Shown one piece after another: positions 1-58,349 of a stretch of 58,349 nucleotides of DNA (its first letter is position 1; every line of letters starts with the position of its first letter). The notes below the pieces were generated by a model. It was not told the origin of the DNA. It worked only from the letters and a program-made list of their open reading frames with translations, and made no database searches. The translations under genes were made by a program, and so were the position numbers. The stretch comes from a virus. The stretch lies in IMG/VR virus record IMGVR_UViG_3300047494_000286, positions 1 through 58,349 of that record. One strand, given 5' to 3'.

Positions 1-717
1 CTACACGAAACCTATGTTGCCGTGGATCACGCGCCCGGCGATGTCGGTCCATCGCCGGATCGGCGCCTGGTAGCCAGGCGTCGTGCCGCCGTGGATCGCG
101 TTCTCGATCTGGCCGATGGCGGCCATCGCCATCTGATGATCCGCGGAACCGAGTCCGCTCGTCTCGATGAGGCCGCCGAGCTGATCCAGCGTCTCCCGGC
201 GCGCCGCCCAGGCGTAGCCGGGATGGGCATACTGATAGGGCTCGGGAAGGATCTTGCCGAAATGCCGAAACACTTTGCAGAATGCGGTCTGGACGTGCAT
301 GCCCTTGATCATCATCGGCGCGCCGTCAGGCCCCAGGTCGAGCGCTTCGCTCCACAGCTGCACCAGGTCATATTGCTGCAAGGCGTGGACGGTATCTGAC
401 GCCCATTTCGGCGAGCGGAATTCAACGTCGGCGTCGATCCAGGCGATGTAGCGGGCGGTCGCCGGCAGGCGGCTGATGCCGATGTTGATCAGGTTCTCTT
501 TCGTCCACGCGACCGTCCTGGCGCGCACGCCGACATGGTTGACGCCTGCCGTGCCGTCGCACTCGAATGGCCGTTCGCCGAGGGCGCATTCCACCACGGT
601 CAGGTTCACGCCGCTGGCCAGCATGTGCTGTTCGAAGGCGCGGAACAGCTTAATCCTGCTTTCCCACCGGATCGGGTTGGCGATAGCAGTCACGACGTGG
701 AGCAGGTCGTTGCGCAT
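1..717 (-). CDS. Glycosyltransferase-like protein
   Basis: 238 aa, ATG start, complete (TAG at the first bases of the window). The protein opens with an alternating hydrophobic strand (LLHVVTAIANPIRW) and carries WIDADVEF near residue 95, which resembles the DxD metal/nucleotide-sugar site of GT-A folds; the length suits a single GT-A domain. It is the last gene of the leftward lysis-end cluster, 9 nt after its neighbour. Phage enzymes of this type can modify surface polysaccharide or phage components, but the substrate here cannot be read. No transmembrane segment is seen. It could instead be a general nucleotide-diphospho-sugar binding protein. Confidence 0.65.
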   Translation of the reverse strand: MRNDLLHVVTAIANPIRWESRIKLFRAFEQHMLASGVNLTVVECALGERPFECDGTAGVNHVGVRARTVAWTKENLINIGISRLPATARYIAWIDADVEFRSPKWASDTVHALQQYDLVQLWSEALDLGPDGAPMMIKGMHVQTAFCKVFRHFGKILPEPYQYAHPGYAWAARRETLDQLGGLIETSGLGSADHQMAMAAIGQIENAIHGGTTPGYQAPIRRWTDIAGRVIHGNIGFV

Positions 718-726
718 AGGGGCCTT

Positions 727-1143
727 TCAGTATTCGAAGCCGGGGGCGAAACAGAAAATCCGGACGTCCTCGCCGCTCTGCCGGTACCAGACGATCGCCC
801 CGTTCATCGGGTTGCGGCCGCCGGCAGGGTCGCGGATTGCATCAGGAGGGACCGGCTGCCACTGACCCGCGATGCGGACCTCGTAATGGCCGCCCGCGTG
901 GCGCCAATCGTTGTCGGTCAGCACGAAGCCGTCCGCGACGTTGCAGCACCAGGCGCCGGCGACGCTGTGCTGCGTCTCGAACCACGCGTGCAGCTGCGGA
1001 TCGGCATCAGGGGGGGGTGCCGCCCGCACGTGGATGGCAAGCGCGCAACAGATCAGGATCAGAATTCCGAGCAGTATCGCGAGACCTGCACAGGCCCATA
1101 CAACGCGGTCCAAGCCTTCGGGACGCGGATCCTCGAACGGCAT
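727..1143 (-). CDS. Single-pass membrane protein, unknown function
   Basis: 138 aa. One strong transmembrane segment lies at about residues 14-40 (VVWACAGLAILLGILILICC), followed by an extracytoplasmic domain with Cys-Cys (AWCCNVADG) and a Trp-rich region (DNDWRHAGGHYEVRI). A run of eight C on the coding strand encodes the Pro run after the membrane segment. The gene sits 1 nt from the small membrane gene upstream, so the two are probably co-translated. I do not recognise a named family; the topology suggests an envelope protein made late or in the lysogen. Confidence 0.7.
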   Translation of the reverse strand: MPFEDPRPEGLDRVVWACAGLAILLGILILICCALAIHVRAAPPPDADPQLHAWFETQHSVAGAWCCNVADGFVLTDNDWRHAGGHYEVRIAGQWQPVPPDAIRDPAGGRNPMNGAIVWYRQSGEDVRIFCFAPGFEY

Positions 1144-1144
1144 C

Positions 1145-1327
1145 TCAACTGTCCTTTGATGGCGCGTTCCGCGCGTAACCGCGATTGAGTGCGGCGCCGT
1201 TCACGACAGCATAAACAACCGCGTACCAACGCGGGTCGGCATCGCGCACAGGCGGCAGGAACATCGCCACGGCCGAGCAGAAGGCATGCACCCCCAGCGC
1301 GACCGTGGCGAGATCTCCGAATTGCAT
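1145..1327 (-). CDS. Small hydrophobic protein, holin candidate
   Basis: 60 aa with two moderately hydrophobic stretches (about residues 5-25 and 34-48) and a charged C-terminus ending RNAPSKDS. Size, position just after the endolysin and the short charged tail are compatible with a small holin, but no diagnostic motif exists. It starts 5 nt after the stop of the 98-aa gene. Alternative: a small accessory membrane protein with no lysis role. Confidence 0.55.
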   Translation of the reverse strand: MQFGDLATVALGVHAFCSAVAMFLPPVRDADPRWYAVVYAVVNGAALNRGYARNAPSKDS

Positions 1328-1332
1328 CGGCG

Positions 1333-1629
1333 TCAGGACGCGCCGGAAGCCGCAGCCGCCGCCGGGGGCGCCTTCGTGGCGGCTGCGATAGTCTGCGCGA
1401 GCTGCAACACGTCGGCGCCGACCGTCTCGACGCTGCCCACCGGCACGCCGTGAGCGTTGGCTTCCTGAATGGCCAGATCGGCGGCAGCCTTGACCAGAGG
1501 ATCCGACGCCTCGGCCGTCGCGATCGTCGTGCTGGCCGAGGCATAGGCGCCGAGAAGGAAGGTCGCAGCCGTATGCATATGGGCCTCGGCCGCCGCGGCG
1601 AGAGAATCAAGAGTGTCAGCAAAGTTCAT
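1333..1629 (-). CDS. Small Ala-rich protein in the lysis region
   Basis: 98 aa. I chose the ATG at 1629 because GGAG lies 8 nt upstream of it; the same frame extends further upstream, but that part only reads antisense-like residues inside the endolysin gene. The product is Ala-rich and mostly helical (MNFADTLDSLAAAAEAH, then DPLVKAAADLAIQEANAHG), with no clear membrane segment. It is encoded 11 nt after the endolysin. Function unknown. Confidence 0.6.
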   Translation of the reverse strand: MNFADTLDSLAAAAEAHMHTAATFLLGAYASASTTIATAEASDPLVKAAADLAIQEANAHGVPVGSVETVGADVLQLAQTIAAATKAPPAAAAASGAS

Positions 1630-1640
1630 GACGGTGTCTC

Positions 1641-2372
1641 CTATGTTGGAAGTTGCAGATGTCCGTCCTCTTCCTCCTGCATCAGGAGATCGGCGGACGT
1701 GTCGGCGGTGACGCCAGCGGGCTCGGCAGGCGCAGCGACCGCAGGCGACGCGTGCAGCGCGCGCAACGCGGCGTTGCTGAGCGCCAGGCGCTGCTGGTAG
1801 CCGGTCGCGCCGCCGTTGATCCGGCGCGTGAGCGCCGCGATGTCCCACGCGTCGGCACAGGTGTTCAGCCCGCGAATCGACCAGAACCAGCACGCCGCAG
1901 CGGCAGCGCCGGCAGGCTGTGCAATCCAATCGACTGCGTCACCGCTCGAGCGGTGCATCGCGACGGCAAAGGCCATGTAATTCGCTCGACCTGTCAGCTG
2001 GATCAGCCCTCGGCCGCGGAACAGCCAGCCATCGCCGCTGGCCACGTCACCGTTGCCGTTGCGGGCGGCGTAGACAACGTTCGCCAAGCGCTCTGGCTGA
2101 TACGCATAGGGTTGTGCGGCCGCCGCATCGGGAAAATGCGAAGGCCAAACCTCGGCCGCACGCGCGGCGCTGTACTCGAGGTTCTCCACCAACTCGGTGA
2201 AACCGCCGCTTTCGACTGAAATCTGGCCGAAGAACGCGGCGATGCGACCCGGCGTCGTAATGCCGGAGCTGGTCATCGGCGCCGACAGCGCGGCGACCCA
2301 AGCATCGAGCGTGGCAATTTTCAGGTGCGGCGCGGCAGCCTGCGCCGCCTGCCATGCGAGCGTTTCGGGCAT
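1641..2372 (-). CDS. Endolysin, glycoside hydrolase family 19
   Basis: 243 aa. The protein matches the phage GH19 (chitinase-like lysozyme) fold: QISVESGGF with the predicted catalytic Glu54, the EYSAARAAEVWPSHF stretch, and GDGWLFRGRGLIQLTGRANY around residues 113-132, which form the substrate cleft. It would cut peptidoglycan glycan strands at the end of infection. No signal peptide is visible, so release should need a holin; candidates are the membrane genes on either side. The C-terminal 40 residues are an Ala/Glu-rich tail outside the catalytic domain. Confidence 0.92.
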   Translation of the reverse strand: MPETLAWQAAQAAAPHLKIATLDAWVAALSAPMTSSGITTPGRIAAFFGQISVESGGFTELVENLEYSAARAAEVWPSHFPDAAAAQPYAYQPERLANVVYAARNGNGDVASGDGWLFRGRGLIQLTGRANYMAFAVAMHRSSGDAVDWIAQPAGAAAAACWFWSIRGLNTCADAWDIAALTRRINGGATGYQQRLALSNAALRALHASPAVAAPAEPAGVTADTSADLLMQEEEDGHLQLPT

Positions 2373-2377
2373 GAGAG

Positions 2378-2704
2378 TTATCCCCCTTGGTTCGCGGGAT
2401 CGTCCGGCTGCGCGGCATCGCCGCGCCGGCCAGGCGGGACAAGCAGCATCATCTGTCCCTGCAGGCGCGAGACCTCGCGCGCGATTTCGGTCAGTTGTTC
2501 CGATATACGCTCGTATCGGGCGTCAGTATCGCGCGCACCCTGTTCGAGCCTGCTAATGCGCGACGCATGATCGGCCAGGGCGATCTCGACGTTGTTCACC
2601 ACAACCCAGGCGCTGCCGGCCATCCCCGCGATGATCAACACGTGGCCGACGTTGAAATTCCAGAAACCGCTCCACGGCTTTTTCGCCGCTGGTTCGTCGG
2701 ACAT
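2378..2704 (-). CDS. Membrane-anchored coiled-coil protein (holin or i-spanin candidate)
   Basis: 108 aa, ATG at 2704. A short cytoplasmic N-terminus precedes one transmembrane helix (about residues 19-38, GHVLIIAGMAGSAWVVVNN) and then a long charged helix with coiled-coil spacing (residues 40-85, ISRLEQGARDTDARYERI), ending in a Pro/Asp tail. The gene directly precedes the endolysin with a 5-nt gap, so a lysis role is likely. The topology resembles an inner-membrane spanin subunit; no overlapping o-spanin lipoprotein gene was found. It could also be a class III-type holin. Confidence 0.65.
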   Translation of the reverse strand: MSDEPAAKKPWSGFWNFNVGHVLIIAGMAGSAWVVVNNVEIALADHASRISRLEQGARDTDARYERISEQLTEIAREVSRLQGQMMLLVPPGRRGDAAQPDDPANQGG

Positions 2705-2787
2705 ATGAGGTGCGCCCCTGCTTGGTATCGCCCGGAACCTTGCGCGCCAGGCTTGAAACCGGCGCAATCTGTGCGATAGCGCTGCGC

Positions 2788-2946
2788 ATGCCGCGAACCG
2801 CTCTCCTCTACGCCCGCGTCGGCCCTGATACCAAGAATGCGCTCACTTGGATCGCCGCCCGCATGGGCGTCCCGGTGGCCATTTTGGTCGACCAGATACT
2901 GGCGGAGTGGATCAAGGCGAACACCCCAGAAAGGAAGTCCGAATGA
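2788..2946 (+). CDS. Small RHH-like DNA-binding protein, first moron gene
   Basis: 52 aa, ATG at 2788. The arrangement of a short strand (LLYARVGPDTKNAL) and two helices (TWIAARMGVPVAILVDQILAEWI) is like a ribbon-helix-helix (Arc/CopG) regulator. It is on the plus strand inside an otherwise leftward late cluster, and its stop overlaps the start of the next gene (ATGA), so it leads a small rightward operon. It may regulate that operon; a target site was not identified. Confidence 0.55.
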   Translation: MPRTALLYARVGPDTKNALTWIAARMGVPVAILVDQILAEWIKANTPERKSE

Positions 2947-3428
2947 ACCACCTGATCATCGCAGCCGCGCTGCTACTCGCCTCGCCGGTGCTTGCCCAAA
3001 GCGTGCCGCCGGCGAAGGACGCCAAGGCCGACCCATTCGTGCAGAAAACCTACGACATGACGACGCCGATCCTCGGCACCGATGACGTTGCGATGCGGGA
3101 CGCCTTCGACAACAAGGATCCGAAAGGCGATCCGAACTGCGACAAATGCGGGCCGCTGACGGTGGGCGTGGTGATCTCGCAGGCCGAGTTTGGGATGCCC
3201 AGCGACGAGGAGAAGAAGATGGCGCCGACCGCCCTCGCGTCGCTGATCTATTGGCGCGGCGCGCTCGCCACCAGGGTGCGGAACGACAGGGCCGCGACGC
3301 TGACCAGCGACGAGTTGAACGACATCAAGAACAACGTCGCCCGCGTGTTCCAGCCGTCGCCGATCGTGGTGTACCGAATCCTCTCGTTCCTGGTGCCGGG
3401 CGATCGGCCCACGGCGATGCCGAAATAG
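2943..3428 (+). CDS. Secreted protein with signal peptide (moron)
   Basis: 161 aa. ATG at 2943 overlaps the upstream stop and follows a GGAAG-like ribosome site. Residues 1-19 (MNHLIIAAALLLASPVLAQ) form a clear Sec signal peptide with an AxA-type site, so the mature protein is predicted to be periplasmic or secreted. The mature part holds a Cys pair (NCDKCG). I do not recognise the family. The plus strand placement inside the late cluster suggests expression in the lysogen. Confidence 0.75.
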   Translation: MNHLIIAAALLLASPVLAQSVPPAKDAKADPFVQKTYDMTTPILGTDDVAMRDAFDNKDPKGDPNCDKCGPLTVGVVISQAEFGMPSDEEKKMAPTALASLIYWRGALATRVRNDRAATLTSDELNDIKNNVARVFQPSPIVVYRILSFLVPGDRPTAMPK

Positions 3429-3438
3429 GAGAGCGCAA

Positions 3439-3789
3439 ATGCACTGGCTCCTCATCCTGATCCTGAATGGCGCGCAGCCGATAACGGTGCCGATCGCCGA
3501 GGCTCCTCCGCTGACTCGTTTCGAGTCAGCGGCGCCAGGACCGCCGCCGCCCGTTATGGATGGGCCGCTCTTGGATTTGAACATCAAGCCCGACAGCGGC
3601 GCCGGCGGCATAATCGGGAAGGCTATCGGCATCGAGGTCACGGTCGACACGCATGTGCCCGCGATCGGACAGATATCCTTCGGCACAAGCGAGCTTTGCG
3701 AGGAAGCGGTGGCAAAGCTCAAGGATTTCGCAGCGGCCGCCGTCTGCGTACAGCAGGACTTTCCGCTAGGGGGCGGGCCGCCTCCCTAG
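3439..3789 (+). CDS. Hypothetical exported small protein (moron)
   Basis: 116 aa. The N-terminus has a short hydrophobic segment (MHWLLILILNGAQ) without a clean signal-peptide end, followed by a Pro-rich linker (AAPGPPPPV) and a compact domain with two Cys (SELCEEAVAKLKDF, AAAVCVQQDF), which could form a disulfide. It lies 10 nt after the secreted-protein gene, preceded by GGAG, and converges with the fibre-like gene with a 4-nt overlap. Function unknown. Confidence 0.6.
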   Translation: MHWLLILILNGAQPITVPIAEAPPLTRFESAAPGPPPPVMDGPLLDLNIKPDSGAGGIIGKAIGIEVTVDTHVPAIGQISFGTSELCEEAVAKLKDFAAAAVCVQQDFPLGGGPPP

Positions 3790-6113
3790 TAACTGCCGAT
3801 CATGAACCACTCGAACTGATTGCCGGCCGTCAGTGACGAGACGGGCGTTATCGTGATCGTGTAGGCCGAACCGCTGTTGGCTGTCGCATAGGTAAAGGCC
3901 GTGTTCGTCGGCGACGCCATGACGACATGGCCCGGATCGCTGAACGGCAGGTCGAGATTGAGCGTGATGACGCAGGTGGCTCCCGGCGACGCGCCGATCG
4001 TCAGCAGGCCAGCCGTGTCGCTGGCGCGGCTGTCGAGGTTGACGCCAGCACCACCGCTGCCGCCGCAGCCGCTCGAGGTGGCAGGCTTCGTGCTGATAGC
4101 CTGCGCGGCATAGTGGCCGGCGATTGATATCTCTTGATACTGATCGCTCGAGAAAATGCAGTCGTTATGGCCATTGTTGGGTCGCGCCCCGGAGCCGACC
4201 CAGGCCCCGCACTGCACGCCGAAATAGCCTCCAATACTGCCGCTCGTGGTGTTGGAATTGTTCGGCTGAAGCGAGACGCCGGTGAACGACCCCATGGTCC
4301 CGCCCGGCTCGTTCTGCGGCTCGATCAGGATGCCGTTGAAGCTATCGACAATGCCGGCGTTGTTGATGGTGAATTGCTTGCTCTCACCGGATGCAAGATG
4401 TGCCGTCGCCGAGGCGACCAGGATGTTGCTTTTCTCCTCGTTCAGCTCGGCATCGAGGTAGCCAGTCCCGGTGATGTTGATCGAAGTTTCATTCTCTCCG
4501 AAATGGTTGGTAGTGGTCTGCGTCAGGACCAAATTGTCCGTGCGGATATTGAGGTAATAATCCTGTCCCACGCCGGGCGAGCGCGAGTAGCCCACCACGG
4601 TAGGGGCATACTGGTAGGTGGCGGCGGGGTCGGGGTGGTTGAGGTTGGTATAGTCGGGATTGAGGATCGGGTTGCTCACGTTAGCGAGGAGATTGAAGGC
4701 AGGGGTGCCGCTGATCTCCAGCACTCCGGTGTTGACCGATGTCGCGAATGCTCCGACCGGGCTGGTCACCGAGGTCGCGAAAGTGCCGACCGGGCTGCTG
4801 ACCGACGTAGTGAACGAGGCCGTGGCGGCCGCGGCGGACAGAAACGTGGCGTTGCCCGAGCCGTCAAGGGTCGACCCAGGGAACTGCCATGCGTAGCCGG
4901 TGATCGTTAGATTGCTGAAGCTAAGGACATTGGCGACCTGCAATATGTCGCCGCCCGCCGCATTGCCGATCGCCGCGAACATCGTGCCGGTGCGCGACAT
5001 TGGAAACCAGCCGCCAGCGCGGCCGAACGTGAATCCGTTCTTCCAGCCCACCGCGCCGCCAGCGATGGAAATCTGGTTGTTGATGCTGAAGGCAATATCG
5101 TCGGAGTAGCCCTGCACAGCATCGGCGGACAGCTCCACGATCTGCGCGCCGAGCTTCACATAACTCGATGAGCCGGCATAGGAGCCGATATCGATCTCGG
5201 TGCCGATCAGGCCGCCCAGGTAGGTCGCACCGTTGTTCGCAACGACCACGGGATTGAAGCCGAAGCCGACTCCGTTCGTGGTGGCCGACGAACTAAAGCT
5301 CGTGCCGCCCTGGTTGGCGTTGATATTGACCTTCGTATTCAGCGCGGAGGCCAGACTGCCGTTCCCAGAAGCCGGCGCTCCATTGACGTTGACGACGAGC
5401 GAAACAAGGTTGCGCGCGCCGGTGAAGCCGGCCGCCAGATTATCGGTAATGCCGAGGCCGACGACGCCGCCGGCATTGCCAGCGGTGATGCCCTCCTGCA
5501 TCTGAATGAGGTGCAGGTAGGCCGTGGCGGCCGTCCCCGTGGTGCCAGTCCACGTCGAGTTCTCGAACAGCGCGGCGTTCGCAGATTCTGACGTGCCCGA
5601 CCACACCTTTGATGTCAGGAGCGCGAGCTGCGACGAAGCGGTGATCGATGGCGCGACCACCGAGGCCGTGCCGATAAGCGCGACGCCCTTGATGGATGTA
5701 GGCGCGCTGGCCGCTCCGATCGTGCCGCCGGAGAGGTCGCCCTCTACCATCAGCTGCGAGCCATTGATTTGCAGGGCCGATGCGCCGGCGAACGTCGCGC
5801 CAGCACCATAAATCTGCACGTAGCCCAGCGCGCCGCCTGGCGTAGCGCCACCTCCTCCGCCGCCGCATCCAGTGGAGAAGAGGGAGGTTCCGTCCGTGGT
5901 GAGACAGCCACTGCCGAGCAGCAGCGTGCCGATGGCGGCGCTTGGAAAGCCCAAATTCTCCCGCGACGCGAGCTGCGCCGCCGAACCGTTCGTCGCGATC
6001 TCGCCCAAATCGTTCTGCGTCTGAAGCGGACCGATGATCGGCGGCCCGCTCTGGGCAAGCGCAGGGAGCGCGAAAATGACGGCGAAGAAAAGCGCGGTCA
6101 GGAAACGACGCAT
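3786..6113 (-). CDS. Fibre-like protein A with apparent signal peptide
   Basis: 775 aa. Residues 1-20 look like a Sec signal peptide (charged RR, hydrophobic core, ALAQS). Next is a segment of about 70 residues shared with the neighbouring gene (GEIATNGSAAQLASR, GTLLLGSGCLTTDG) ending in a Gly run, then a long Ala/Ser/Thr/Gly-rich beta-type region typical of fibres. Near residues 455-475 a short TSVSSPVGTFA-type unit repeats about three times. The C-terminal 300 residues are paralogous to protein B (YQYAPTVVGYSRSPG) and end in a domain with spaced Cys. It lies 4 nt after protein B. It is either a tail fibre with an unusual hydrophobic N-terminus or an exported surface protein. Confidence 0.75.
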   Translation of the reverse strand: MRRFLTALFFAVIFALPALAQSGPPIIGPLQTQNDLGEIATNGSAAQLASRENLGFPSAAIGTLLLGSGCLTTDGTSLFSTGCGGGGGGATPGGALGYVQIYGAGATFAGASALQINGSQLMVEGDLSGGTIGAASAPTSIKGVALIGTASVVAPSITASSQLALLTSKVWSGTSESANAALFENSTWTGTTGTAATAYLHLIQMQEGITAGNAGGVVGLGITDNLAAGFTGARNLVSLVVNVNGAPASGNGSLASALNTKVNINANQGGTSFSSSATTNGVGFGFNPVVVANNGATYLGGLIGTEIDIGSYAGSSSYVKLGAQIVELSADAVQGYSDDIAFSINNQISIAGGAVGWKNGFTFGRAGGWFPMSRTGTMFAAIGNAAGGDILQVANVLSFSNLTITGYAWQFPGSTLDGSGNATFLSAAAATASFTTSVSSPVGTFATSVTSPVGAFATSVNTGVLEISGTPAFNLLANVSNPILNPDYTNLNHPDPAATYQYAPTVVGYSRSPGVGQDYYLNIRTDNLVLTQTTTNHFGENETSINITGTGYLDAELNEEKSNILVASATAHLASGESKQFTINNAGIVDSFNGILIEPQNEPGGTMGSFTGVSLQPNNSNTTSGSIGGYFGVQCGAWVGSGARPNNGHNDCIFSSDQYQEISIAGHYAAQAISTKPATSSGCGGSGGAGVNLDSRASDTAGLLTIGASPGATCVITLNLDLPFSDPGHVVMASPTNTAFTYATANSGSAYTITITPVSSLTAGNQFEWFMIGSY

Positions 6114-6117
6114 TGGA

Positions 6118-8313
6118 TCAGAAGCCCGCCCAGGCGTTGTAGGTGAACTGATGACCCGACGTGAACGTGCCGGCCAGCGTCAGGCTTCCCGTCGCCGGCG
6201 TGTAGCTGGTCAGGTCCGACATCGACATCGTGGGCGAGCTGATGAGAACGCGCGGCGCGGAGGCGGGATAGGCAATCGCCCAGGTTAGGACGCAGCTCGA
6301 CGTTGGGCTCGTGCCGATCGTGATCGTGCCGACGGCATCGCCGGCGCGGGTGTCGAGCGTCGCGCCGGTTCCGCAGCCGGCCGACAGCGTGGGAGCAGCT
6401 GAGCCAGGCCGCGCGCCATACTTGCCGGAATTGGTGATCTCGGCATTTGGGTCGTTGTTGAACAGGCAGACATCATGGTTCGTCGGAAACGCCGAGCCCG
6501 ACCCCGACAAGGGGTTGCACTCGATGGCCGTATAGGCCGCAAAGGTCGACGCCGTGGTGTTCGCGTTCGATGGCGTAAAATTGATCCCGATGTAATTGGT
6601 GATCGTTCCGGTAGACTGGTTCGCCGCCTGGATCGTCAACCCGTTGTAAGCCGTGAGCGTGCCGCTAACGCTGGTCTTGATGTACAGATGCTCTCCCGAG
6701 GCGACCGTCACACCGCTGCCGACCACCTCGTTGTATTCCGTCTGCACGACCGCCGCATTGATCGTGCCAGAGCCGGTTATGTTGAGGCTCTTTTCCTCCT
6801 CGCCATAAAGAACGCTGGTGGTCGTGCTGACGGTCAGATTGTCAGTGACCTGGTTCAAGAAACGCGCCGTCGCACCCGGGGTGCGGGCATAGCCGATCAC
6901 CGCGGGCGCATACTGATAGGTCGCGTTCGGATCAGGAAGGTTGCCGTCGGGGCTGATGATCGGCGAAGACGCATTGGCGTAGAGATTGAGCGCGTTCGTG
7001 CCGCTCAGCTTGTAGAGCGCGGCGTTGATCGACGTGAACGCCGTCACGTTGCCCAGCGTCGTCGCGCCGCTGACATCGCCCGTCAGCGTGCCGCCGGCCA
7101 GCGGCAGGAACGATCCCGCCACGAACGGCCCGACCGTCGCGCCGCCGACCTGCCCATAGAGACCGCCGCTCGTCATCCACAAGTCGCCATTGTTGGGAGC
7201 GGACGGCGCCGCACCCGGCGGCAGGTTGAAGCCCGCGCCGCCAGACGCGGACGCAACGGTCACCAGCTCGCCGGTCATCGTGTCGCCCGAGAGGCGCACA
7301 TGGTTGACCCAGGACGTGCCGTTGTAGAAATCAAAGCGCGCGCTGGTCGAATTGAAGCCGACGTAGCCCGCCGCGGGGCTTCCGGGCTGCGTCGCCCAGT
7401 TCGGCACCTCGAGCAGGCCGCCGGCGCCAGAGAAGCTATCTAGCGCCGAATGGACCATCGTGCCGGAGAAGGTGTTGTTGCCGTTCAGCAGGCCGATCGT
7501 CGCCCCGCTCGTGCCGGTATTGACCGCAGCGGCCGTGCCGAGCGCGCCGCCGTCCGACAGCAGCGTGCCGGACGTGTTGTTGAACAGGGCGACATGACCG
7601 ACCGTCGAGGATCCGGGACCCGCGACATTGCCGCCGCCCGACGGCGTTGCCCAGCTTCCGTCGCCGCGCCAGAACGTACTGCTGCTGGCGCCGGTGCCCC
7701 CGTTGAGGTTGGCGACGGGCAGGTTGCCGCTGACCTGGCTGCCGAGGGCGACGGTCGACTGCGTCGCCAATGCGCCCAGGCCGCCCACCTGACCAGCCGT
7801 GATGCCCGTCAGCGAACTGCCATTGCCCGCCGTCGTCAGCAGCGTGCCGCTGGGAGGCAGCGTCAGCGACGTGGGCGCCGTCAGCGTCATAGACAGATTG
7901 TAGGCACCCACCGTCGTCAGCTCGCCGCCGAGCGCGACCGCCTTGCCGCCGATCGCCCCGACCACCGCCGCCACCGAACCGGAACCGGAGGCGGTGACGT
8001 CGCCCGTCAGTGCGGTGATGCCCCCGCCTCCTCCGCCGCCGCATTCGGTGGAGAAGAGAGAGGTTCCGTCTGTGGTGAGGCACCCGCTGCCGAGCAGCAG
8101 GGTGCCGATCGCCCCGCTCGGAAAGCCCAGGCTCTCCCGCGAGGCCAGTTGCGCCGCCGAGCCGTTCGTCGCGATCTCGCCCAGATTGTTCTGAATCTGA
8201 AGCGGACCAACCAGCGGAGGCCCACTCTGCGCATACGAGGGGGGGGCGATGGCGAGCGCCAGCAGCCCAGCAAGAAGGGCTCTTTTGATGGTCACGATAT
8301 TTGCCACGTTCAT
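6118..8313 (-). CDS. Fibre-like protein B with apparent signal peptide
   Basis: 731 aa, ATG at 8313 overlapping the upstream stop (ATGA), which I prefer to an earlier in-frame start lying inside the upstream gene. Residues 1-29 look like a signal peptide (KRALLAGLLALAIA, then SYAQS). The segment after it (GEIATNGSAAQLASR, FSTECGGGGGG) closely matches protein A. A region around 310-390 (GYVGFNSTSARFDFYNG) is common in phage fibre proteins. The C-terminal half parallels protein A and ends in a Cys-containing domain (GCGTGATLDTRAGD). An eight-base G/C run sits in the signal-peptide coding region. Confidence 0.75.
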   Translation of the reverse strand: MNVANIVTIKRALLAGLLALAIAPPSYAQSGPPLVGPLQIQNNLGEIATNGSAAQLASRESLGFPSGAIGTLLLGSGCLTTDGTSLFSTECGGGGGGGITALTGDVTASGSGSVAAVVGAIGGKAVALGGELTTVGAYNLSMTLTAPTSLTLPPSGTLLTTAGNGSSLTGITAGQVGGLGALATQSTVALGSQVSGNLPVANLNGGTGASSSTFWRGDGSWATPSGGGNVAGPGSSTVGHVALFNNTSGTLLSDGGALGTAAAVNTGTSGATIGLLNGNNTFSGTMVHSALDSFSGAGGLLEVPNWATQPGSPAAGYVGFNSTSARFDFYNGTSWVNHVRLSGDTMTGELVTVASASGGAGFNLPPGAAPSAPNNGDLWMTSGGLYGQVGGATVGPFVAGSFLPLAGGTLTGDVSGATTLGNVTAFTSINAALYKLSGTNALNLYANASSPIISPDGNLPDPNATYQYAPAVIGYARTPGATARFLNQVTDNLTVSTTTSVLYGEEEKSLNITGSGTINAAVVQTEYNEVVGSGVTVASGEHLYIKTSVSGTLTAYNGLTIQAANQSTGTITNYIGINFTPSNANTTASTFAAYTAIECNPLSGSGSAFPTNHDVCLFNNDPNAEITNSGKYGARPGSAAPTLSAGCGTGATLDTRAGDAVGTITIGTSPTSSCVLTWAIAYPASAPRVLISSPTMSMSDLTSYTPATGSLTLAGTFTSGHQFTYNAWAGF

Positions 8314-8897
8314 CCCGCCAGCCAGAGGGAGGCACCGGCCGCCGCACTGCGGCATCGGAACTTGAGGTTGCTCGAGGGAGCGATGCCGACGGCCGCATTG
8401 GGGGCGCCTGCGTTGAAAATGCCACCGCCAGGCGGGTAGAGCGCCAAGACATGCGCGCCGAAATTCCAGACCTCGATCACCATCCCCTTCTGCACCGGGA
8501 AGAGGATCGCGCCGGTGCCGGCCGCGACATTGGCGAAGACGTTGACCAGACTGGTGAGCAGCAGAGCGTTCGTCTGCAGCGAGCCGGTTGCGGTGAGATT
8601 GTCGGCGATCTGCTCGGCAAGGTGCAGGGCGCCGCTGCTATCGAACAGAAACTGCAACGGGTCGAGCGCGACCGGCGATCCGAAGTTGGAGCTGCCGGAG
8701 GTGCTCGGATTGGCGAGCAGTGATCCCGGCGTCAGCGCGACAGCGCCGTTGCCACCGGCGAACAGCGAACCGGGGAAGCCGATCGATTTGTAGATCGGAT
8801 TGCCGCTCGAATCATACACGCCGGTGAACTGATCGCCGAAGATGACGTCTTCTGCCTGAAGCGCCCCGGCATATGGCTTGTATTGACTCGGCGTCAT
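8310..8897 (-). CDS. Putative tail fibre or appendage subunit
   Basis: 195 aa, ATG at 8897. It opens MTPSQYKPYAGALQAEDVI and continues as a Gly/Ala/Ser-rich beta protein whose end (GIAPSSNLKFRCRSAAAG) resembles the C-terminal beta strands of phage appendage proteins. It lies in a run of tail-appendage genes after the Mu gp48 homologue and is translationally coupled to protein B. No catalytic motif was seen. Assignment rests on context and composition. Confidence 0.6.
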   Translation of the reverse strand: MTPSQYKPYAGALQAEDVIFGDQFTGVYDSSGNPIYKSIGFPGSLFAGGNGAVALTPGSLLANPSTSGSSNFGSPVALDPLQFLFDSSGALHLAEQIADNLTATGSLQTNALLLTSLVNVFANVAAGTGAILFPVQKGMVIEVWNFGAHVLALYPPGGGIFNAGAPNAAVGIAPSSNLKFRCRSAAAGASLWLAG

Positions 8898-8916
8898 GGG
8901 CGCCTCCTGAAGCAGG

Positions 8917-9489
8917 CTATGAAGCGGCCAGAACCGATCGACCGCGGGTGTCGGTGAGCGAGCGGCCGTAGGTGTCGCCCACCATGGCCGCGGCCCACAC
9001 CCTGGGCGTCCCGGTTACCGTGATGCCGCTCGTGTCCGTCAGCAGCGCACCGCTGGTGTCGTTGCAAAGATTGTATGCCAGCGTCGACGGCACACTGTTC
9101 GCCACCGGAACGCCCGCCTCGAACGACGGCCCCACCACGGTCAGCGACGGATACCAGTTCATGCGCAGGCCGGCCGCGGTCACGGCAAGCACCGACACCG
9201 CATAGACGACGGTCGCGTCGCCAGCAGCCAGCCAGAGCGTGATGACAGGGCCGATCGCCGTCATGTCATCTGCGAACAGGTCGGTCAGGCCGCCGGAGGG
9301 CGAGATGAGAGCCTGAATGCTGGCGAAGGAGTCGCCGGCGGCCAGCAGCCCCGTTGCGTCGAGCGAGAAATCCAAACGGTCGGCCGCCTGCTTGGGAATC
9401 CAGGCCAGCGCCGGCGCGCTGAGCGTGACGCCGCGCGTGTTCGCCGGGACGTAATCGGCGAGGACGAGTGTGCGAGCGGCGCTTACCAC
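8917..9489 (-). CDS. Putative tail appendage protein
   Basis: 190 aa with a GTG start at 9489, 7 nt after the tailspike stop. The composition is rich in beta-forming and Ala/Thr/Ser residues (SLDATGLLAAGDSFASIQA), and the C-terminal motif TYGRSLTDTRGRS has two GRS-type repeats. It sits between the tailspike and other appendage genes, so a virion or adsorption-apparatus role is likely. No known enzyme motif. Confidence 0.6.
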   Translation of the reverse strand: MVSAARTLVLADYVPANTRGVTLSAPALAWIPKQAADRLDFSLDATGLLAAGDSFASIQALISPSGGLTDLFADDMTAIGPVITLWLAAGDATVVYAVSVLAVTAAGLRMNWYPSLTVVGPSFEAGVPVANSVPSTLAYNLCNDTSGALLTDTSGITVTGTPRVWAAAMVGDTYGRSLTDTRGRSVLAAS

Positions 9490-9496
9490 GACACGA

Positions 9497-10510
9497 TCAA
9501 GCGTATGCGCCGCCCGTCGACGTCACGCCCGGAGCGCTACCGGGTATGTAGTTCGTCGTCGGCGACGTCTGCGCGCCAGCTGTGTAAAGGGTGCCGTTGA
9601 GTACCAGATCAAATCGGACGCCCGTTGCCGTGCCAGACCAGGTAACCGACGCAAAGTTGAGCGAACCGCTTTGCTGGGCTTCAACACAAGCAATGGAAAA
9701 GCTGGGCGATCCACTCAGCGTGACGGCGACATTGTTGACGGTGATGACGCCGCCCGAGGCCGCGTTGGCGTGCGCACCAGAACTCCCGCTGATTGTGTAG
9801 CTGCCGATCGCGGTTATGCTGCCGGCAAGGCAGGACAAGTCAGCATTTGCGCAAGAGCCAAAGTTGACCGCTTGAAAGCTTATGCTGCCGCCATTGCAGG
9901 CCAGCCCAATGCCTTCGTTTATGGGCGTTCCCGTGGCCGTCAGCAGTGCGAAATTCTGAATGGTCAGGCTGGCACCGAGCACAGCCACAAAACAGGCGGC
10001 GTTGGTAACCTCAACCGTGGCACTGCCACCACCGTCGATTGTGATAGAGCCATTGCCTACCGTGGCCCCGACGGCCGTGGCCCCCAACGTGAACGCGCCG
10101 ACGCAATGGATTGTTATGACATTGACCGAGCCGCCAGTGTCATATGCGCTATAGATGACGTTGATAGCCTTTTGTATCGTTGCCCACGCCGTTCCGGCAG
10201 TCAAACCGTCGCCCGTGCTGTCGCTTCCGGTGCTCGCATTCACATAAAGGCTGAGGTTGGCCGCGAGCTTGATACGGCCAATGGTCCGAATTGCAGTGAG
10301 AACCTGGTTCTGCGCTGTCGGGCTTGGCGTGATCCCAGCTGCCGTCACTATAGCAATCAGCTCATTGACGATCATGTTCAGAAACCAGTAGCGCACCCGC
10401 GTCGCCGATGTGACGCCTGGCACACCGCCGGTGAACCAGCCCCGCGTCCCGGTCAGCGTGGGCACGCCGGGGTCGCTTGGCGCGGCGGTGGGATCGGTGA
10501 TCAGGTCCAT
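9497..10510 (-). CDS. Tailspike/tail fibre with beta-helix region
   Basis: 337 aa, ATG at 10510. The first 80 residues (LTGTRGWFTGGVPGVTSATR, FLNMIVNELIAIVTAAG) look like a baseplate-attachment domain. From about residue 95 the sequence LYVNASTGSDSTGDG followed by AWATIQKAINVI is the signature of pectate-lyase-like right-handed beta-helix tailspikes, and the rest runs as short beta repeats (VGNGSITIDGGGSATVEV). It should bind, and possibly cleave, a surface glycan. It follows the gp48 homologue, the normal place for the first fibre gene of Mu-type tails. Confidence 0.78.
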   Translation of the reverse strand: MDLITDPTAAPSDPGVPTLTGTRGWFTGGVPGVTSATRVRYWFLNMIVNELIAIVTAAGITPSPTAQNQVLTAIRTIGRIKLAANLSLYVNASTGSDSTGDGLTAGTAWATIQKAINVIYSAYDTGGSVNVITIHCVGAFTLGATAVGATVGNGSITIDGGGSATVEVTNAACFVAVLGASLTIQNFALLTATGTPINEGIGLACNGGSISFQAVNFGSCANADLSCLAGSITAIGSYTISGSSGAHANAASGGVITVNNVAVTLSGSPSFSIACVEAQQSGSLNFASVTWSGTATGVRFDLVLNGTLYTAGAQTSPTTNYIPGSAPGVTSTGGAYA

Positions 10511-10523
10511 GCCGCGCGCTCCA

Positions 10524-11129
10524 CTACGACGAGAAGACGAAGGCGACCGTCGTCTGGGCCGGCGCCAGGATCGATATCCGACAGACCAGTTCGGTCGCGT
10601 CGTAGGTCTCGAGAGGATCGTCGGCAAACGACTGATCGGCAGAGAAGTAGAAGGTGGTCACGTCCGGCGCATTGACCTGCCAGAAAAACTGCCATCCTTC
10701 GTCGTAGCAGGGGCCATCACAGGGATCGTCTGCATCGAACGGCCAGTATTGGTCGATGGTGATGGCGAACCCGAGAGCCGCCGCGAACGCGACGAAGTAA
10801 GCGGCCGACTGGCCGCCGCCCGATATCAACTTTGCAACGACCGCCGCCTGACGCTGCTCGAGCGACGGGGACGCAACGGTGCAGGGATCTGGAAGGCCAA
10901 GCGTGGCTTCCCACTCGGGCAGCAGCTCGACCGTCGTCGCCGGAAACGCGTCGATCAGCAGATTCGTAGAGCGATCGTACTGGCGGACATATGTCGGCAT
11001 CAGCGCATTGATGGTCTGCGTCAGCACGGCGTCGGGATCGCGCGGCCAGATCGGGCCGGTCGGCATGATATCCTGGAAGGTCTGCAGGAAATCAGACTGC
11101 TGATATGGCGGCGGCTGGGTCCCGTTCAT
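10524..11129 (-). CDS. Mu gp48-like baseplate/tail protein (DUF2313)
   Basis: 201 aa. ATG at 11129 overlaps the stop of the gp47 homologue by one base. Conserved features of the family are visible: FLQTFQDIMPTGPIWPRD at the N-terminus, LIDAFPATTVELLPEWEATLGLPD, and a C-terminal CRISILAPAQTTVAF strand. In Mu-like phages this protein sits at the outer baseplate next to the gp47 wedge and connects to fibres, which agrees with the tailspike gene just downstream. Confidence 0.88.
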   Translation of the reverse strand: MNGTQPPPYQQSDFLQTFQDIMPTGPIWPRDPDAVLTQTINALMPTYVRQYDRSTNLLIDAFPATTVELLPEWEATLGLPDPCTVASPSLEQRQAAVVAKLISGGGQSAAYFVAFAAALGFAITIDQYWPFDADDPCDGPCYDEGWQFFWQVNAPDVTTFYFSADQSFADDPLETYDATELVCRISILAPAQTTVAFVFSS

Positions 11130-12301
11130 CAGGTCACGTATGTCATCGTTCCGACCGTGAACATCGCGCCCGTCGCCGGTATGATCGAGGCAGCCGGCAC
11201 CGTCACGTTGAACATTGTCAGGCCTGGGATTGCCTCGAGCGCCGCATACCAATCGGACGGCTCGATAGCGGCCCACGCCGCGCCGCTCGATGGGTTGACC
11301 GTGCCGCCCACATTCGCAAGCCGGACGAACATGTCCTTGAGGGCCGCGACGATGTTCGCCTGCATCGCCGTGGTGTTGTTCGCGCCGAGATCGGTGATCG
11401 TGAAATTGACCGGCGACGGCGTGGGAGCGTTGCTATAGACGAGCGCCGTCACCGGCTGCACCGGAAAGATCGCATTTGCGACATTCAACTGATCGCCGGT
11501 CGCGTGGCCGCTTCCGCGCGGCTCATTGGTCGCGGTGCCATTCGAGCCTTGCGGAAAACCTCCATGGGTTTCCTCGGCCTCGTCCAGCATCGTGTAGACG
11601 GTCACCGAGCCGGAACCGACCGCGTTGCGGGCTACCCATGCTCGCGTCACACCCGGCACCGTGAGGGCCCATTCGATGTAATCGCTCATGTCGCCGCCCT
11701 GGGCCGGCGCCGCATAGCGGTCGAGCACGCGCGTGCGGTAGTCGTCAGTGGTCTCCTGATCGGCGCCCCCACTGACCTGGGTGGCGACGACGCCGACCGA
11801 TTGCACGTTGGCGATCGGCGATGCCAGGGCCATGGCGGTCCCGACGTCGCAGTTCCCCGCCGAGCCCGCCGTGAGCGCGACGATCGGCACGGTCGCCGTC
11901 GTGCCGGAGATAGTCGCATCGGCCGTGGCCTGGTAGGGAAACGAGTCGCCGCCGCGGTTGATGAGCGTGCCGGACGGAATCGAAGGCGCCCCCACAACAG
12001 TGAACGTCACGGCCGGGGAGCTCGCGAAGGTGGCATCCTCCTGCAGGACGCCCTTCAGGCTTCCCCACCCCGACAGGAACTCGCCGGCCGCCGTGAACGG
12101 GACGGCCATCAGGCTGATCCAGTCCAGGAAGTCGTAATGCTGGAATGCGAACCCTGCCTGCACGATGGCAAGGATTCGGATGACCGCCTTCTGCAACAAG
12201 CCAAAGATCGTCACGTTGGCCGGGGACGTGATCTGCGCGGCGTTGACGTCCTGTATCGCCTCGTTCTTCAGGTCCGTGAGAGCCGGGCGGCTATAGGGCA
12301 T
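11129..12301 (-). CDS. Baseplate wedge protein, J/Mu gp47 family
   Basis: 390 aa; ATG at 12301 shares a base with the upstream TAA. It shows the baseplate J features: a helical N-terminus (LQKAVIRILAIVQAGFAFQH), the beta-rich middle with GTLINRGGDSFPYQATADAT and LTAGSAGNCDVGTAMAL, and the GGADQETTDDYRTRVLDRYA segment. It forms the baseplate wedge ring of a contractile tail. Order and coupling with gp46 and gp48 homologues are as in Mu. Confidence 0.93.
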   Translation of the reverse strand: MPYSRPALTDLKNEAIQDVNAAQITSPANVTIFGLLQKAVIRILAIVQAGFAFQHYDFLDWISLMAVPFTAAGEFLSGWGSLKGVLQEDATFASSPAVTFTVVGAPSIPSGTLINRGGDSFPYQATADATISGTTATVPIVALTAGSAGNCDVGTAMALASPIANVQSVGVVATQVSGGADQETTDDYRTRVLDRYAAPAQGGDMSDYIEWALTVPGVTRAWVARNAVGSGSVTVYTMLDEAEETHGGFPQGSNGTATNEPRGSGHATGDQLNVANAIFPVQPVTALVYSNAPTPSPVNFTITDLGANNTTAMQANIVAALKDMFVRLANVGGTVNPSSGAAWAAIEPSDWYAALEAIPGLTMFNVTVPAASIIPATGAMFTVGTMTYVT

Positions 12302-12759
12302 TACAGGCCGCTCCACGCCCAGGAGTATTTGAATCTCAGCGGCGGAACGCTGCCGGGCGACTTGATGTCGATCAGGATGCCCAGCGCGTTGATCGACGCC
12401 CAGAACGTCTGCACCGTTACCGAGGCCGCGACGCCGTCATCGATGAGCCACTGCAACGCTTCCTGACAGTAGTCGCGCGCCCGGTTAAGAACCGTCGTCT
12501 GATCGGTGATTTTGCTCCGGTTCAGCTGCCAGAGACGCGATCCGATCAGGCTCGGCTCGTAGGTATCGCCCCACCAGCCGCGCAGATCCGGCACGCCGTT
12601 CGGGTCGGGGTCGACGTAGTCGGCCGACGCTCGACGATCGGTGAACAGCGATACCAGAACCGCTGACTCGATTGGCGATCCCGTTGCCAGGTCATGGGGC
12701 GTCGTGTCCCAGTCACCTCGCGCCTCGGCCGCGTTCCAGACGATCGCGATATCGCTCAT
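12301..12759 (-). CDS. Mu gp46-like baseplate protein (gp25 type)
   Basis: 152 aa. GDWDTTPHDLATGSPIESAV at the N-terminus, YVDPDPNGVPDLRGWWGDTY in the middle and GSRLWQLNRSKIT match the phage GP46 family, related to the T4 gp25 sheath initiator. It should lie at the junction of baseplate and sheath. The start overlaps the gp45 homologue's stop by 4 nt. Confidence 0.92.
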   Translation of the reverse strand: MSDIAIVWNAAEARGDWDTTPHDLATGSPIESAVLVSLFTDRRASADYVDPDPNGVPDLRGWWGDTYEPSLIGSRLWQLNRSKITDQTTVLNRARDYCQEALQWLIDDGVAASVTVQTFWASINALGILIDIKSPGSVPPLRFKYSWAWSGL

Positions 12760-13346
12760 GTTTCTTGCTGATCTGGCACGTCGGTTTCGACGACTGATCC
12801 GCCTGTTTGGATGTTGCGGACCTTGTGCGTATGCGAATTGCGCAGAGTACGCCCGGAGGCCAGCGTCTCGGTCTGCGTATCGCAGTTGTCGATGACGTCA
12901 CCTGTGCATTCCAGCAGCGGTGAAACGACGCGCATCTTCACAGTCGCGGTAGCCGTAATCGTCGTCGCATTCTCAATAGTCACTGGCGAGGCCTGCGCCA
13001 GCACACGGACGCCCGCGGCCGACAGGTATATCTGCCGACCGAGATCGTCATGGATCACTGTCTCGCCCGAATTAAGGTTCCTGATACGCAACTTGTTGCT
13101 GTTCGTTCCGGCGACCACGCCGTTCGACCGATCGCCACCGGTGAAATGAAGAATGACGTCGGTTCCGACCGGAGGGTTGGACACGAATCCATAGTGCTGC
13201 ACCGCCGGCAGCTTGTCGTGCAGCTCGAGATATCCGACCTGCGCCTGGATTAACTGCACCGGTCCTGTATCGTCGACCTTGGTCACCTGGCCGAGCGCGA
13301 AGTGCGCCCGCAAACGCTTCCAGATGCGTTCGATATGGTCTCTCAC
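12756..13346 (-). CDS. Mu gp45-like baseplate spike protein
   Basis: 196 aa with a GTG start at 13346 in a GTGA overlap with the upstream stop; this start gives RDHIERIWKRLRAHFALGQV, typical of the family, whereas the longer frame reads Arg-rich out-of-frame sequence. The middle is the OB-fold region (GGDRSNGVVAGTNS), and the C-terminal half is a beta-strand spike (GETVIHDDLGRQIYLSAAG, then VTIENATTITATATVKMRV). It should be the membrane-piercing tip of the tail. Confidence 0.9.
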   Translation of the reverse strand: MRDHIERIWKRLRAHFALGQVTKVDDTGPVQLIQAQVGYLELHDKLPAVQHYGFVSNPPVGTDVILHFTGGDRSNGVVAGTNSNKLRIRNLNSGETVIHDDLGRQIYLSAAGVRVLAQASPVTIENATTITATATVKMRVVSPLLECTGDVIDNCDTQTETLASGRTLRNSHTHKVRNIQTGGSVVETDVPDQQET

Positions 13347-14500
13347 AGTGCGGCGGGCGGCAGATTGGTCTGGGGTGTAGGCCCTGGATCGGCCCCACCT
13401 GGTGCGTCGAGGCCCTGTCCGACCTGCCAATCGTAGAGCTGCAGGATGCTCGGCTCTGGGGTGAAGGCCTCTTTCGGCATCATTTCCAGTTCAGCCACGG
13501 TGCCCCGTTCGTCGTCGCGGATGAACGATACGTTCGCAATTATCCAGCCGTCGCCATTGATGTAGGTCGAGGGGACGTCCAGCAGCGGCACGACGGCATT
13601 CGGACGCCAGAGAGCCCCTGAGCTGTCTCGCCAACTGTCGCAGACAACATGTGCCACCTGCGACCGGCCATATCGGCGCGACATTTCCCATTGCGCGCGG
13701 GCCTGCGCGACCGACTGGCCATATTGGAACTGTTCAGACACCACGATCAGCTGGCGAAAGCGTGGCACGCCGCGGTCCTTGACGACCGGAAATGGTGTGT
13801 TGCCGGAGCCAAGGTCGGAGAGCGAGTCGACGGACATGATTGCCGGCAGATAATCGGAATATCGCCCGTCCATCGAGAAGATGCCCTGCGCGGCCTCGAC
13901 ATTGACGCCTTCGGCAAAGCCGCTCTGCATGGTCGTCGCGCCGACGGCAGCCAGCAGAAGATCGCCATTCTCGTCTTCATAGGACAGGAGCGTCGCATAC
14001 CGCGCCACACGCTCGACGATTTCGTACGGCGTCTCGCCGAGGGTAACGTTGAACTGTGGGATGGCTGGACCGTTTCCGCCCAGGCTCCTGACCGTTACAC
14101 CGTAAGGCGATGCCAGGCCTTGCGCGAGAACAAGGGCCGACGCGCCGCTGATCTGCATGCCTTTGATGACGGCCGAACAATCGACCAGGTCCTGGCACTT
14201 GCCGCGGCCCATGATCCGCATGACGTGCTGATCCTTGGAAATCGCAGGCACGAACCGGTCGATATAGCCGGTGACGACAAGATCGCCGCCGATCAGCAGC
14301 TGGCAGGTGTCTCCGGGTTTCACCACAACCCGCTGCTGACCCGGGTACCGGTCGGTGAAGACGATATCGAAGGCCCTCGGGACACGCTCGCAATCCGCCG
14401 TCACGCGGACGGATTGCCAGCCCTGAAGCTGCTGGTCATTGACCAGCAGCGTGACCGTGTTGTCCGGCGGTTCGGCCGCATCGCCCACGGTCGCGCTCAA
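13343..14500 (-). CDS. Mu gp44 (gpP)-like baseplate hub protein
   Basis: 385 aa with an apparent TTG start coupled to the upstream stop (TTGA). The N-terminal VTLLVNDQQLQGWQSVRVT and FVPAISKDQHVMRIMGRGK are characteristic of the Mu gpP/phage late control D hub family, structurally related to T4 gp27 and VgrG. It would trimerise as the hub carrying the gp45 spike. The TTG start is unusual but fixed by the overlap and by the family N-terminus. Confidence 0.9.
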   Translation of the reverse strand: MSATVGDAAEPPDNTVTLLVNDQQLQGWQSVRVTADCERVPRAFDIVFTDRYPGQQRVVVKPGDTCQLLIGGDLVVTGYIDRFVPAISKDQHVMRIMGRGKCQDLVDCSAVIKGMQISGASALVLAQGLASPYGVTVRSLGGNGPAIPQFNVTLGETPYEIVERVARYATLLSYEDENGDLLLAAVGATTMQSGFAEGVNVEAAQGIFSMDGRYSDYLPAIMSVDSLSDLGSGNTPFPVVKDRGVPRFRQLIVVSEQFQYGQSVAQARAQWEMSRRYGRSQVAHVVCDSWRDSSGALWRPNAVVPLLDVPSTYINGDGWIIANVSFIRDDERGTVAELEMMPKEAFTPEPSILQLYDWQVGQGLDAPGGADPGPTPQTNLPPAAL

Positions 14501-15075
14501 AACGCCAGCGCCTCGAACTGCACCGGCATGAATGCGGGGTGGATCGGATTGACCCGCCGCACCAGCTCATCGTAGCGCGACGTGTCGCCGTAGAGCTGGT
14601 AGGCGAGCGCCAGTGCCGGCATGGACCTCGGCCGGCTGATCGTCACGACCTGCGCCAGGCTGGAGCCGCGAACCGTCATGTCCTGCACGACGCCGGTCCG
14701 CAGATCCCGCAGCGCCAGGTAGCTTTGCAGATCGCCGGCATCGCCCGCGATCTCGATCTCCGCGTCGAACAGCGCCGCGGCATCCGCCAATATGGTCTGC
14801 GCGTCGTTGTAGCTGGTCGGCTGGTAGCTCGCGATGGCGCGCGCGAGGGAGGTCAGGGCAGCCCGCCGGCAGATCGCCGCCACCGCCGCCTGCACCGTCG
14901 CGATCGCCGTGCCGATCGGCGCACCGCTTGGCAGCGCAGGCGGGCTGAAGACGGCCAGGGCGGACAGCAGCCGGATCGCATCGGTGGGATCCGTGCAGGA
15001 CGCGCGGAGTGCTTCCGCGACCGCCTGGGCGCCGCTTGCAGCCGCTGAGGCCGGAGAGGCCGCCGTGCCGCTCAC
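14497..15075 (-). CDS. C-terminal half of a split gpN (DNA circularization) protein
   Basis: 192 aa, GTG start in a GTGA overlap with the upstream gene. The C-terminal LPALAL-like end (SMPALALAYQLYGDTSRYDE, RRVNPIHPAFMP) matches the C-terminus normally found in single-chain Mu gpN (DNA circularization/baseplate) proteins, while the upstream gene supplies the N-terminal domain. The first 60 residues are Ala-rich helix. So gpN here appears to be made as two coupled polypeptides; both reading frames are intact, which argues for a real split rather than a sequencing error. Confidence 0.7.
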   Translation of the reverse strand: MSGTAASPASAAASGAQAVAEALRASCTDPTDAIRLLSALAVFSPPALPSGAPIGTAIATVQAAVAAICRRAALTSLARAIASYQPTSYNDAQTILADAAALFDAEIEIAGDAGDLQSYLALRDLRTGVVQDMTVRGSSLAQVVTISRPRSMPALALAYQLYGDTSRYDELVRRVNPIHPAFMPVQFEALAF

Positions 15076-16046
15076 AGGCCGCTCACCAGGCCGGCGAAGT
15101 TGGAGCCGGCGGTTGTTACGGCGGTAACGGCGGACACCGATTGCGCAAGCAAGTTGTTCGTCGCATAGGCCGCCGCCGCCACGGTCGAGAGAGCGGCCGG
15201 GATCGGCGATGTCAGTGTCGGCGCCGATGTCAGCTGCCCGACGTTGTAGCGCCCGAAATAGGTCCCGCGCCCCACGACCGCCGCCAGCCCGCGCACCGCG
15301 CCTACAACGCGCCCCGCGTCACCCACAAGATGCGCCGCGGTGCCAATCCAGGTCTGCGCCGTCGCGACGCCGGCCGAGACGACGGTCGCGCCATACTGGA
15401 TCGAGGAGGCGATATCGCTGCCGAAGTCGTCGGAGCAGGCATCGTCGGCATTGTCGGCACTGTCGTCGACCGAGTCCTGCGTCGACTGATCGGCGCTTGG
15501 AAAGAGCGGTTGCGTCTGCGGCGTGATGACGAACGTGAATTCCAGCTCGACCACACGCCCGAGATCGGATCGCTCGGTCGCCGAGAAATCGAGCAGCACC
15601 GCCTGCTGCGCGCCCAGCGAGGGATGAACGAGGATGCCGGGTCCGGCTACCTCAGCGGCCGCGATCATGGCGTCCCGCTGATCGTAGACGTCATCGCCGA
15701 CGAGAAACCCGGTGAACCGGTTGAGGCGGGACGCACGGCCGAGATCCTCGGGCCATGGATCATCGCGGTTGACATATTCGTGCAGCGCGACGCGGCGGCC
15801 ACGCTTGATCGGCGCTTCCCGGATCGCGAACTGAACGCCGCGCCAGGACGCGGGCTGCAGCCGATCCGCCCACGGGCCGAGACCCTGGATGGCACCCCCG
15901 TAGCCGAGCGAGAACGGGTTGCCAGACGCCAGCGACGCCAAGGACCCGGCCAGGTTCCCCACGGTGCTGGCGACGCGGCTCACGGCGTTGACCGTCGCCG
16001 CGGTCTCGTTGATACCGCCGACGATGCTGCCGAAAGCGCCGTTCAT
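15072..16046 (-). CDS. gpN N-terminal part, DNA circularization protein domain
   Basis: 324 aa. Residues about 55-160 match the DNA_circ_N domain: WADRLQPASWRGVQFAI, GRRVALHEYVNRDDPWPED, FTGFLVGDDVYDQRDAMI and GPGILVHPSLG. The rest is Ala-rich helix. In Mu-type tails this protein is a baseplate component despite its historical name. ATG at 16046 overlaps the tape-measure stop. The typical gpN C-terminus is missing and is found in the next gene. Confidence 0.85.
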   Translation of the reverse strand: MNGAFGSIVGGINETAATVNAVSRVASTVGNLAGSLASLASGNPFSLGYGGAIQGLGPWADRLQPASWRGVQFAIREAPIKRGRRVALHEYVNRDDPWPEDLGRASRLNRFTGFLVGDDVYDQRDAMIAAAEVAGPGILVHPSLGAQQAVLLDFSATERSDLGRVVELEFTFVITPQTQPLFPSADQSTQDSVDDSADNADDACSDDFGSDIASSIQYGATVVSAGVATAQTWIGTAAHLVGDAGRVVGAVRGLAAVVGRGTYFGRYNVGQLTSAPTLTSPIPAALSTVAAAAYATNNLLAQSVSAVTAVTTAGSNFAGLVSGL

Positions 16047-18274
16047 GGTCCGAACCCAGGCATGGCGACCGAGACGCGCGGCTTGTCGAACAGCGGACCA
16101 TTGGTGCTGGCCGATGTCCGCGTGCCCGGCGGAGCGCCCGTCAGGTTGATATCGACGCTCGCACTGCCATCGATCTTGTGGGTCACCGTCTGGTCGCCGC
16201 CGCCCGTCCCCCCGCCGATATTCACGGGATCGCCTTGCGCCGCCGGCGCGGTGCCGATCAGATCGCCAACGTCGCCGCCCTGGGCGCGGCGCATCTCCTC
16301 CGAACTGATCGGCTCACCCGTCAGTGGGTTGACATCCGGAGGCGCAACCGGCGCGGGAAGCTGTGCCTCTTTCATCGCGATATCGGCCGCCACGCGCGGT
16401 TGCGTGGGCAACGACGGCGCTGGCGGGATCTGCGCCGACTTGTCGGCGACGCGCTTGGCGATGGGCGGCTCCGGCTCGCCGCCGGCGACGTCCTTCACAT
16501 AACCTTGGGTCTCGCCCGGCAACTGCGAGGGATCGCCTGTGGCGGCAAAATACTTGACCCCGGGGTTGTCGGGGCCGGCGTTATAGGCGGCGTCCGCCAG
16601 CTCGTAGTGGCCTCCGAAGCGATCGAGCTGGCGTTTGTAGTATTCGAGGCCGCCGGTGATGTTCTGATGCCAATCGCGCGGGTCGACGTGCATGTCGGCG
16701 GCCGTGCCGGGCATGAGCTGCATTGGCCCAATAGCGCCGGCGGGCGAGACCTTGTCGTAGCCGCCATGTTCGACCTTGGCCAGCTTGACCATGTGATCCG
16801 GGTCGAGACCGAGTGCTGCCGATTTCTGCCTGATCTCCGCCTCGATATCGGGCGCCAGATCGGCCTGCGGCTTGCCACCCAGCCACGTCGGCGCGTGGTT
16901 CTGCCACCAGCTGCCAAGTGGCGATGTCTGCGCCGGTGCGTTGCCATGGGACGCGGGGGAATTGGGGTAACGCTGCTGTACGTCCGGCGGCACCGCGTTC
17001 CAGAGCGGCGAATCGGTCGGCAATCCCTGAAGATCGATCCCACTCTGAAGCTTGTCATAGAGCTGCAGAAGCAGCGTCAAGGTGCGAAATGTCGGATTAC
17101 TCTGCATCTCCGCGTTCAGCCTGAACGCCGCCGCCTGCGCCAGATTGAACGCTCCCACAAGGCCGACCCCAACGGCCGTCGTCACCTGAACCACCGAGGC
17201 GACCATCCCAACCGCCCACCGCGTCACCATGAACGCGAGGAACCCCTCGGCCGCCTTCCGCGCGCCGCCTAGCGCATCGACAAAGCCTTGCACTTTGTCG
17301 ATGATCGCCTGCACCGACGCGCCGACGCCTTTCCAATCGATGCCGGCGAGATAGTCGCGCAACTCCTTCACTTTCTCGCCGATCTCCGTCGCGATCCATT
17401 GACGGTTGACCGCGATCCAATCGGCCATGCCTTGCAGCACCGGCATCAAAATCGGTGCGAGCTTCTCACCGATCGAATTCGTCAACCCCTCGACAGCGAG
17501 CGATAGCTCCGTTTGCGCGCGCCGAAGTGCGACAGCCTTTGCCGCTCCTTCCTCGGTCACCACGCCGTATTTGCGGGAAAGCTGCACATACTCTGCGATG
17601 CCGGCCGCGCCGCGCCGCAGGAACGGCAGCAGGTCTTCGGCCGCGCCACCGAGCAACGTCGTCGCCACGCGCGCCTGGAGGGCCGGATTCTTCAGCCGCG
17701 CGATCTTGTCGGCCAGCTCCGGCAGCACGTCGATCGCTTGCCTCGCGCCACCCTTCGCATCGCGAAAGCTGATACCGAGCGTGTTCATCATCACAGCGAC
17801 TTCAGGGGCCCGCCCGGCGACGACATCCGTCAGCGCGTCGTTGAGGTGCGTCATGCCGCCTGTGAGGCTCTCGCCCGACGAGCCGGACAACCTGGCCGCT
17901 CCCTGGAGCGCCTGGAGCTGATCGGTAGTCTCCCCCGCCCGGCGTGCCGCATTCTGCAGCTTCTGCCCGAAATCGCCGAACACGGTCGACAGCCGCACCA
18001 GCCCGGCGACGCTGACCGCACCGGAGATCGCGGCGAGAGGTTCGACGATGCGCGAGATGCTCTGAAACGCCTGCAGGGCATAGCGGCCAAGGCGCTCAAA
18101 GCTCCGCCCCACCGACGCCAGCCCCGAAACATCCGCGAATTTGGCGATCGACCGCTGCAGCCGTTGCACCGGCCGCTGCAAGTCCGCGATCTTCTTGTTG
18201 ATGGCATCGATCTGCTTGGAAGCCTGATCGACCGCGGTGATGGTGACCGCGAAGCCACTGGCCCTACCCGACAT
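16043..18274 (-). CDS. Tape measure protein with lytic transglycosylase domain
   Basis: 743 aa. The N-terminus (VTITAVDQASKQIDAINKKI) is the usual start of Mu-type tape measures, followed by long helices and hydrophobic stretches around 310-390. Residues about 475-590 form a soluble lytic transglycosylase (goose-lysozyme-like) domain: Glu near 499 in KVEHGGYD, SPAGAIGPMQLMPGTA, and ELADAAYNAGPDN. The tail therefore should carry a peptidoglycan-cutting activity used during DNA entry. It starts 7 nt after the frameshift-fusion stop. Confidence 0.92.
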   Translation of the reverse strand: MSGRASGFAVTITAVDQASKQIDAINKKIADLQRPVQRLQRSIAKFADVSGLASVGRSFERLGRYALQAFQSISRIVEPLAAISGAVSVAGLVRLSTVFGDFGQKLQNAARRAGETTDQLQALQGAARLSGSSGESLTGGMTHLNDALTDVVAGRAPEVAVMMNTLGISFRDAKGGARQAIDVLPELADKIARLKNPALQARVATTLLGGAAEDLLPFLRRGAAGIAEYVQLSRKYGVVTEEGAAKAVALRRAQTELSLAVEGLTNSIGEKLAPILMPVLQGMADWIAVNRQWIATEIGEKVKELRDYLAGIDWKGVGASVQAIIDKVQGFVDALGGARKAAEGFLAFMVTRWAVGMVASVVQVTTAVGVGLVGAFNLAQAAAFRLNAEMQSNPTFRTLTLLLQLYDKLQSGIDLQGLPTDSPLWNAVPPDVQQRYPNSPASHGNAPAQTSPLGSWWQNHAPTWLGGKPQADLAPDIEAEIRQKSAALGLDPDHMVKLAKVEHGGYDKVSPAGAIGPMQLMPGTAADMHVDPRDWHQNITGGLEYYKRQLDRFGGHYELADAAYNAGPDNPGVKYFAATGDPSQLPGETQGYVKDVAGGEPEPPIAKRVADKSAQIPPAPSLPTQPRVAADIAMKEAQLPAPVAPPDVNPLTGEPISSEEMRRAQGGDVGDLIGTAPAAQGDPVNIGGGTGGGDQTVTHKIDGSASVDINLTGAPPGTRTSASTNGPLFDKPRVSVAMPGFGP

Positions 18275-18280
18275 TGGCCA

Positions 18281-18732
18281 TCACCTTCGCTTCCTCGCCT
18301 CCGCTTCCTTGGCGATCATCGCGTTGGCCTTCGCCGCCCACCAGACCATCTCGGTGCCAGTGACGCTTTCGGCCCACGCTGGGCTGCCGTAGAAGCGCGC
18401 CAGCTGCGGGATCAGCTCGGGCCAGTTGCGCGGCCACGCTCGATAAAACCCTCGAGATATTGCACCGCCTCATTGAGCTTGGAGATGGGCAGCATCTCGA
18501 CGGCGATCACGGGCCAGTTCGATACGAAGGAAACGAGGTGGATGTTGTAATTGCGAATGCTCTCGGAGTTGATGCCGTTGCGCATTTGGCCCTCGGCCTT
18601 GCGGACCTCCCCGACGCGCGGCTCGCGCAGCGGCAGTTGGCTGTAGGTGCCCCCTTTGTGCGGGATGGCCGGATCGATATCGATGACCAGGGTGTCCGGC
18701 CGCGCCGGTGTCTCGTCCATTGTATCGCTCAT
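18281..18732 (-). CDS. Tail assembly chaperone, -1 frameshift fusion product (Mu gp41/42 type)
   Basis: About 150 aa if ribosomes slip -1 at the GGGTTTT heptamer (18451 to 18445). The -1 frame is open from the slip to TGA at 18283-18281 and encodes ELIPQLARFYGSPAWAESV and MVWWAAKANAMIAKEAEA, clearly protein-like and without its own start. Mu and most long-tailed phages make such a pair between the tube and tape-measure genes; the fusion is incorporated at low ratio to coat the tape measure during tail assembly. Prediction only, but position, heptamer and open frame all agree. Confidence 0.8.
18412..18732 (-). CDS. Tail assembly chaperone, unshifted product (Mu gp41 type)
   Basis: 106 aa, ATG at 18732 overlapping the tube stop (ATGA). 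The motif LPLREPRVGEVRKAEGQ at residues 33-49 and the HLVSFVSNWP segment fit the Mu gp41-like tail assembly chaperone family. This is the main product; it ends GRATGPS at 18412, just past the slippery site at codons 95-96. A few M residues near the N-terminus leave the exact start slightly open. Confidence 0.85.
   Translation of the reverse strand: MSDTMDETPARPDTLVIDIDPAIPHKGGTYSQLPLREPRVGEVRKAEGQMRNGINSESIRNYNIHLVSFVSNWPVIAVEMLPISKLNEAVQYLEGFIERGRATGPS
18445..18451 (-). promoter_or_regulatory. Predicted -1 ribosomal frameshift site G GGT TTT
   Basis: On the coding strand GAG GGT TTT ATC contains a canonical X XXY YYZ heptamer in the right phase. Slipping one base back gives GGG TTT TAT and enters the open frame that runs to 18281. 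It is located 37 nt before the frame-0 stop codon at 18414-18412, as in other tail chaperone genes. Confidence 0.75.
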
Positions 18733-19115
18733 GATGTCACCGCGCTTTCATCGACGTCGGACCCTTCGAACCGGATCTTGAAGGTGCCCTCCTGGGTGTT
18801 GACGGCGAGGTCCTCGCCGACCTGCCACATGCCGTCGCCCTCGATCGTCTTGCCGTTCGCCTGCTGAACGACGATCGTTGCATCGGTAAGAGCGTTGAGA
18901 TCGGACACGTTGGCGTCCGCCCGGTCGCGGAGCGTCGCCTCGATATAGCAAGGCTGAGGCATTTCCCCGAAGCCTTCGACCCGGCTCTGGCCGCTCAGCG
19001 TCTCGCGCTTCACCTTCGACGTGCGCCAGGCGAGATCGCTGACGACGTCCCACGCGTCGCCATTGATCGTCATGGTGGCAATACCGGCAAGGCGCCGGTT
19101 CGTCGTTCCCGACAT
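18729..19115 (-). CDS. Tail tube protein (Mu gpM type)
   Basis: 128 aa with a strong ribosome site (GGAGG, 5 nt spacing). Features such as RRLAGIATMTINGDAWDVVS, a central KRETLSGQSRVEGFGEMPQP and QANGKTIEGDGMWQVGEDL match the Mu tail tube family. It polymerises into the inner tube through which DNA passes. It lies between sheath and chaperone genes, the conserved order. Confidence 0.93.
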   Translation of the reverse strand: MSGTTNRRLAGIATMTINGDAWDVVSDLAWRTSKVKRETLSGQSRVEGFGEMPQPCYIEATLRDRADANVSDLNALTDATIVVQQANGKTIEGDGMWQVGEDLAVNTQEGTFKIRFEGSDVDESAVTS

Positions 19116-19142
19116 CAGTCCCTCCTGTTACGCCAGCCAGCC

Positions 19143-20690
19143 CTATGGCTGCGTGAACTGGACGTTCATTGCGATGACGATCAGCTGGTTGCCGAGCTGC
19201 ACCGGTAGCAGAAGCGCAACAACGCCGCCGCCCTGGTTCTCGGCCTGCGCGTTTGCCGCGAACGCCGCCGGGTTCTGCACCAGGCCGACCGGCGCGCCCG
19301 GGGCGCCGTTGTTGGCGATCCTGCGATACTGCGCGACCACGCTTTGCAGGATGATCTGCGACGTAACCATTCGCGAGCCCGGCGGAATGCGCGAGCCGTC
19401 CGCGACCAGCTTCACCTGGTTGAACTGCGAGCCCAGCATCGTTTCGACGGCGCGGATGTAGGCCGCGAGCTGGTAGGGGACGTTCAGATTGAGGTAGCTG
19501 TTGTCCGGCGCACCCTGGCCGTTGAATTGATAGGTGGTGATCGCCCGATCCACCCGCACGACGCCCGAGTTGTCGACCTTGTAGGTCGACATTCCGTCGA
19601 ACAACAGCGTCTCCCGCGCCGAGAACGGGTCGCGATCGGCGAGTGGGGGCGCCATGACATTGAGTGCCACCCCGGCCTGCAAGCCGCCAATGGGGATCGT
19701 CGGGTCCGCGCGAATGTTGACCGCCGAGGCCGCCGCAAAGTCCGTGGCCCATTGCCAGTCCGGCGACGGCGACCCATAGGCACCCATCGACGCCGCATGT
19801 TGGTCGTTGCGCATCGTCGACCAGGTCGTGCGCGCGGAAAGGGTGCCACCCTTCGCCGTGAACACGCCGCCGAATAGCTGCACCGACCAGTTCCACCGGC
19901 CCGCCGCGTCGCCGAGAAAAGCCTGGCAGGCGTTGAGGGATGTCGCGTCGTTGTACGGGCAGACGATGAAGTCGAACGGCTTGTCCGGCACGTTGGCCAG
20001 CGCCGTCGCGATGGTGGGATCGGTCGTGCCGCCGCTCGCCGCGGTGATCGCCGCGGTGACACCAGGCACGTTCGTGGTTCCCGGTTGGCCCTGGCCGCCG
20101 GCGGTCCCGAGTGGCGAGAGCACCAGCGTGCCCTGATTTCCCATCGTGCCCTTGTTGACGGCGGTCAAGGTCACAGCACCGGCCGACGCGGCCGCCGTCC
20201 AGAACAGCGGATTGCCGCCCGGCGTGGTCCAGCCGTTGATGGCCGTTACCGCCAGCGCCGCGATCTGCGATGCGGTATTGCCGGAATTGACCGCGACCGG
20301 CACGAAATTCCCGTCGACATAGAGCGGGACGACGCCGTTTGCCGTCGCCGTTCCGGTGAACGTGATAACCATCGTCGCGGCGGCCGAGCTGCCGGCATCC
20401 GACATCGGCAGCACCCACAGTTCGCCAACAGGGTCGAGCGCTCGCCAGCGCTCGACCATCAGCGAGGCAAGCGAGCCGATACCATAGCTGACGCGCGCAT
20501 CGCCGGTCCCCGCCGAGATCACCGCCTGGCCGGGCGTTGCGGTTCCGGCGGCGGTCATCTGGCCAAGGATCAACCCGCGCTGGTTGACGGTTCCGGTATT
20601 GGCCTGGGATGGATCGACGGCGGCGAAAACGCCGGGAACGCGGTTGTTGCTCGGATAGCCGGGGATGTAGATCGAATTGCTATCGGACAT
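19143..20690 (-). CDS. Contractile tail sheath protein (Mu gpL type)
   Basis: 515 aa, the usual size. Typical elements are the N-terminal IYIPGYPSNNRVPGVFAAVD, the variable beta domain (about 110-270), and the conserved C-terminal part with VDRAITTYQFNGQGAPDNSY and ILQSVVAQYRRIANNGAPG. Sheath contraction drives the tube through the envelope. This gene makes the phage a myovirus-type particle. Confidence 0.95.
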   Translation of the reverse strand: MSDSNSIYIPGYPSNNRVPGVFAAVDPSQANTGTVNQRGLILGQMTAAGTATPGQAVISAGTGDARVSYGIGSLASLMVERWRALDPVGELWVLPMSDAGSSAAATMVITFTGTATANGVVPLYVDGNFVPVAVNSGNTASQIAALAVTAINGWTTPGGNPLFWTAAASAGAVTLTAVNKGTMGNQGTLVLSPLGTAGGQGQPGTTNVPGVTAAITAASGGTTDPTIATALANVPDKPFDFIVCPYNDATSLNACQAFLGDAAGRWNWSVQLFGGVFTAKGGTLSARTTWSTMRNDQHAASMGAYGSPSPDWQWATDFAAASAVNIRADPTIPIGGLQAGVALNVMAPPLADRDPFSARETLLFDGMSTYKVDNSGVVRVDRAITTYQFNGQGAPDNSYLNLNVPYQLAAYIRAVETMLGSQFNQVKLVADGSRIPPGSRMVTSQIILQSVVAQYRRIANNGAPGAPVGLVQNPAAFAANAQAENQGGGVVALLLPVQLGNQLIVIAMNVQFTQP

Positions 20691-20696
20691 GGGCCG

Positions 20697-20963
20697 CTAC
20701 CCCTCCCCTGCAGGTCGTTCATGCGCCGGGTCGGCGAGTTGAGCCTCGGCCTGGACAGGATCGATCGCGGCCGGCGACGCATCGGCTTCTGCGGCCGCTG
20801 GAGGATCGGCGCGGACCACGTCGCCGTGGTTGAGCATCCAGTGCCAGAAGGACGTCTCTGGCACATCCATGCCCTCATCCGGTATCAGCTCGTGCGTGCG
20901 TGGCACGCGCACCCGAAGCAGCTTGCCGGGCCTTTCCGTATCGACCCCTGGCTTGACGAACAT
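20697..20963 (-). CDS. Mu gp38-like small tail protein (DUF2635)
   Basis: 88 aa, ATG at 20963 with GGAG 7 nt upstream. MFVKPGVDTERPGKLLRVRV, then LIPDEGMDVPETSFWHWML and GDVVRADPP fit DUF2635/Mu gp38, a short protein encoded just before the sheath in Mu-type clusters. The tail end is a 30-residue Ala/Pro/Asp-rich extension. Precise role in the family is unknown. Confidence 0.88.
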   Translation of the reverse strand: MFVKPGVDTERPGKLLRVRVPRTHELIPDEGMDVPETSFWHWMLNHGDVVRADPPAAAEADASPAAIDPVQAEAQLADPAHERPAGEG

Positions 20964-20976
20964 GCGCGGTCTCCTG

Positions 20977-21585
20977 TCAGGGCGCCGTTTGCGATGGCGG
21001 AAACTGAACGCCGAATTTGACCGGATTCGACACCGGCGATGCGCCCGGAATGGTCCCGGTGATCGAGACAAGATCGTCATAAGGCGGCTGCCAGCCGTCC
21101 GCGCCCGTGACGGTCGTGTCGAGACCGAATTCGAATTGGTAGAAGAAACGCGCCCGGTCGAATGAGCCCTCGGCGGGGAACTGAGCCCCGGCGTAGTAAA
21201 TCCCGCGGGTTTCCCGGTTTGCCGCCGGGTTCGCAGGATCCCAATCCGGCCGCCAGTTGAGTATCGCGCGCCATATCGCTGCACGAACCGTATCGACATA
21301 GGCGGACGCGGCCTGCCCACGCCGATCGGCAAGATCGGTCACGCCGCCGACCAGCGTTGTATCGAGCACACAGATGACGCCGATCTTCTCGTGGATGATC
21401 TGCCAGCTGTCGGTCATGGAATTGTTGGGCTCGGCGTCTTCGCCGAGGTGAACAACGTAGGCTGCCGGCAGCGGGAGCCAGACCTGGTCGCTCACGCCGT
21501 ATGCGTAACCCGCAGCGCCCGCGACATTGCCACCGAAGATCGGCGCCAGTGATCGCAGCTGCGCGATGATGACATTGATGTTCAC
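20977..21585 (-). CDS. Mu gp37-like tail terminator family protein
   Basis: 202 aa, using GTG at 21585 (NINVIIAQLRSLAPIFGGNV); upstream sequence in this frame is Arg/Ser-rich and belongs to other genes. The central MTDSWQIIHEKIGVICVLD and the C-terminal RFFYQFEFGLDTT strand fit the phage gp37 family of Mu-type tails, thought to cap the tail tube. It lies between the neck and gp38 genes as expected. Confidence 0.8.
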   Translation of the reverse strand: MNINVIIAQLRSLAPIFGGNVAGAAGYAYGVSDQVWLPLPAAYVVHLGEDAEPNNSMTDSWQIIHEKIGVICVLDTTLVGGVTDLADRRGQAASAYVDTVRAAIWRAILNWRPDWDPANPAANRETRGIYYAGAQFPAEGSFDRARFFYQFEFGLDTTVTGADGWQPPYDDLVSITGTIPGASPVSNPVKFGVQFPPSQTAP

Positions 21586-21607
21586 GACGGATCGTCCGCG
21601 CCCGGCA

Positions 21608-22126
21608 TCACGCCCGCATTCGGACGAACTTGATGTCCTCATTGAGGGACAGGCGCACCCGCCGCGCGATCGATTCCTCCCTCGCCGCGAGTGCCACCGT
21701 GAGAAACGGGCGCGGCGCCAGGACCCGTCTGCCGACAAGCTGGATCAGACGCCCGCGCCGGCGCACATTTCGTTTGCCCTTCGCGTCCTTCCTGCCTGAC
21801 CCGACGCCACCTTTTGCTCCCCCTTCGAGCATAAGCGAGTAGAAGGCGGTGTCCCGGATGACCACTCCTTCCCCGTCCTTGAACGGTCTCGCAACGATGC
21901 TCCCGGCGAGGAGGCCACTCTTGCTGACAGGCGCACTACCGGAACCGGATGCCTGGTATTTTCCGCCCCCTTTCAACCGATAGACGCGGCCCGAACCCGC
22001 GCTCCTTCGCACGAGCTGCCTCGCGACCGCAGCGACCTCGCCTCCCGCCGCGCGCATCACGGCGCGCAGCTTCACCTTCGAATAGGCCAAATGCCCAGGT
22101 CCGACCGATATCGTGATGCCGATCAC
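21608..22126 (-). CDS. HK97 gp10-like neck/tail-completion protein
   Basis: 172 aa with a GTG start in a GTGA overlap with the upstream gene. Helical N-terminus (VKLRAVMRAAGGEVAAVARQ), then a basic Gly/Ser region, DTAFYSLMLEGGAKGG, and the diagnostic-type ending VLAPRPFLTVALAAREESI. These fit the HK97 gp10 family that joins head and tail. The basic linker (KDAKGKRNVRRRGR) is notable and may contact DNA or the capsid. Confidence 0.78.
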   Translation of the reverse strand: MIGITISVGPGHLAYSKVKLRAVMRAAGGEVAAVARQLVRRSAGSGRVYRLKGGGKYQASGSGSAPVSKSGLLAGSIVARPFKDGEGVVIRDTAFYSLMLEGGAKGGVGSGRKDAKGKRNVRRRGRLIQLVGRRVLAPRPFLTVALAAREESIARRVRLSLNEDIKFVRMRA

Positions 22127-22500
22127 TGGCGCATCTCCAATTCCGCTTCGATCTCAAGAAATCGCTTGCGCCCGTCGACTTCCTTCACGCGGCGGACGCG
22201 GAAGGTCTCGGTTCGGACCGACCCGTCGAGGCGCGTGCTTCGGCGCACGATGATGTGCGTCTCATCGATCCAATCGAGCCATCGCAGCCTGATCTTATGA
22301 GTTATCGGCCGATCGGTTTGCTGACCGGCCAGATACGTCATTGGGCCAATCGGCTGCACATCGGCCATCACTGCCATGAGATCGGTCGGGGTCTCCGATA
22401 TCGTCGCCGTCCCTGATGCGGTCTGCTCGCGGGTTGCGATCACTACTGGCCAGCGCAGTGACCCGATGCGGACCGCGTTCGGATCGGGCCTATCCGCCAA
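22123..22500 (-). CDS. Head-tail joining (head closure) protein
   Basis: About 125 aa if started at TTG 22500, within the stop of the upstream gene; a longer start at 22569 would overlap that gene by 80 nt and adds only Arg-rich residues. The beta-barrel pattern (GSLRWPVVIATREQTASGT, LTHK-like RPITHKIRLRWLDW, IIVRRSTRLDG) resembles phage head-tail joining proteins of the SPP1 gp16 type. Start codon is uncertain; the family call is moderately firm from context. Confidence 0.75.
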   Translation of the reverse strand: MADRPDPNAVRIGSLRWPVVIATREQTASGTATISETPTDLMAVMADVQPIGPMTYLAGQQTDRPITHKIRLRWLDWIDETHIIVRRSTRLDGSVRTETFRVRRVKEVDGRKRFLEIEAELEMRQ

Positions 22501-23131
22501 GGAACTGAAGCCTGTCGCGGTCGAGTAGCCATTGCGCCGCCTGAGGCATTTCCGCCGCGGCGTCGCCACGGTTTTCGTAGAGGAACGCCGCGGTCATCAT
22601 GATCGCGTTGACGATGTTCTGCGGCACAGTGCCGGGCTTCCCATAGCCCGCCCCGAACGCCACCTGGATATGCTGCAGCTTCGTCCAGCGCAGCGTACTT
22701 CCGCCGGTCAGCGGCGTCTCTGGCCCGATCGTCAGGCGCGCCGGCGTCAGGTCGAGATCCGCCACATAACCAGTGATCGGCGCCAGCGGCGTGATTGGAA
22801 GAGCCGCGGCGGCGATCGTCGTGGTGTTGCCCCACACATCGAGCGCGACGACGGAAGCCACCTCCGTGACCGGCGCCCGCGGAAGCTCCAACGGGCCGCG
22901 AAGCCTGCTCTGGTCGCGTCCGGACATGGGGTCGGGCAGCATGGTCCAGAGCAGCTTCTGGGAGATCAGTGCCCGGCTAAGATACCCCTCCGCCATCATC
23001 CGGGCCGCCGTCAGGTAGCCGGCGAGCAGGACGTCGTCCGAGTCCTGATCGATCCGGCAGTGGCGCTTCAGGATTGGCAGCGACACCGGCTCGTCGCTTG
23101 GCTCCGTCGTCACCTGCAGCGTTGTTCGCAT
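22490..23131 (-). CDS. Head-tail connector protein (gp6-like)
   Basis: 213 aa. The N-terminal helices (VSLPILKRHCRIDQDSDDVL, LLAGYLTAARMMAEGYLSRA) are typical of gp6/phiE125 gp8-type connector proteins that form the ring below the portal; the C-terminus IVNAIMMTAAFLYENRGD also fits. It leads the connector group in transcription order. Confidence 0.85.
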   Translation of the reverse strand: MRTTLQVTTEPSDEPVSLPILKRHCRIDQDSDDVLLAGYLTAARMMAEGYLSRALISQKLLWTMLPDPMSGRDQSRLRGPLELPRAPVTEVASVVALDVWGNTTTIAAAALPITPLAPITGYVADLDLTPARLTIGPETPLTGGSTLRWTKLQHIQVAFGAGYGKPGTVPQNIVNAIMMTAAFLYENRGDAAAEMPQAAQWLLDRDRLQFLGG

Positions 23132-23195
23132 CTGCGTTCTTCCGCGATGGAGCCGGGAGGTCGCGCGTCAGATAGTCGCCCTTGCGCATCATGGC

Positions 23196-23561
23196 CTAGA
23201 TTTGTTCGCTTCGTGTCACGAGGTTCACGGTCGCGGCCGCCACCTGGTTGACTGGCGATCCAAGAGTGCCGCTGCGCACCTTGACCATGTTGATTCCGCG
23301 CCAGTCGTAGTTCGGGCGATTGGACAGCATGATGAAAGTCCCGGCGCCGGCCGTTATCTCGATCTCGTTTCCGGAGTCATCGTAGAGTTCCTGCCAGGTC
23401 GTGCCGCCGTCGGGGCTTACCTGGAACGTCAGCAGGGCCGCCGTCCAGGTCGCCGGCATCGAAATGCCCACCAGCGTGAACGCGCCGAGCGACACCTGCC
23501 CCGACAAGGATTGTCCGGCGCCGATCGCTGCCGGGTTGAGCGTAAGGCCAATGAGGAACAT
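23196..23561 (-). CDS. Hypothetical virion-associated beta protein
   Basis: 121 aa, beta-rich (AGQSLSGQVSLGAFTLVGIS, FQVSPDGGTTWQELYDDSG). The phrase SPDGGTTWQEL is common in small beta-sandwich decoration or carbohydrate-binding modules. It lies between the capsid region and connectors, 3 nt after the lectin-like gene, so a head surface role is plausible. No specific family recognised. Confidence 0.65.
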   Translation of the reverse strand: MFLIGLTLNPAAIGAGQSLSGQVSLGAFTLVGISMPATWTAALLTFQVSPDGGTTWQELYDDSGNEIEITAGAGTFIMLSNRPNYDWRGINMVKVRSGTLGSPVNQVAAATVNLVTRSEQI

Positions 23562-23564
23562 GGC

Positions 23565-24308
23565 TTACTGCCGGTTCATCCAAGCCCGGACATAATCGAT
23601 CGTCAGCGTCGCCAGACCGGTCCCGCTCGGCTTGTAGACACCGAGATAGGGCTGCAGAACGGCCAGCGTTCCAGTCGCTGCGAAGTTGATGGATCCTGCC
23701 GCGTTGACGCGGGCCCCATCGATATGAAACCCGACATCGGCCGGGTTGGACGCATCGATCCGGTATTGATGCCAGTCCGTCGCGCCGACGGTGACGCCGC
23801 TCGCGATCGACGTCGTCGTTACGCCGTCAAACGCGGTGATCAGCACGGCGCCGTTCGCCTGGGCGCTGAACTCCATATAGCAGGTGTTGTTTTGCGGCCC
23901 GTCGATCCAGGCCGAGGCAACACCCCAGACCGCCTGTACACCGGAGGCGCTCGGCACCACGGTAAGCTGTGCGCGCGTCTCGAACACGAGACCCTTGGTG
24001 CAATCGAGGCCGAGATTGTCGCCCCAATAGAGTACGCAGTCTTCCTTCTCGCTCGTTGCGGCCAGTGTGCAGGCGACCTGGCCCCCGATAGCATTCGCCA
24101 CGCCGGCAAGGGTCGGCGGACCGGCACCGACGATCTTCTTGACGAACTCGAATCCGACCACGGCCGAGCCGGCCGCCGGAATGGTTACCGCGGCCTCGCC
24201 GAGGAAGTCCTGGTAGAAAACGATCGGCGCAACCGGCAGCACATATTCGTACTGCTGATCCTCGAAGAAATTGAGGACGCCAGCGCGATATTTGGAACGC
24301 GTCGTCAT
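23565..24308 (-). CDS. Lectin/LamG-like beta-sandwich protein, putative head decoration
   Basis: 247 aa, GGAG 8 nt before the ATG. Sequence features suggest a concanavalin A-like jelly roll: VFYQDFLGEAAV, KGLVFETRAQLTVVPSASG, DWHQYRIDASNPADVGFHID and a C-terminal LATLTIDYVRAWMNRQ strand, the typical last strand of such domains. Located between the capsid group and connectors; probably a virion protein that may bind glycans or decorate the capsid. Binding function is inference. Confidence 0.65.
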   Translation of the reverse strand: MTTRSKYRAGVLNFFEDQQYEYVLPVAPIVFYQDFLGEAAVTIPAAGSAVVGFEFVKKIVGAGPPTLAGVANAIGGQVACTLAATSEKEDCVLYWGDNLGLDCTKGLVFETRAQLTVVPSASGVQAVWGVASAWIDGPQNNTCYMEFSAQANGAVLITAFDGVTTTSIASGVTVGATDWHQYRIDASNPADVGFHIDGARVNAAGSINFAATGTLAVLQPYLGVYKPSGTGLATLTIDYVRAWMNRQ

Positions 24309-24371
24309 TGAAGTCTCCTAACCGACCGCGCGCGGCGGTCGTTCCTGAGGAACGGTTTCGGAGGCCAGGTG

Positions 24372-24854
24372 TCAGGTGTAGGTCGACGGCGCGGACGCGC
24401 CCTGGATCGCCTGCCAGACGATCAGTTCGGCTCGCGTGATGTTGGCCGCATTCGATGCGCCGGTGGACAGGGCGATCGTGCTGAAGCCGTTCGCGATGTC
24501 CATGCACATTTCGGGCGTGATTTCGAACACCACGATCTTGTTCTTGAGGGTCGCCGACGTGGTGAACGTCGCCGCGGCCACCTGCACCACCAGCGCGTCG
24601 CTGACCGACGTGTCGGCGTCGAGCCAGATCGGCATGGCGCCGACCGCCTTCGAGCCGGTGCCACTGACGTCCTGACCCTGCAGAACCGACAGCAGGACGG
24701 TGGCGGCGTTGCCTTGGTTGACCTCCGCGACGATCCACGCCTTGAGCGCGTTCTTCAGGTCCCGGTATCCGCTGGTGCGGCCCGCGGCATCGGCCGCCGG
24801 CGGCAGCAGCGATACCGGCGGAAACTGATACGGCATCGAGATTTGGCGAGCCAT
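24372..24854 (-). CDS. Hypothetical head protein next to the major capsid gene
   Basis: 160 aa, ATG at 24854 with a GGGAG site. The N-terminus MARQISMPYQFPPVSLLPPA precedes a mixed alpha/beta body (LKNALKAWIVAEVNQGNAAT, KNKIVVFEITPEMCMDIANG). Its place 75 nt downstream of the major capsid gene suggests a capsid stabilisation or minor head protein. No catalytic motif; no family name recognised. Confidence 0.65.
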   Translation of the reverse strand: MARQISMPYQFPPVSLLPPAADAAGRTSGYRDLKNALKAWIVAEVNQGNAATVLLSVLQGQDVSGTGSKAVGAMPIWLDADTSVSDALVVQVAAATFTTSATLKNKIVVFEITPEMCMDIANGFSTIALSTGASNAANITRAELIVWQAIQGASAPSTYT

Positions 24855-24929
24855 GTCAAGGAACTCCCGCCGCCCCCCGAAGCGGCAAACGATGCGGACC
24901 GCGGCGGGGAACCGCGCCCGTTATCAGGA

Positions 24930-26306
24930 TCAGCGGCTGGCGAGAGCGATGAACGGGCTCTTGGTGTTGGCGCCCTTGAACGGGGTCAGCGGCAGGCTCC
25001 ACATCGGCTTCCCGTCGACGCGGTAGGTGATGCGGAACACCATCTCGTCGGTCAGGAACGCGACATGCATGCTGGTCGCGGCCTGCACGCCGTTCTTGTC
25101 GACCAGCATGTATTGCGACAGATCGGCCAGCAGGATGTCGCCCACGGTGCCGAGCGTGCTGTTGTACTCGGTCCAGACCACCTCGCGACCATAGAGGGTC
25201 GAATAGGGCGTCCCGCTCAAGCCGCCCGGCGGCAGGTAGACGAGCTGGCCGCCGGTGCCGACGGCCTGGTTCATCTGCATGAGCTGCGGCAGCGCGTCCT
25301 GATTGATGAACCATGTCGCGTTGCGCATCGACCTGGCCCACATCCGGGCCCACATCCCGTCGATGTTTTCCTTGACGATCGTCTTGGTCGCCTGGCCGGT
25401 CTGGATCGGCAGCGTGATCAACGCCGGGCTGTTCATGACGCCGAGCGGAATGCCGGCGCCCTTCCCCTCGAAGATCGCGTCCTCGGTCATGAACATGATT
25501 TCTTCGGAGAACGCAGTCGCCGCGATCGAGGTCAGCGCGGTCGAATCCTGCAGCAGCTCGTCGGTCGTATACATGACCGACATCAGCTTCTTGAGGTCGA
25601 ACTCGATCACGCGGAACTTCGGCTTCGTCGGCGTCACGCTCGTGCCTTCGCCGACCCAGTAGGACGCGACGCCGCCCCAGCGGGACCCGGTCGCGCGGCT
25701 GGTTTCGTCGACACCCGGGATTTTGATGCCGTTCGCATTGGCGCTGATCGGAAGCTTGCTGACCCGGCTCAGGATCTCGCCCATGTCATGCGCGAGCATG
25801 AAGATCGAAGCGGCGAAGTCGATCTGCACCAGGAAGCCGCCCCCGGTCGGATCGACCTCGGACGCCCCTGTCGGAGCGCGAACCAAACGATTGTCCGTAT
25901 CGCTGCCCTTGCTCATGTAGTGCTTGAACACGGACTGAAGCTGCTCGCCGAGGCTCCGGAACCCGGTATCGGCGCGGGGCGTGAACTCGAAGCCCTTACG
26001 CGCCAGAGCCAGATAATCCTCGAACCCCTTCAGGCGGCCAGGGCGCGGATCCATGGCCCGCACCTGGGAGAGCGTGCGCTGTGAGGGGTTGATATCCGAC
26101 ACGTCGGTCGGATCCGCGCCACCGCCGAGAACCGGCTTGGCGAGCGCCGCTGAACGCCGCTGCGCCGCCTCGAGGTTTCGAATGTGCGTCTCGAGCGAAT
26201 CGCACTCCTTTTCCTTCGCGGCATAGGCCTTCGCATCGCCCGAGAGGGTTGCGAGTTCATCCACCGCCGTGCCCAGGGCCTGGCGGAGCGACAGCAGCGT
26301 GCTCAT
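24930..26306 (-). CDS. Major capsid protein, HK97 fold
   Basis: 458 aa with ATG at 26306; the frame extends upstream, but that part is antisense to nothing useful and lacks protein-like content. Residues 1-80 form a charged helical delta/scaffold segment (SLETHIRNLEAAQRRSAALA), normally cut off by the prohead protease. The rest shows HK97-type features: GGGFLVQIDFAASIF, SRWGGVASYWVGEGT, FDLKKLMSVMYTTDELLQD, and AIFEGKGAGIPLGVMNSPAL. The cleavage site cannot be fixed by eye, although DPTGGGFL near 145 is a typical start of the mature E-loop domain. Confidence 0.95.
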   Translation of the reverse strand: MSTLLSLRQALGTAVDELATLSGDAKAYAAKEKECDSLETHIRNLEAAQRRSAALAKPVLGGGADPTDVSDINPSQRTLSQVRAMDPRPGRLKGFEDYLALARKGFEFTPRADTGFRSLGEQLQSVFKHYMSKGSDTDNRLVRAPTGASEVDPTGGGFLVQIDFAASIFMLAHDMGEILSRVSKLPISANANGIKIPGVDETSRATGSRWGGVASYWVGEGTSVTPTKPKFRVIEFDLKKLMSVMYTTDELLQDSTALTSIAATAFSEEIMFMTEDAIFEGKGAGIPLGVMNSPALITLPIQTGQATKTIVKENIDGMWARMWARSMRNATWFINQDALPQLMQMNQAVGTGGQLVYLPPGGLSGTPYSTLYGREVVWTEYNSTLGTVGDILLADLSQYMLVDKNGVQAATSMHVAFLTDEMVFRITYRVDGKPMWSLPLTPFKGANTKSPFIALASR

Positions 26307-26391
26307 TGAGGGTTGGCTCCGTTTGGAACTGCCTTGCCAAAGGGCGGTGTGGCAGGAGCGGCGACCCGGCGTGCCGGATCGGACCGGTGGG

Positions 26392-27522
26392 CTAGGCTGC
26401 AGCGAGACGACGCCGGCGCGCCTCGGCACGGCGAAGGCGCTTGGCGGTGTCATCATCGGGATCCGGATCGGTCGGTGGATCGCTTTCCGGATCCGCGTCA
26501 TCGAGGGCGTCCACGACGCCATCCAGATGGTCCATGGCTTTGGCGTAATGTCCCATTGCCTCGGCTTGGAACGCCTTCGCGGTGCGCATGCACTTGTGCG
26601 CCATACGGATCGCGTCTTCGTGGGCCAGCGGCGGCTCATCCCCGCCTGGGTCATCATCGGCGCGCGCTATCCGCAACAGCCGGCGCAGCCGCCTGATCGC
26701 CTTCTCGTCGTCATCGTCTCCAGCCGCTTTGCCGCCGCCGTGTACGGAGCATTGCGCCGGATCGATCATTCCGCAGGTTTCGTCCTTGTCGCGCCCGCAG
26801 TCGCCCACCGGACCGTCCTCGGGCGCCTCGCCTGCCTTGGCGCCGGCGCGGGGCTTCGTGGGCTTGGGCATCGTTGGTTCCTTTGCGGCTTTGCGGAGGC
26901 GTTGCAGTTCGGCTTTCGGCACCATGACTTTGCCGCCGCCATCCAGGAGCTTTTCGGCCCATTCTGTGAGCGGCCTGAGGTCGATACCCTTCGCGCGCGC
27001 CTCGGCGAGTGCGTTTGGATTGGCCGGGATCGGGCAGAGCGAGATCTCGAGCAGCTGCTGGCGCTTGAAGTCGATGCCCCAGCCGCGCTCTGGGTCGTTC
27101 TCGACGAAGCTGTACTCGATCGGCAGGAACCCGACGGACACGGCATTCAGGAAGCCGCCAACCACCATCTGAAAGATGGTCTCCGCGAACGGATAAGTTT
27201 CGGGCGGAATGAACTCAATATCGCCCATGAGGCGGCCGCCCTTGACGGCGACGTCGTGTGACCTGCCGATCGGCGGCTGCATGCTGTCATGCGCCCAGAG
27301 CGCGACGGGGTTGGCGGCGTAGTCGGTGATATCCCAGCCTTCCGGATCGATCGTGTCACCCATCCGATCGACCGACCCGTCGCTGAAGCAGAACCGCCGG
27401 CGCCGGTCCTCACCTGCGACCTGCTCGGAAGGCAGCGTCGACAGGCGAAATACGCCGCCGACGGGCGTCCGCTTTTCGCGCGCCGCCTTGCGGAATTCCG
27501 CAATGCTGATCAATGCGGACAT
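26392..27522 (-). CDS. Prohead protease, HK97 type (peptidase S78/U35)
   Basis: 376 aa. The N-terminal 190 residues form the protease: RFCFSDGSVDRMGDTIDPEG, ALWAHDSMQPPIGR with the candidate catalytic His78, and FLNAVSVGFLPIEY with the candidate Ser near 128. The remaining 180 residues are a charged, acidic extension (DADPESDPPTDPDPDDD) with a Cys cluster, so the protein is longer than a bare protease and may also serve as a scaffold. It matures the capsid encoded next. Confidence 0.92.
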   Translation of the reverse strand: MSALISIAEFRKAAREKRTPVGGVFRLSTLPSEQVAGEDRRRRFCFSDGSVDRMGDTIDPEGWDITDYAANPVALWAHDSMQPPIGRSHDVAVKGGRLMGDIEFIPPETYPFAETIFQMVVGGFLNAVSVGFLPIEYSFVENDPERGWGIDFKRQQLLEISLCPIPANPNALAEARAKGIDLRPLTEWAEKLLDGGGKVMVPKAELQRLRKAAKEPTMPKPTKPRAGAKAGEAPEDGPVGDCGRDKDETCGMIDPAQCSVHGGGKAAGDDDDEKAIRRLRRLLRIARADDDPGGDEPPLAHEDAIRMAHKCMRTAKAFQAEAMGHYAKAMDHLDGVVDALDDADPESDPPTDPDPDDDTAKRLRRAEARRRRLAAA

Positions 27523-27525
27523 CCG

Positions 27526-27843
27526 TCAGGCGCCAAGCATCTCATGAATAAGATCGACCAGCTCGACCACTGCGCCGGCCGTTTCGCGATGATCCCCGTT
27601 CATGCCGTGCTTGAGACGCCCCGAGATCCCGTCGAGGCGCGTACGAAATGCGGCGACGCGCTTCTCGTGAGCAGTCGGCTCGGAAAGGGCTTCCTCGCTC
27701 TTTTCGTCCAGCGCGTCGGGGCCCTTGGGCGCGAGGTCGGTCGCTTCGGTCGGCCGTTCAGCGACCGTATCCGTCGGCTTTTTGCCGTCGGCACCGTCTG
27801 CCGGTGCCTCCTTATCGGTCGGCGCATCATTTTCATCGCTCAT
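27526..27843 (-). CDS. Small acidic protein between portal and protease
   Basis: 105 aa, very acidic and disordered in its first half (PTDKEAPADGADGKKPTDT), with a helical C-terminus (ETAGAVVELVDLIHEMLGA). It lies 12 nt after the portal stop and 3 nt before the protease start, so it is part of the head operon. A head assembly or scaffold helper role is possible but only from context. Confidence 0.6.
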   Translation of the reverse strand: MSDENDAPTDKEAPADGADGKKPTDTVAERPTEATDLAPKGPDALDEKSEEALSEPTAHEKRVAAFRTRLDGISGRLKHGMNGDHRETAGAVVELVDLIHEMLGA

Positions 27844-27855
27844 ATCGGATCTCCC

Positions 27856-29196
27856 TCACACGCCTGGCGCTGGATCGTCGGCGGGATTGCGCTCGGCATC
27901 GCCGTCGCCTCCCTTGCCGGGCTTTCCAGTCTGGTCACTGCCGTGGCCGCTCGTGCTTGCATCGGTCGGAACCCAACCAAGCGGCGCGACATTGGTCGGC
28001 TGCAGGATGCTGTTGCCGTTCGGATCGTCCGGCAGCCCTTCGCCGCGGCGCGCCTCGTTTGGCGTCATCCACGGCGCGCCCACGCCCTGCCTGTAGGCCG
28101 TATAGCGGGACATGAGATCGGCCTTCACGAAGTGGCCGTAATCCCAGTCACAGAACAGGTCGATGCCATCGAGCCCGAAGAATTTCTCCAGCTTCGCGGT
28201 CCATCGGCCGCAGTAACCGCTGATCGGACCGTTCAGATATTGCTGGCCCATCTGGACCATCGCCGGGCCTTCGCTCTCGCCTTCGATCGCCAGCTTGTAG
28301 GGCGGCACATCAAAGGCGCGCGCGATATCCCGTATCTGGAAGTTACGCGATTCGATGAACTGGCTGTCGACCATCGTCAGGCCGAGCGGCAGCCATTTGA
28401 GGCCCTGCTCGAGGATCGCCGTGGCACCGGAATTGCGCGGGCCAGCCTGCAGGCGCTGCCATTCCTCCCGGAGCTGCTCCCGCACTTCCTTGCTGGCAAA
28501 CTTCTGCTCGGTCGAAAGCACGCCGCCGGTCCGCGCGCCCTGACCCACGAACCGTGCCTGGTGCTGTTCGAGGCCGATCGAAAGTCCGACCGATTCGCGG
28601 ATCATCGCCAGACGCGAGGAGCCGAGCAGGGAATTCCACATCGGCATCCAGCGGATGTGCAGCATGTCCTCCGATGGGATCAGCAAGGGCTGATCGCGCA
28701 GCATCGCCATCTCGTGGAGACCGTTGCGCGTTACGGCGTAGAAATACTCTCCGGAGGGCGCTTCAAAGAGCCCGACCCGGTCCGGATGGATCGGCACGAG
28801 GTAGAGCGGAACGCCGCGCCCATTCCGCACCGCAACGGCGTAACCATTTCCGCGCAGAACCAGCGACGCCTGCAGCATCTCCTTGAATTCGAAGGCGGTC
28901 TGCCAGTCGTTCGGATCGCGCAGCAACCGATGCAGCGGATGGTCGACGGCCGGCTCTTTCCCTCCGTTCGGCAGCTTTCGAAAGACCCCCAGAGGAATCT
29001 TCGCGACATCCTCCGAGAGGATCGACACGCAAGCCATGACGGCGACATGCCGCATGGCGCTGTTCATGTTCACGGGCACGCCGGCGTTGGAAGGCCCCCA
29101 GTCGCCGTAATCGCCCCACAGACGCTCATCGCCGGCGTCACCGGCCGCGCCGGACCGGCGGCTCGCGAAATCAGCTACGCGAGACCAGAAGCCCAT
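27856..29196 (-). CDS. Portal protein, HK97 family
   Basis: 446 aa. Typical features: VNMNSAMRHVAVMACVSILSE, VDHPLHRLLRDPNDWQTAFE, FKEMLQASLVLRGNGYAVAV, SFIESRNFQIRDIARAFDVP-type segment near 275, and an end with LMSRYTAYRQGVGAPWMTPN followed by GEGLPDDPNGN. It forms the dodecameric vertex ring through which DNA is packaged. Adjacent to terminase and protease genes as in HK97-type phages. Confidence 0.95.
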   Translation of the reverse strand: MGFWSRVADFASRRSGAAGDAGDERLWGDYGDWGPSNAGVPVNMNSAMRHVAVMACVSILSEDVAKIPLGVFRKLPNGGKEPAVDHPLHRLLRDPNDWQTAFEFKEMLQASLVLRGNGYAVAVRNGRGVPLYLVPIHPDRVGLFEAPSGEYFYAVTRNGLHEMAMLRDQPLLIPSEDMLHIRWMPMWNSLLGSSRLAMIRESVGLSIGLEQHQARFVGQGARTGGVLSTEQKFASKEVREQLREEWQRLQAGPRNSGATAILEQGLKWLPLGLTMVDSQFIESRNFQIRDIARAFDVPPYKLAIEGESEGPAMVQMGQQYLNGPISGYCGRWTAKLEKFFGLDGIDLFCDWDYGHFVKADLMSRYTAYRQGVGAPWMTPNEARRGEGLPDDPNGNSILQPTNVAPLGWVPTDASTSGHGSDQTGKPGKGGDGDAERNPADDPAPGV

Positions 29197-29209
29197 TCAA
29201 CGCTCCTGA

Positions 29210-30850
29210 TCAGGAAAGGATCAGGAGACCTCTCCCGTCCGCATAGATGCCCTCTTCGAGTGGCGCGATGGTCGCGCCACCATGCGCCATGACGGCCGCG
29301 ACGATGCCATCGATCTTGTCCGCTGCCTTTGCCTTCGTCGGCTTGATGTTGCCGGCAGCGTCACGCTCCACCGATGCATTCCGCGCCATCCAGGCTGCCA
29401 CCGGATTGTTGCCGTGCTCGAGCCCGCAAGACGCAACCAGGCGCTCGAAGCTCTTCGCGGCCGGTGACATCGACAGATAGCCTTGCCCGAACCAGTTCAC
29501 CGGCAGCCCGTGCTTGTCCTTCAGGTCGATCGCAAGCTGGCTGGCGTTGTAGCGGTCGATCCCAAGCCACGCGAGGTTGAACGCCGATGCATCCTCGAGG
29601 ATCGCCGCGTGGATGTGATCATAGTCGACGACGTTGCCGGGCGTCAGCGTCAGCGCGCCGGCGTCGACAAACGAGCGGTAGCGCATCTTCCGCGCGAGCG
29701 GTTGGTCTTCGACCGTGTCCATCGGCAGCCAGAAGCGCCAAAGGAACGTCCACCGGCCGTCCTCCGGCTCAACCGGCGGAAACGCATGGCACAGCGCGGA
29801 CAGATCGCGGGTAAGCGACAGGTCGAGGCCGCTCCAGCAGGCACGCCCTTTCATCCGCTCGGGTAGCTCGCGCCACAGTCCAGGGTTCGTGGGTTCGGCC
29901 GTGCAGCCGCGCCAGCCCATCTCGTCCATCGGCAGCCAGCGCGTGGTCTGTTCGGTCCATATGTTCAAATGGAACCGCTTGAAATCATTTTCCTGCCGCG
30001 GCGACCGCGCGGCTTTCACCGCCTCCGCGCGCATATATTCCGGCTTGACCGAAACGCCGTAGTTCGGATTGGCCGCGCGCCAGGTCGCCTCGTCCTTCCA
30101 CTTTTCCTCGTCTGGGGCGGCGAAGATGACCGGCAGAAACGTGGGGTCGGTCACCTCGCCGCGCTGCACCTGCAGGGCCAGCTCGTGCATCTCCCAGGCA
30201 TAGCCCTCGCCGGAGATGCCGGCCGTCGTGATGTAGACCTCCAGCGGCTGGCGACGCGCGGCGGTGCCCTTGTGAACGACATCGGCAAGATCGCCGTTTG
30301 ACCACTCATGCACCTCGTCGCCGATCGCCGCCGAGGGACTGAAACCGTGCTTGCCCGTCGGGCCGGCCGATAGGGGCTTGAACGCTGCGACGAGTTGGGG
30401 ACAGAAAATGCTCGTCTTATAGACTTCGAGGTCCCGGCGCAGGGGCTCCGATCCGTTGACCATAACGCCGGCCTTGTTGAAGACAATATTGGCTTGATTC
30501 TTATCGACGGCCATCGAATAGACTTGGCCGCCCATCTCTGCATCGCCCAGCAACGCCAGCAGGGAAACGCCGGCTGCAAGCTCTGTCTTCCCGTTCTTCC
30601 GTGGGACCTCCAGCCAGACAATCCGGATCAGCCTCGAGCCGTCCGCCCGTTTCCATCCGAAAGTGGGCCGGATGACGCGATCACGCTGCCAGTCGGCAAG
30701 CACGAAGGGGCGCCCGGCCCATTCCGCCTCGGTGTGGCGGAGGTATGTCGGGAAGAACTCGCAGGCAGCTTTCGCCGAGGCCTCGTCCCAATAGGCGCCG
30801 AACGCCTCTCCGCCCGGCGGCATGGGCGGGATCGTGAAGCCGGCCGTCAT
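29210..30850 (-). CDS. Terminase large subunit (packaging motor)
   Basis: 546 aa. ATPase motifs are visible: VPRKNGKTELAAGV (Walker A, about residue 82-95) and SAAIGDEVHEW (Walker B). The nuclease half contains CWSGLDLSLTRDLSALCHAF with the first acidic metal ligand and NLAWLGIDRYNASQLAIDL. It cuts and pumps DNA into proheads. The start shares a base with the small subunit stop. Confidence 0.95.
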   Translation of the reverse strand: MTAGFTIPPMPPGGEAFGAYWDEASAKAACEFFPTYLRHTEAEWAGRPFVLADWQRDRVIRPTFGWKRADGSRLIRIVWLEVPRKNGKTELAAGVSLLALLGDAEMGGQVYSMAVDKNQANIVFNKAGVMVNGSEPLRRDLEVYKTSIFCPQLVAAFKPLSAGPTGKHGFSPSAAIGDEVHEWSNGDLADVVHKGTAARRQPLEVYITTAGISGEGYAWEMHELALQVQRGEVTDPTFLPVIFAAPDEEKWKDEATWRAANPNYGVSVKPEYMRAEAVKAARSPRQENDFKRFHLNIWTEQTTRWLPMDEMGWRGCTAEPTNPGLWRELPERMKGRACWSGLDLSLTRDLSALCHAFPPVEPEDGRWTFLWRFWLPMDTVEDQPLARKMRYRSFVDAGALTLTPGNVVDYDHIHAAILEDASAFNLAWLGIDRYNASQLAIDLKDKHGLPVNWFGQGYLSMSPAAKSFERLVASCGLEHGNNPVAAWMARNASVERDAAGNIKPTKAKAADKIDGIVAAVMAHGGATIAPLEEGIYADGRGLLILS

Positions 30851-31431
30851 CAGTGCAGCTTGGACGGCCCCAACAAGCCGATCGCGCTCTCAGGCGGCGG
30901 TGCTGGCGGCGTGGGGCCGTCGGGATGGGGCGTCGCCCCCGGATTGGGCGGAAAAGGCAGAGCAGGCTGTCCCTGGGCCAGGCGGAGCATGATCTGTTGG
31001 CGGGCTGACGGCGACAGTCCGAATCGGTCCTCGAGCTCGGTCAGGCGCCGCGCCAGTCGCTCCTCGACGATGAACAGCGGGTTGATCCGCTGCATCTTGC
31101 CGTGCGCGCTGTCGGTCCAATAGGTCGCACCGGCCTTGGTCAGTTTCTGCCGGACGTCCCAGAACCGCGCTACCGCATCGCAGTAGCGCGCGAACGCCTG
31201 GCGATCGGTCGGCCGCAGGAAGTTCATGCGCTCGAGTTCGGGCGCTGTCTGGCGCCACACCGAGAGTGCCGCGGCCGTCAGCTTTCCCGGCGGCTTCGTC
31301 GCGCTTGTGACCTTGGCAGCAGCCTTGTCGGCGTCAGTTGGCGTCGACGGCGCGATAGCACGTTTACCGGGATTGCCCTTCGCCGCCTTCAGCGCGTCAG
31401 GTTGTGGCCGCCGTCCGCGCGTCATGGGCAT
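30850..31431 (-). CDS. Terminase small subunit, P27 family
   Basis: 193 aa from ATG 31431 (an ATG two codons later is also possible; an upstream TTG is less likely). The N-terminus TRGRRPQPDALKAAKGNPGK is the hallmark of P27-type small terminases; the centre LRPTDRQAFARYCDAVARFW and GLSPSARQQIML also fit. It recognises the packaging site in phage DNA and recruits the large subunit. The C-terminus is Pro-rich and variable. Confidence 0.9.
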   Translation of the reverse strand: MPMTRGRRPQPDALKAAKGNPGKRAIAPSTPTDADKAAAKVTSATKPPGKLTAAALSVWRQTAPELERMNFLRPTDRQAFARYCDAVARFWDVRQKLTKAGATYWTDSAHGKMQRINPLFIVEERLARRLTELEDRFGLSPSARQQIMLRLAQGQPALPFPPNPGATPHPDGPTPPAPPPESAIGLLGPSKLH

Positions 31432-31538
31432 CGGCCAAGAGCTTTGGCCCTCCAAAAAAAGTTTTCCGAATTTCGCGGCGTCGCGCGCGCACCGGGGATG
31501 CGGTCCGCAAGCCGGATGGTCGTTTGGATCGAGACCCC

Positions 31539-31871
31539 CTATGGGGGGCTGCCGCGGCCCCGGGGTCGATCGCCGGCGGTCCGGGCGTTGTGATGGCTCT
31601 CGCAGAGGGTGCGCAGGTTGGCGTGGTCAAGGCGCAGGTCAGGCCGATCGGCGATCGTCTCGATGTGGTCGACCGCGAAGCCAGCGGTCACGATGCCCTC
31701 GGCCTCACAGAACCGGCACAGCGGTTCCATCCGCAGATGCGCGTCGCGCACCTTCTCCCAGTCACGATCGTAGCCGCGTGACGATGCCGAACCGCGCCGC
31801 ATGTCATGGGCACGCCGCGTCTGCGCGGGCGTCACGCCAAACGGCCGAAAAGTCGGCGGCATCGTCGGCAT
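31539..31871 (-). CDS. HNH endonuclease
   Basis: 110 aa. A zinc-binding HNH module is clear: Cys52-x2-Cys55, AVDHIETIADRPD with His69, Asn85, and Cys90-x2-His-His-Asn. HNH proteins next to small terminase genes in HK97-type phages take part in DNA packaging cleavage, which fits the location here. A homing role is less likely because the gene is coupled to its neighbour upstream. Confidence 0.92.
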   Translation of the reverse strand: MPTMPPTFRPFGVTPAQTRRAHDMRRGSASSRGYDRDWEKVRDAHLRMEPLCRFCEAEGIVTAGFAVDHIETIADRPDLRLDHANLRTLCESHHNARTAGDRPRGRGSPP

Positions 31872-32686
31872 CAGATGAGGCTGACCTGATCATGCCGAAG
31901 CTCGACCGTCGCCGCGTGACCGAAGATCTCGGTGAGGATCCGCAGCCGCTTCTTGTCCGACCACTGGCAAATGCCCGCGAAGGATGCGAACGCGCCTTCC
32001 TCGATCTTCACTGTCTGTCCCTCGCGGACGCGCCCCGTCGGAAACGGCGTCGCATCGTCATCGATGACGCCGTCACCCGCGCGACCAAGCGCGATCAGGC
32101 GCTCGACCTCGCCGACACGAGCAGGCGTCGGCATTTCAGACGTTGGCCCGAGAAGACCCTTGACGTTCGGCAGCGAAGCGATGCGTCGCCATCCAGGCGC
32201 AGCACGATCGAACTCGACCAGCACAAAGCCCGCGATCAGTAGCGCGATGATAGGAAGCCGAGCATTCCGCTTGGGTTTCCGGGAGTAGTCGACGAAGCGC
32301 GGAAGGTGACACCTGAAACCGAGGTTCGCGATCGCCGCATAGACGTCATACTCGGAGCGGAGGTCCGTCTCGACCGCGTACCAGCGAAGGCCGGCATTAT
32401 CGACTGCAACAACTGGCACGTCTGCCCTGCGCGCGCGGCCAGCGCCGATGCGCACGCCGCCAGAATTCGACCGAGCGCCGCCTGAATTTGGCCGTGGGCC
32501 GCCCGCATTCGGTCGCGCACCGCCGGCGTTCCTGCGCGCCCCGCCCCAACCAATCTTGCTGCTGCTGCTGATTTCCGGCTTGACGGGATCAAAGCTACCG
32601 CACTCCAGGGTGTTTTCCCCAAGAGCGCGTGGCGAGCCGGACGCGACCATTATCGAATCGGTTTCCAGTGCGCAAGTGGTTTTCAT
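31871..32686 (-). CDS. NusG-like transcription elongation/antitermination protein with repeat N-terminus
   Basis: 271 aa. Residues about 100-200 look like a NusG N-terminal (NGN) domain: GLRWYAVETDLRSEYDVYAA, GFRCHLPRFVDYSRK, LLIAGFVLVEFD, VKGLLGPTSEMPTPAR. Residues 221-270 resemble a KOW domain (VREGQTVKIEEGAFASFAG, ending ATVELRHDQVSL). Residues 48-82 hold five tandem heptads of GGARPNA type and the first 45 residues are unrelated Ser/Glu-rich sequence. NGN-KOW proteins bind RNA polymerase; here the gene lies just upstream of the late packaging/structural genes in transcription order, so a late antiterminator is my inference. Confidence 0.75.
   Translation of the reverse strand: MKTTCALETDSIMVASGSPRALGENTLECGSFDPVKPEISSSSKIGWGGARRNAGGARPNAGGPRPNSGGARSNSGGVRIGAGRARRADVPVVAVDNAGLRWYAVETDLRSEYDVYAAIANLGFRCHLPRFVDYSRKPKRNARLPIIALLIAGFVLVEFDRAAPGWRRIASLPNVKGLLGPTSEMPTPARVGEVERLIALGRAGDGVIDDDATPFPTGRVREGQTVKIEEGAFASFAGICQWSDKKRLRILTEIFGHAATVELRHDQVSLI
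32441..32545 (-). repeat. Five tandem 21-bp units encoding GGARPNA-type heptads
   Basis: Within the NusG-like gene, five in-frame 7-codon units encode GGARRNA, GGARPNA, GGPRPNS, GGARSNS and GGVRIGA. The DNA units are visibly similar but diverged. The heptads are Arg/Gly rich and resemble nucleic-acid-binding tails. Unit number could vary by slippage. Confidence 0.8.
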
Positions 32687-33591
32687 GCCGCAGCTCCTGC
32701 TAGGACAGGCGCCACCGGCGGCGCGCCGAGGCAGCCGTCAGCCACGTAACGTTCATATTGCCTGTTATAGACTGCAAAGATCGCCTCACGTTGCGGGTCC
32801 AATGTCGACGCAGATGGCTTGGAAGCCCCGCGAATTTTCATCTCATCGCGCACGGCCTGGGTGAAATATCCAAGCGTTGATGGGGTGCGATACGAGCCGC
32901 GCGACGCGACTCGGCACACCACATCGCGAAGCAGCTCCGGCGTCGCGCCCGCCAGGAGCCACTCCTTCACCGGCCCGAAATTGTACGTGCCGCGCGCCGG
33001 ATCGAAACCCGCCAGCTCGGCGAGCTCGGCACCCAGTTCGGCGAACCCAGCAGCTGCTTGTTTGCTTTCTTCATCAGCAAAGGAAGAAGCAGCAGCCGCA
33101 CGCACGCGAGGCGGGTTATCCGGAACGGTTTCCGGTTCGGTTTCGTGGGTTTTGTCGCGATCGGTTCCATGCACGCTCATCAATGGCAGCTCGCGCTGGC
33201 GCATGCGGCGCTCCCGCGCCTGTTCTGGCGTTTCGCCGCGGCGCGGCCGGCCGCCGAAACCGCCGTTCTCCCGCGCCGCCAGGCCGCGCCGCGACGGCTC
33301 CGGCACGGCCGGCAGGCACAGCACGCCGTCGGCGCGCTGGATTATCAAACCGGTTTCCAGAAGGGTTCCGAGTTGGGTTTCCACGTCGGTTTCCGGCATG
33401 GAAACCATCAACGCGATATCCCTCGCGGAACCCACGCGCGAACCCAGCAGGAAAACCCCCGGCTCCGGCAGTTTCACGAGCTGATCGGCCAGCGAAAGCC
33501 ACAGCCACCGCGCGGCCGCCGGCACGACCTTCAGCCTTGGGTCCGTGCGCATCGCATCGATCAGCCAGTCGCATGCACAGCGTCGTCCCAT
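32683..33591 (-). CDS. Putative replication protein with winged-helix-like N-terminus
   Basis: 302 aa, ATG at 33591 sharing a base with the AAA+ gene stop; the longer frame upstream is Arg-rich and out of frame with the real ATPase gene. Residues 10-110 (AARWLWLSLADQLVKLPEPG, ETQLGTLLETGLIIQRADG) read like a winged-helix replication-initiator/DnaD-type domain; a Glu/Thr-rich linker follows, then a C-terminal helical part (TYNFGPVKEWLLAGATPELL) similar to DNA-replication adaptor ends. It neighbours the ATPase and DnaB genes. Function inferred. Confidence 0.6.
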   Translation of the reverse strand: MGRRCACDWLIDAMRTDPRLKVVPAAARWLWLSLADQLVKLPEPGVFLLGSRVGSARDIALMVSMPETDVETQLGTLLETGLIIQRADGVLCLPAVPEPSRRGLAARENGGFGGRPRRGETPEQARERRMRQRELPLMSVHGTDRDKTHETEPETVPDNPPRVRAAAASSFADEESKQAAAGFAELGAELAELAGFDPARGTYNFGPVKEWLLAGATPELLRDVVCRVASRGSYRTPSTLGYFTQAVRDEMKIRGASKPSASTLDPQREAIFAVYNRQYERYVADGCLGAPPVAPVLAGAAA

Positions 33592-34529
33592 CACGCTTCT
33601 CCCCTCGTCGGCGGCCAGGTCAATTCGGATACCAGCTTCGCGCCGCCCGGCTCCCAGAGCGGCGGCCGCTCGATCTCCGGCGGCGGCATCACGGCCGCGA
33701 CGACGCGACCGACCACCTGGACGGGGTCCGATACGTCGCGGCCGATCCGCGCGCCGATCACCAGGCCGCGCTTGATGCCTTCCATCAGCCCGCGCAGCAG
33801 AGCCGGCGACGCGCCGGCGGTGATGGAGCACAGCATGTCGAGATCGTCGTCCGAGAACACGAACGGCAGCCCGTAGCGCCGCAGGATCGCGAAGCGCTCA
33901 TCATCACCGGGCAGATCCACCATGATCTGCAGGTTGAACCGTCGCCACAGCGCCGTATCGAGATCGGCCGGCCGGTTCGTCGCGGCGACCAGCAGCCCCT
34001 GGAACCGCTCGATATGGCGCAGCAGCACTGTCATGACCGAGTTGCGCCCGTTGTCCGCGCCACCCTGGTTGTTCTTGCTGCGACTGCCGCCGATCGCTTC
34101 GACCTCGTCGAGGAACACCAGGCACTCGACCTCCGTCTCGGCCAGGGTGCGGAACAGCTTGTCCACTTGCTGCTCACTCTCGCCCAGATATTTGGAGAAG
34201 ATCGACTCCGCGCCGACCAGCAGCATGGGAATGCCGATGCGCGCCGCCAGATGGTGCGCCAGCGTCGTCTTGCCGCAGCCGGGCGGGCCATGCAGCAGAG
34301 CCGTGCTGCGCGCCTTCAGCCCAACGGCCGCAAGCTCCTCGGCCGCGCGCAGCTCCGCGAGCCATTCGAACACGGCACCGCGCGCGCCTGGCGCCAGGAT
34401 CGGTTCCTCGGCCTCGTGCGGCTCCAGGATCTCGCCGAACCGGTCCATGGCCCTTCGCAGCTTCGTGGCAGGCGATTCGCTGCGCGAGCTGCGATCGCCC
34501 GATCCCATTCGATACCCCGAGGACGGCAT
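33591..34529 (-). CDS. AAA+ ATPase, possible helicase loader or chaperone
   Basis: 312 aa. Walker A GPPGCGKT at residues 81-88, Walker B CLVFLDEVE at 136-144, and a second region of homology VAATNRPADLDTALWRRFN (181-199) with the sensor Asn and arginine finger. This is the classical AAA type as in FtsH/CDC48-like ATPases rather than DnaC type; no protease or helicase domain is attached. Its position between a replication-like protein and DnaB suggests a role in loading or remodelling the replisome. Confidence 0.85.
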   Translation of the reverse strand: MPSSGYRMGSGDRSSRSESPATKLRRAMDRFGEILEPHEAEEPILAPGARGAVFEWLAELRAAEELAAVGLKARSTALLHGPPGCGKTTLAHHLAARIGIPMLLVGAESIFSKYLGESEQQVDKLFRTLAETEVECLVFLDEVEAIGGSRSKNNQGGADNGRNSVMTVLLRHIERFQGLLVAATNRPADLDTALWRRFNLQIMVDLPGDDERFAILRRYGLPFVFSDDDLDMLCSITAGASPALLRGLMEGIKRGLVIGARIGRDVSDPVQVVGRVVAAVMPPPEIERPPLWEPGGAKLVSELTWPPTRGEA

Positions 34530-34532
34530 GCG

Positions 34533-35162
34533 TTAGGTGCCCCCCGGCGGCGCGGGTGGCGGCGGCGCACCCTTTGGCGGCTTGGTCCGTCGAAAGGCCG
34601 CCGGCACGTCCATGCCGTCGGACGCCGACGCCGCGCACCATCCCTCGTCCCACGCGCCACGGCGCGCATCGCCGGCGGGATGCGGGTTCTCGGTGACACG
34701 CTTGCCGGCCTTCGCCGCAGCCGCGCCCTGCGCCTTCGCAGCCAGCAGATCCTCCGGCGTCGCCGGAGGCGGCGACAGCGGCAGGGAAGGGTCGGGATCC
34801 GGCGCGCCGTCGGTCCCAGACGAGGGCGCGCCGTCGGCCGGCGCCGTGCCCGGTGCAGGCGGCGGATTGTCGGACTTCTGCTGCATCAGCCGCCGCCGCG
34901 CCGCATCGCCCAACGGCGTGCCGTCCAGCATGCCCAGCGCCGCCCGGTAGATGTCCAGCATGGCGCGCTCTTCCTCGCGCGCTGTCTCGTCCATGCGGCG
35001 CTCTCGCACCATGGCGCGCATGTATTTCGGCTCGAAACCCTCTTTCTTGGCGTCGGCGTAGATCGCCGATATGTCGTCGGCCAGCGCCCGCTTTTCCTTC
35101 TCGAGCCGCTCGATCCGCTCGATGAACGATAGCAGCCGTTCGCTGTTTTTCTCCGCCTTCAT
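34533..35162 (-). CDS. GapR-like (DUF2312) domain fused to an Rmf/CrpP-like domain
   Basis: 209 aa, ATG at 35162 in an ATGA overlap with the DnaB gene stop. Residues 5-80 match GapR/DUF2312, an alphaproteobacterial nucleoid protein that clamps overtwisted DNA: LLSFIERIERLEKEKRALAD, YADAKKEGFEPKYMRAMVRE, AMLDIYRAALGM. After a Pro-rich linker (about 97-135), residues 138-185 resemble the small Rmf/CrpP fold: AKAQGAAAAKAGKRV, ENPHP, RRGAWDEGWCAA. GapR normally ends after its single domain, so this is an unusual two-domain form. It is cotranscribed with replication genes. Confidence 0.8.
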   Translation of the reverse strand: MKAEKNSERLLSFIERIERLEKEKRALADDISAIYADAKKEGFEPKYMRAMVRERRMDETAREEERAMLDIYRAALGMLDGTPLGDAARRRLMQQKSDNPPPAPGTAPADGAPSSGTDGAPDPDPSLPLSPPPATPEDLLAAKAQGAAAAKAGKRVTENPHPAGDARRGAWDEGWCAASASDGMDVPAAFRRTKPPKGAPPPPAPPGGT

Positions 35163-36640
35163 CGATCCCCCCCGTCCACCGCAAGGTCGGTGAACCACAC
35201 GTTCTCATCGGAAAACGCCAGCTGCTTGGTGCCCGTCGCACCCATGCGCTGCTTGGCGATGATGACCTCGGCCCGCCCGCGCGCGGCAGCCTCGGCCGCT
35301 GCCCACACACTCGAACGGTTGCTGACGCTCTCTTCGGATTCGCCGGGTCGCCGCTTCACCGGCATGCGCGTCAGGTAGTAATGCTCGCGATACAGGAACA
35401 TCACGACGTCGGCGTCCTGTTCCAGGCTGCCGGACTGTCGAAGATCGGCCATGCCCGGCCGCTTGTCCTCGCGTCCTTCCGGCCCGCGGTTGAGCTGCGC
35501 CAGCATGAGCACTGGCACATCCAGGTCGACCGCCAGCGCCTTCGTCTCCATCGACAGCCGCGTGTACCGCAGCGTCTCATTGTCGCTGCGCTCCAGCTCC
35601 GGCACGCGCAGCAGCCCGAGGTAATCGACCACAACAAGGTCAAGGCCGCCGCGGCGCTTCTCACGCCGCGCGCGGCTGCGAATGGCCGCAATCGTTCCGG
35701 CGCGGCATTCGTCGATGATCAGATGCCGCGTGGTCATGGCGCGCTGGGCCGCGACCATCAGGGCGATGTGCTGATCGTCGATCGGATTCCAGACGAACTG
35801 GCCGGTCGCGGTCCGGTCGCGCAGCCGCCCGCGCTCGGCCGCCGTCCCGGGCACGGGCGCCAGGCCGGCGGTCAGCTTTGCGCCGATGGCGATCTGCGGC
35901 ATCTCCCGCGTCACGAACAGCACACGCGCGCTGGCCGACGCCGCGCCGACAGCCATGCCAAGGGCGAGCGTGGTCTTGCCCATGCTCGGCCGCGCCGCAA
36001 GCAGCACGAAATGGCCGCCGCGCCATCCGCCGGTGATGTCATCGAGCTCGCGATACCCGGTGGTGACGCCGACCAGGCCGCCGGGCCGGCTGCTGTTCTT
36101 CACCGCCGCATCGATCGCCTGCGACATGCTCTCGTGTGCCGGCAGCGCCTTCTCGCCCGGCGTCAGCCCGTCCGCCAGCATGAACAGCGCGCTTTCGGCC
36201 TTCTCCTGGATCTCCTGCGGCGATTTCTCCGGATCGGCGCCGAACGCTTCGTCGACCATCTCGACGCCGATCGCGATCAGCTTGCGCCGATGCCAGCAGT
36301 CGAAAACCGCCTTTCCATATTCGCCGGCGTTGATGATGCCGACCATCGCTGCCAGCAGCTGCCCGAGATAGGCGACGCCGCCGACGTCTTCCAGCACGCC
36401 GCTACCTTCAAAGACACCCTTCAGGGTAATAGCATCGGCCACGCGCCCCGCGTTGATCAGCGCGGCCGCCGCTTCGTAGACGCGACCGTTGACCGGATCG
36501 GCGAAATGCTCCGGCCGCAGGAAATCCGAGACGCGATCAAACGCATTGTTGTTCGAAAGGATCGCGCCGAGCAGCGCCTGCTCGGCCTGCAGGTTCGCCG
36601 GCGGCGTACGCTGCGATATGCCGTAAAGTGGGCTTCTCAT
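35159..36640 (-). CDS. dnaB: Replicative DNA helicase, DnaB family
   Basis: 493 aa. DnaB N-terminal domain (LQAEQALLGAILSNNNAFDR, LRPEHFADPVNGRVYEAA), linker helix, then the RecA-like core: TTGYRELDDITGGWRGGHFV, Walker A ARPSMGKTT near 216-224, LDLVVVDYLGLL (Walker B), MLAQLNRGPE and the conserved ADVVMFLYREHYY. It unwinds the fork as a hexamer. No phage primase or polymerase gene is seen, so host enzymes must be used. Confidence 0.95.
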   Translation of the reverse strand: MRSPLYGISQRTPPANLQAEQALLGAILSNNNAFDRVSDFLRPEHFADPVNGRVYEAAAALINAGRVADAITLKGVFEGSGVLEDVGGVAYLGQLLAAMVGIINAGEYGKAVFDCWHRRKLIAIGVEMVDEAFGADPEKSPQEIQEKAESALFMLADGLTPGEKALPAHESMSQAIDAAVKNSSRPGGLVGVTTGYRELDDITGGWRGGHFVLLAARPSMGKTTLALGMAVGAASASARVLFVTREMPQIAIGAKLTAGLAPVPGTAAERGRLRDRTATGQFVWNPIDDQHIALMVAAQRAMTTRHLIIDECRAGTIAAIRSRARREKRRGGLDLVVVDYLGLLRVPELERSDNETLRYTRLSMETKALAVDLDVPVLMLAQLNRGPEGREDKRPGMADLRQSGSLEQDADVVMFLYREHYYLTRMPVKRRPGESEESVSNRSSVWAAAEAAARGRAEVIIAKQRMGATGTKQLAFSDENVWFTDLAVDGGDR

Positions 36641-36669
36641 GGGATGATCGAGCGGTGCGGCTGATCAGG

Positions 36670-37329
36670 TCAGGCCGCGCGCGCCCGGCCGGAAATCAAC
36701 TGGAATGGCGGCAGGCCGGCCTTCTCCCGAAGCTTGTTCACCCCCGGCAACTCGCGTGGTGAAGCGACGCTGACGCCGACCGTCAAGGCCCAGCGCATGA
36801 CGGTTTCGAAGTCGGCCTGAACGGCGACAAGAGTCGGTGACACCGGGCCCGGCGCGCCAGCCGACGGTCCGGAACCATTCCGTTCTGCCCCGCGCGGCTG
36901 CTGAAGGCCGAGATCCCGCGCCTTCGTAGCGAGCCCCATTTCCGAGGCAATGGGCTTGCCAGGCAACCTGTTCAGATGGTCGAAAAGAACCCGGCGTTTG
37001 GTGCGTCCATATTCTTTTCGCAAGAGAGCCGTGCGCTCCGGCGTCCAGACGCCCCCCCCCGAAGAAGCCGCAGCCGGCCGGGCGACTTTGTTACGTTCGC
37101 CGGCCGGCTGCGCAGTTGGGGGAAAAACGTCCACGGATGCCTGCATAGATCCGGCAGGCTCGGCCCGCGCCGGCTCTGGCGTGCCGGCGAAGTTCGGGGT
37201 TTCGGGAACATGCGCGCGGCTCAGCGCGTCGCTTTGCAGCCGCACCAGATCGTCAAGGGCGTCGGCGATGCGCTCGATCAGCTGCAGCAGCACGGGCGCC
37301 GCTTGGACCGTGACCGCGACTTCAATCAT
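36670..37329 (-). CDS. Myb/GcrA-like DNA-binding protein
   Basis: 219 aa, ATG at 37329 overlapping the GcrA-like stop (ATGA). After a helical N-terminus (VLLQLIERIADALDDLVRLQ) and a low-complexity linker, residues about 92-140 form a SANT/Myb-type HTH: WTPERTALLRKEYGRTKRRV, then LPGKPIASEMGLATKARDL. The C-terminus (ALTVGVSVASPRELPGVNKL) is a second small helical domain. A nine-base homopolymer lies in the linker just before the HTH. Likely a transcription regulator. Confidence 0.7.
   Translation of the reverse strand: MIEVAVTVQAAPVLLQLIERIADALDDLVRLQSDALSRAHVPETPNFAGTPEPARAEPAGSMQASVDVFPPTAQPAGERNKVARPAAASSGGGVWTPERTALLRKEYGRTKRRVLFDHLNRLPGKPIASEMGLATKARDLGLQQPRGAERNGSGPSAGAPGPVSPTLVAVQADFETVMRWALTVGVSVASPRELPGVNKLREKAGLPPFQLISGRARAA
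37052..37060 (-). repeat. Nine-base G/C homopolymer in the Myb-like gene
   Basis: Nine C on the plus strand (G on the coding strand) encode the Gly run just before the WTPERTALL HTH. Length change by one base would cut the protein before its DNA-binding domain. The frame is intact in this sequence. Confidence 0.8.
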
Positions 37330-37862
37330 GCCGCGAATTCCTCCCGCAAAAGGGGGCGGCGTTCGTAACCCTTCTTGCAATGATCCTCGCACCAGCGGCC
37401 GGCTGCCGGCGCTTCGCAATATTTGTGCGTCGGGCGGTCGGCGTGGCCCCACAGCGGCCACGTGCATTTATCCGGCAGGGGGGGGGTAACGGCGATGCGG
37501 GTCGGCGGGAAAATCTGCGCGTTGGGCAGTGCCGTGCGGCGGCCCCGAAGCCGCCTGATATCCGGTCCCCACGCCACGGCCGGGGCTAGCGGGACCGCAA
37601 GCATTATCGTGTTCCGCAAAGGAGCGGGTTCGACGCTCGGAAGGGGCGCCAATGTCGCCGCCTGCCGAATTCGCCTCGGGCGCGGCGCGCGAGCAGGGCC
37701 ATCACGCCGGATCGGACTGGGTCTCGACGCCAGGTTTAAGCGATGGGCCTTGCCGACCACGGCATTCTTCGAAATGCCCATGATCCTCGCGATCTTAGCG
37801 GTGGAATGGTCTTCGTCCCACAACGAGCGTAGCCGCCCGATCAACGATTCGGTCCAGTCCAT
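37326..37862 (-). CDS. gcrA: GcrA-family cell cycle regulator
   Basis: 178 aa. The N-terminal HTH DWTESLIGRLRSLWDEDH, IARIMGISKNAVVGKAHRLN is the GcrA DNA-binding domain, and the C-terminal module KCTWPLWGHADRPTHKYCEA, GRWCEDHC is the GcrA sigma-70-binding, Cys-containing end. In Alphaproteobacteria GcrA activates promoters at GANTC sites methylated by CcrM. The linker is long, Pro/Arg-rich, and holds a nine-base homopolymer. A phage copy could redirect host or phage promoters. Confidence 0.88.
   Translation of the reverse strand: MDWTESLIGRLRSLWDEDHSTAKIARIMGISKNAVVGKAHRLNLASRPSPIRRDGPARAPRPRRIRQAATLAPLPSVEPAPLRNTIMLAVPLAPAVAWGPDIRRLRGRRTALPNAQIFPPTRIAVTPPLPDKCTWPLWGHADRPTHKYCEAPAAGRWCEDHCKKGYERRPLLREEFAA
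37478..37486 (-). repeat. Nine-base G/C homopolymer in the gcrA-like gene
   Basis: Nine G on the plus strand (C on the coding strand) encode the Pro pair in VTPPLPDKC, directly before the C-terminal Cys module. A one-base change would remove the sigma-binding end while keeping the HTH. Confidence 0.8.
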
Positions 37863-37886
37863 CGCCGCCTCCCCTCTTCTTGCAGT

Positions 37887-38171
37887 TCACGATAGAACCC
37901 GTTCCCGCAGATGCTTGCGCAGGAAACTGATTGTTTCCACACGCTGTGGCGGGGACATCCAGGCTTCATCGGGAACGGTCACACGGCCGCCGCCGGCATG
38001 ATCGTGCAGCGTGTGCAGCGGAACGCTGTCCTCTGCGATGGGAAGGCATCGGCGCGCCTCGTCGGCGATCGACAGTGCCTGGTCAGGATCGGGCGCCGCG
38101 ATGAAGACGCCAGGATTCTCGGTATCGATCAGATACCACAACCCACGATCGCCTTGCGTCAGGACGTTCAT
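37887..38171 (-). CDS. Hypothetical protein in the leftward regulatory operon
   Basis: 94 aa, ATG at 38171 overlapping the upstream stop by 4 nt. Mixed alpha/beta protein (GDRGLWYLIDTENPGVFIAA, QALSIADEARRCLPIAEDS) with a His/Gly-rich loop (HTLHDHAGGGR). No recognised domain. Position after the HTH gene suggests early expression. Confidence 0.65.
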   Translation of the reverse strand: MNVLTQGDRGLWYLIDTENPGVFIAAPDPDQALSIADEARRCLPIAEDSVPLHTLHDHAGGGRVTVPDEAWMSPPQRVETISFLRKHLRERVLS

Positions 38172-38680
38172 CGGGCCGCCCTCGCGCGGGCCGCATCGTA
38201 CGCGATGCGCCTAGCGCGGGCGGCCTGAAGCGCGGCGGAGGCTTCTTCTAGCGCGGCGCAGCGTTCGGAATTCGGCGCGCTGGTGCCACCAGGCAAGCAA
38301 CGTGTGGAACCATCTGCGCATAGACCCGACATCTCCAGCAGTTCGCGCTGGCGCTCCAGCTCGTCGGCCCAGGTCCGAAGGTAACTCGCTTCGTCGTCAA
38401 GGTAACGAAGGAAACCATCCAGCAGGACGTTATCCTCCGCCTCACGAACGCGTGTCAACTCCTGCTTGAAATGCGAGCGCACCCTTCGCGGAGAAATGCC
38501 AAGAAACGCGCCGGCGGCCTCCAGCGCGTCGTGTCCCTTCAGGCCGGCCAGGCGCAGCAGCAGCACCGTTTCCCGCACCACGCGCTGGGCGCGCTCGGTC
38601 CTGTCTCGCGCGGCAATGATGCGCGTGGCGATCATCTGCACTGGCTTGGCGCGAATTTGGACTGTTTTAGTCCAAGACAT
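38168..38680 (-). CDS. HTH-type DNA-binding protein, first gene of the leftward operon
   Basis: 170 aa with GGGAG 7 nt before the ATG. Residues 30-70 (VVRETVLLLRLAGLKGHDAL, LGISPRRVRSHFKQEL) form an HTH like that of sigma-region-4/LuxR-type proteins; the C-terminal half is a coiled coil (LRTWADELERQRELLEMS) followed by an Ala/Arg-rich helix. As the promoter-proximal gene it is a good candidate for an operon regulator. A 7-bp inverted repeat overlaps its first codons. Confidence 0.68.
   Translation of the reverse strand: MSWTKTVQIRAKPVQMIATRIIAARDRTERAQRVVRETVLLLRLAGLKGHDALEAAGAFLGISPRRVRSHFKQELTRVREAEDNVLLDGFLRYLDDEASYLRTWADELERQRELLEMSGLCADGSTRCLPGGTSAPNSERCAALEEASAALQAARARRIAYDAARARAAR
38657..38675 (-). 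promoter_or_regulatory. Inverted repeat TTGGACT/AGTCCAA in the first codons
   Basis: Coding-strand TTGGACT-AAAAC-AGTCCAA gives a perfect 7-bp stem with a 5-nt loop starting in codon 2 of the HTH gene. It could be a self-binding operator or an mRNA hairpin that limits initiation. Position is striking; function is inference. Confidence 0.5.
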
Positions 38681-38974
38681 GCGTGGGCTCCCGTTCCAAT
38701 CTCTCGCTTGCGAGGTGAGGGATTGACGGGATCAACAGCGACGGAGGACACGCGACCAATCCCCGGCCGGGAACGGCCGGGGACGTTCGAACCATCCAGG
38801 CACATATTGCCACGCCGGATCGTGCCGATTGGCCGCTCCATCCGGGCCGGGGAAAGCACGCGAGCGCTGCGGCAGCACAACCACGCAGTAGGGCGTGCAG
38901 GGGCGCCCGACTCGCGTACGGACGCCCCCGCCCCTATCGTTGCGGTCGTGACACCAGCAACGGAGAGTTCGACG
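38681..38974. promoter_or_regulatory. Divergent intergenic region of the left arm
   Basis: 294 bp between the leftward HTH gene and the rightward 101-aa gene, so promoters in both directions are expected. It contains a perfect GC hairpin (38760-38783), an 8-bp palindrome GTTCGAAC (38785-38792), a second GC-rich inverted repeat (AGGGGCG at about 38899 with CGCCCCT at about 38929) and one GANTC site (38909-38913). It lacks the TAAGC operator half-sites of the immunity region. No confident -35/-10 pair could be assigned; it is also a candidate origin or regulatory hub. Confidence 0.55.
38760..38783. other. Perfect 10-bp GC hairpin with GGAA loop
   Basis: TCCCCGGCCG-GGAA-CGGCCGGGGA: ten paired bases and a 4-nt loop of GNRA type on the plus strand. 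No U-run follows in either direction, so it is not a standard terminator. It might be a protein-binding site or an RNA structure in a leader. Confidence 0.7.
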
Positions 38975-39280
38975 ATGGACGACGATGAGATTTCAAACCG
39001 CTTCGCGGCAATCGAAGGACGCCTCGCGGCAATTGAGCGACGGGTGGCCAACGCCGGCGGCGAGGCCATCTTCGCCGGCGTTCTGATCGGCCCGCTGATC
39101 GCGCTTCTCGCGAAAGGTGAAGGCATCACGGTGCAATCCGTGCGGACGCTCATCGACGCGGCTCTCCTGGTGCTGGAGAAGCATCGGGAGTCCCTGGACG
39201 AGGGCGGCCGGGCAGAGATCGACCACGCTCGAGCGCGGCTAGAACATCAGTTTCGATTTCTCCGAGCAGCTGAGCCGTAA
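38975..39280 (+). CDS. Small coiled-coil protein with hydrophobic segment
   Basis: 101 aa, ATG at 38975 with GGAG 9 nt upstream. N-terminal heptad-like helix (NRFAAIEGRLAAIERRVANA), a hydrophobic stretch (IFAGVLIGPLIALLAKG, residues 32-48), and a C-terminal charged helix (HRESLDEGGRAEIDHARARL). It could sit at the membrane or form an oligomer. It leads the rightward genes in this region. Function unknown. Confidence 0.65.
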   Translation: MDDDEISNRFAAIEGRLAAIERRVANAGGEAIFAGVLIGPLIALLAKGEGITVQSVRTLIDAALLVLEKHRESLDEGGRAEIDHARARLEHQFRFLRAAEP

Positions 39281-39629
39281 TCACAGCCGCGGGCCTCTGA
39301 CGCGGGCCGTCAAGCGCGAAGTTTCGACGTGGTTCGGCTTGGGGTGGGCTACCTGCCGGACGCCATCCAACGGCCTCGTAGATTCGGCGGCCCCTGATAT
39401 CCGCGACGTGCTGAAACGAGAGGATACCACCCATGCACGCAATATCGAATCCGAGAGGTTGCCCAGGCGTGTTGATCGCGATGCGCAGCGACGATGTGTC
39501 GCCGCCAGTGAGGTCGAACCAGGCATCCGTCAGGGGCAGGAGGAGTCCCATCAGGTGCGCCGTCCACGATCGGAAAGCGGCCGCGGCAAGTGAAACTGAC
39601 GCGATTCTATCGAACCAGGATCCAGACAT
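39150..39629 (-). CDS. Doubtful leftward ORF overlapping the coiled-coil gene
   Basis: 159 aa frame. Its first 100 residues look fairly protein-like (FDLTGGDTSSLRIAINTPGQ, FDIACMGGILSFQHVADIRG), but the last 44 residues are antisense to the end of the coiled-coil gene and no ribosome site precedes the ATG. Either this is a real small gene with an extended frame, or chance in GC-rich DNA. No family recognised. Confidence 0.35.
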   Translation of the reverse strand: MSGSWFDRIASVSLAAAAFRSWTAHLMGLLLPLTDAWFDLTGGDTSSLRIAINTPGQPLGFDIACMGGILSFQHVADIRGRRIYEAVGWRPAGSPPQAEPRRNFALDGPRQRPAAVITAQLLGEIETDVLAALERGRSLPGRPRPGTPDASPAPGEPRR

Positions 39630-39743
39630 GCCAGCGGAATTGACAACGGAAGGGCGACGACCGCGGACGGCGCCGACACCGCAACGGGCCCAAGGGCGTG
39701 CGGGGGAGCTGACCAGGCAAGCGCCGGAAAGGGGCCGTCCCCG
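39281..39743. other. Stretch without a firm gene
   Basis: 463 bp between the coiled-coil gene and the membrane protein. It holds only the doubtful leftward ORF described separately. A TTGACA hexamer at 39640-39645 on the plus strand lies 99 nt before the next start, but no clear -10 follows. No terminator-like hairpin with a U-run was found. Confidence 0.4.
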
Positions 39744-40529
39744 GTGAGAGACATCCTAGCGGCCATCCTTGCCGCCCTCCTGGTTCTCGGCCCGCTTTCT
39801 GCCGGACCAGCAAAGGAATTCATACAGGCCGATGGGAATCGCAGCGCCCACCAGCACGAAAACCATCACTCCAAGGAGGAACTCACTGCTGACGCCACTC
39901 TCATCGTCGGTGCTTTGACATTGATCATTCTCGCTTTCCAGGCCTGGATTTACAGCAAGCAAAGGCTGCTCATGGAGCGCCAGGCCAATATCACGGAGAG
40001 GCAGGTCGCGATCACTGACCGCCTGGAACGGCCGCTGATGTTGGCATTCACGGAAGGCTCGGTCGGTTACAGGGATGCGATCGACAAATTCGCGTTCCCG
40101 CCAGTCAAAATTGACATCAAGAATTACGGGCGAAGCACCGCGATAGTCGAAAGCTGCGCGACTGCGGTCATCGTGGGAACAAACGCCCCGCCCAAAAGAG
40201 CCCCGAAAGGCCGAAGCGGTTTCCTTTGGTCGGAATCCATCTCTGACCATGGCGTCCGGCCGGTCGCCTACACGAACCATTATTGGACTATCCGAGCCAT
40301 ACCGCCCGGAGAAGCCGCCCGCCGATTCGTCGTGTCCTACGAGGGGCCGTTGAGCCATGCGCAGGTCGATGAAATCGGCACGGGACACCAACGCGTCTGG
40401 GTTGATGGCGTTGTGTTCTACCAGGACATTTTCGGCACCCGTTGCGAGACCAACTTTCGTTGGTTGTATGACGGCCATCTGGACATTCTGATCGTTGACG
40501 GCGGCGCCGAGTTCAACGGCTACACATGA
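39744..40529 (+). CDS. Membrane protein with large C-terminal domain
   Basis: 261 aa. A hydrophobic N-terminus (ILAAILAALLVLGPLSAG) looks like a signal or first membrane helix; a His/Glu-rich loop follows, then a second transmembrane helix (TLIVGALTLIILAFQAWIY, about 52-70), a coiled-coil stretch with Gln/Arg (RLLMERQANITERQVAITDR) and a beta-rich domain. This architecture recurs in phage and bacterial hypothetical membrane proteins. Near the immunity region, so lysogenic expression and an exclusion role are possible, not shown. Confidence 0.7.
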   Translation: MRDILAAILAALLVLGPLSAGPAKEFIQADGNRSAHQHENHHSKEELTADATLIVGALTLIILAFQAWIYSKQRLLMERQANITERQVAITDRLERPLMLAFTEGSVGYRDAIDKFAFPPVKIDIKNYGRSTAIVESCATAVIVGTNAPPKRAPKGRSGFLWSESISDHGVRPVAYTNHYWTIRAIPPGEAARRFVVSYEGPLSHAQVDEIGTGHQRVWVDGVVFYQDIFGTRCETNFRWLYDGHLDILIVDGGAEFNGYT

Positions 40530-40702
40530 GCGCGGCCATGCGATGGCGCCGAGAGCGAGCAGGGCCAGTCCGAGCACAGCGCCGACCGGCCAGCCGGTGG
40601 GCGTCACACGAAGTCCGGCGGCCGCAGTCATCAGGCGGCGCTCCTGTTGCTGGGCGGGAATGGTCGGGACAGGATCGACGCGGGAATGACCGGGAGGCGG
40701 GA

Positions 40703-41092
40703 ATGCGCGCTTTGATCGTCGCGGCGTTGTTTGGGCTGGTGACGTGCGCCATCCATCCGGCACTTGGACAAACTCAAAGCGCCCCGCCAATGACGAAATA
40801 TCACATCGTCGGCGGCCGTACCCTGGCGTGTCACGATGCGCACGCTGTGGTGGCGCTGTCCCCAGCCGACGCCCGCCAGCGGTTTGGCGACGTCAATTAC
40901 TTCCGGCTTCTCCAGCAGGGCAACTGCTTCGAGGTCGACAATTCCTGGCCCCTGATCGTGTGCTTCGCCGGCCCGATCGTCAGCTTCATGCAGCAGGCCC
41001 AGGGAAACGGCACGACCGCGTGCCTTTTTTTCATGACCGCCGAGTTGGCAGACGAACGTGGGCGGCCGCCGGCGCCCGGGGCGCGGAACTAG
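40703..41092 (+). CDS. Exported protein with signal peptide
   Basis: 129 aa, ATG at 40703 chosen because GGGAGG lies 6 nt upstream and the signal peptide MRALIVAALFGLVTCAIHPA begins there; earlier in-frame codons read Arg-rich out-of-frame sequence. The mature part contains three Cys (TLACHDAHAV, NCFEV, LIVCFAGP) and ends in a Pro-rich tail. Predicted periplasmic or secreted. Family unknown. Confidence 0.65.
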   Translation: MRALIVAALFGLVTCAIHPALGQTQSAPPMTKYHIVGGRTLACHDAHAVVALSPADARQRFGDVNYFRLLQQGNCFEVDNSWPLIVCFAGPIVSFMQQAQGNGTTACLFFMTAELADERGRPPAPGARN

Positions 41093-41152
41093 GGGATGCG
41101 ACACATGACTGATTGGCACTGGATTGCGGCGGGAAGGGAGCGGAGCACGGGG

Positions 41153-41749
41153 ATGAAGCTGGTCAGGCTGGCTATGATCAGTGTGATCGCGGGAACGGCA
41201 ACCGTCGCGACGGCTCAAATTCCAGCGGGCGCGCCTAAGTCGCAGGCCGATTTCTGCCAAATCATAGCAACTGCAGACGCGGAGTACGAGCCGGCACGCA
41301 AAGCGTGGTACGCCGAAACGAACGGGATCGTTCAGGACCGAATGACCGTGAAGCTCAACGAAATGAGGAACAAGCGGGATCAGGCTGTTCTGTCGTTGAT
41401 CGGGGCGTCCGCCCCGCGGATGGTCGATTGGAGACTGGCCGTCAGAAAAGTCGAGGCAACCCCGATCGCGGAGGGCGGAAAGACGATCACCCAGGTGACC
41501 TTGGTTACGACTCCAATGTGCGACAATGACGTTACCATGACCTCGGAGTTCGACTTGACTGACGCGCTTGCGGACACGCTGGCGAAGCTGAAGACCGGCG
41601 ATTTGGTCATCGTCAGCGCACGATTTCTGGCGCACGACGCGGGCAGGAACTCCGCTGCCAGGGCCCTCGACTGGGATCCCTTCGAAGGCTACGCGATGGC
41701 GTCGCCATCCTATCGAATCGCGCTTGAGCAGTTGCGGCCGGCGCATTGA
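41153..41749 (+). CDS. Exported protein with signal peptide
   Basis: 198 aa from ATG 41153, which yields a clean signal peptide (MKLVRLAMISVIAGTATVAT, AQ site); an earlier ATG at 41096 would add 19 polar residues in front of it. The mature part is alpha/beta with a charged helix (NEMRNKRDQAVLSLIG) and strands (RLAVRKVEATPIAEGG). Converges with the Cro-like gene with a 2-nt gap. Likely periplasmic; function unknown. Confidence 0.65.
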   Translation: MKLVRLAMISVIAGTATVATAQIPAGAPKSQADFCQIIATADAEYEPARKAWYAETNGIVQDRMTVKLNEMRNKRDQAVLSLIGASAPRMVDWRLAVRKVEATPIAEGGKTITQVTLVTTPMCDNDVTMTSEFDLTDALADTLAKLKTGDLVIVSARFLAHDAGRNSAARALDWDPFEGYAMASPSYRIALEQLRPAH

Positions 41750-41751
41750 AG

Positions 41752-41964
41752 TCATGCGGCATCCGCCGGACTCGGCGCCGCCAGCAGATCGGGTCTCAAC
41801 AGCATGGGGTCGACGGAAAGGATTCGAGCCACCTGCTCAACGCGTTGCTTTGGCACGCGTCGCCACTGGGAGACAGCAGCAGTACTGACGCCGCAACCCT
41901 CGGCCACCCGTTTCACCGCGCCACGGGTCTGGAAGAGGCGCCGAAGGACTTCATCTCGCTCCAT
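41752..41964 (-). CDS. Cro-like/YdaS-like HTH regulator
   Basis: 70 aa. The sequence VLRRLFQTRGAVKRVAEGCG, VSTAAVSQWRRVPKQRVEQV is a compact HTH of the Cro/YdaS type (helix-turn-helix around residues 15-45). It is divergent from the Xre repressor, and its start codon touches the first operator palindrome (41964-41976). Short divergent partner genes of this type act as the lytic-side switch regulator. Confidence 0.8.
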   Translation of the reverse strand: MERDEVLRRLFQTRGAVKRVAEGCGVSTAAVSQWRRVPKQRVEQVARILSVDPMLLRPDLLAAPSPADAA

Positions 41965-41990
41965 AAGCGTCGCTTAGCATCGGTAAGCAG
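41964..41990. promoter_or_regulatory. Operator region between Cro-like and repressor genes
   Basis: A perfect palindrome TAAGCG-T-CGCTTA (41964-41976) is followed by another TAAGC half-site at 41984-41988 (TAAGCAG). The same half-site recurs on the far side of the repressor. These are probable binding sites of the Xre and/or Cro-like protein, placed to control the divergent promoters. Confidence 0.65.
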
Positions 41991-42047
41991 ACGACGCAAG
42001 GCGTTTGCTGAGTGCAGGTAAGAACTCAAGTGAGCATCCTGCCAAGC

Positions 42048-42428
42048 ATGAAAATTGGCGACCGCATCAGGGCCGCGCGAAACAAGATCGGCATGTCGCA
42101 GCGCGAGCTCGCTGCGAAGGTGAAGGTAGACAAAAGCGCCGTTGCACAGTGGGAGGGCGGTGGCGGCGGCAAAGGAATCCGAACGGCAAACCTAGTGGAG
42201 GTTGCCCGCGTCCTCCAAATCAAGCCGTCCGAGCTATTGGATGGAGACGACCGGCTAGATTCCCTGACAACGACTAGCCCGCAAGAGATCGCCGTCATCA
42301 CCCTCTACCGGCTTTTGAGCCCCGCCCTGCAGGACGTGCATTTGCGTCTGCTCTACGCTCAAACCGGTTCCGGCCATCCGCCGGAGCAGGAGAGCCGCCC
42401 AGGAGATCGTAAGATCGTCGGGAGCTGA
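42048..42428 (+). CDS. Xre-family phage repressor
   Basis: 126 aa from ATG 42048 (in-frame GTG at 42030 is an alternative). Residues 1-65 form a classical Xre HTH: MKIGDRIRAARNKIGMSQRE, LAAKVKVDKSAVAQWEGG, LVEVARVLQIKPSELL. The C-terminal 60 residues are short and lack the S24 LexA/CI peptidase domain, so induction would not be by RecA-stimulated self-cleavage in the classical way. Operators flank it on both sides. Confidence 0.85.
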   Translation: MKIGDRIRAARNKIGMSQRELAAKVKVDKSAVAQWEGGGGGKGIRTANLVEVARVLQIKPSELLDGDDRLDSLTTTSPQEIAVITLYRLLSPALQDVHLRLLYAQTGSGHPPEQESRPGDRKIVGS

Positions 42429-42430
42429 CA

Positions 42431-42498
42431 GCTTAGTAAGCAGTCTGCTTAGCCCAGCTAATTTATCCGCTTGCTTATTTCGCTTACCTGTATTAAGC
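42431..42498. promoter_or_regulatory. Operator cluster and probable rightward early promoter
   Basis: Six TAAGC/GCTTA half-sites in 68 bp: GCTTA 42431-42435, the perfect 15-bp palindrome TAAGCAGTCTGCTTA at 42437-42451, GCTTA at 42473-42477 and 42482-42486, and TAAGC at 42494-42498. This AT-richer stretch follows the repressor gene and precedes the rightward operon, so a promoter repressed by the Xre protein is likely here. Exact -35/-10 boxes are not certain. Confidence 0.65.
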
Positions 42499-42527
42499 GA
42501 GCTTCCGTCGATGCGGAGGCAACCTGA

Positions 42528-43091
42528 ATGGTCAGTCACGGACGCTCCCTAGGTGGAATGATACCGGCCCCGTCGAGGGCGGCCGTTTCTCAGGCTTCGA
42601 TTGTTATACGACCGGAACACACGCCGGGCGCTTCGTCTAGCGCATCGGTTGTAGCCGCCAGCGTCGGTATCGCGCGACGGGACAGCCAATCCCCTTATGA
42701 AACAAGGGTTAAGCAAGGTTTCATACATTCCGCTCACGAAAACCGACCCGCTGAATTGACAACCGTTACGCCGGCCGAGGGGCAGTATGGTGGTAATGAG
42801 CGACTCAGAATCGCCGCTGAAGCGCCGGGACCTGATTGCCGCGCTCCGGCGGGCGGAACGCGTGATGCGTTTCGTCGGTTCGCAATGGTCGCTGGTCCCG
42901 ACCCGGTTCCGTTTCATTCTCCTGGCGGCAGCCAACGAGATCCGCGACCTGTTGGTCCGCCTGAGCCCCTGACGCCGCGCACCGCGTTGCGCGCCGTGGC
43001 GATGTTCGCCGGCTGGCTGATCGGCGGCACTCTGTTCGCCGCCGCCGTCTATGCCGCGCTGGTCATCATCACCGTGCTGGGCCAGCCATGA
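42528..43091 (+). CDS. Doubtful ORF after the operator cluster
   Basis: A 187-aa open frame with a well-placed ribosome site (GGAGG 8 nt before ATG 42528). Only its first part (42528-42786) is free of other genes; from 42787 another frame is clearly better coding, and its last 30 codons encode a separate membrane segment listed on its own. Third-position GC of the first part is modest. Real translation may start here as a leader or short gene, but the full-length product is unlikely. Confidence 0.3.
   Translation: MVSHGRSLGGMIPAPSRAAVSQASIVIRPEHTPGASSSASVVAASVGIARRDSQSPYETRVKQGFIHSAHENRPAELTTVTPAEGQYGGNERLRIAAEAPGPDCRAPAGGTRDAFRRFAMVAGPDPVPFHSPGGSQRDPRPVGPPEPLTPRTALRAVAMFAGWLIGGTLFAAAVYAALVIITVLGQP
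42787..42972 (+). CDS. Small basic helical protein
   Basis: 61 aa, ATG at 42787 with GAGGGG 4 nt upstream (a second ATG 12 nt later is possible). Basic, helical (LKRRDLIAALRRAERVMRFV, RFILLAAANEIRDLLVRL), with high third-position GC unlike the overlapping frame. No domain recognised. First solid gene of the rightward early cluster. Confidence 0.6.
   Translation: MVVMSDSESPLKRRDLIAALRRAERVMRFVGSQWSLVPTRFRFILLAAANEIRDLLVRLSP
42996..43091 (+). CDS. Tiny single-pass membrane protein
   Basis: About 31-34 aa depending on TTG 42987, GTG 42996 or ATG 43002. Almost all of it is one transmembrane helix (FAGWLIGGTLFAAAVYAALV). Stop overlaps the next start (ATGA). Probably an inner-membrane micropeptide; start uncertain. 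Confidence 0.45.
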   Translation: MAMFAGWLIGGTLFAAAVYAALVIITVLGQP

Positions 43092-43240
43092 GCGACGCCC
43101 GCCATCAGGACGACGGCGATTCGGGCCGCGCCAGGCTGTTGCTGGGCATCAGCTTCGGCCTGCTTCTGGCGCCTCCGCTGTGGCTGACCTTGTGGTTCGC
43201 CGCGCGACTGATCGTCGGGCCGATCGGCTTCTGGCCATGA
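43088..43240 (+). CDS. Small single-pass membrane protein
   Basis: 50 aa. A polar N-terminus (MSDARHQDDGDSGRA) precedes a hydrophobic helix (LLLGISFGLLLAPPLWLTLW) and a short hydrophobic end. ATGA overlaps at both ends place it firmly in the operon. Function unknown. Confidence 0.55.
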   Translation: MSDARHQDDGDSGRARLLLGISFGLLLAPPLWLTLWFAARLIVGPIGFWP

Positions 43241-43548
43241 TGATCATTCCCGGCCTCACAACTTTGATCCATCCGCCCGACTGGACCGACAGGGACAGAG
43301 TAGAGCCGTTCATCGCGGAGATCGCGCCCGAAGCCCCCCGCGCGGTGCGCAACCTTGTCGTCGCGCTGGTCACCAACCCGCGCATGACGTCGGACCACCT
43401 GCTGGTGGTCGCGGACGGCTATGCCGAGGGTGCGCTGGAAACGGCGTTCGCCGGCGAAACCGCGCGGCCGCTGGCGCTCAGTCTCCACACGCTGGCGAAG
43501 CTGCTGCGCGAACGCGCAGCGCACCACGCCAGGGAAGACCGGCCGTGA
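43237..43548 (+). CDS. Hypothetical soluble early protein
   Basis: 103 aa, ATG at 43237 overlapping the previous stop. LIHPPDWTDRDRVEPFIAEI and PRAVRNLVVALVTNPRMTSD suggest a compact helical protein with a C-terminal helix (LALSLHTLAKLLRERAAHH). No family recognised. Confidence 0.65.
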   Translation: MMIIPGLTTLIHPPDWTDRDRVEPFIAEIAPEAPRAVRNLVVALVTNPRMTSDHLLVVADGYAEGALETAFAGETARPLALSLHTLAKLLRERAAHHAREDRP

Positions 43549-43751
43549 CGCAAACGTTTGCGGAGGCATATGTTTTGGGTTTTTCTTTCGCCTTTGCTCG
43601 TCACATCTACGCCGCCGGTTTCGTCCGCCAGTGCATAGCGCTGGCGATGATCGGGTTTATTCTTGGCTTCTACCAGGACCTAACAGCGCCGGTCGTTGCA
43701 CCCGGTGGCACAACGAATGTGTGCGTCCCTACGCCGGCGACTTCCCGATGA
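43545..43751 (+). CDS. Small membrane protein
   Basis: 68 aa with a GTG start in a GTGA overlap. One hydrophobic helix (RQCIALAMIGFILGFYQDL, about 29-47) follows an amphipathic N-terminus rich in Phe and Ala. The stop overlaps the next start. Unknown role. Confidence 0.5.
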   Translation: MTQTFAEAYVLGFSFAFARHIYAAGFVRQCIALAMIGFILGFYQDLTAPVVAPGGTTNVCVPTPATSR

Positions 43752-43954
43752 AGCCGGGAGTCGTCAAAGGCCTGCGCGCCTCGGCCGACACGCTGGAGGC
43801 GATGGCCGAGGCGCGGGTTCCGGTCTGCACGTTCGATCTGATCCGGCTCGCCGTCTCGATGCGCGACTGGGCGCTGGAGATCGAGCTGGAGCGCGCGTCG
43901 GCGACGAACGTCACGATCCTGCATCAGCACACGCGCTATCCCGGAGAACGGTGA
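43748..43954 (+). CDS. Small helical hypothetical protein
   Basis: 68 aa (MKPGVVKGLRASADTLEAMA, then DLIRLAVSMRDWALEIELER). All-helical and charged, with ATGA overlap upstream and a one-base overlap with the ParB-like start. Unknown function; perhaps a partner of the next gene. Confidence 0.55.
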   Translation: MKPGVVKGLRASADTLEAMAEARVPVCTFDLIRLAVSMRDWALEIELERASATNVTILHQHTRYPGER

Positions 43955-45654
43955 TGTCGATTTCCCTGAGTGAAATACACGAGAACGGCCACAACGTGCG
44001 TCGCCTGCCGGCCGGCGCGCAGGCGGACACGGCGCTGGAAGACAGCATCCGGTCGCAGGGCGTGCTGGTGCCGATCCTGGTGCGGCCGGAGGCGGACGGC
44101 TACACCGTCATCGCCGGTCATCGCCGCGTCGCCGCCGCCCGCGCCGCCGGCCTGACCGAGATCCCCGCGTTGGTGATGCAGGGCTTGGTCAACGGCCACG
44201 CCACGGCCGCCCAGGCCGCCGAGAACATGGTGCGCGCGCCGATGCACCCGGTGGATCAATGGCGCGCCATCGTGCAGCTGCAGAATGACGGCTTCACGCT
44301 GACGGCGGCGGCCGACGCGCTGGGCATGAACCATCGCTTCGCAAAACGCCTCGACAAGCTCGGCCGCCTGCATCCGGACGTGCTGGCGCTGATCGAGCGA
44401 CACGGACTGCCGGACGAACGGCATCTGTCCGTTATCGCCATGGCTCCAGCGGATCAGCAGCGCAAGGCGGCAAAAGCCAGGGACGCCGTCGCCAAGGGCT
44501 GGAACGATGAAGAACCGACGGCCCAATGGCATACCATAGCCGAGGCCTGCCGCTCCCGCCGTTTCAGCCGTAACCACGCCATCTTCGACGTGGAAAAGGT
44601 CAAGATCGCCTGGGACGAAGATCTGTTCGCCGAGCCCGACTCGGACGATCAGTTCACAACCACGAACGCGAAGGCCTTCCTGGCCGCACAGCAGGCCGCG
44701 CTGGAAGCCGATATCGAAGCGCGCCAGGGCCGAAAGGAACGCGTCCGGCTGACGGCCTATGATGGCCGGGGCGGCATGAGTCTGCCCACCGGCTTTCAGA
44801 CGATCGCCGCCGGCCCGGGCACTGGCGAGGGTGTGAAGACGAAGACGGATCAGACGATCTTCTGTGCGATCGATCCTTCCGGACGTCCGGCCCATTGGCT
44901 CTGCCTGGATACAAAGGCCGCCAGCGAACGCGAGAAGCAACGCGCGGCCAGGCAGCGCGAAAAGGAGAAGGCCGAGCGCAAGGCCGCGAAGTCCGGCGCG
45001 GCCGCGCAGGCTGACGCGCCGCCCGGAGAGGGCGACGCCGGCGACGACGAGGCCGATGGGCCGATGGCCACCGCGGCGAAGCTGCCGTTCACCAAGGCCG
45101 GCATGGCGGCCATCGCCGCCGCCAAGACGGAAGCTTTGCGCGCCCATCTGCGTGGCGAGGAAACCGCGCAGCGCTCGCACGAGGACATGCTGCGCCTGAT
45201 GATCCTGCTGCTGGGCTGTCGCAACATCTCGATCCACAGCGACGGCGTAAACTACCCGGTGCGGCTCTTCGAGGACCTGGCCGAGCGGCTTCTGCTGCCC
45301 GGCGGCCAGATCGATCCGCACACCGGCCCGACGCTTCCCGGCATCGCCGCCGAGGCCATCGCGCGCATCGTCGGCTTCAGCGGCGACGGCATGGGCATGC
45401 GCGACAGCGGCCCGGCGGCCGAGTGGATTGGTGCCGCGATCGGCGCCGACGAAGCGCTGCCGCGTTTCGACACGGCCGAATTCCTGGCGCACGTCAACGG
45501 CGACGAGTTGCGCCGCGCGGCCGGCGCCGCAGGGATCAAGCCGCCATCGAAGGTCTCCGCGATGCGCGAGCAGCTCGTCGACAAGCTTCCGAACTGGAAG
45601 CCGGCCGCCTTCGGCGCGCCCGCACCGATCGTGAACAGGGACGATCGGCCATGA
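43954..45654 (+). CDS. ParB/sulfiredoxin-domain DNA-binding protein
   Basis: 566 aa with GGAG 8 nt before the ATG. Residues 1-95 form the ParB N-terminal domain (DTALEDSIRSQGVLVPILVR, VIAGHRRVAAARAAGL), followed by the HTH part (QNDGFTLTAAADALGMNHRF). The long C-terminal half has a Lys/Arg/Ala coiled coil (about 330-355) and an unrecognised domain to the end (AAGIKPPSKVSAMREQLVDK). Such large ParB-like proteins are common in phage and plasmid accessory regions. No ParA partner is encoded, so classic partitioning is unlikely. Confidence 0.85.
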   Translation: MSISLSEIHENGHNVRRLPAGAQADTALEDSIRSQGVLVPILVRPEADGYTVIAGHRRVAAARAAGLTEIPALVMQGLVNGHATAAQAAENMVRAPMHPVDQWRAIVQLQNDGFTLTAAADALGMNHRFAKRLDKLGRLHPDVLALIERHGLPDERHLSVIAMAPADQQRKAAKARDAVAKGWNDEEPTAQWHTIAEACRSRRFSRNHAIFDVEKVKIAWDEDLFAEPDSDDQFTTTNAKAFLAAQQAALEADIEARQGRKERVRLTAYDGRGGMSLPTGFQTIAAGPGTGEGVKTKTDQTIFCAIDPSGRPAHWLCLDTKAASEREKQRAARQREKEKAERKAAKSGAAAQADAPPGEGDAGDDEADGPMATAAKLPFTKAGMAAIAAAKTEALRAHLRGEETAQRSHEDMLRLMILLLGCRNISIHSDGVNYPVRLFEDLAERLLLPGGQIDPHTGPTLPGIAAEAIARIVGFSGDGMGMRDSGPAAEWIGAAIGADEALPRFDTAEFLAHVNGDELRRAAGAAGIKPPSKVSAMREQLVDKLPNWKPAAFGAPAPIVNRDDRP

Positions 45655-46133
45655 GCGCCGCTGGTGACGAGGCACCTTTCCGGATCGTCCACGCCGACAC
45701 GCTTCTGAACACCGAGGCGCTGGCGCTCGCTGTACGTGGATGGTCGCAGCTTCTGGACGCGTACCAGATCGACCTGGGCGCATGCGCGGTCGCGTGGGAC
45801 CACAAGGCGATCATATGCGTTGCCGGACCTGACAATCCGATCGGCGTTCTGACCTATACGAAACAGGACTGGGCCAACCAGTTCGTCATTGTGCTTGCCT
45901 ATGTGAAGCCACCGCATCGGCGCCAGGGCATCCACACGGCAATGTTCAATGCCCTGGTCAGGCGCGCCGAAGAGCAGAAAATCAGCGTCATCCTCAGCGG
46001 CTCTTCGATCCGCAATATGGTGTCGCGCGCGGCCCAGCGCAGCCAGGGCCGCATCGAGTCGGGCGTCATCACGCGCTTCAAGGTGCTCGATCCGTTGCAG
46101 GCCTCCGCCCCGTCGAACGGCGATCGGCCATGA
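45651..46133 (+). CDS. GNAT-family acetyltransferase-like protein
   Basis: 160 aa, ATG at 45651 overlapping the ParB-like stop. The middle strand-loop-helix VIVLAYVKPPHRRQGIHTAM contains the acetyl-CoA binding RRQGI loop, followed by the helix FNALVRRAEEQKISVIL. The length is usual for GNAT enzymes. The substrate (small molecule or protein N-terminus/lysine) is unknown. Confidence 0.72.
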   Translation: MSAAGDEAPFRIVHADTLLNTEALALAVRGWSQLLDAYQIDLGACAVAWDHKAIICVAGPDNPIGVLTYTKQDWANQFVIVLAYVKPPHRRQGIHTAMFNALVRRAEEQKISVILSGSSIRNMVSRAAQRSQGRIESGVITRFKVLDPLQASAPSNGDRP

Positions 46134-46525
46134 GCGATGGGCCCAGCCTGGTCATGTTCGATCCCGTCGCCGTGTGGCGCGACCTGTCAGACGCCGAACG
46201 CGATCGCATTGGCGCTGCCGCGCTCGCCTACGTCGCCGCCGGCGATCTCTGCGAATACGTCGACGAAGCGACCGCTCAGGATAACACCGCCTGGGACTTG
46301 GCGGTTGACGCGCTGGAAGAGGCGGTTGGCACGGCGTCGTTCTTTCAAGGCGACGGGCGCACCGTCTACGTTCCCGATCTGAACGCGATCGGTATCCCGC
46401 AATGCCGTGAGTGCCGCTGCACGGACGGCCACGCCTGCGAGGGCGGCTGCCACTGGGTCAGACCGGGCTTGTGCAGCGCATGCGCGTCTCCCGCCGACCG
46501 CACTGTGGCGGGTAGTGGCGCATGA
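46130..46525 (+). CDS. Small protein with Cys-rich zinc-binding end
   Basis: 131 aa. N-terminal acidic helices (VWRDLSDAERDRIGAAALAY) and a C-terminal Cys cluster QCRECRCTDGHACEGGCHWV, GLCSAC, suggesting zinc binding. Overlaps both neighbours. Proteins with this type of zinc end recur in alphaproteobacterial phages without assigned function. Confidence 0.65.
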   Translation: MSDGPSLVMFDPVAVWRDLSDAERDRIGAAALAYVAAGDLCEYVDEATAQDNTAWDLAVDALEEAVGTASFFQGDGRTVYVPDLNAIGIPQCRECRCTDGHACEGGCHWVRPGLCSACASPADRTVAGSGA

Positions 46526-47073
46526 AAGCAATCTCACTCTGGCAACCTTGGGCTTCGCTGATCGCCTGCGGCGCGAAGCCGTTCGAGACGAGAAGCTGGG
46601 CGCCCCCGCGCGAGCTGATCGGTACGACGATAGCGATCCATGCCGCCAAAAAGATTGACGCGGAAGCTGCCCAGTTCGCCGAGGAGCTGATGTACGGGCA
46701 GCACCCCTCTGGCCGCTTCGAATTGGCCACCAGGCTCGAAGCTACCATGAATAAGACGCCCCAACACCTGCAGGGCATCTTCGGTCATGCAGTGATGCCG
46801 ATAGGATGCGTGGTATGCACCGCGCGCCTGGACGCCGCATTTCTTCTTGGCGAGGCCGCCGAAGGCGCAGCGTTTCCAGCCGCAAAAGTCGTGAGGCGAC
46901 TCACGAGCCGTGTCATGCCCGACTGCTTCACAGTCCGTTATGACGATTTCGGCGATTACTCAGCCGGCCGCTGGGCGTGGCTGCTGCGCGACGTCAAGCC
47001 GCTCACTCCACCTGTAAGCGCCGTAGGTCGGCAGGGCTTTTTCGATCTCCCGCAAGGTTGGATGACAACGTGA
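46522..47073 (+). CDS. ASCH/PUA-like domain protein
   Basis: 183 aa. The N-terminus MKAISLWQPWASLIACGAKP followed by FETRSWAPPRELIGTTIAIH is the hallmark of the ASCH superfamily, which binds nucleic acid or modified nucleosides. Later IFGHAVMPIGCVVCTARLD and YDDFGDYSAGRWAWLL fit the same fold. Phage copies are common in early regions; target unknown. Confidence 0.82.
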   Translation: MKAISLWQPWASLIACGAKPFETRSWAPPRELIGTTIAIHAAKKIDAEAAQFAEELMYGQHPSGRFELATRLEATMNKTPQHLQGIFGHAVMPIGCVVCTARLDAAFLLGEAAEGAAFPAAKVVRRLTSRVMPDCFTVRYDDFGDYSAGRWAWLLRDVKPLTPPVSAVGRQGFFDLPQGWMTT

Positions 47074-47102
47074 ATATCTTCAAATTCCTCAGGAGACGCC
47101 GG

Positions 47103-47408
47103 ATGTCAAACTTCCGCCCCATCGGCCTTGGCGACCGGGTGAAGGACCCGCTCAGCGGCATGACCGGTATTGTTACGTGCATGACCACATGGCTCCATGG
47201 CTGCATTCGATGTGGTGTTCAGCCCGAAGGATTGCACGAGGGTCGACCGATCCCAGAGCACCACTTCGATCAGTCGCAACTCGTCCTGATTGAGGCGGCT
47301 GCCTTCAAACCTCTGACATTGGTGGTCGGCGAGATCCCGCCGCCGGTCGCGCATCGGAGTCCCGGAGGGCCGACGCGGGAAGGCGGCTCAGGGTTTCGGC
47401 GCACATAG
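47103..47408 (+). CDS. KOW/SH3-like small protein
   Basis: 101 aa from ATG 47103, favoured by AGGAG 7 nt upstream; a GTG at 47070 would give 112 aa. LGDRVKDPLSGMTGIVTCMT, HGCIRCGVQPEGLHEGR, IPEHHFDQSQLVLIE look like a small beta-barrel (KOW-like) with a Cys pair, widespread in alphaproteobacterial phages. The C-terminal 25 residues are Gly/Arg/Pro-rich. Confidence 0.68.
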   Translation: MSNFRPIGLGDRVKDPLSGMTGIVTCMTTWLHGCIRCGVQPEGLHEGRPIPEHHFDQSQLVLIEAAAFKPLTLVVGEIPPPVAHRSPGGPTREGGSGFRRT

Positions 47409-47426
47409 CAGGCCAGGGATACCAAC

Positions 47427-47783
47427 ATGAGCGATCAGGCCAGCCTGTCTCAGTATCCGCCCGGCGACTACGCGATCGTAGAGCTGTTCGGCCACACGAC
47501 GCTCGTTGGCCGCATCGAGGAGGTCGAGCGTTTCGGCACCAAGATGCTGGCGATCGAGCCACTGTTCTGCGACACGTTTCTGCCCGCGGTCTTCCACGGC
47601 GGCGCGGCGATCTACCGGTTGACGCCGTGCCCGCCGGCGACTGCCTTCGCCCGTCAGGCGCGTCACGGTTACCAGATTCCCCCGGCCATCCGCTGCATCA
47701 TTCCGGAGCTGCTCCTGGCGACGCCCAGCGATGCGTGGTCGCCGATCGATGGGTCGGTCGATTCCGATCCGGACGAAGACTGA
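47427..47783 (+). CDS. Conserved phage hypothetical protein
   Basis: 118 aa. YAIVELFGHTTLVGRIEEVE and FGTKMLAIEPLFCDTFLPAV suggest a small beta-barrel; the end is Asp-rich. This pattern recurs in phages of Alphaproteobacteria without a function. Preceded by AGGGA and one-base overlap with the next gene. Confidence 0.65.
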   Translation: MSDQASLSQYPPGDYAIVELFGHTTLVGRIEEVERFGTKMLAIEPLFCDTFLPAVFHGGAAIYRLTPCPPATAFARQARHGYQIPPAIRCIIPELLLATPSDAWSPIDGSVDSDPDED

Positions 47784-48220
47784 TGCCCCGGCGCCGCATG
47801 ACACCGGAGATGATCGCCGAGGCGGCCGAGTTGCGCGAGGAACACGGCTGGAAGATCTGGAAGATCGCGCGCCGCCTCGAGATTTCCGAGTCCGCTGTCA
47901 GCTGGCATTTGCTGCGGATCGGCGCCGACAGCCCGAAATGTGCTGTTCGAATTCTGCCGCAGACGGCGCCGGGCCCGCGCATCCACATGCGCGGCGGCCG
48001 CATCGTGCGACGCTTCACCCCGGCCGAGGACGATCTGCTGCTCCAGAAGGAGGCCGAGGGCCTCGGGCACGTCGCGATCGGCAATGCGTTCAAACCACCG
48101 CGCGGCGCGAACACCGTCGCCGCCCGGCTCATGACGCTGGCGCGGCACCAGGCGCGCTGGGAAGCCGCCGCCGCCGCTCAGAGCCGTAGGGCAGCCGGCG
48201 CGGGGGCAGCCGCGCCGTGA
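47783..48220 (+). CDS. Two-HTH Myb/GcrA-like DNA-binding protein 1
   Basis: 145 aa. Residues 5-48 form an HTH (AELREEHGWKIWKIARRLEI, SESAVSWHLLRIG); residues 75-130 form a second, Myb/SANT-like unit (RRFTPAEDDLLLQKEAEGLG, VAARLMTLARHQARWEA). The second unit is paralogous to that of the protein at 48744-49184. Early expression and lack of a catalytic domain suggest a regulator or DNA-coating role. Confidence 0.68.
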   Translation: MPRRRMTPEMIAEAAELREEHGWKIWKIARRLEISESAVSWHLLRIGADSPKCAVRILPQTAPGPRIHMRGGRIVRRFTPAEDDLLLQKEAEGLGHVAIGNAFKPPRGANTVAARLMTLARHQARWEAAAAAQSRRAAGAGAAAP

Positions 48221-48747
48221 GCGACCTCATGATGCTCGACGAGATGCACGACGAAATGGTCGCTCAGGTTCGCGAGTTCAGAAACAAGATGCTTCGTGAC
48301 GGGGTGCGCGAGCTTGCTCCCGGGGAATGGGTTAGGCGGTTTCAAAGTTACCAATCCGGCGACGATCTACGCAGGAAATGGGAGCGCTCACGCGCGCAGG
48401 CCGAGGAGTTTCGACTTATGAGCCACGACCTCGGCATCCGCATCCGACGGCTCGCGCTCGCCCTGACGCACGAGCAGCTCGCCACGATGCTCGCAATCAA
48501 GCAAACGGGCCTGGAGGTCCGCGAGTGCTTGCCAATCCTCGCATCGCACTACCACACCGAAACCTACGGACCGCTCGTGCGCACCGGGCTGATCGGCTGG
48601 GAATGCGGGCCGCCCGGCCGGGACCGCGAGTGGGCGCGGCCGAGCATTACCCCGCTCGGCGAGAAGGTGTTTCTCGATCGCATCGAGATCGAGCTTTCCC
48701 GGGCTGGCGTTCTGCCACAACGCGATCCCCCGGAGTGCGCGGCATGA
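48217..48747 (+). CDS. Putative winged-helix protein
   Basis: 176 aa with GTG start in a GTGA overlap. N-terminal charged helices (DEMHDEMVAQVREFRNKMLR) are followed by a winged-helix-like region (ALTHEQLATMLAIKQTGLEV, VRTGLIGWECGPPGRDREWA, ITPLGEKVFLDRIEI). ITPLGEKV is a typical phrase ending such domains. Probably DNA-binding. Confidence 0.6.
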   Translation: MSDLMMLDEMHDEMVAQVREFRNKMLRDGVRELAPGEWVRRFQSYQSGDDLRRKWERSRAQAEEFRLMSHDLGIRIRRLALALTHEQLATMLAIKQTGLEVRECLPILASHYHTETYGPLVRTGLIGWECGPPGRDREWARPSITPLGEKVFLDRIEIELSRAGVLPQRDPPECAA

Positions 48748-49184
48748 GCTACTGCTACACCACTCCGGAAATCAGGCAGCGCATCGCCGAGACGCGCGAG
48801 CGCGGCATGTCTTACCGCGCCATCCAGATGAAAATCGGAACCTCGGTCAGCACGATCCGGAACTGGTGCCTGATCCAGGGAGCGGAGCCGCCGGGCGAGC
48901 CGCGTCAACCGTCGAATCCGCCGCAGCGTCCTGTGATGCGCAACGGCCGCGAGGTGCGGCCGTTCATGCCGGAAGAAGACGCGCTGGCGAAGGCGATGGC
49001 ACTGCAGGGAAGCGGCTATTCCGAGATCGCGCGGCACATGGCGAAGCAATGGCCGGACCGCCCGCGCCAGCCGGCGACGATCAAGTATCGGCTGCTGACA
49101 CTCGCGCGGCACGAAGCGCGGCTGGAGGGCGCCCCCGCTGCCCAGGCCTACCCGGCGCCTCTCGCGCGGCCGGCCGCGCCATGA
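48744..49184 (+). CDS. Two-HTH Myb/GcrA-like DNA-binding protein 2
   Basis: 146 aa. First HTH MSYRAIQMKIGTSVSTIRNW, second unit VRPFMPEEDALAKAMALQGS, then IKYRLLTLARHEARLEG. The layout matches the protein at 47783-48220, so the two are paralogues separated by one gene. Overlaps neighbours by 4 nt on both sides. Confidence 0.68.
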   Translation: MSYCYTTPEIRQRIAETRERGMSYRAIQMKIGTSVSTIRNWCLIQGAEPPGEPRQPSNPPQRPVMRNGREVRPFMPEEDALAKAMALQGSGYSEIARHMAKQWPDRPRQPATIKYRLLTLARHEARLEGAPAAQAYPAPLARPAAP

Positions 49185-50389
49185 GCCGGGCCGCAGCGCT
49201 CTCGGTCGCGCCAAGTCTGCAAGTTGTTTCGGATGCGGGTGCCGAGGCGGCGGCCCTGATCGGGCTCGGCCAGACGGCGCAGAAGGCCACGTTCGGCGTG
49301 CGCCTGGCGCAGCTGCTGGACGGGCGGCTGCTGATCCATGGCACGTCAGGCGCCGGCAAGTCCTGGCTGCTGCGCCGCCTGCTTGAGCAAAGCTCCGGCC
49401 GAATCCAGCAGATCGTGATCGATCCCGAGGGCGAGTTCCGCAGCCTCGCCGAATCGGCCGACTATCCGCTGATCGATGCGTCGCGGCTCGATGGGCGAGG
49501 CTTTGCGGCGCTTGGCCTGCGGGTGCGCGCGCAGCGCCTGTCCGTGGTGCTGGACGTGTCGCAGGTCGACCGCGAGAGCCAGATGGTCGCCGTCGCCGGG
49601 TTCCTGCGCGCGATCGTCGAATGCCCGCGCGAGCATTGGCATCCGGCTCTGGTGGTCATCGACGAGGCGCATTTGTTTGCCCCGTTCGGCGGCCAGGGGA
49701 TCGAGACGACGGCGACCAGGCGCGCGGTGACCGCGGCGGTGGTCGACCTGATGAGCCGGGGCCGCAAGCGCGGCCTGGCGACGGCGATCGCCACGCTGCG
49801 TCTGGCGCGGCTGTCGAAGTCCGTCATGTCCGAGGCGACGAACTTCCTGGTCGGCCGCAACATGCTGGACCTGGATATCCGCCGCGCCGCGCAGATCATT
49901 GGTTGGGACGCCCGCCGCGCGTTCGAGATGATGCCCCACCTGGCACCCGGGCACTTCATCGCGTCGGGAACGGCCTTCACCCACGCGGCGGCCATCGCGA
50001 CGATCGGCGCGGTGCGCAGCCGCCACCTTGGCGCCGCGCCGGAGATGTCCACCCCGCCGCTGCCGAGCGCCGAAGAGGCCGAGGCGCTCCTCGGGATCGA
50101 GGATCTGAACGAGGAGGCCGAGGAGGCTCAGGACCGGCTCCCGGCGGGCGCCCGTGCGGTGCGCGGCTTCATGCTCCACGGGAGCGCCGCGCTGGCCGCG
50201 AGGATCGTGCAGGAGCTGCTGCCGCTGTTTCCGAACGGCGCGGCGATCGCCGAGCTGGGCACACACCTCGGCGCGACCGCAGCCGAGGTGCATGCCGCGA
50301 TCGACCTGTTGGCCGAGTGGGGCGCCGTGGTACTTGGCGACGGCGCGGTGCGGATCGAGCGTGCGATGCGGGATCGGGCGCGATGCTGA
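49181..50389 (+). CDS. HerA/FtsK-like ATPase
   Basis: 402 aa. Walker A HGTSGAGKSWLLRRLL near residues 53-68, QIVIDPEGEFRSLAE, Walker B ALVVIDEAHLFAPFG near 150-164, and the arginine/sensor segment VDLMSRGRKRGLATAIATLR with LVGRNMLDLDIR. This is a HerA-type (DUF87) hexameric DNA translocase. The C-terminal 120 residues are a winged-helix-like region (FPNGAAIAELGTHLGATAAE). No NurA nuclease is encoded nearby, so its partner is unknown. Confidence 0.85.
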   Translation: MSRAAALSVAPSLQVVSDAGAEAAALIGLGQTAQKATFGVRLAQLLDGRLLIHGTSGAGKSWLLRRLLEQSSGRIQQIVIDPEGEFRSLAESADYPLIDASRLDGRGFAALGLRVRAQRLSVVLDVSQVDRESQMVAVAGFLRAIVECPREHWHPALVVIDEAHLFAPFGGQGIETTATRRAVTAAVVDLMSRGRKRGLATAIATLRLARLSKSVMSEATNFLVGRNMLDLDIRRAAQIIGWDARRAFEMMPHLAPGHFIASGTAFTHAAAIATIGAVRSRHLGAAPEMSTPPLPSAEEAEALLGIEDLNEEAEEAQDRLPAGARAVRGFMLHGSAALAARIVQELLPLFPNGAAIAELGTHLGATAAEVHAAIDLLAEWGAVVLGDGAVRIERAMRDRARC

Positions 50390-51219
50390 CGCCCGTATCC
50401 TTTCACAAGGAACGGCAACGCGAGCCGAGGCTGTCGCCCCCCCGCGTGCCCGGAAGGACCTCGTCGCGCTACTGGCAGGACGCCGAAGTGGCGATCATGC
50501 TCGAGCACTACGAGGCGCGCGGACCGGCGTATTGCCTGTCCCTCTTGCCGGGCAAAACGCTTCGGCAGGTTTACGCCCACGCGAACAAGCTGCGCCTGCG
50601 CGCCCCGAAGGCCGGCGTCGAACGCCGGAAGATCGGGACGCAATACGACGAGGCGATCAAGGAGGCGTGGCCACTGCTCAGGGGCCTCGGCGCCGTCAGC
50701 CGGCTCGCCGACAAGCTTGGCATTCCGCGCCATGCGGTGAGCCAGCGCGCCCGCGCACTGGGGCTGACGATGCCGCACAAAAAGGAACCGCCCTGGACGT
50801 CGGCCGAGGCCGAGCTGCTGCGCAAAGCGCCGCTGCACAATCCGGATAAGGCGTCGGCGTTCTTCGCGGCGCACGGCTTCAGGCGCTCCCCCTCGTCCAT
50901 CATGAACAAGTGCAAGCGGCTCGACATCTCGCGCCGGTTCAAGGGCGCGCTGAGCGCGACGGCTGCCGCGAAGATACTCGGCATCGACAACAAGACGATG
51001 GCGGTGTGGTGCGGCGCCGGCGACCTGGTGGCCGCCAGGCGCGGCAGCAGGCGCCTGGTTCAGCAGGGCGGCGACGCATGGGCGATCGAGCCAGCCGAGC
51101 TGCGCCGCTTCGTCATCGACAACCTGGATCGTATCGATATCCGCAAGGTCGATAAGCACGCCTTCGTGGCGCTGATCAGCCAGGAGCCGATGACCGCGAC
51201 CGAGCAGGTGGCGGCATGA
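50383..51219 (+). CDS. Multi-HTH DNA-binding protein
   Basis: 278 aa, ATG at 50383 overlapping the ATPase stop. Several Myb/SANT-like units in series: SRYWQDAEVAIMLEHYEARG, then IKEAWPLLRGLGAVSRLADK and IPRHAVSQRARALG, then WTSAEAELLRKAPLHNPDKA; the C-terminal third (LSATAAAKILGIDNKTMAVW) resembles an excisionase-type winged helix. Probably binds DNA cooperatively and may load or direct the ATPase upstream. Confidence 0.68.
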   Translation: MLTPVSFHKERQREPRLSPPRVPGRTSSRYWQDAEVAIMLEHYEARGPAYCLSLLPGKTLRQVYAHANKLRLRAPKAGVERRKIGTQYDEAIKEAWPLLRGLGAVSRLADKLGIPRHAVSQRARALGLTMPHKKEPPWTSAEAELLRKAPLHNPDKASAFFAAHGFRRSPSSIMNKCKRLDISRRFKGALSATAAAKILGIDNKTMAVWCGAGDLVAARRGSRRLVQQGGDAWAIEPAELRRFVIDNLDRIDIRKVDKHAFVALISQEPMTATEQVAA

Positions 51220-51234
51220 CCGGAGTCGCGCATC

Positions 51235-52242
51235 ATGGCTGACGGAACCGGCATCGAATGGACGGACGCGACCTGGAACCCGGTGCGCGGGTGCTCCCGC
51301 AAATCGGAAGGATGCAGGTTCTGCTACGCCGAGCCCATCGCCGCCCGTTTCAGCGGCGAAGGGCTGCCGTATCATGGTTTCGCCGATCGAGGCCGAGCCG
51401 GCAGCAAGTGGACCGGGAAGGTAGAGCTGGTGCCGTCGGCGCTGCATCTGCCGCTGCATTGGCGCAAGCCGCGTCGGATCTTCGTGAACAGCATGAGCGA
51501 CCTGTTTCACGAGAACCTACCGGACGTGGAGATCGATCAGGTTTTCGCTGTCATGGCATTGTCGGTCCAGCATTGCATGCAAGTGCTGACCAAGCGCCCC
51601 GACAGGATGCGCTCCTATTGCGAGGACCCGGCCACGCCCTTGCGCGTTTGGCTCGCCGCCGGCGAGATCATGGATCCTCTCTGGGCGCTCGGTGTCCACG
51701 GCGCCCACTGGGGCGGCGACACTCCGTGGCCCCTTCGGAATGTCTGGCTCGGTGTCTCAATCGAAGACCAGCCTGCGGCAGACGGACGGGTCAACGACCT
51801 GCTGGCGACGCCAGCGGCGAAGCGGTTTCTTTCATGCGAGCCGTTGCTCGGCGAGATCGACCTTCTGGATATTCCGTGGCCGGCCGATCGACCCAGGTTT
51901 CCAGTAACGGATGATCTTTCCGATAGCCGCTCCTGCCTTCATCAAATCGAAGGTTCCCGCATCGACTGGGTAATCGTCGGCGGCGAGAGCGGGACGAATG
52001 CGAGGCCCATGCACCCCGACTGGGCGCGAGCTCTGCGCGAGCAATGCATGGCCGCTGGCGTTCCGTTCTTCTTCAAGCAGCGCGGGGAATGGACCTGGGT
52101 CGACGATGCCGACTTTGATGCCAACCGGATTCCGGAAGGGTGGCCGCTCAAACTGAACGACGGCGAGCCGATGTGGCGCGTCGGGAAAAAGATCGCCGGC
52201 GCGCTGCTTGATGGCCGCGAGCACAGGGAGTTTCCTGCATGA
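51235..52242 (+). CDS. Phage Gp37/Gp68 family protein (DUF5131)
   Basis: 335 aa. IEWTDATWNPVRGCSRKSEG with Cys20, Cys27 and Cys30 (CX6CX2C in RFCYAE) is the signature of this family, which resembles radical-SAM enzymes; FVNSMSDLFHENLPDVEI, VLTKRPDRMRSY, WVIVGGESGTNARPMHPDWA and VPFFFKQRGEW complete it. The chemistry is unknown; a nucleic-acid or small-molecule modification has been considered for the family. Confidence 0.93.
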   Translation: MADGTGIEWTDATWNPVRGCSRKSEGCRFCYAEPIAARFSGEGLPYHGFADRGRAGSKWTGKVELVPSALHLPLHWRKPRRIFVNSMSDLFHENLPDVEIDQVFAVMALSVQHCMQVLTKRPDRMRSYCEDPATPLRVWLAAGEIMDPLWALGVHGAHWGGDTPWPLRNVWLGVSIEDQPAADGRVNDLLATPAAKRFLSCEPLLGEIDLLDIPWPADRPRFPVTDDLSDSRSCLHQIEGSRIDWVIVGGESGTNARPMHPDWARALREQCMAAGVPFFFKQRGEWTWVDDADFDANRIPEGWPLKLNDGEPMWRVGKKIAGALLDGREHREFPA

Positions 52243-52667
52243 CACAGAAGATAGAATCGACCAATCGCGCGGTGATAACTATTGAACAATTTCGTGAAGC
52301 GCTCGGGGCTCAGGGCGTCAGCAGCCGGAACCATTACGCATTTGTCTGCCCTGTGTGCGGCACAGTGCAAAGCATCGCGAGTTTACTCCGCGCCGGCGCT
52401 TCCCTGGATTCGGCTGAGAGGATCGTAGGCTTTTCCTGCGAGGGCCGACTGACAAATGCCGGGCCATGGCCGCACTCTCGCGATAACAGCGCCAAGGGGG
52501 CAGCAAGAAGGTCGAAGCGGGGTTGCGATTGGACCCTTGGGGGCCTGTTCAAAATCCATGAGTTTGCGGTGGTGGATTCGGACGGAAAGGAGCATCCGCG
52601 ATTTAGGCTTGCCACCCCTGAAGAAGCAAAGGCTCTTCGGTCTATGGAGGCTTCGGATGCCGCATGA
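52239..52667 (+). CDS. VVA0879-like conserved phage protein
   Basis: 142 aa. VCPVCGTVQSIASLLRAGAS, IVGFSCEGRLTNAG, GCDWTLGGLFKIHEFAVVDS and PRFRLATPEEAKALR match a conserved phage family (VVA0879 type). The Cys pair may bind zinc together with later Cys residues. Role unknown. ATGA overlap with the DUF5131 gene. Confidence 0.82.
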   Translation: MTQKIESTNRAVITIEQFREALGAQGVSSRNHYAFVCPVCGTVQSIASLLRAGASLDSAERIVGFSCEGRLTNAGPWPHSRDNSAKGAARRSKRGCDWTLGGLFKIHEFAVVDSDGKEHPRFRLATPEEAKALRSMEASDAA

Positions 52668-52845
52668 CTCGCGCAGCTTTAAGCCGAGGTTGCCGCTCCG
52701 GACTAGCGACACGCACCCCTGGATCGTTCTAGACGCGGCAGGCAAAGACTTCATCAACTGCGACGAAATCGATCGGGATATCGAAGACAGCGCGCGCATC
52801 GCGTCGCTGATCGTCATGGCCGTCAACCAAATGAGCGGTCCATGA
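52657..52845 (+). CDS. Small hypothetical protein
   Basis: 62 aa, ATG at 52657 with GGAGG 8 nt upstream, overlapping the preceding gene by 11 nt. THPWIVLDAAGKDFINCDEI followed by a helix (ARIASLIVMAVNQM). No domain recognised; stop overlaps the next start. Confidence 0.6.
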   Translation: MPHDSRSFKPRLPLRTSDTHPWIVLDAAGKDFINCDEIDRDIEDSARIASLIVMAVNQMSGP

Positions 52846-53102
52846 TCGTCGTGCGTGTGGAGCTTTGGTCGGCCGTCACGGGCAACAAAACCGAGCTCGC
52901 GCGCATGCACATCTGCAACGAGGGCACCAACACCAATCCGCGCCTTGGCAACTATGTCGGAACGACGTTCGTCGGTCGCGATCAGGAAGCGCTCGATCGC
53001 CTCCGCGTGTCGAAGAAGGCCGAGCTGGCTGACTTCCCTCGCCGCGACCTTCATGTGTGGAACATGGTTGCCAGAATGCTGTTGAAGATGGGGTATCGCT
53101 GA
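52842..53102 (+). CDS. Conserved small phage protein
   Basis: 86 aa. VRVELWSAVTGNKTELARMH, CNEGTNTNPRLGNYVGTTFV, PRRDLHVWNMVARMLLKMGY. This short beta/alpha protein is a familiar phage hypothetical; function unknown. Sits in the same tightly packed operon. Confidence 0.7.
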   Translation: MIVVRVELWSAVTGNKTELARMHICNEGTNTNPRLGNYVGTTFVGRDQEALDRLRVSKKAELADFPRRDLHVWNMVARMLLKMGYR

Positions 53103-53103
53103 A

Positions 53104-53514
53104 ATGGGAACATCCGGCACGATTGGAACGGCATCCCAACCCGACACCCTCGCCGAGATCGGCTCCCGCACCGCGCTGATCGGCGCGCGTCAGCAGGCGG
53201 TGATCGTGGCAGCGGAACGCATGGTTGACCACGGCATGTCCGACGATCGCTGGCGCCTGCTGTGCGCCGCCATAGTCAGGCTGCGTGAGCTTGAGGCAAG
53301 AACTTCGACGGCGCCGGCGGCCGCGGGGGTTGTTGCCAAACACACGTCGCTCGAACATCGTCTGGCGGCGCTTCTGGCGAAGATCATCAACCAGCCCTTC
53401 GTGGCCGTGGGCGCCCCCAACGGCACCAGGCGCAACCACCTGCTCTATTATGGCAGTTTCCGTAGCGACCTGGCCAATGAGGCTGTCGGCTTGCTGGAAG
53501 AAGCGGGTCTCTAA
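53104..53514 (+). CDS. Hypothetical helical protein
   Basis: 136 aa, mainly helical (ARQQAVIVAAERMVDHGMSD, RWRLLCAAIVRLRELEART) with a polar C-terminal domain (TRRNHLLYYGSFRSDLANEA). Starts 1 nt after the upstream stop and shares a base with the GP88 start. No family recognised. Confidence 0.6.
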   Translation: MGTSGTIGTASQPDTLAEIGSRTALIGARQQAVIVAAERMVDHGMSDDRWRLLCAAIVRLRELEARTSTAPAAAGVVAKHTSLEHRLAALLAKIINQPFVAVGAPNGTRRNHLLYYGSFRSDLANEAVGLLEEAGL

Positions 53515-54683
53515 TGCCCGACGGCACGCCCCCCCCATTTCAGTTCGGTGGCAACAATCGTCAATCCGGCGGATCGATCGCCCGTTTTCGGCCCTACACG
53601 CATGGGCCGGCACATGCCGATCGCGATCAGGCGCGCCTGAAGCCGGACCATCCGGCACTGAGAGAGGCGCGGACGCTGTTCCCGTCGAGCGTTCATGATC
53701 CCGCCGGGAAATCCGTTCTGGTGTCGGGGCACAGCAACCAGAAGACGGGCGCCATGGTCATGAAGGGGCCGTGGAAGGGTTTCCCGATCTACACCATCAC
53801 GCTTGAAGAACGGGCAACATGCCCGACCTCGTGCCATCTGTGGGCCGAATGCTACGGCTCGGCGATGCCGCTGGCGAAGCGGTGGCAACATGGGCCGACC
53901 TTCATAAAATCGCTCGACCAGGATCTCCGCCGCAAGGCCGTGCTGCATCCGGGGGGCTTCGCGTGCCGCGTTCATGTGCTCGGCGACTTCTACTCGGTCG
54001 AATATGCGTGGTCTTGGATGGCCTGGATCGACGCCCTCCCACAGCTGCACGTGTGGGGTTACACCGCGCATGCCCCGGACAGCGAGATCGGCGGCATCCT
54101 GGCCATGGGCAACGACCGGTGGCCGGAGCGATGGCGGATGAGGTTCAGCGGCGAACCGACCGCACCGCTGAGCACGATGCAGGCAACCACCATCTGGCGC
54201 GAACCTGAGAGCAAGCGGGTGCCCGAGGGCATCGTCTGTCCTGCCCAGACCGGCGGCACGGACGCCTGCGCCACCTGCGGTCTCTGCTGGGCGCTTCCCG
54301 CCGCGTCGGAGCGCATCGTTTTCATCGGGCATGGCTGGCGCACGACGAAGGGCAAGCGATGGAGCAAGAAGCCGGCGATCGCCGCGCCGCAGGCCTCGCA
54401 GCCGCAACCAGCCCCGGCGCCCGACGGACAGCCCATAGTGCCGAGCGAGATCCGCGTCTCGATTGGCCTCGATGAGCCTACCCAGGCGCTGCTGCGACAG
54501 CTGATCGATGCGATGAAATCGCATCCTGCGCCGGCCCAGGAGCGGCGTGTCAGCAGCATGGCGGACATCCTGCGCCGGATGCGCAGCAACAGCGCGGCAA
54601 CCAGCATCCGAGGGCGGCCGCCAACCCAAACACGCCACGAGGCCCGTAGACAGCCTGGCACCGCGACAGAGAGGACACCATGA
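53514..54683 (+). CDS. GP88-family phage protein
   Basis: 389 aa. The central part fits the gene-product-88 family: VLVSGHSNQKTGAMVMKGPW, ATCPTSCHLWAECYGSAMPL, CRVHVLGDFYSVEYAWSWMA, LHVWGYTAHAPDSE, and IVCPAQTGGTDACATCGLCW. The many conserved Cys suggest metal or Fe-S binding. The C-terminal 110 residues are Pro/Arg-rich and probably disordered. A run of eight C lies in codons 5-8. Function of the family unknown. Confidence 0.88.
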   Translation: MPDGTPPPFQFGGNNRQSGGSIARFRPYTHGPAHADRDQARLKPDHPALREARTLFPSSVHDPAGKSVLVSGHSNQKTGAMVMKGPWKGFPIYTITLEERATCPTSCHLWAECYGSAMPLAKRWQHGPTFIKSLDQDLRRKAVLHPGGFACRVHVLGDFYSVEYAWSWMAWIDALPQLHVWGYTAHAPDSEIGGILAMGNDRWPERWRMRFSGEPTAPLSTMQATTIWREPESKRVPEGIVCPAQTGGTDACATCGLCWALPAASERIVFIGHGWRTTKGKRWSKKPAIAAPQASQPQPAPAPDGQPIVPSEIRVSIGLDEPTQALLRQLIDAMKSHPAPAQERRVSSMADILRRMRSNSAATSIRGRPPTQTRHEARRQPGTATERTP

Positions 54684-54982
54684 CGGTCATCGAAGAAATC
54701 GCCGCCGAACGCCGCCGGCAGATCGAGGTCGAAGGTTGGGTGCCAGAGCATGACGATGCGCACGACAGCGGTCAGCTTGCGATGGCGGCCGTTTGTTACG
54801 CTCGATTCTCGACCGGACGCCGCATCCACCGGCTTGGATCATGCCCGCTTGACTGGCCCTGGGATATCGAATGGTGGAAGCCGAAATGTCCCCGTCGCGA
54901 TCTCATTCGCGCCGCCGCGTTGATCGTTGCAGAAATCGAGCGGCTTGATCGCGCCGCCACCACGACGGGAGAGACGGCATGA
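54680..54982 (+). CDS. Conserved phage protein, possible nucleotide pyrophosphohydrolase fold
   Basis: 100 aa. VIEEIAAERRRQIEVEGWVP, EHDDAHDSGQLAMAAVCYAR and RDLIRAAALIVAEIERLD form the familiar phage pattern of ERxxQIxxEGW plus HDD and a final helix, which resembles MazG-like all-alpha NTP pyrophosphohydrolases; the acidic residues could bind Mg2+. Catalytic activity is not certain. Confidence 0.68.
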   Translation: MTVIEEIAAERRRQIEVEGWVPEHDDAHDSGQLAMAAVCYARFSTGRRIHRLGSCPLDWPWDIEWWKPKCPRRDLIRAAALIVAEIERLDRAATTTGETA

Positions 54983-55278
54983 ACCACGCGGCTATCGCGA
55001 CCGAATGGTTGTCGCGTCCCTGCAAGAATGAGCCGGGTGCCGGCGTCCACCATGACGGTAGCTGCATGCGGTGCGGCGCATCCATGGGACAGGCTTGCTT
55101 GAAGCCGTCAGTCGTGCGCACCGAGTTCATCCATCCGCCGATTCCCACTCGGAACTGCGACTGGCAGGCGGTCTTGGATGGTTACGAGCCGGGCGACCCC
55201 ATTGGACACGGATCGACAGAAGCCGCCGCCGTGCGTGATCTGATGATCGAGATTGAGGCGACGGGAGAGGGAGGGTGA
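54979..55278 (+). CDS. Small zinc-ribbon-like phage protein
   Basis: 99 aa. A Cys cluster (SCMRCGASMGQACLKP) is followed by the common phage C-terminal motif DWQAVLDGYEPGDPIGHGST, EAAAVRDLMIEIE. The N-terminal part may bind zinc and the C-terminal part is a small alpha/beta unit. Function unknown. Confidence 0.7.
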   Translation: MNHAAIATEWLSRPCKNEPGAGVHHDGSCMRCGASMGQACLKPSVVRTEFIHPPIPTRNCDWQAVLDGYEPGDPIGHGSTEAAAVRDLMIEIEATGEGG

Positions 55279-55685
55279 GCGGCGAGCGCGAACCCAAGTG
55301 GCACGTCGGCCAGCGCGCTATAATTGATCGGCGCATCTTCGTGACGATTGAGCAGGTTACACCGGCCGGGCGCGCAATAGCGGCCGGCCGGACGTTCGAT
55401 GTAAATGGCATCGAGCGATCTGGCAGACGTTCGATCAGGCGCTCGAAATTAGAGCCGCTGACTGCCGAGATTGAGGCAGAAATAGCGTTGAAAAAAAGGG
55501 CGTTGGAAGCTCGTGGCGCTGCGCAGGATGCACTCGACGTCGCCGATAAATGGGTGCGTCGCGCGCTGAGTGCTTGGAACGCCACTGCGCCGAGCGCCGA
55601 TGACGTTGATCGCGCTGAACGACTCGCCGCTGCGATTAGGAGCGCGATGGCCGCCCCACCCCAACCGGAGACCGGCGATGCCTGA
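55275..55685 (+). CDS. Hypothetical protein with SH3-like start and coiled coil
   Basis: 136 aa with GTG start in a GTGA overlap. The first 45 residues (WHVGQRAIIDRRIFVTIEQV) look like a small barrel; the rest is a charged helix (TAEIEAEIALKKRALEARGA). No named family. Precedes the excisionase-like gene. Confidence 0.6.
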   Translation: MSGEREPKWHVGQRAIIDRRIFVTIEQVTPAGRAIAAGRTFDVNGIERSGRRSIRRSKLEPLTAEIEAEIALKKRALEARGAAQDALDVADKWVRRALSAWNATAPSADDVDRAERLAAAIRSAMAAPPQPETGDA

Positions 55686-55935
55686 CCGTGGCGCGCCCAG
55701 GCTGCTGACGCGGGGCGCCATGCGTGCCTATTGCGGCGGCGTCAGCTGGGCGGCGATCGCCGATCGGATCGCGCGCGGCCAGCTGCCCGGCCCGCTATGG
55801 GGGCTGCCGGCCGACCACAAGGAAGCGCGCTGGGACCGCCGCGCCGTCGATCGCGCGCTTGACGCTGCCTCCGGGGTGCCCGCTACGCTGGACCAACAGA
55901 CCCTGGAAATGGACCGCGCCCTTGGGCTCGCCTGA
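55678..55935 (+). CDS. Excisionase-like (AlpA/Xis-type) DNA-binding protein
   Basis: 85 aa, ATG at 55678. LLTRGAMRAYCGGVSWAAIA, DRIARGQLPGPLWGLPADHK and ARWDRRAVDRALDAASG form the winged-helix excisionase/AlpA pattern. Its stop overlaps the integrase start, the usual int-xis coupling. Likely directs integrase to excision. Confidence 0.7.
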   Translation: MPDRGAPRLLTRGAMRAYCGGVSWAAIADRIARGQLPGPLWGLPADHKEARWDRRAVDRALDAASGVPATLDQQTLEMDRALGLA

Positions 55936-57022
55936 CGCACCCGACGGGAAACCGCCCTACACCGCGCTGCGCGCCGGCCGCTGGTACTGGCAGCCGTCGG
56001 CCAGGCTGCGGCGATCCCACGGGCTGAAGGTCGTGCCCCTCGGCGCCGACCAGGTTGCGGCCTGGGCTTACGCCAGGACGCTGAACCGCGACCTCGCAGG
56101 CCTCGATCCCGGCGCTGCGCGTCCCGGCACCGTCGCGTGGCTGTTCGCCCAGTTCTTCGCCAGCGATCGCTTCACGAAGCTGGCGGCCAGCACCCAGGGC
56201 GATTACCGCTGGCTTGCCAAGCGCCTGGGCGCGCTGGAGGTGGGTCCGCGGCCGTTCGGGCAGTATGACGCCCGCGTGGTGCGCGCCCGCCATGCGGACA
56301 AGATTTACGAGCAGCTGACCGAGGGCAGCGGCCACGCCACGGCGCACTACGCCTGCCGCTTCGCCCGGCGCGTCTGGAAATGGGGCGGCCGGCGCGAATT
56401 CGTCGACCAGCACCCGAACCCCTGGAGCGGGATGGAGCTGGCCGGCATCGCCGAGCGGCACCAGGTGTGGGACGCGGCGATGATCCCCCTGGTGGTCGAG
56501 AAGGCGGCCGAGCTGGGCCGGCCCTCGATCGGGCTGGCGGTGCTGATCGCCTATTGCTTCGGCCACCGCCAGGGCGACGTGCTGGGCCTGATGTGGTCCG
56601 CCCTGGACGCCAGGGACCGCAAGACGGGCAAGACAGGCGCCCGCGTGCCGATCGTCGCCTCGGCCTATCCCGACCTGGAAGCGGCGCTGGAGACTGAGCG
56701 CCAGCGCCAGGCGGCGCTGACCGTACAGCCGCTGCACGTGCTGGTGTGCGAGATGACCGGCTTGGCGTGGCAGGCGGACACGTTCCGGCACGAATTCCGC
56801 CGCATAGCCACGGCCGCCGGGATCCCGAAGGACCTGCAGTTCCGCGACCTGCGCGCGACGGCCGCGACGGAGCTGAAGGACGCCGGCGCCGACGTGATCG
56901 ATATGAGCACGCACACCGGCCACCGCACCCTGCAGATGGCCCGCCGCTATGCCCGCCCGACCGAGGATCAGTTCAAGCGGGCGGCCGCCAAGAGGATCGC
57001 GGCACGGAAGGGGACGAGGTGA
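55922..57022 (+). CDS. int: Tyrosine integrase/recombinase
   Basis: 366 aa if started at TTG 55922 overlapping the excisionase stop; a longer in-frame start would overlap the excisionase completely. Core-binding domain about 65-165 (VAWLFAQFFASDRFTKLAAS), catalytic domain with Arg216 (YCFGHRQGDVLGLMW), RDLR at 308-311 (an R in place of the usual H before DLR), His334 in TGHRT and nucleophile Tyr343 in RRYARP. It should integrate phage DNA at a host att site. attP was not located because no host flank is available. Confidence 0.93.
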   Translation: MGSPDAPDGKPPYTALRAGRWYWQPSARLRRSHGLKVVPLGADQVAAWAYARTLNRDLAGLDPGAARPGTVAWLFAQFFASDRFTKLAASTQGDYRWLAKRLGALEVGPRPFGQYDARVVRARHADKIYEQLTEGSGHATAHYACRFARRVWKWGGRREFVDQHPNPWSGMELAGIAERHQVWDAAMIPLVVEKAAELGRPSIGLAVLIAYCFGHRQGDVLGLMWSALDARDRKTGKTGARVPIVASAYPDLEAALETERQRQAALTVQPLHVLVCEMTGLAWQADTFRHEFRRIATAAGIPKDLQFRDLRATAATELKDAGADVIDMSTHTGHRTLQMARRYARPTEDQFKRAAAKRIAARKGTR

Positions 57023-57273
57023 GCGACAAGCAAACTCCCGCAGACCCGCGCGCCGCCGCCGTCGCCGACCATTTCAACGAGTGGCACGGCGCGGCCCCGG
57101 AGGCCCATGAGATCGAGGCTTTGTTGAAGCGGATCGACGGGGCCGATCCGCTTCGATCGGAAGCATGTGAGGCAGTGCGCCAAAGCATGGTCGAAACCGA
57201 AGCAAGGGTGGCCGACGCGCGCCGCAGAATCGCCGCCGGAGCGCGAACCGCGACCGCGAGGTTCAAACTATGA
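57019..57273 (+). CDS. Small hypothetical protein downstream of integrase
   Basis: 84 aa, GTG start in a GTGA overlap with int. PRAAAVADHFNEWHGAAPEA, HEIEALLKRIDGADPLRSEA and a basic C-terminal helix (ARVADARRRIAAGARTA). Unknown function; the coupling suggests co-expression with int. Confidence 0.55.
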   Translation: MSDKQTPADPRAAAVADHFNEWHGAAPEAHEIEALLKRIDGADPLRSEACEAVRQSMVETEARVADARRRIAAGARTATARFKL

Positions 57274-57494
57274 CCGACAAGGAAACGGCGACCTTCACAA
57301 CCGGTGACATTGGCCCCACCCATATTTTCAGGCCGGACGACAGGGGGCGCGAAATGGACATGCCGGCGCCACCCCCCTCGCGGTGGCAGCGGCTATTGCA
57401 TTGGCTCCGCGGCACGACGCCAGACGACAGGATGGTGACGACGATCGTGTCCGTGGTGTCCGATACCCAGGTCACCTTGGATCGCGGCGAGTAA
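57270..57494 (+). CDS. Small hypothetical protein
   Basis: 74 aa, ATGA overlap with its neighbour. PTHIFRPDDRGREMDMPAPP, then RWQRLLHWLRGTTPDDRMVT and a final strand (TTIVSVVSDTQVTLDRG). No recognised domain. Part of a run of short genes with similar MTDK/MSDK-type N-termini at the right end. Confidence 0.5.
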   Translation: MTDKETATFTTGDIGPTHIFRPDDRGREMDMPAPPPSRWQRLLHWLRGTTPDDRMVTTIVSVVSDTQVTLDRGE

Positions 57495-57503
57495 GGAGAC
57501 GAA

Positions 57504-57743
57504 GTGAGCAACAATCAAACGGACGCCGTCGATATCCCGACGCATCCCGTTCAGACGGATCGATACAAGCGCGGGGCCGCCTGCTGCCCGCAAGTCGTCA
57601 CGATGCGCGCCTACGAGGTCTACTGCCACGTTTACGCACCCCAGCCCGCCATGGTGACCGGTTGGTGGCGCGGAGGCTTCGGCGCTGGAGAGTTGATAGC
57701 GTTTCTCTATGCCCGGTCCTTTCCCAAGGAAGCGTGTCGATGA
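57504..57743 (+). CDS. Small hypothetical protein
   Basis: 79 aa with a GTG start preceded by AAGGAG. RYKRGAACCPQVVTMRAYEV, YCHVYAPQPAMVTGWWRGG and ELIAFLYARSFPKEA. Several Cys and aromatic residues; family unknown. Stop overlaps the next possible start. Confidence 0.5.
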   Translation: MSNNQTDAVDIPTHPVQTDRYKRGAACCPQVVTMRAYEVYCHVYAPQPAMVTGWWRGGFGAGELIAFLYARSFPKEACR

Positions 57744-57763
57744 GGCGTTCAGGGGGATGCAAA

Positions 57764-57931
57764 ATGTCTGACCGCGAGCAAACGGCCGTCCCACGCCTCG
57801 GCCGCGAGATAGACCCGGCCGCGTGGTCCAGCGACAAATTCGAAATTTCGAACGCCGCCGATTATGACGTTTGGCGCGCCAGGCGGACGGAGAGTCTGCG
57901 GGTTGCGGAATTGGAGGCCAAAAATGGCTGA
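57764..57931 (+). CDS. Small hypothetical protein
   Basis: 55 aa from ATG 57764 (AGGGGG 8 nt upstream); an in-frame ATG at 57740 overlapping the previous stop would give 63 aa. MSDREQTAVPRLGREIDPAA, then DYDVWRARRTESLRVAELEA, a charged helix. Unknown. Confidence 0.5.
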   Translation: MSDREQTAVPRLGREIDPAAWSSDKFEISNAADYDVWRARRTESLRVAELEAKNG

Positions 57932-58349
57932 CGAAAATCAAGCGGCCCGCAAGCGCCTGCCAGACGACAGCTTCGAGAGCTTCCGGGAACGCATAATCGC
58001 CCGCATCCGCTGTCCCAGCGTGGAAACGTCGACCGACCGGCAAACGGCCGCGCCGTGGCCGGCGACGTTCCTGGACGAGCTCGATGCCATCTTTGCCGAG
58101 ACAAGAGGCCTACTTATGTCCCCGCATACGCTGGCCGCACTGAAAGAGCGCATCGCCTACGCCATTGGGGCCGCGCAGGTGACAGGTGAACTCGGCGACT
58201 GGGTGCAAGTTGGTAGCTGCGATATAGGCGGTGGCCAATGGGCGGTGACCGTGGTGGACGGCGTCGACCGTCCCAGTCTGACGATCTTAGCCGGTTCGAC
58301 CATGCCTCCGTCGCCTGCTGACCGACCACTGACCAAGAACGGGCAGTGA
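57924..58349 (+). CDS. Hypothetical protein at the right end
   Basis: 141 aa, ATG at 57924 overlapping the previous stop and complete at the window end. RKRLPDDSFESFRERIIARI, LLMSPHTLAALKERIAYAIG and WVQVGSCDIGGGQWAVTVVD. Mixed helical then beta; no family recognised. It meets the leftward glycosyltransferase-like gene tail to tail if the genome is circular. Confidence 0.55.
   Translation: MADENQAARKRLPDDSFESFRERIIARIRCPSVETSTDRQTAAPWPATFLDELDAIFAETRGLLMSPHTLAALKERIAYAIGAAQVTGELGDWVQVGSCDIGGGQWAVTVVDGVDRPSLTILAGSTMPPSPADRPLTKNGQ

Follow-up and report, generated by a model that had tools for sequence, protein, structure and literature searches.

The window analysed here is the whole of IMG/VR virus record IMGVR_UViG_3300047494_000286, 58,349 bases in length. 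It encodes an integrase (55.7-57.0 kb), a repressor (42.0 kb), a contractile tail with sheath and tube, and an HK97-type terminase, and the phage is therefore a temperate myovirus. Nearly all called genes from DnaB (36.6 kb) to the endolysin (1.6 kb) lie on the minus strand, and the gene of a NusG paralogue is located exactly at the border between the replication genes upstream and the HNH, TerS, TerL, portal and other late genes downstream. The features of the locus, in the direction of transcription, are as follows.

32683 to 36640, minus strand: upstream replication block, transcribed in the same direction (DnaB helicase, GapR-like protein, AAA ATPase and an ORF without Pfam match)
31871 to 32686, minus strand: nusG paralogue gene, ATG start, 271 amino acids
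32588 to 32628, minus strand: hairpin-ops element of about 41 nt inside nusG, the hairpin GCGCTC...GAGTGC leading straight into GCGGTAGC
32594 to 32605, minus strand: ops-like core TGCGGTAGCTTT, identical at 9 of 12 positions to E. coli ops GGCGGTAGCGTG
32441 to 32545, minus strand: five Arg/Gly heptads covering residues 48-82, variable among relatives
31539 to 31871, minus strand: HNH endonuclease, its start overlapping the nusG stop (TGATG)
30850 to 31455, minus strand: terminase small subunit (TerS)
29210 to 30850, minus strand: terminase large subunit (TerL), with which the presumed target, the packaging and structural genes, begins
1641 to 29196, minus strand: presumed target block (portal, head protease, major head protein, head-tail adaptor, sheath, tube, tape measure, baseplate and endolysin)

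The ORF without Pfam match lies just upstream of nusG, and its stop overlaps the nusG start. Both ends of nusG therefore overlap neighbouring genes, placing it inside an operon and not behind a leader of its own. The late genes presumed to be under its control comprise about 31 kb of structural and packaging genes downstream of nusG; two small plus-strand ORFs are called within the presumed target block, at 2.8-3.8 kb. The preliminary description, made from sequence alone, had placed the gene upstream of the packaging and structural genes on the same strand, and this is confirmed. Within the replication block, the gene at 34533-35198 (minus strand) encodes a single phage protein in which a GapR-like DNA-binding domain precedes a region that resembles ribosome modulation factor (RMF) only weakly, with a score under the cut-off. 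The AAA ATPase at 33591-34529 (minus strand) resembles the anti-phage ATPase IteA (7e-38, far below the IteA cut-off) and has a 44% identical relative in Rhodobacter phages (L003).

The product of 32686-31871 is a NusG/Spt5-family protein in which the NGN and KOW domains are both present, as previously claimed. An N-terminal extension (about residues 1-97) precedes the NGN domain (about 101-197) and the KOW domain (about 220-269). The NGN domain matches Pfam NusG above the curated cut-off (E 1.1e-9, 39.1 bits against 22.2), PHROG 6386 'transcription antiterminator' matches over NGN and KOW (E 8.5e-13), and E. coli NusG chains align across both domains (E 5e-12). The NCBIfam NusG match (E 4e-13) reaches 49.5 of the 135.7 bits set for the housekeeping NusG equivalog; similarly, the cut-offs for the RfaH equivalog (28.9 of 144.5 bits), LoaP (22.5 of 125 bits) and UpxY (29.4 of 100 bits) are not attained. 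An AlphaFold model of residues 90-271, computed with nine relatives (mean pLDDT 75), displays a beta-alpha-beta NGN and a beta-barrel KOW, with NusG and RfaH as the nearest solved structures, so that the NGN fold withstands the structural check proposed for it. A prediction by AF2 with three sequences only (pLDDT 33) was not usable. The KOW is modelled as a beta barrel and not as the alpha-helical C-terminal hairpin of autoinhibited RfaH, although such models can miss a switched fold.

The five Arg/Gly heptads are exact (GGARRNA48, GGARPNA55, GGPRPNS62, GGARSNS69 and GGVRIGA76), but the emphasis previously laid on them was misplaced. Their number varies from none to five in the family, relatives other than the window having none to about three comparable copies, and the heptads are probably not essential because its members do not conserve them. 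An essential RNA-binding role for them was considered and not adopted, given the relatives that lack them. A rival reading would make the protein an accessory of packaging that works mainly by binding DNA or RNA through the heptads, with the NusG fold as a mere scaffold. The gene does adjoin the terminase region, and GGARPGAGRP-type stretches are familiar from phage proteins of the terminase neighbourhood. In contrast, L126-L129, L189 and L203 retain NGN and KOW without any heptads, and most of them have the element, while the bacterial relatives are found at polysaccharide operons and not at packaging genes. There is thus very little to recommend this reading.

The position of nusG before packaging genes recurs. 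The nearest TerL relatives accompanied by a NusG are on two contigs from Acetobacteraceae MAGs, in which TerL is 75-77% identical over the part present, NusG is 37-38% identical to that of the window, and the order DnaB, accessory gene, NusG, HNH, TerS, TerL is the same. When 397 Acetobacteraceae genomes and 385 genomes of Alphaproteobacteria were searched with a profile, NusG was found ahead of packaging genes in eleven further phage-like loci. Two unrelated kinds of terminase follow phage nusG, HK97-type TerL and lambda-type GpA; the kind was assigned by Pfam in L119, L120, L121, L126, L127, L191, L193 and L203, and by similarity or inspection only in the others. The phage proteins require at least two origins in a tree of 73 NusGs, in which L189 and L203 nest inside a bacterial polysaccharide clade and the window NusG lies outside it. 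Many close TerL relatives, as close as 69%, have other genes in the slot, and no NusG was found near TerL in this set. The slot is often occupied there by a phrog_9306 protein (L008:3287-3886, L010:3149-3781, L004:3166-3816 and L012:2217-2834), which might conceivably be a different late regulator, although it has no Pfam match and such a role could not be shown. Cultured phages yielded only distant NusG matches by tblastn, many of them annotated as ordinary or host-like NusG, and single-sequence scans of IMG/VR for direct relatives of the protein found none.

The N-terminal start had been described as 45 residues unique to this protein, which does not hold: the pattern TTC...ECGS...E..SK.G.GG is common to its relatives. 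This stretch of protein is conserved because it encodes a conserved nucleic-acid element, which is present once in the whole window. The element (32628-32588) reads GCGCTC TT GGG GAAAACA CCC TG GAGTGC GGTAGC, forming a 7-bp lower stem, a T-T mismatch and a 3-bp upper stem followed by GCGGTAGC. This hexamer is the core of ops, the recruitment signal of E. coli RfaH, and the bases that RfaH needs most, G4, G5, A7 and G8 (PMC5995543), all fall within it. The first three bases of TGCGGTAGCTTT are the end of the 3' arm of the hairpin; the site resembles an ops to which a hairpin has been attached. It is located about 1.1 kb before TerS and not in a dedicated leader. An RNA or ops-like site, which the preliminary description had proposed to seek downstream of 31.9 kb, therefore exists, but inside nusG. 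No known family was retrieved by an Rfam search of the element.

Nine phage nusG genes share the hairpin running into G(G/T)(T/C/A)AGC. In a plain MAFFT alignment the 7-bp lower stem is 93.7% paired, against 25-54% in slid registers, and the covariation score was reached by 1 of 500 shuffles. The sequences were trimmed to begin at the 5' arm, which MAFFT misplaced when they were left untrimmed or when loops varied highly; trimming or model alignment solved this. Covariance-search alignments lean towards structure, whereas the MAFFT-based pairing count does not. In most phages the 3' part of the element is translated as ECGS, and this accounts for the unusual-looking start of the protein. Across the phage nusG genes, however, the 5' arm occurs in every one of the three reading frames, and the elements of L189, L191 and L203 overlap with the stop codon of nusG, adjoining the terminase genes, so that it is the nucleic acid and not the peptide that is conserved. 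The core is changed in L120, L121 and L125 (GTAAGC, GTTAGC), and no convincing element was found in four phage nusG loci (L122, L123, L124 and L129).

Strong matches (E < 1e-5) of the first covariance model in 397 Acetobacteraceae genomes were confined to the eight phage nusG loci on which it had been trained, and the element is thus not scattered elsewhere in these genomes. This model also found copies in bacteria, at polysaccharide operons, directly downstream of the NusG paralogues. A second model (R2), combining phage and bacterial copies, was equalled by 0 of 500 shuffles on every measure. In a blind R2 scan of 385 whole genomes of Alphaproteobacteria, 18 of 19 matches had a NusG or polysaccharide context, the exception being the weakest match. 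Eleven were at NusG-paralogue genes, one of these in a phage gene and ten on the same strand, 38-219 nt downstream of the matched NusG domain. Seven more lay just upstream of polysaccharide-type genes: five at Polysacc_synt_2 genes, one beside a GFO/IDH/MocA oxidoreductase and one at an ABC transporter, the last two pointing less strongly to a polysaccharide operon than the five. Training rows account for six of the 19, and 12 of the 13 others had a fitting context. After the hairpin, the bacterial copies mostly continue as TGCGGTAGC and then a variable NTG/NTT; GCGGTAGC is invariant in the 21 copies counted, and identity to E. coli ops averages 9.5 of 12 positions in bacterial copies and 7.7 in phage copies. 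At seven loci (L217, L219, L221, L223, L225, L226 and L227) the element precedes surface-polysaccharide-type genes without an adjoining NusG gene, and in three of these (L217, L219 and L221) the NusG paralogue of the genome is on another contig. Action in trans is a possibility raised by such elements.

A third model (R3) was built exclusively from 21 bacterial polysaccharide copies (covariation reached by 0-1 of 500 shuffles). It provides the most powerful single test: its best match in 672 kb of phage loci and NusG-less controls is the element of the window (33.8 bits, E 3.4e-7). Most other phage copies rank next, L120 and L125 weakly, and the NusG-less TerL relatives contain nothing below E 0.37. 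Four unlinked contigs also score, as expected because a DNA pattern had chosen them. Because R2, the model used to gather the R3 rows, had itself been trained partly on phage copies, the choice of rows is not fully independent, although the rows themselves are. The pure DNA pattern GCACTC-N14-26-GAGTGCGGTAGC matched 16 IMG/VR contigs. A nusG gene overlaps the site in nine of them (6 of 10 distinct loci); the seven without nusG there (four distinct) need no explanation, since chance alone would give about 15-25 matches by our own rough estimate. When the hairpin is left out, the bare 16-mer GGAGTGCGGTAGCCAT is also matched at loci that have no NusG (L205, L206, L208 and L211), and the hairpin is therefore needed for specificity. 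The window meets both criteria of the group defined here, alphaproteobacterial NusG paralogues with a hairpin-ops element: it has the paralogue and the covarying element.

These distributions bear on three other readings of the element. It could belong to DNA packaging, replication or recombination and lie near nusG by chance of gene order, as its proximity to terminase genes in phages might suggest. However, the bacterial copies are not found among packaging or replication genes, the phage packaging modules differ in kind, NusG-less TerL relatives lack the element, and a different conserved element lies directly before TerS; this reading is highly improbable. Alternatively, the element could be an autoregulatory pause or attenuator limiting the synthesis of NusG, or its translation, without acting on late genes. 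The site does lie within nusG in the window and in most phage relatives, as is the case for autoregulated RNA-binding proteins. Its position at the nusG stop in L189, L191 and L203, adjoining the terminase genes, suits downstream action instead, as do the bacterial sites that follow nusG or precede polysaccharide operons without an adjoining nusG, and autoregulation alone is an unlikely account. Finally, the site could be read mainly by a capsule or exopolysaccharide NusG paralogue of the host, the phage protein being a helper or competitor. In favour of this, the same models recognise phage and bacterial copies. Against it, the site travels with phage nusG across diverged lineages, and TerL relatives without nusG lack it. 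This too appears improbable, and whether the host of the window phage has such a paralogue is unknown.

The reading we prefer is that the phage NusG is a specialised paralogue acting as a late antiterminator that loads at a site in its own gene, to which we give a probability of roughly 0.72. The evidence shows to which fold family the protein belongs, that its gene order recurs, and that a conserved, covarying element is associated with NusG paralogues; binding, replacement of host NusG, read-through and timing are inferred. RNA polymerase arriving from the replication genes would transcribe the 5' part of nusG, the nascent hairpin would form, and the polymerase would reach the ops-like pause sequence GCGGTAGC. 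There the phage NusG would bind the elongation complex via its NGN domain and remain bound in place of host NusG, suppressing pausing and Rho-dependent polarity over the next ~31 kb of late genes, across which the KOW domain may couple ribosomes. With its loading site inside nusG, the early-to-late switch would feed itself, more NusG leading to more transcription running from early into late genes. This mechanism is inferred from the anatomy of the locus, the ops core and known NusG paralogues, and whether the RNA hairpin, the non-template DNA or both would be read is undecided. No excess of intrinsic terminators or sigma-70-like promoters was detected in the 17-37 kb of the window scanned, and a need for antitermination is not shown; as intrinsic terminators are not enriched there, relief of Rho-dependent polarity is the likelier benefit. 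The earlier proposal of a late antiterminator of the RfaH/LoaP kind is thus supported as the best reading, on comparative evidence and without expression, binding or read-through data. Against it count the phage nusG loci with a missing or changed element, the many close TerL relatives that lack NusG, the absence of terminator enrichment, and the distance of about 1.1 kb between the site and TerS.

The phage protein can be compared with several known systems. Like RfaH and ops (JUMPstart) in E. coli, it combines a NusG paralogue with a GCGGTAGC core situated in the transcribed region before a long target operon, which in bacteria serves surface polysaccharides. RfaH reads ops as non-template DNA (PMC5995543). 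In contrast to that system, a covarying 7-bp hairpin is joined to the core here, no comparable stem being present in the E. coli JUMPstart copy examined, and the phage gene and site are within the target operon. LoaP of Bacillus is likewise a NusG paralogue encoded beside a long target and needs an RNA hairpin for recruitment (PMC12691694). However, the LoaP hairpin is of the UNCG type and located in a leader, whereas the phage loop GAAAACA has no UNCG, is followed by an ops-like core and lies inside a gene. The genes of UpxY (Bacteroides) and of the polysaccharide-linked alphaproteobacterial NusG paralogues similarly head the operon they are presumed to regulate, and the latter share the hairpin-ops element with the phage, but their targets are capsules and not phage late genes. 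Lambda Q, Q21 and GafZ, the antiterminator of the Caulobacter GTA (PMC11150451), resemble the phage NusG in their placement at the replication/late border and in the proposed read-through of a late or GTA cluster; they are unrelated proteins that load at promoter-proximal DNA sites, whereas the phage NusG is inferred to load within the operon. PHROG 6386 provides a family name only, with no element or mechanism found described for it. Wang et al. 2020 (PMC7593976) mention rfaH-like genes on prophages, without such an element in the passages bearing on it, and no report of a phage late NusG or an alphaproteobacterial ops was found in the open-licence literature searched.

The way in which NusG paralogues beyond RfaH and LoaP locate their targets has yet to be resolved (PMC7593976, PMC12691694), and a compact covarying signal has now been found for a whole alphaproteobacterial group of them. 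If the late-antiterminator reading is correct, several phage lineages made the hairpin-ops signal the gateway to their late genes, with at least two separate captures supported by the tree. It would also represent a kind of late switch unreported in the literature searched, in which a NusG paralogue replaces Q and the loading site lies in its own gene. A bolder reading, which remains only a possibility, is that the phage NusG and the capsule or exopolysaccharide NusG paralogues of the host share one hairpin-ops recruitment code. Infection or induction could then redirect host capsule operons, or a host paralogue could switch on prophage late genes.

A second conserved sequence, similar to GCGAAATTCCGAAAACTTTTTTT, is located just before TerS in the window (about 31455-31490, minus strand) and is also found in L004, L006, L007, L008, L010, L015, L017, L022, L025 and L056. 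It occurs in relatives both with and without NusG, and might be a cos site or a late promoter element.
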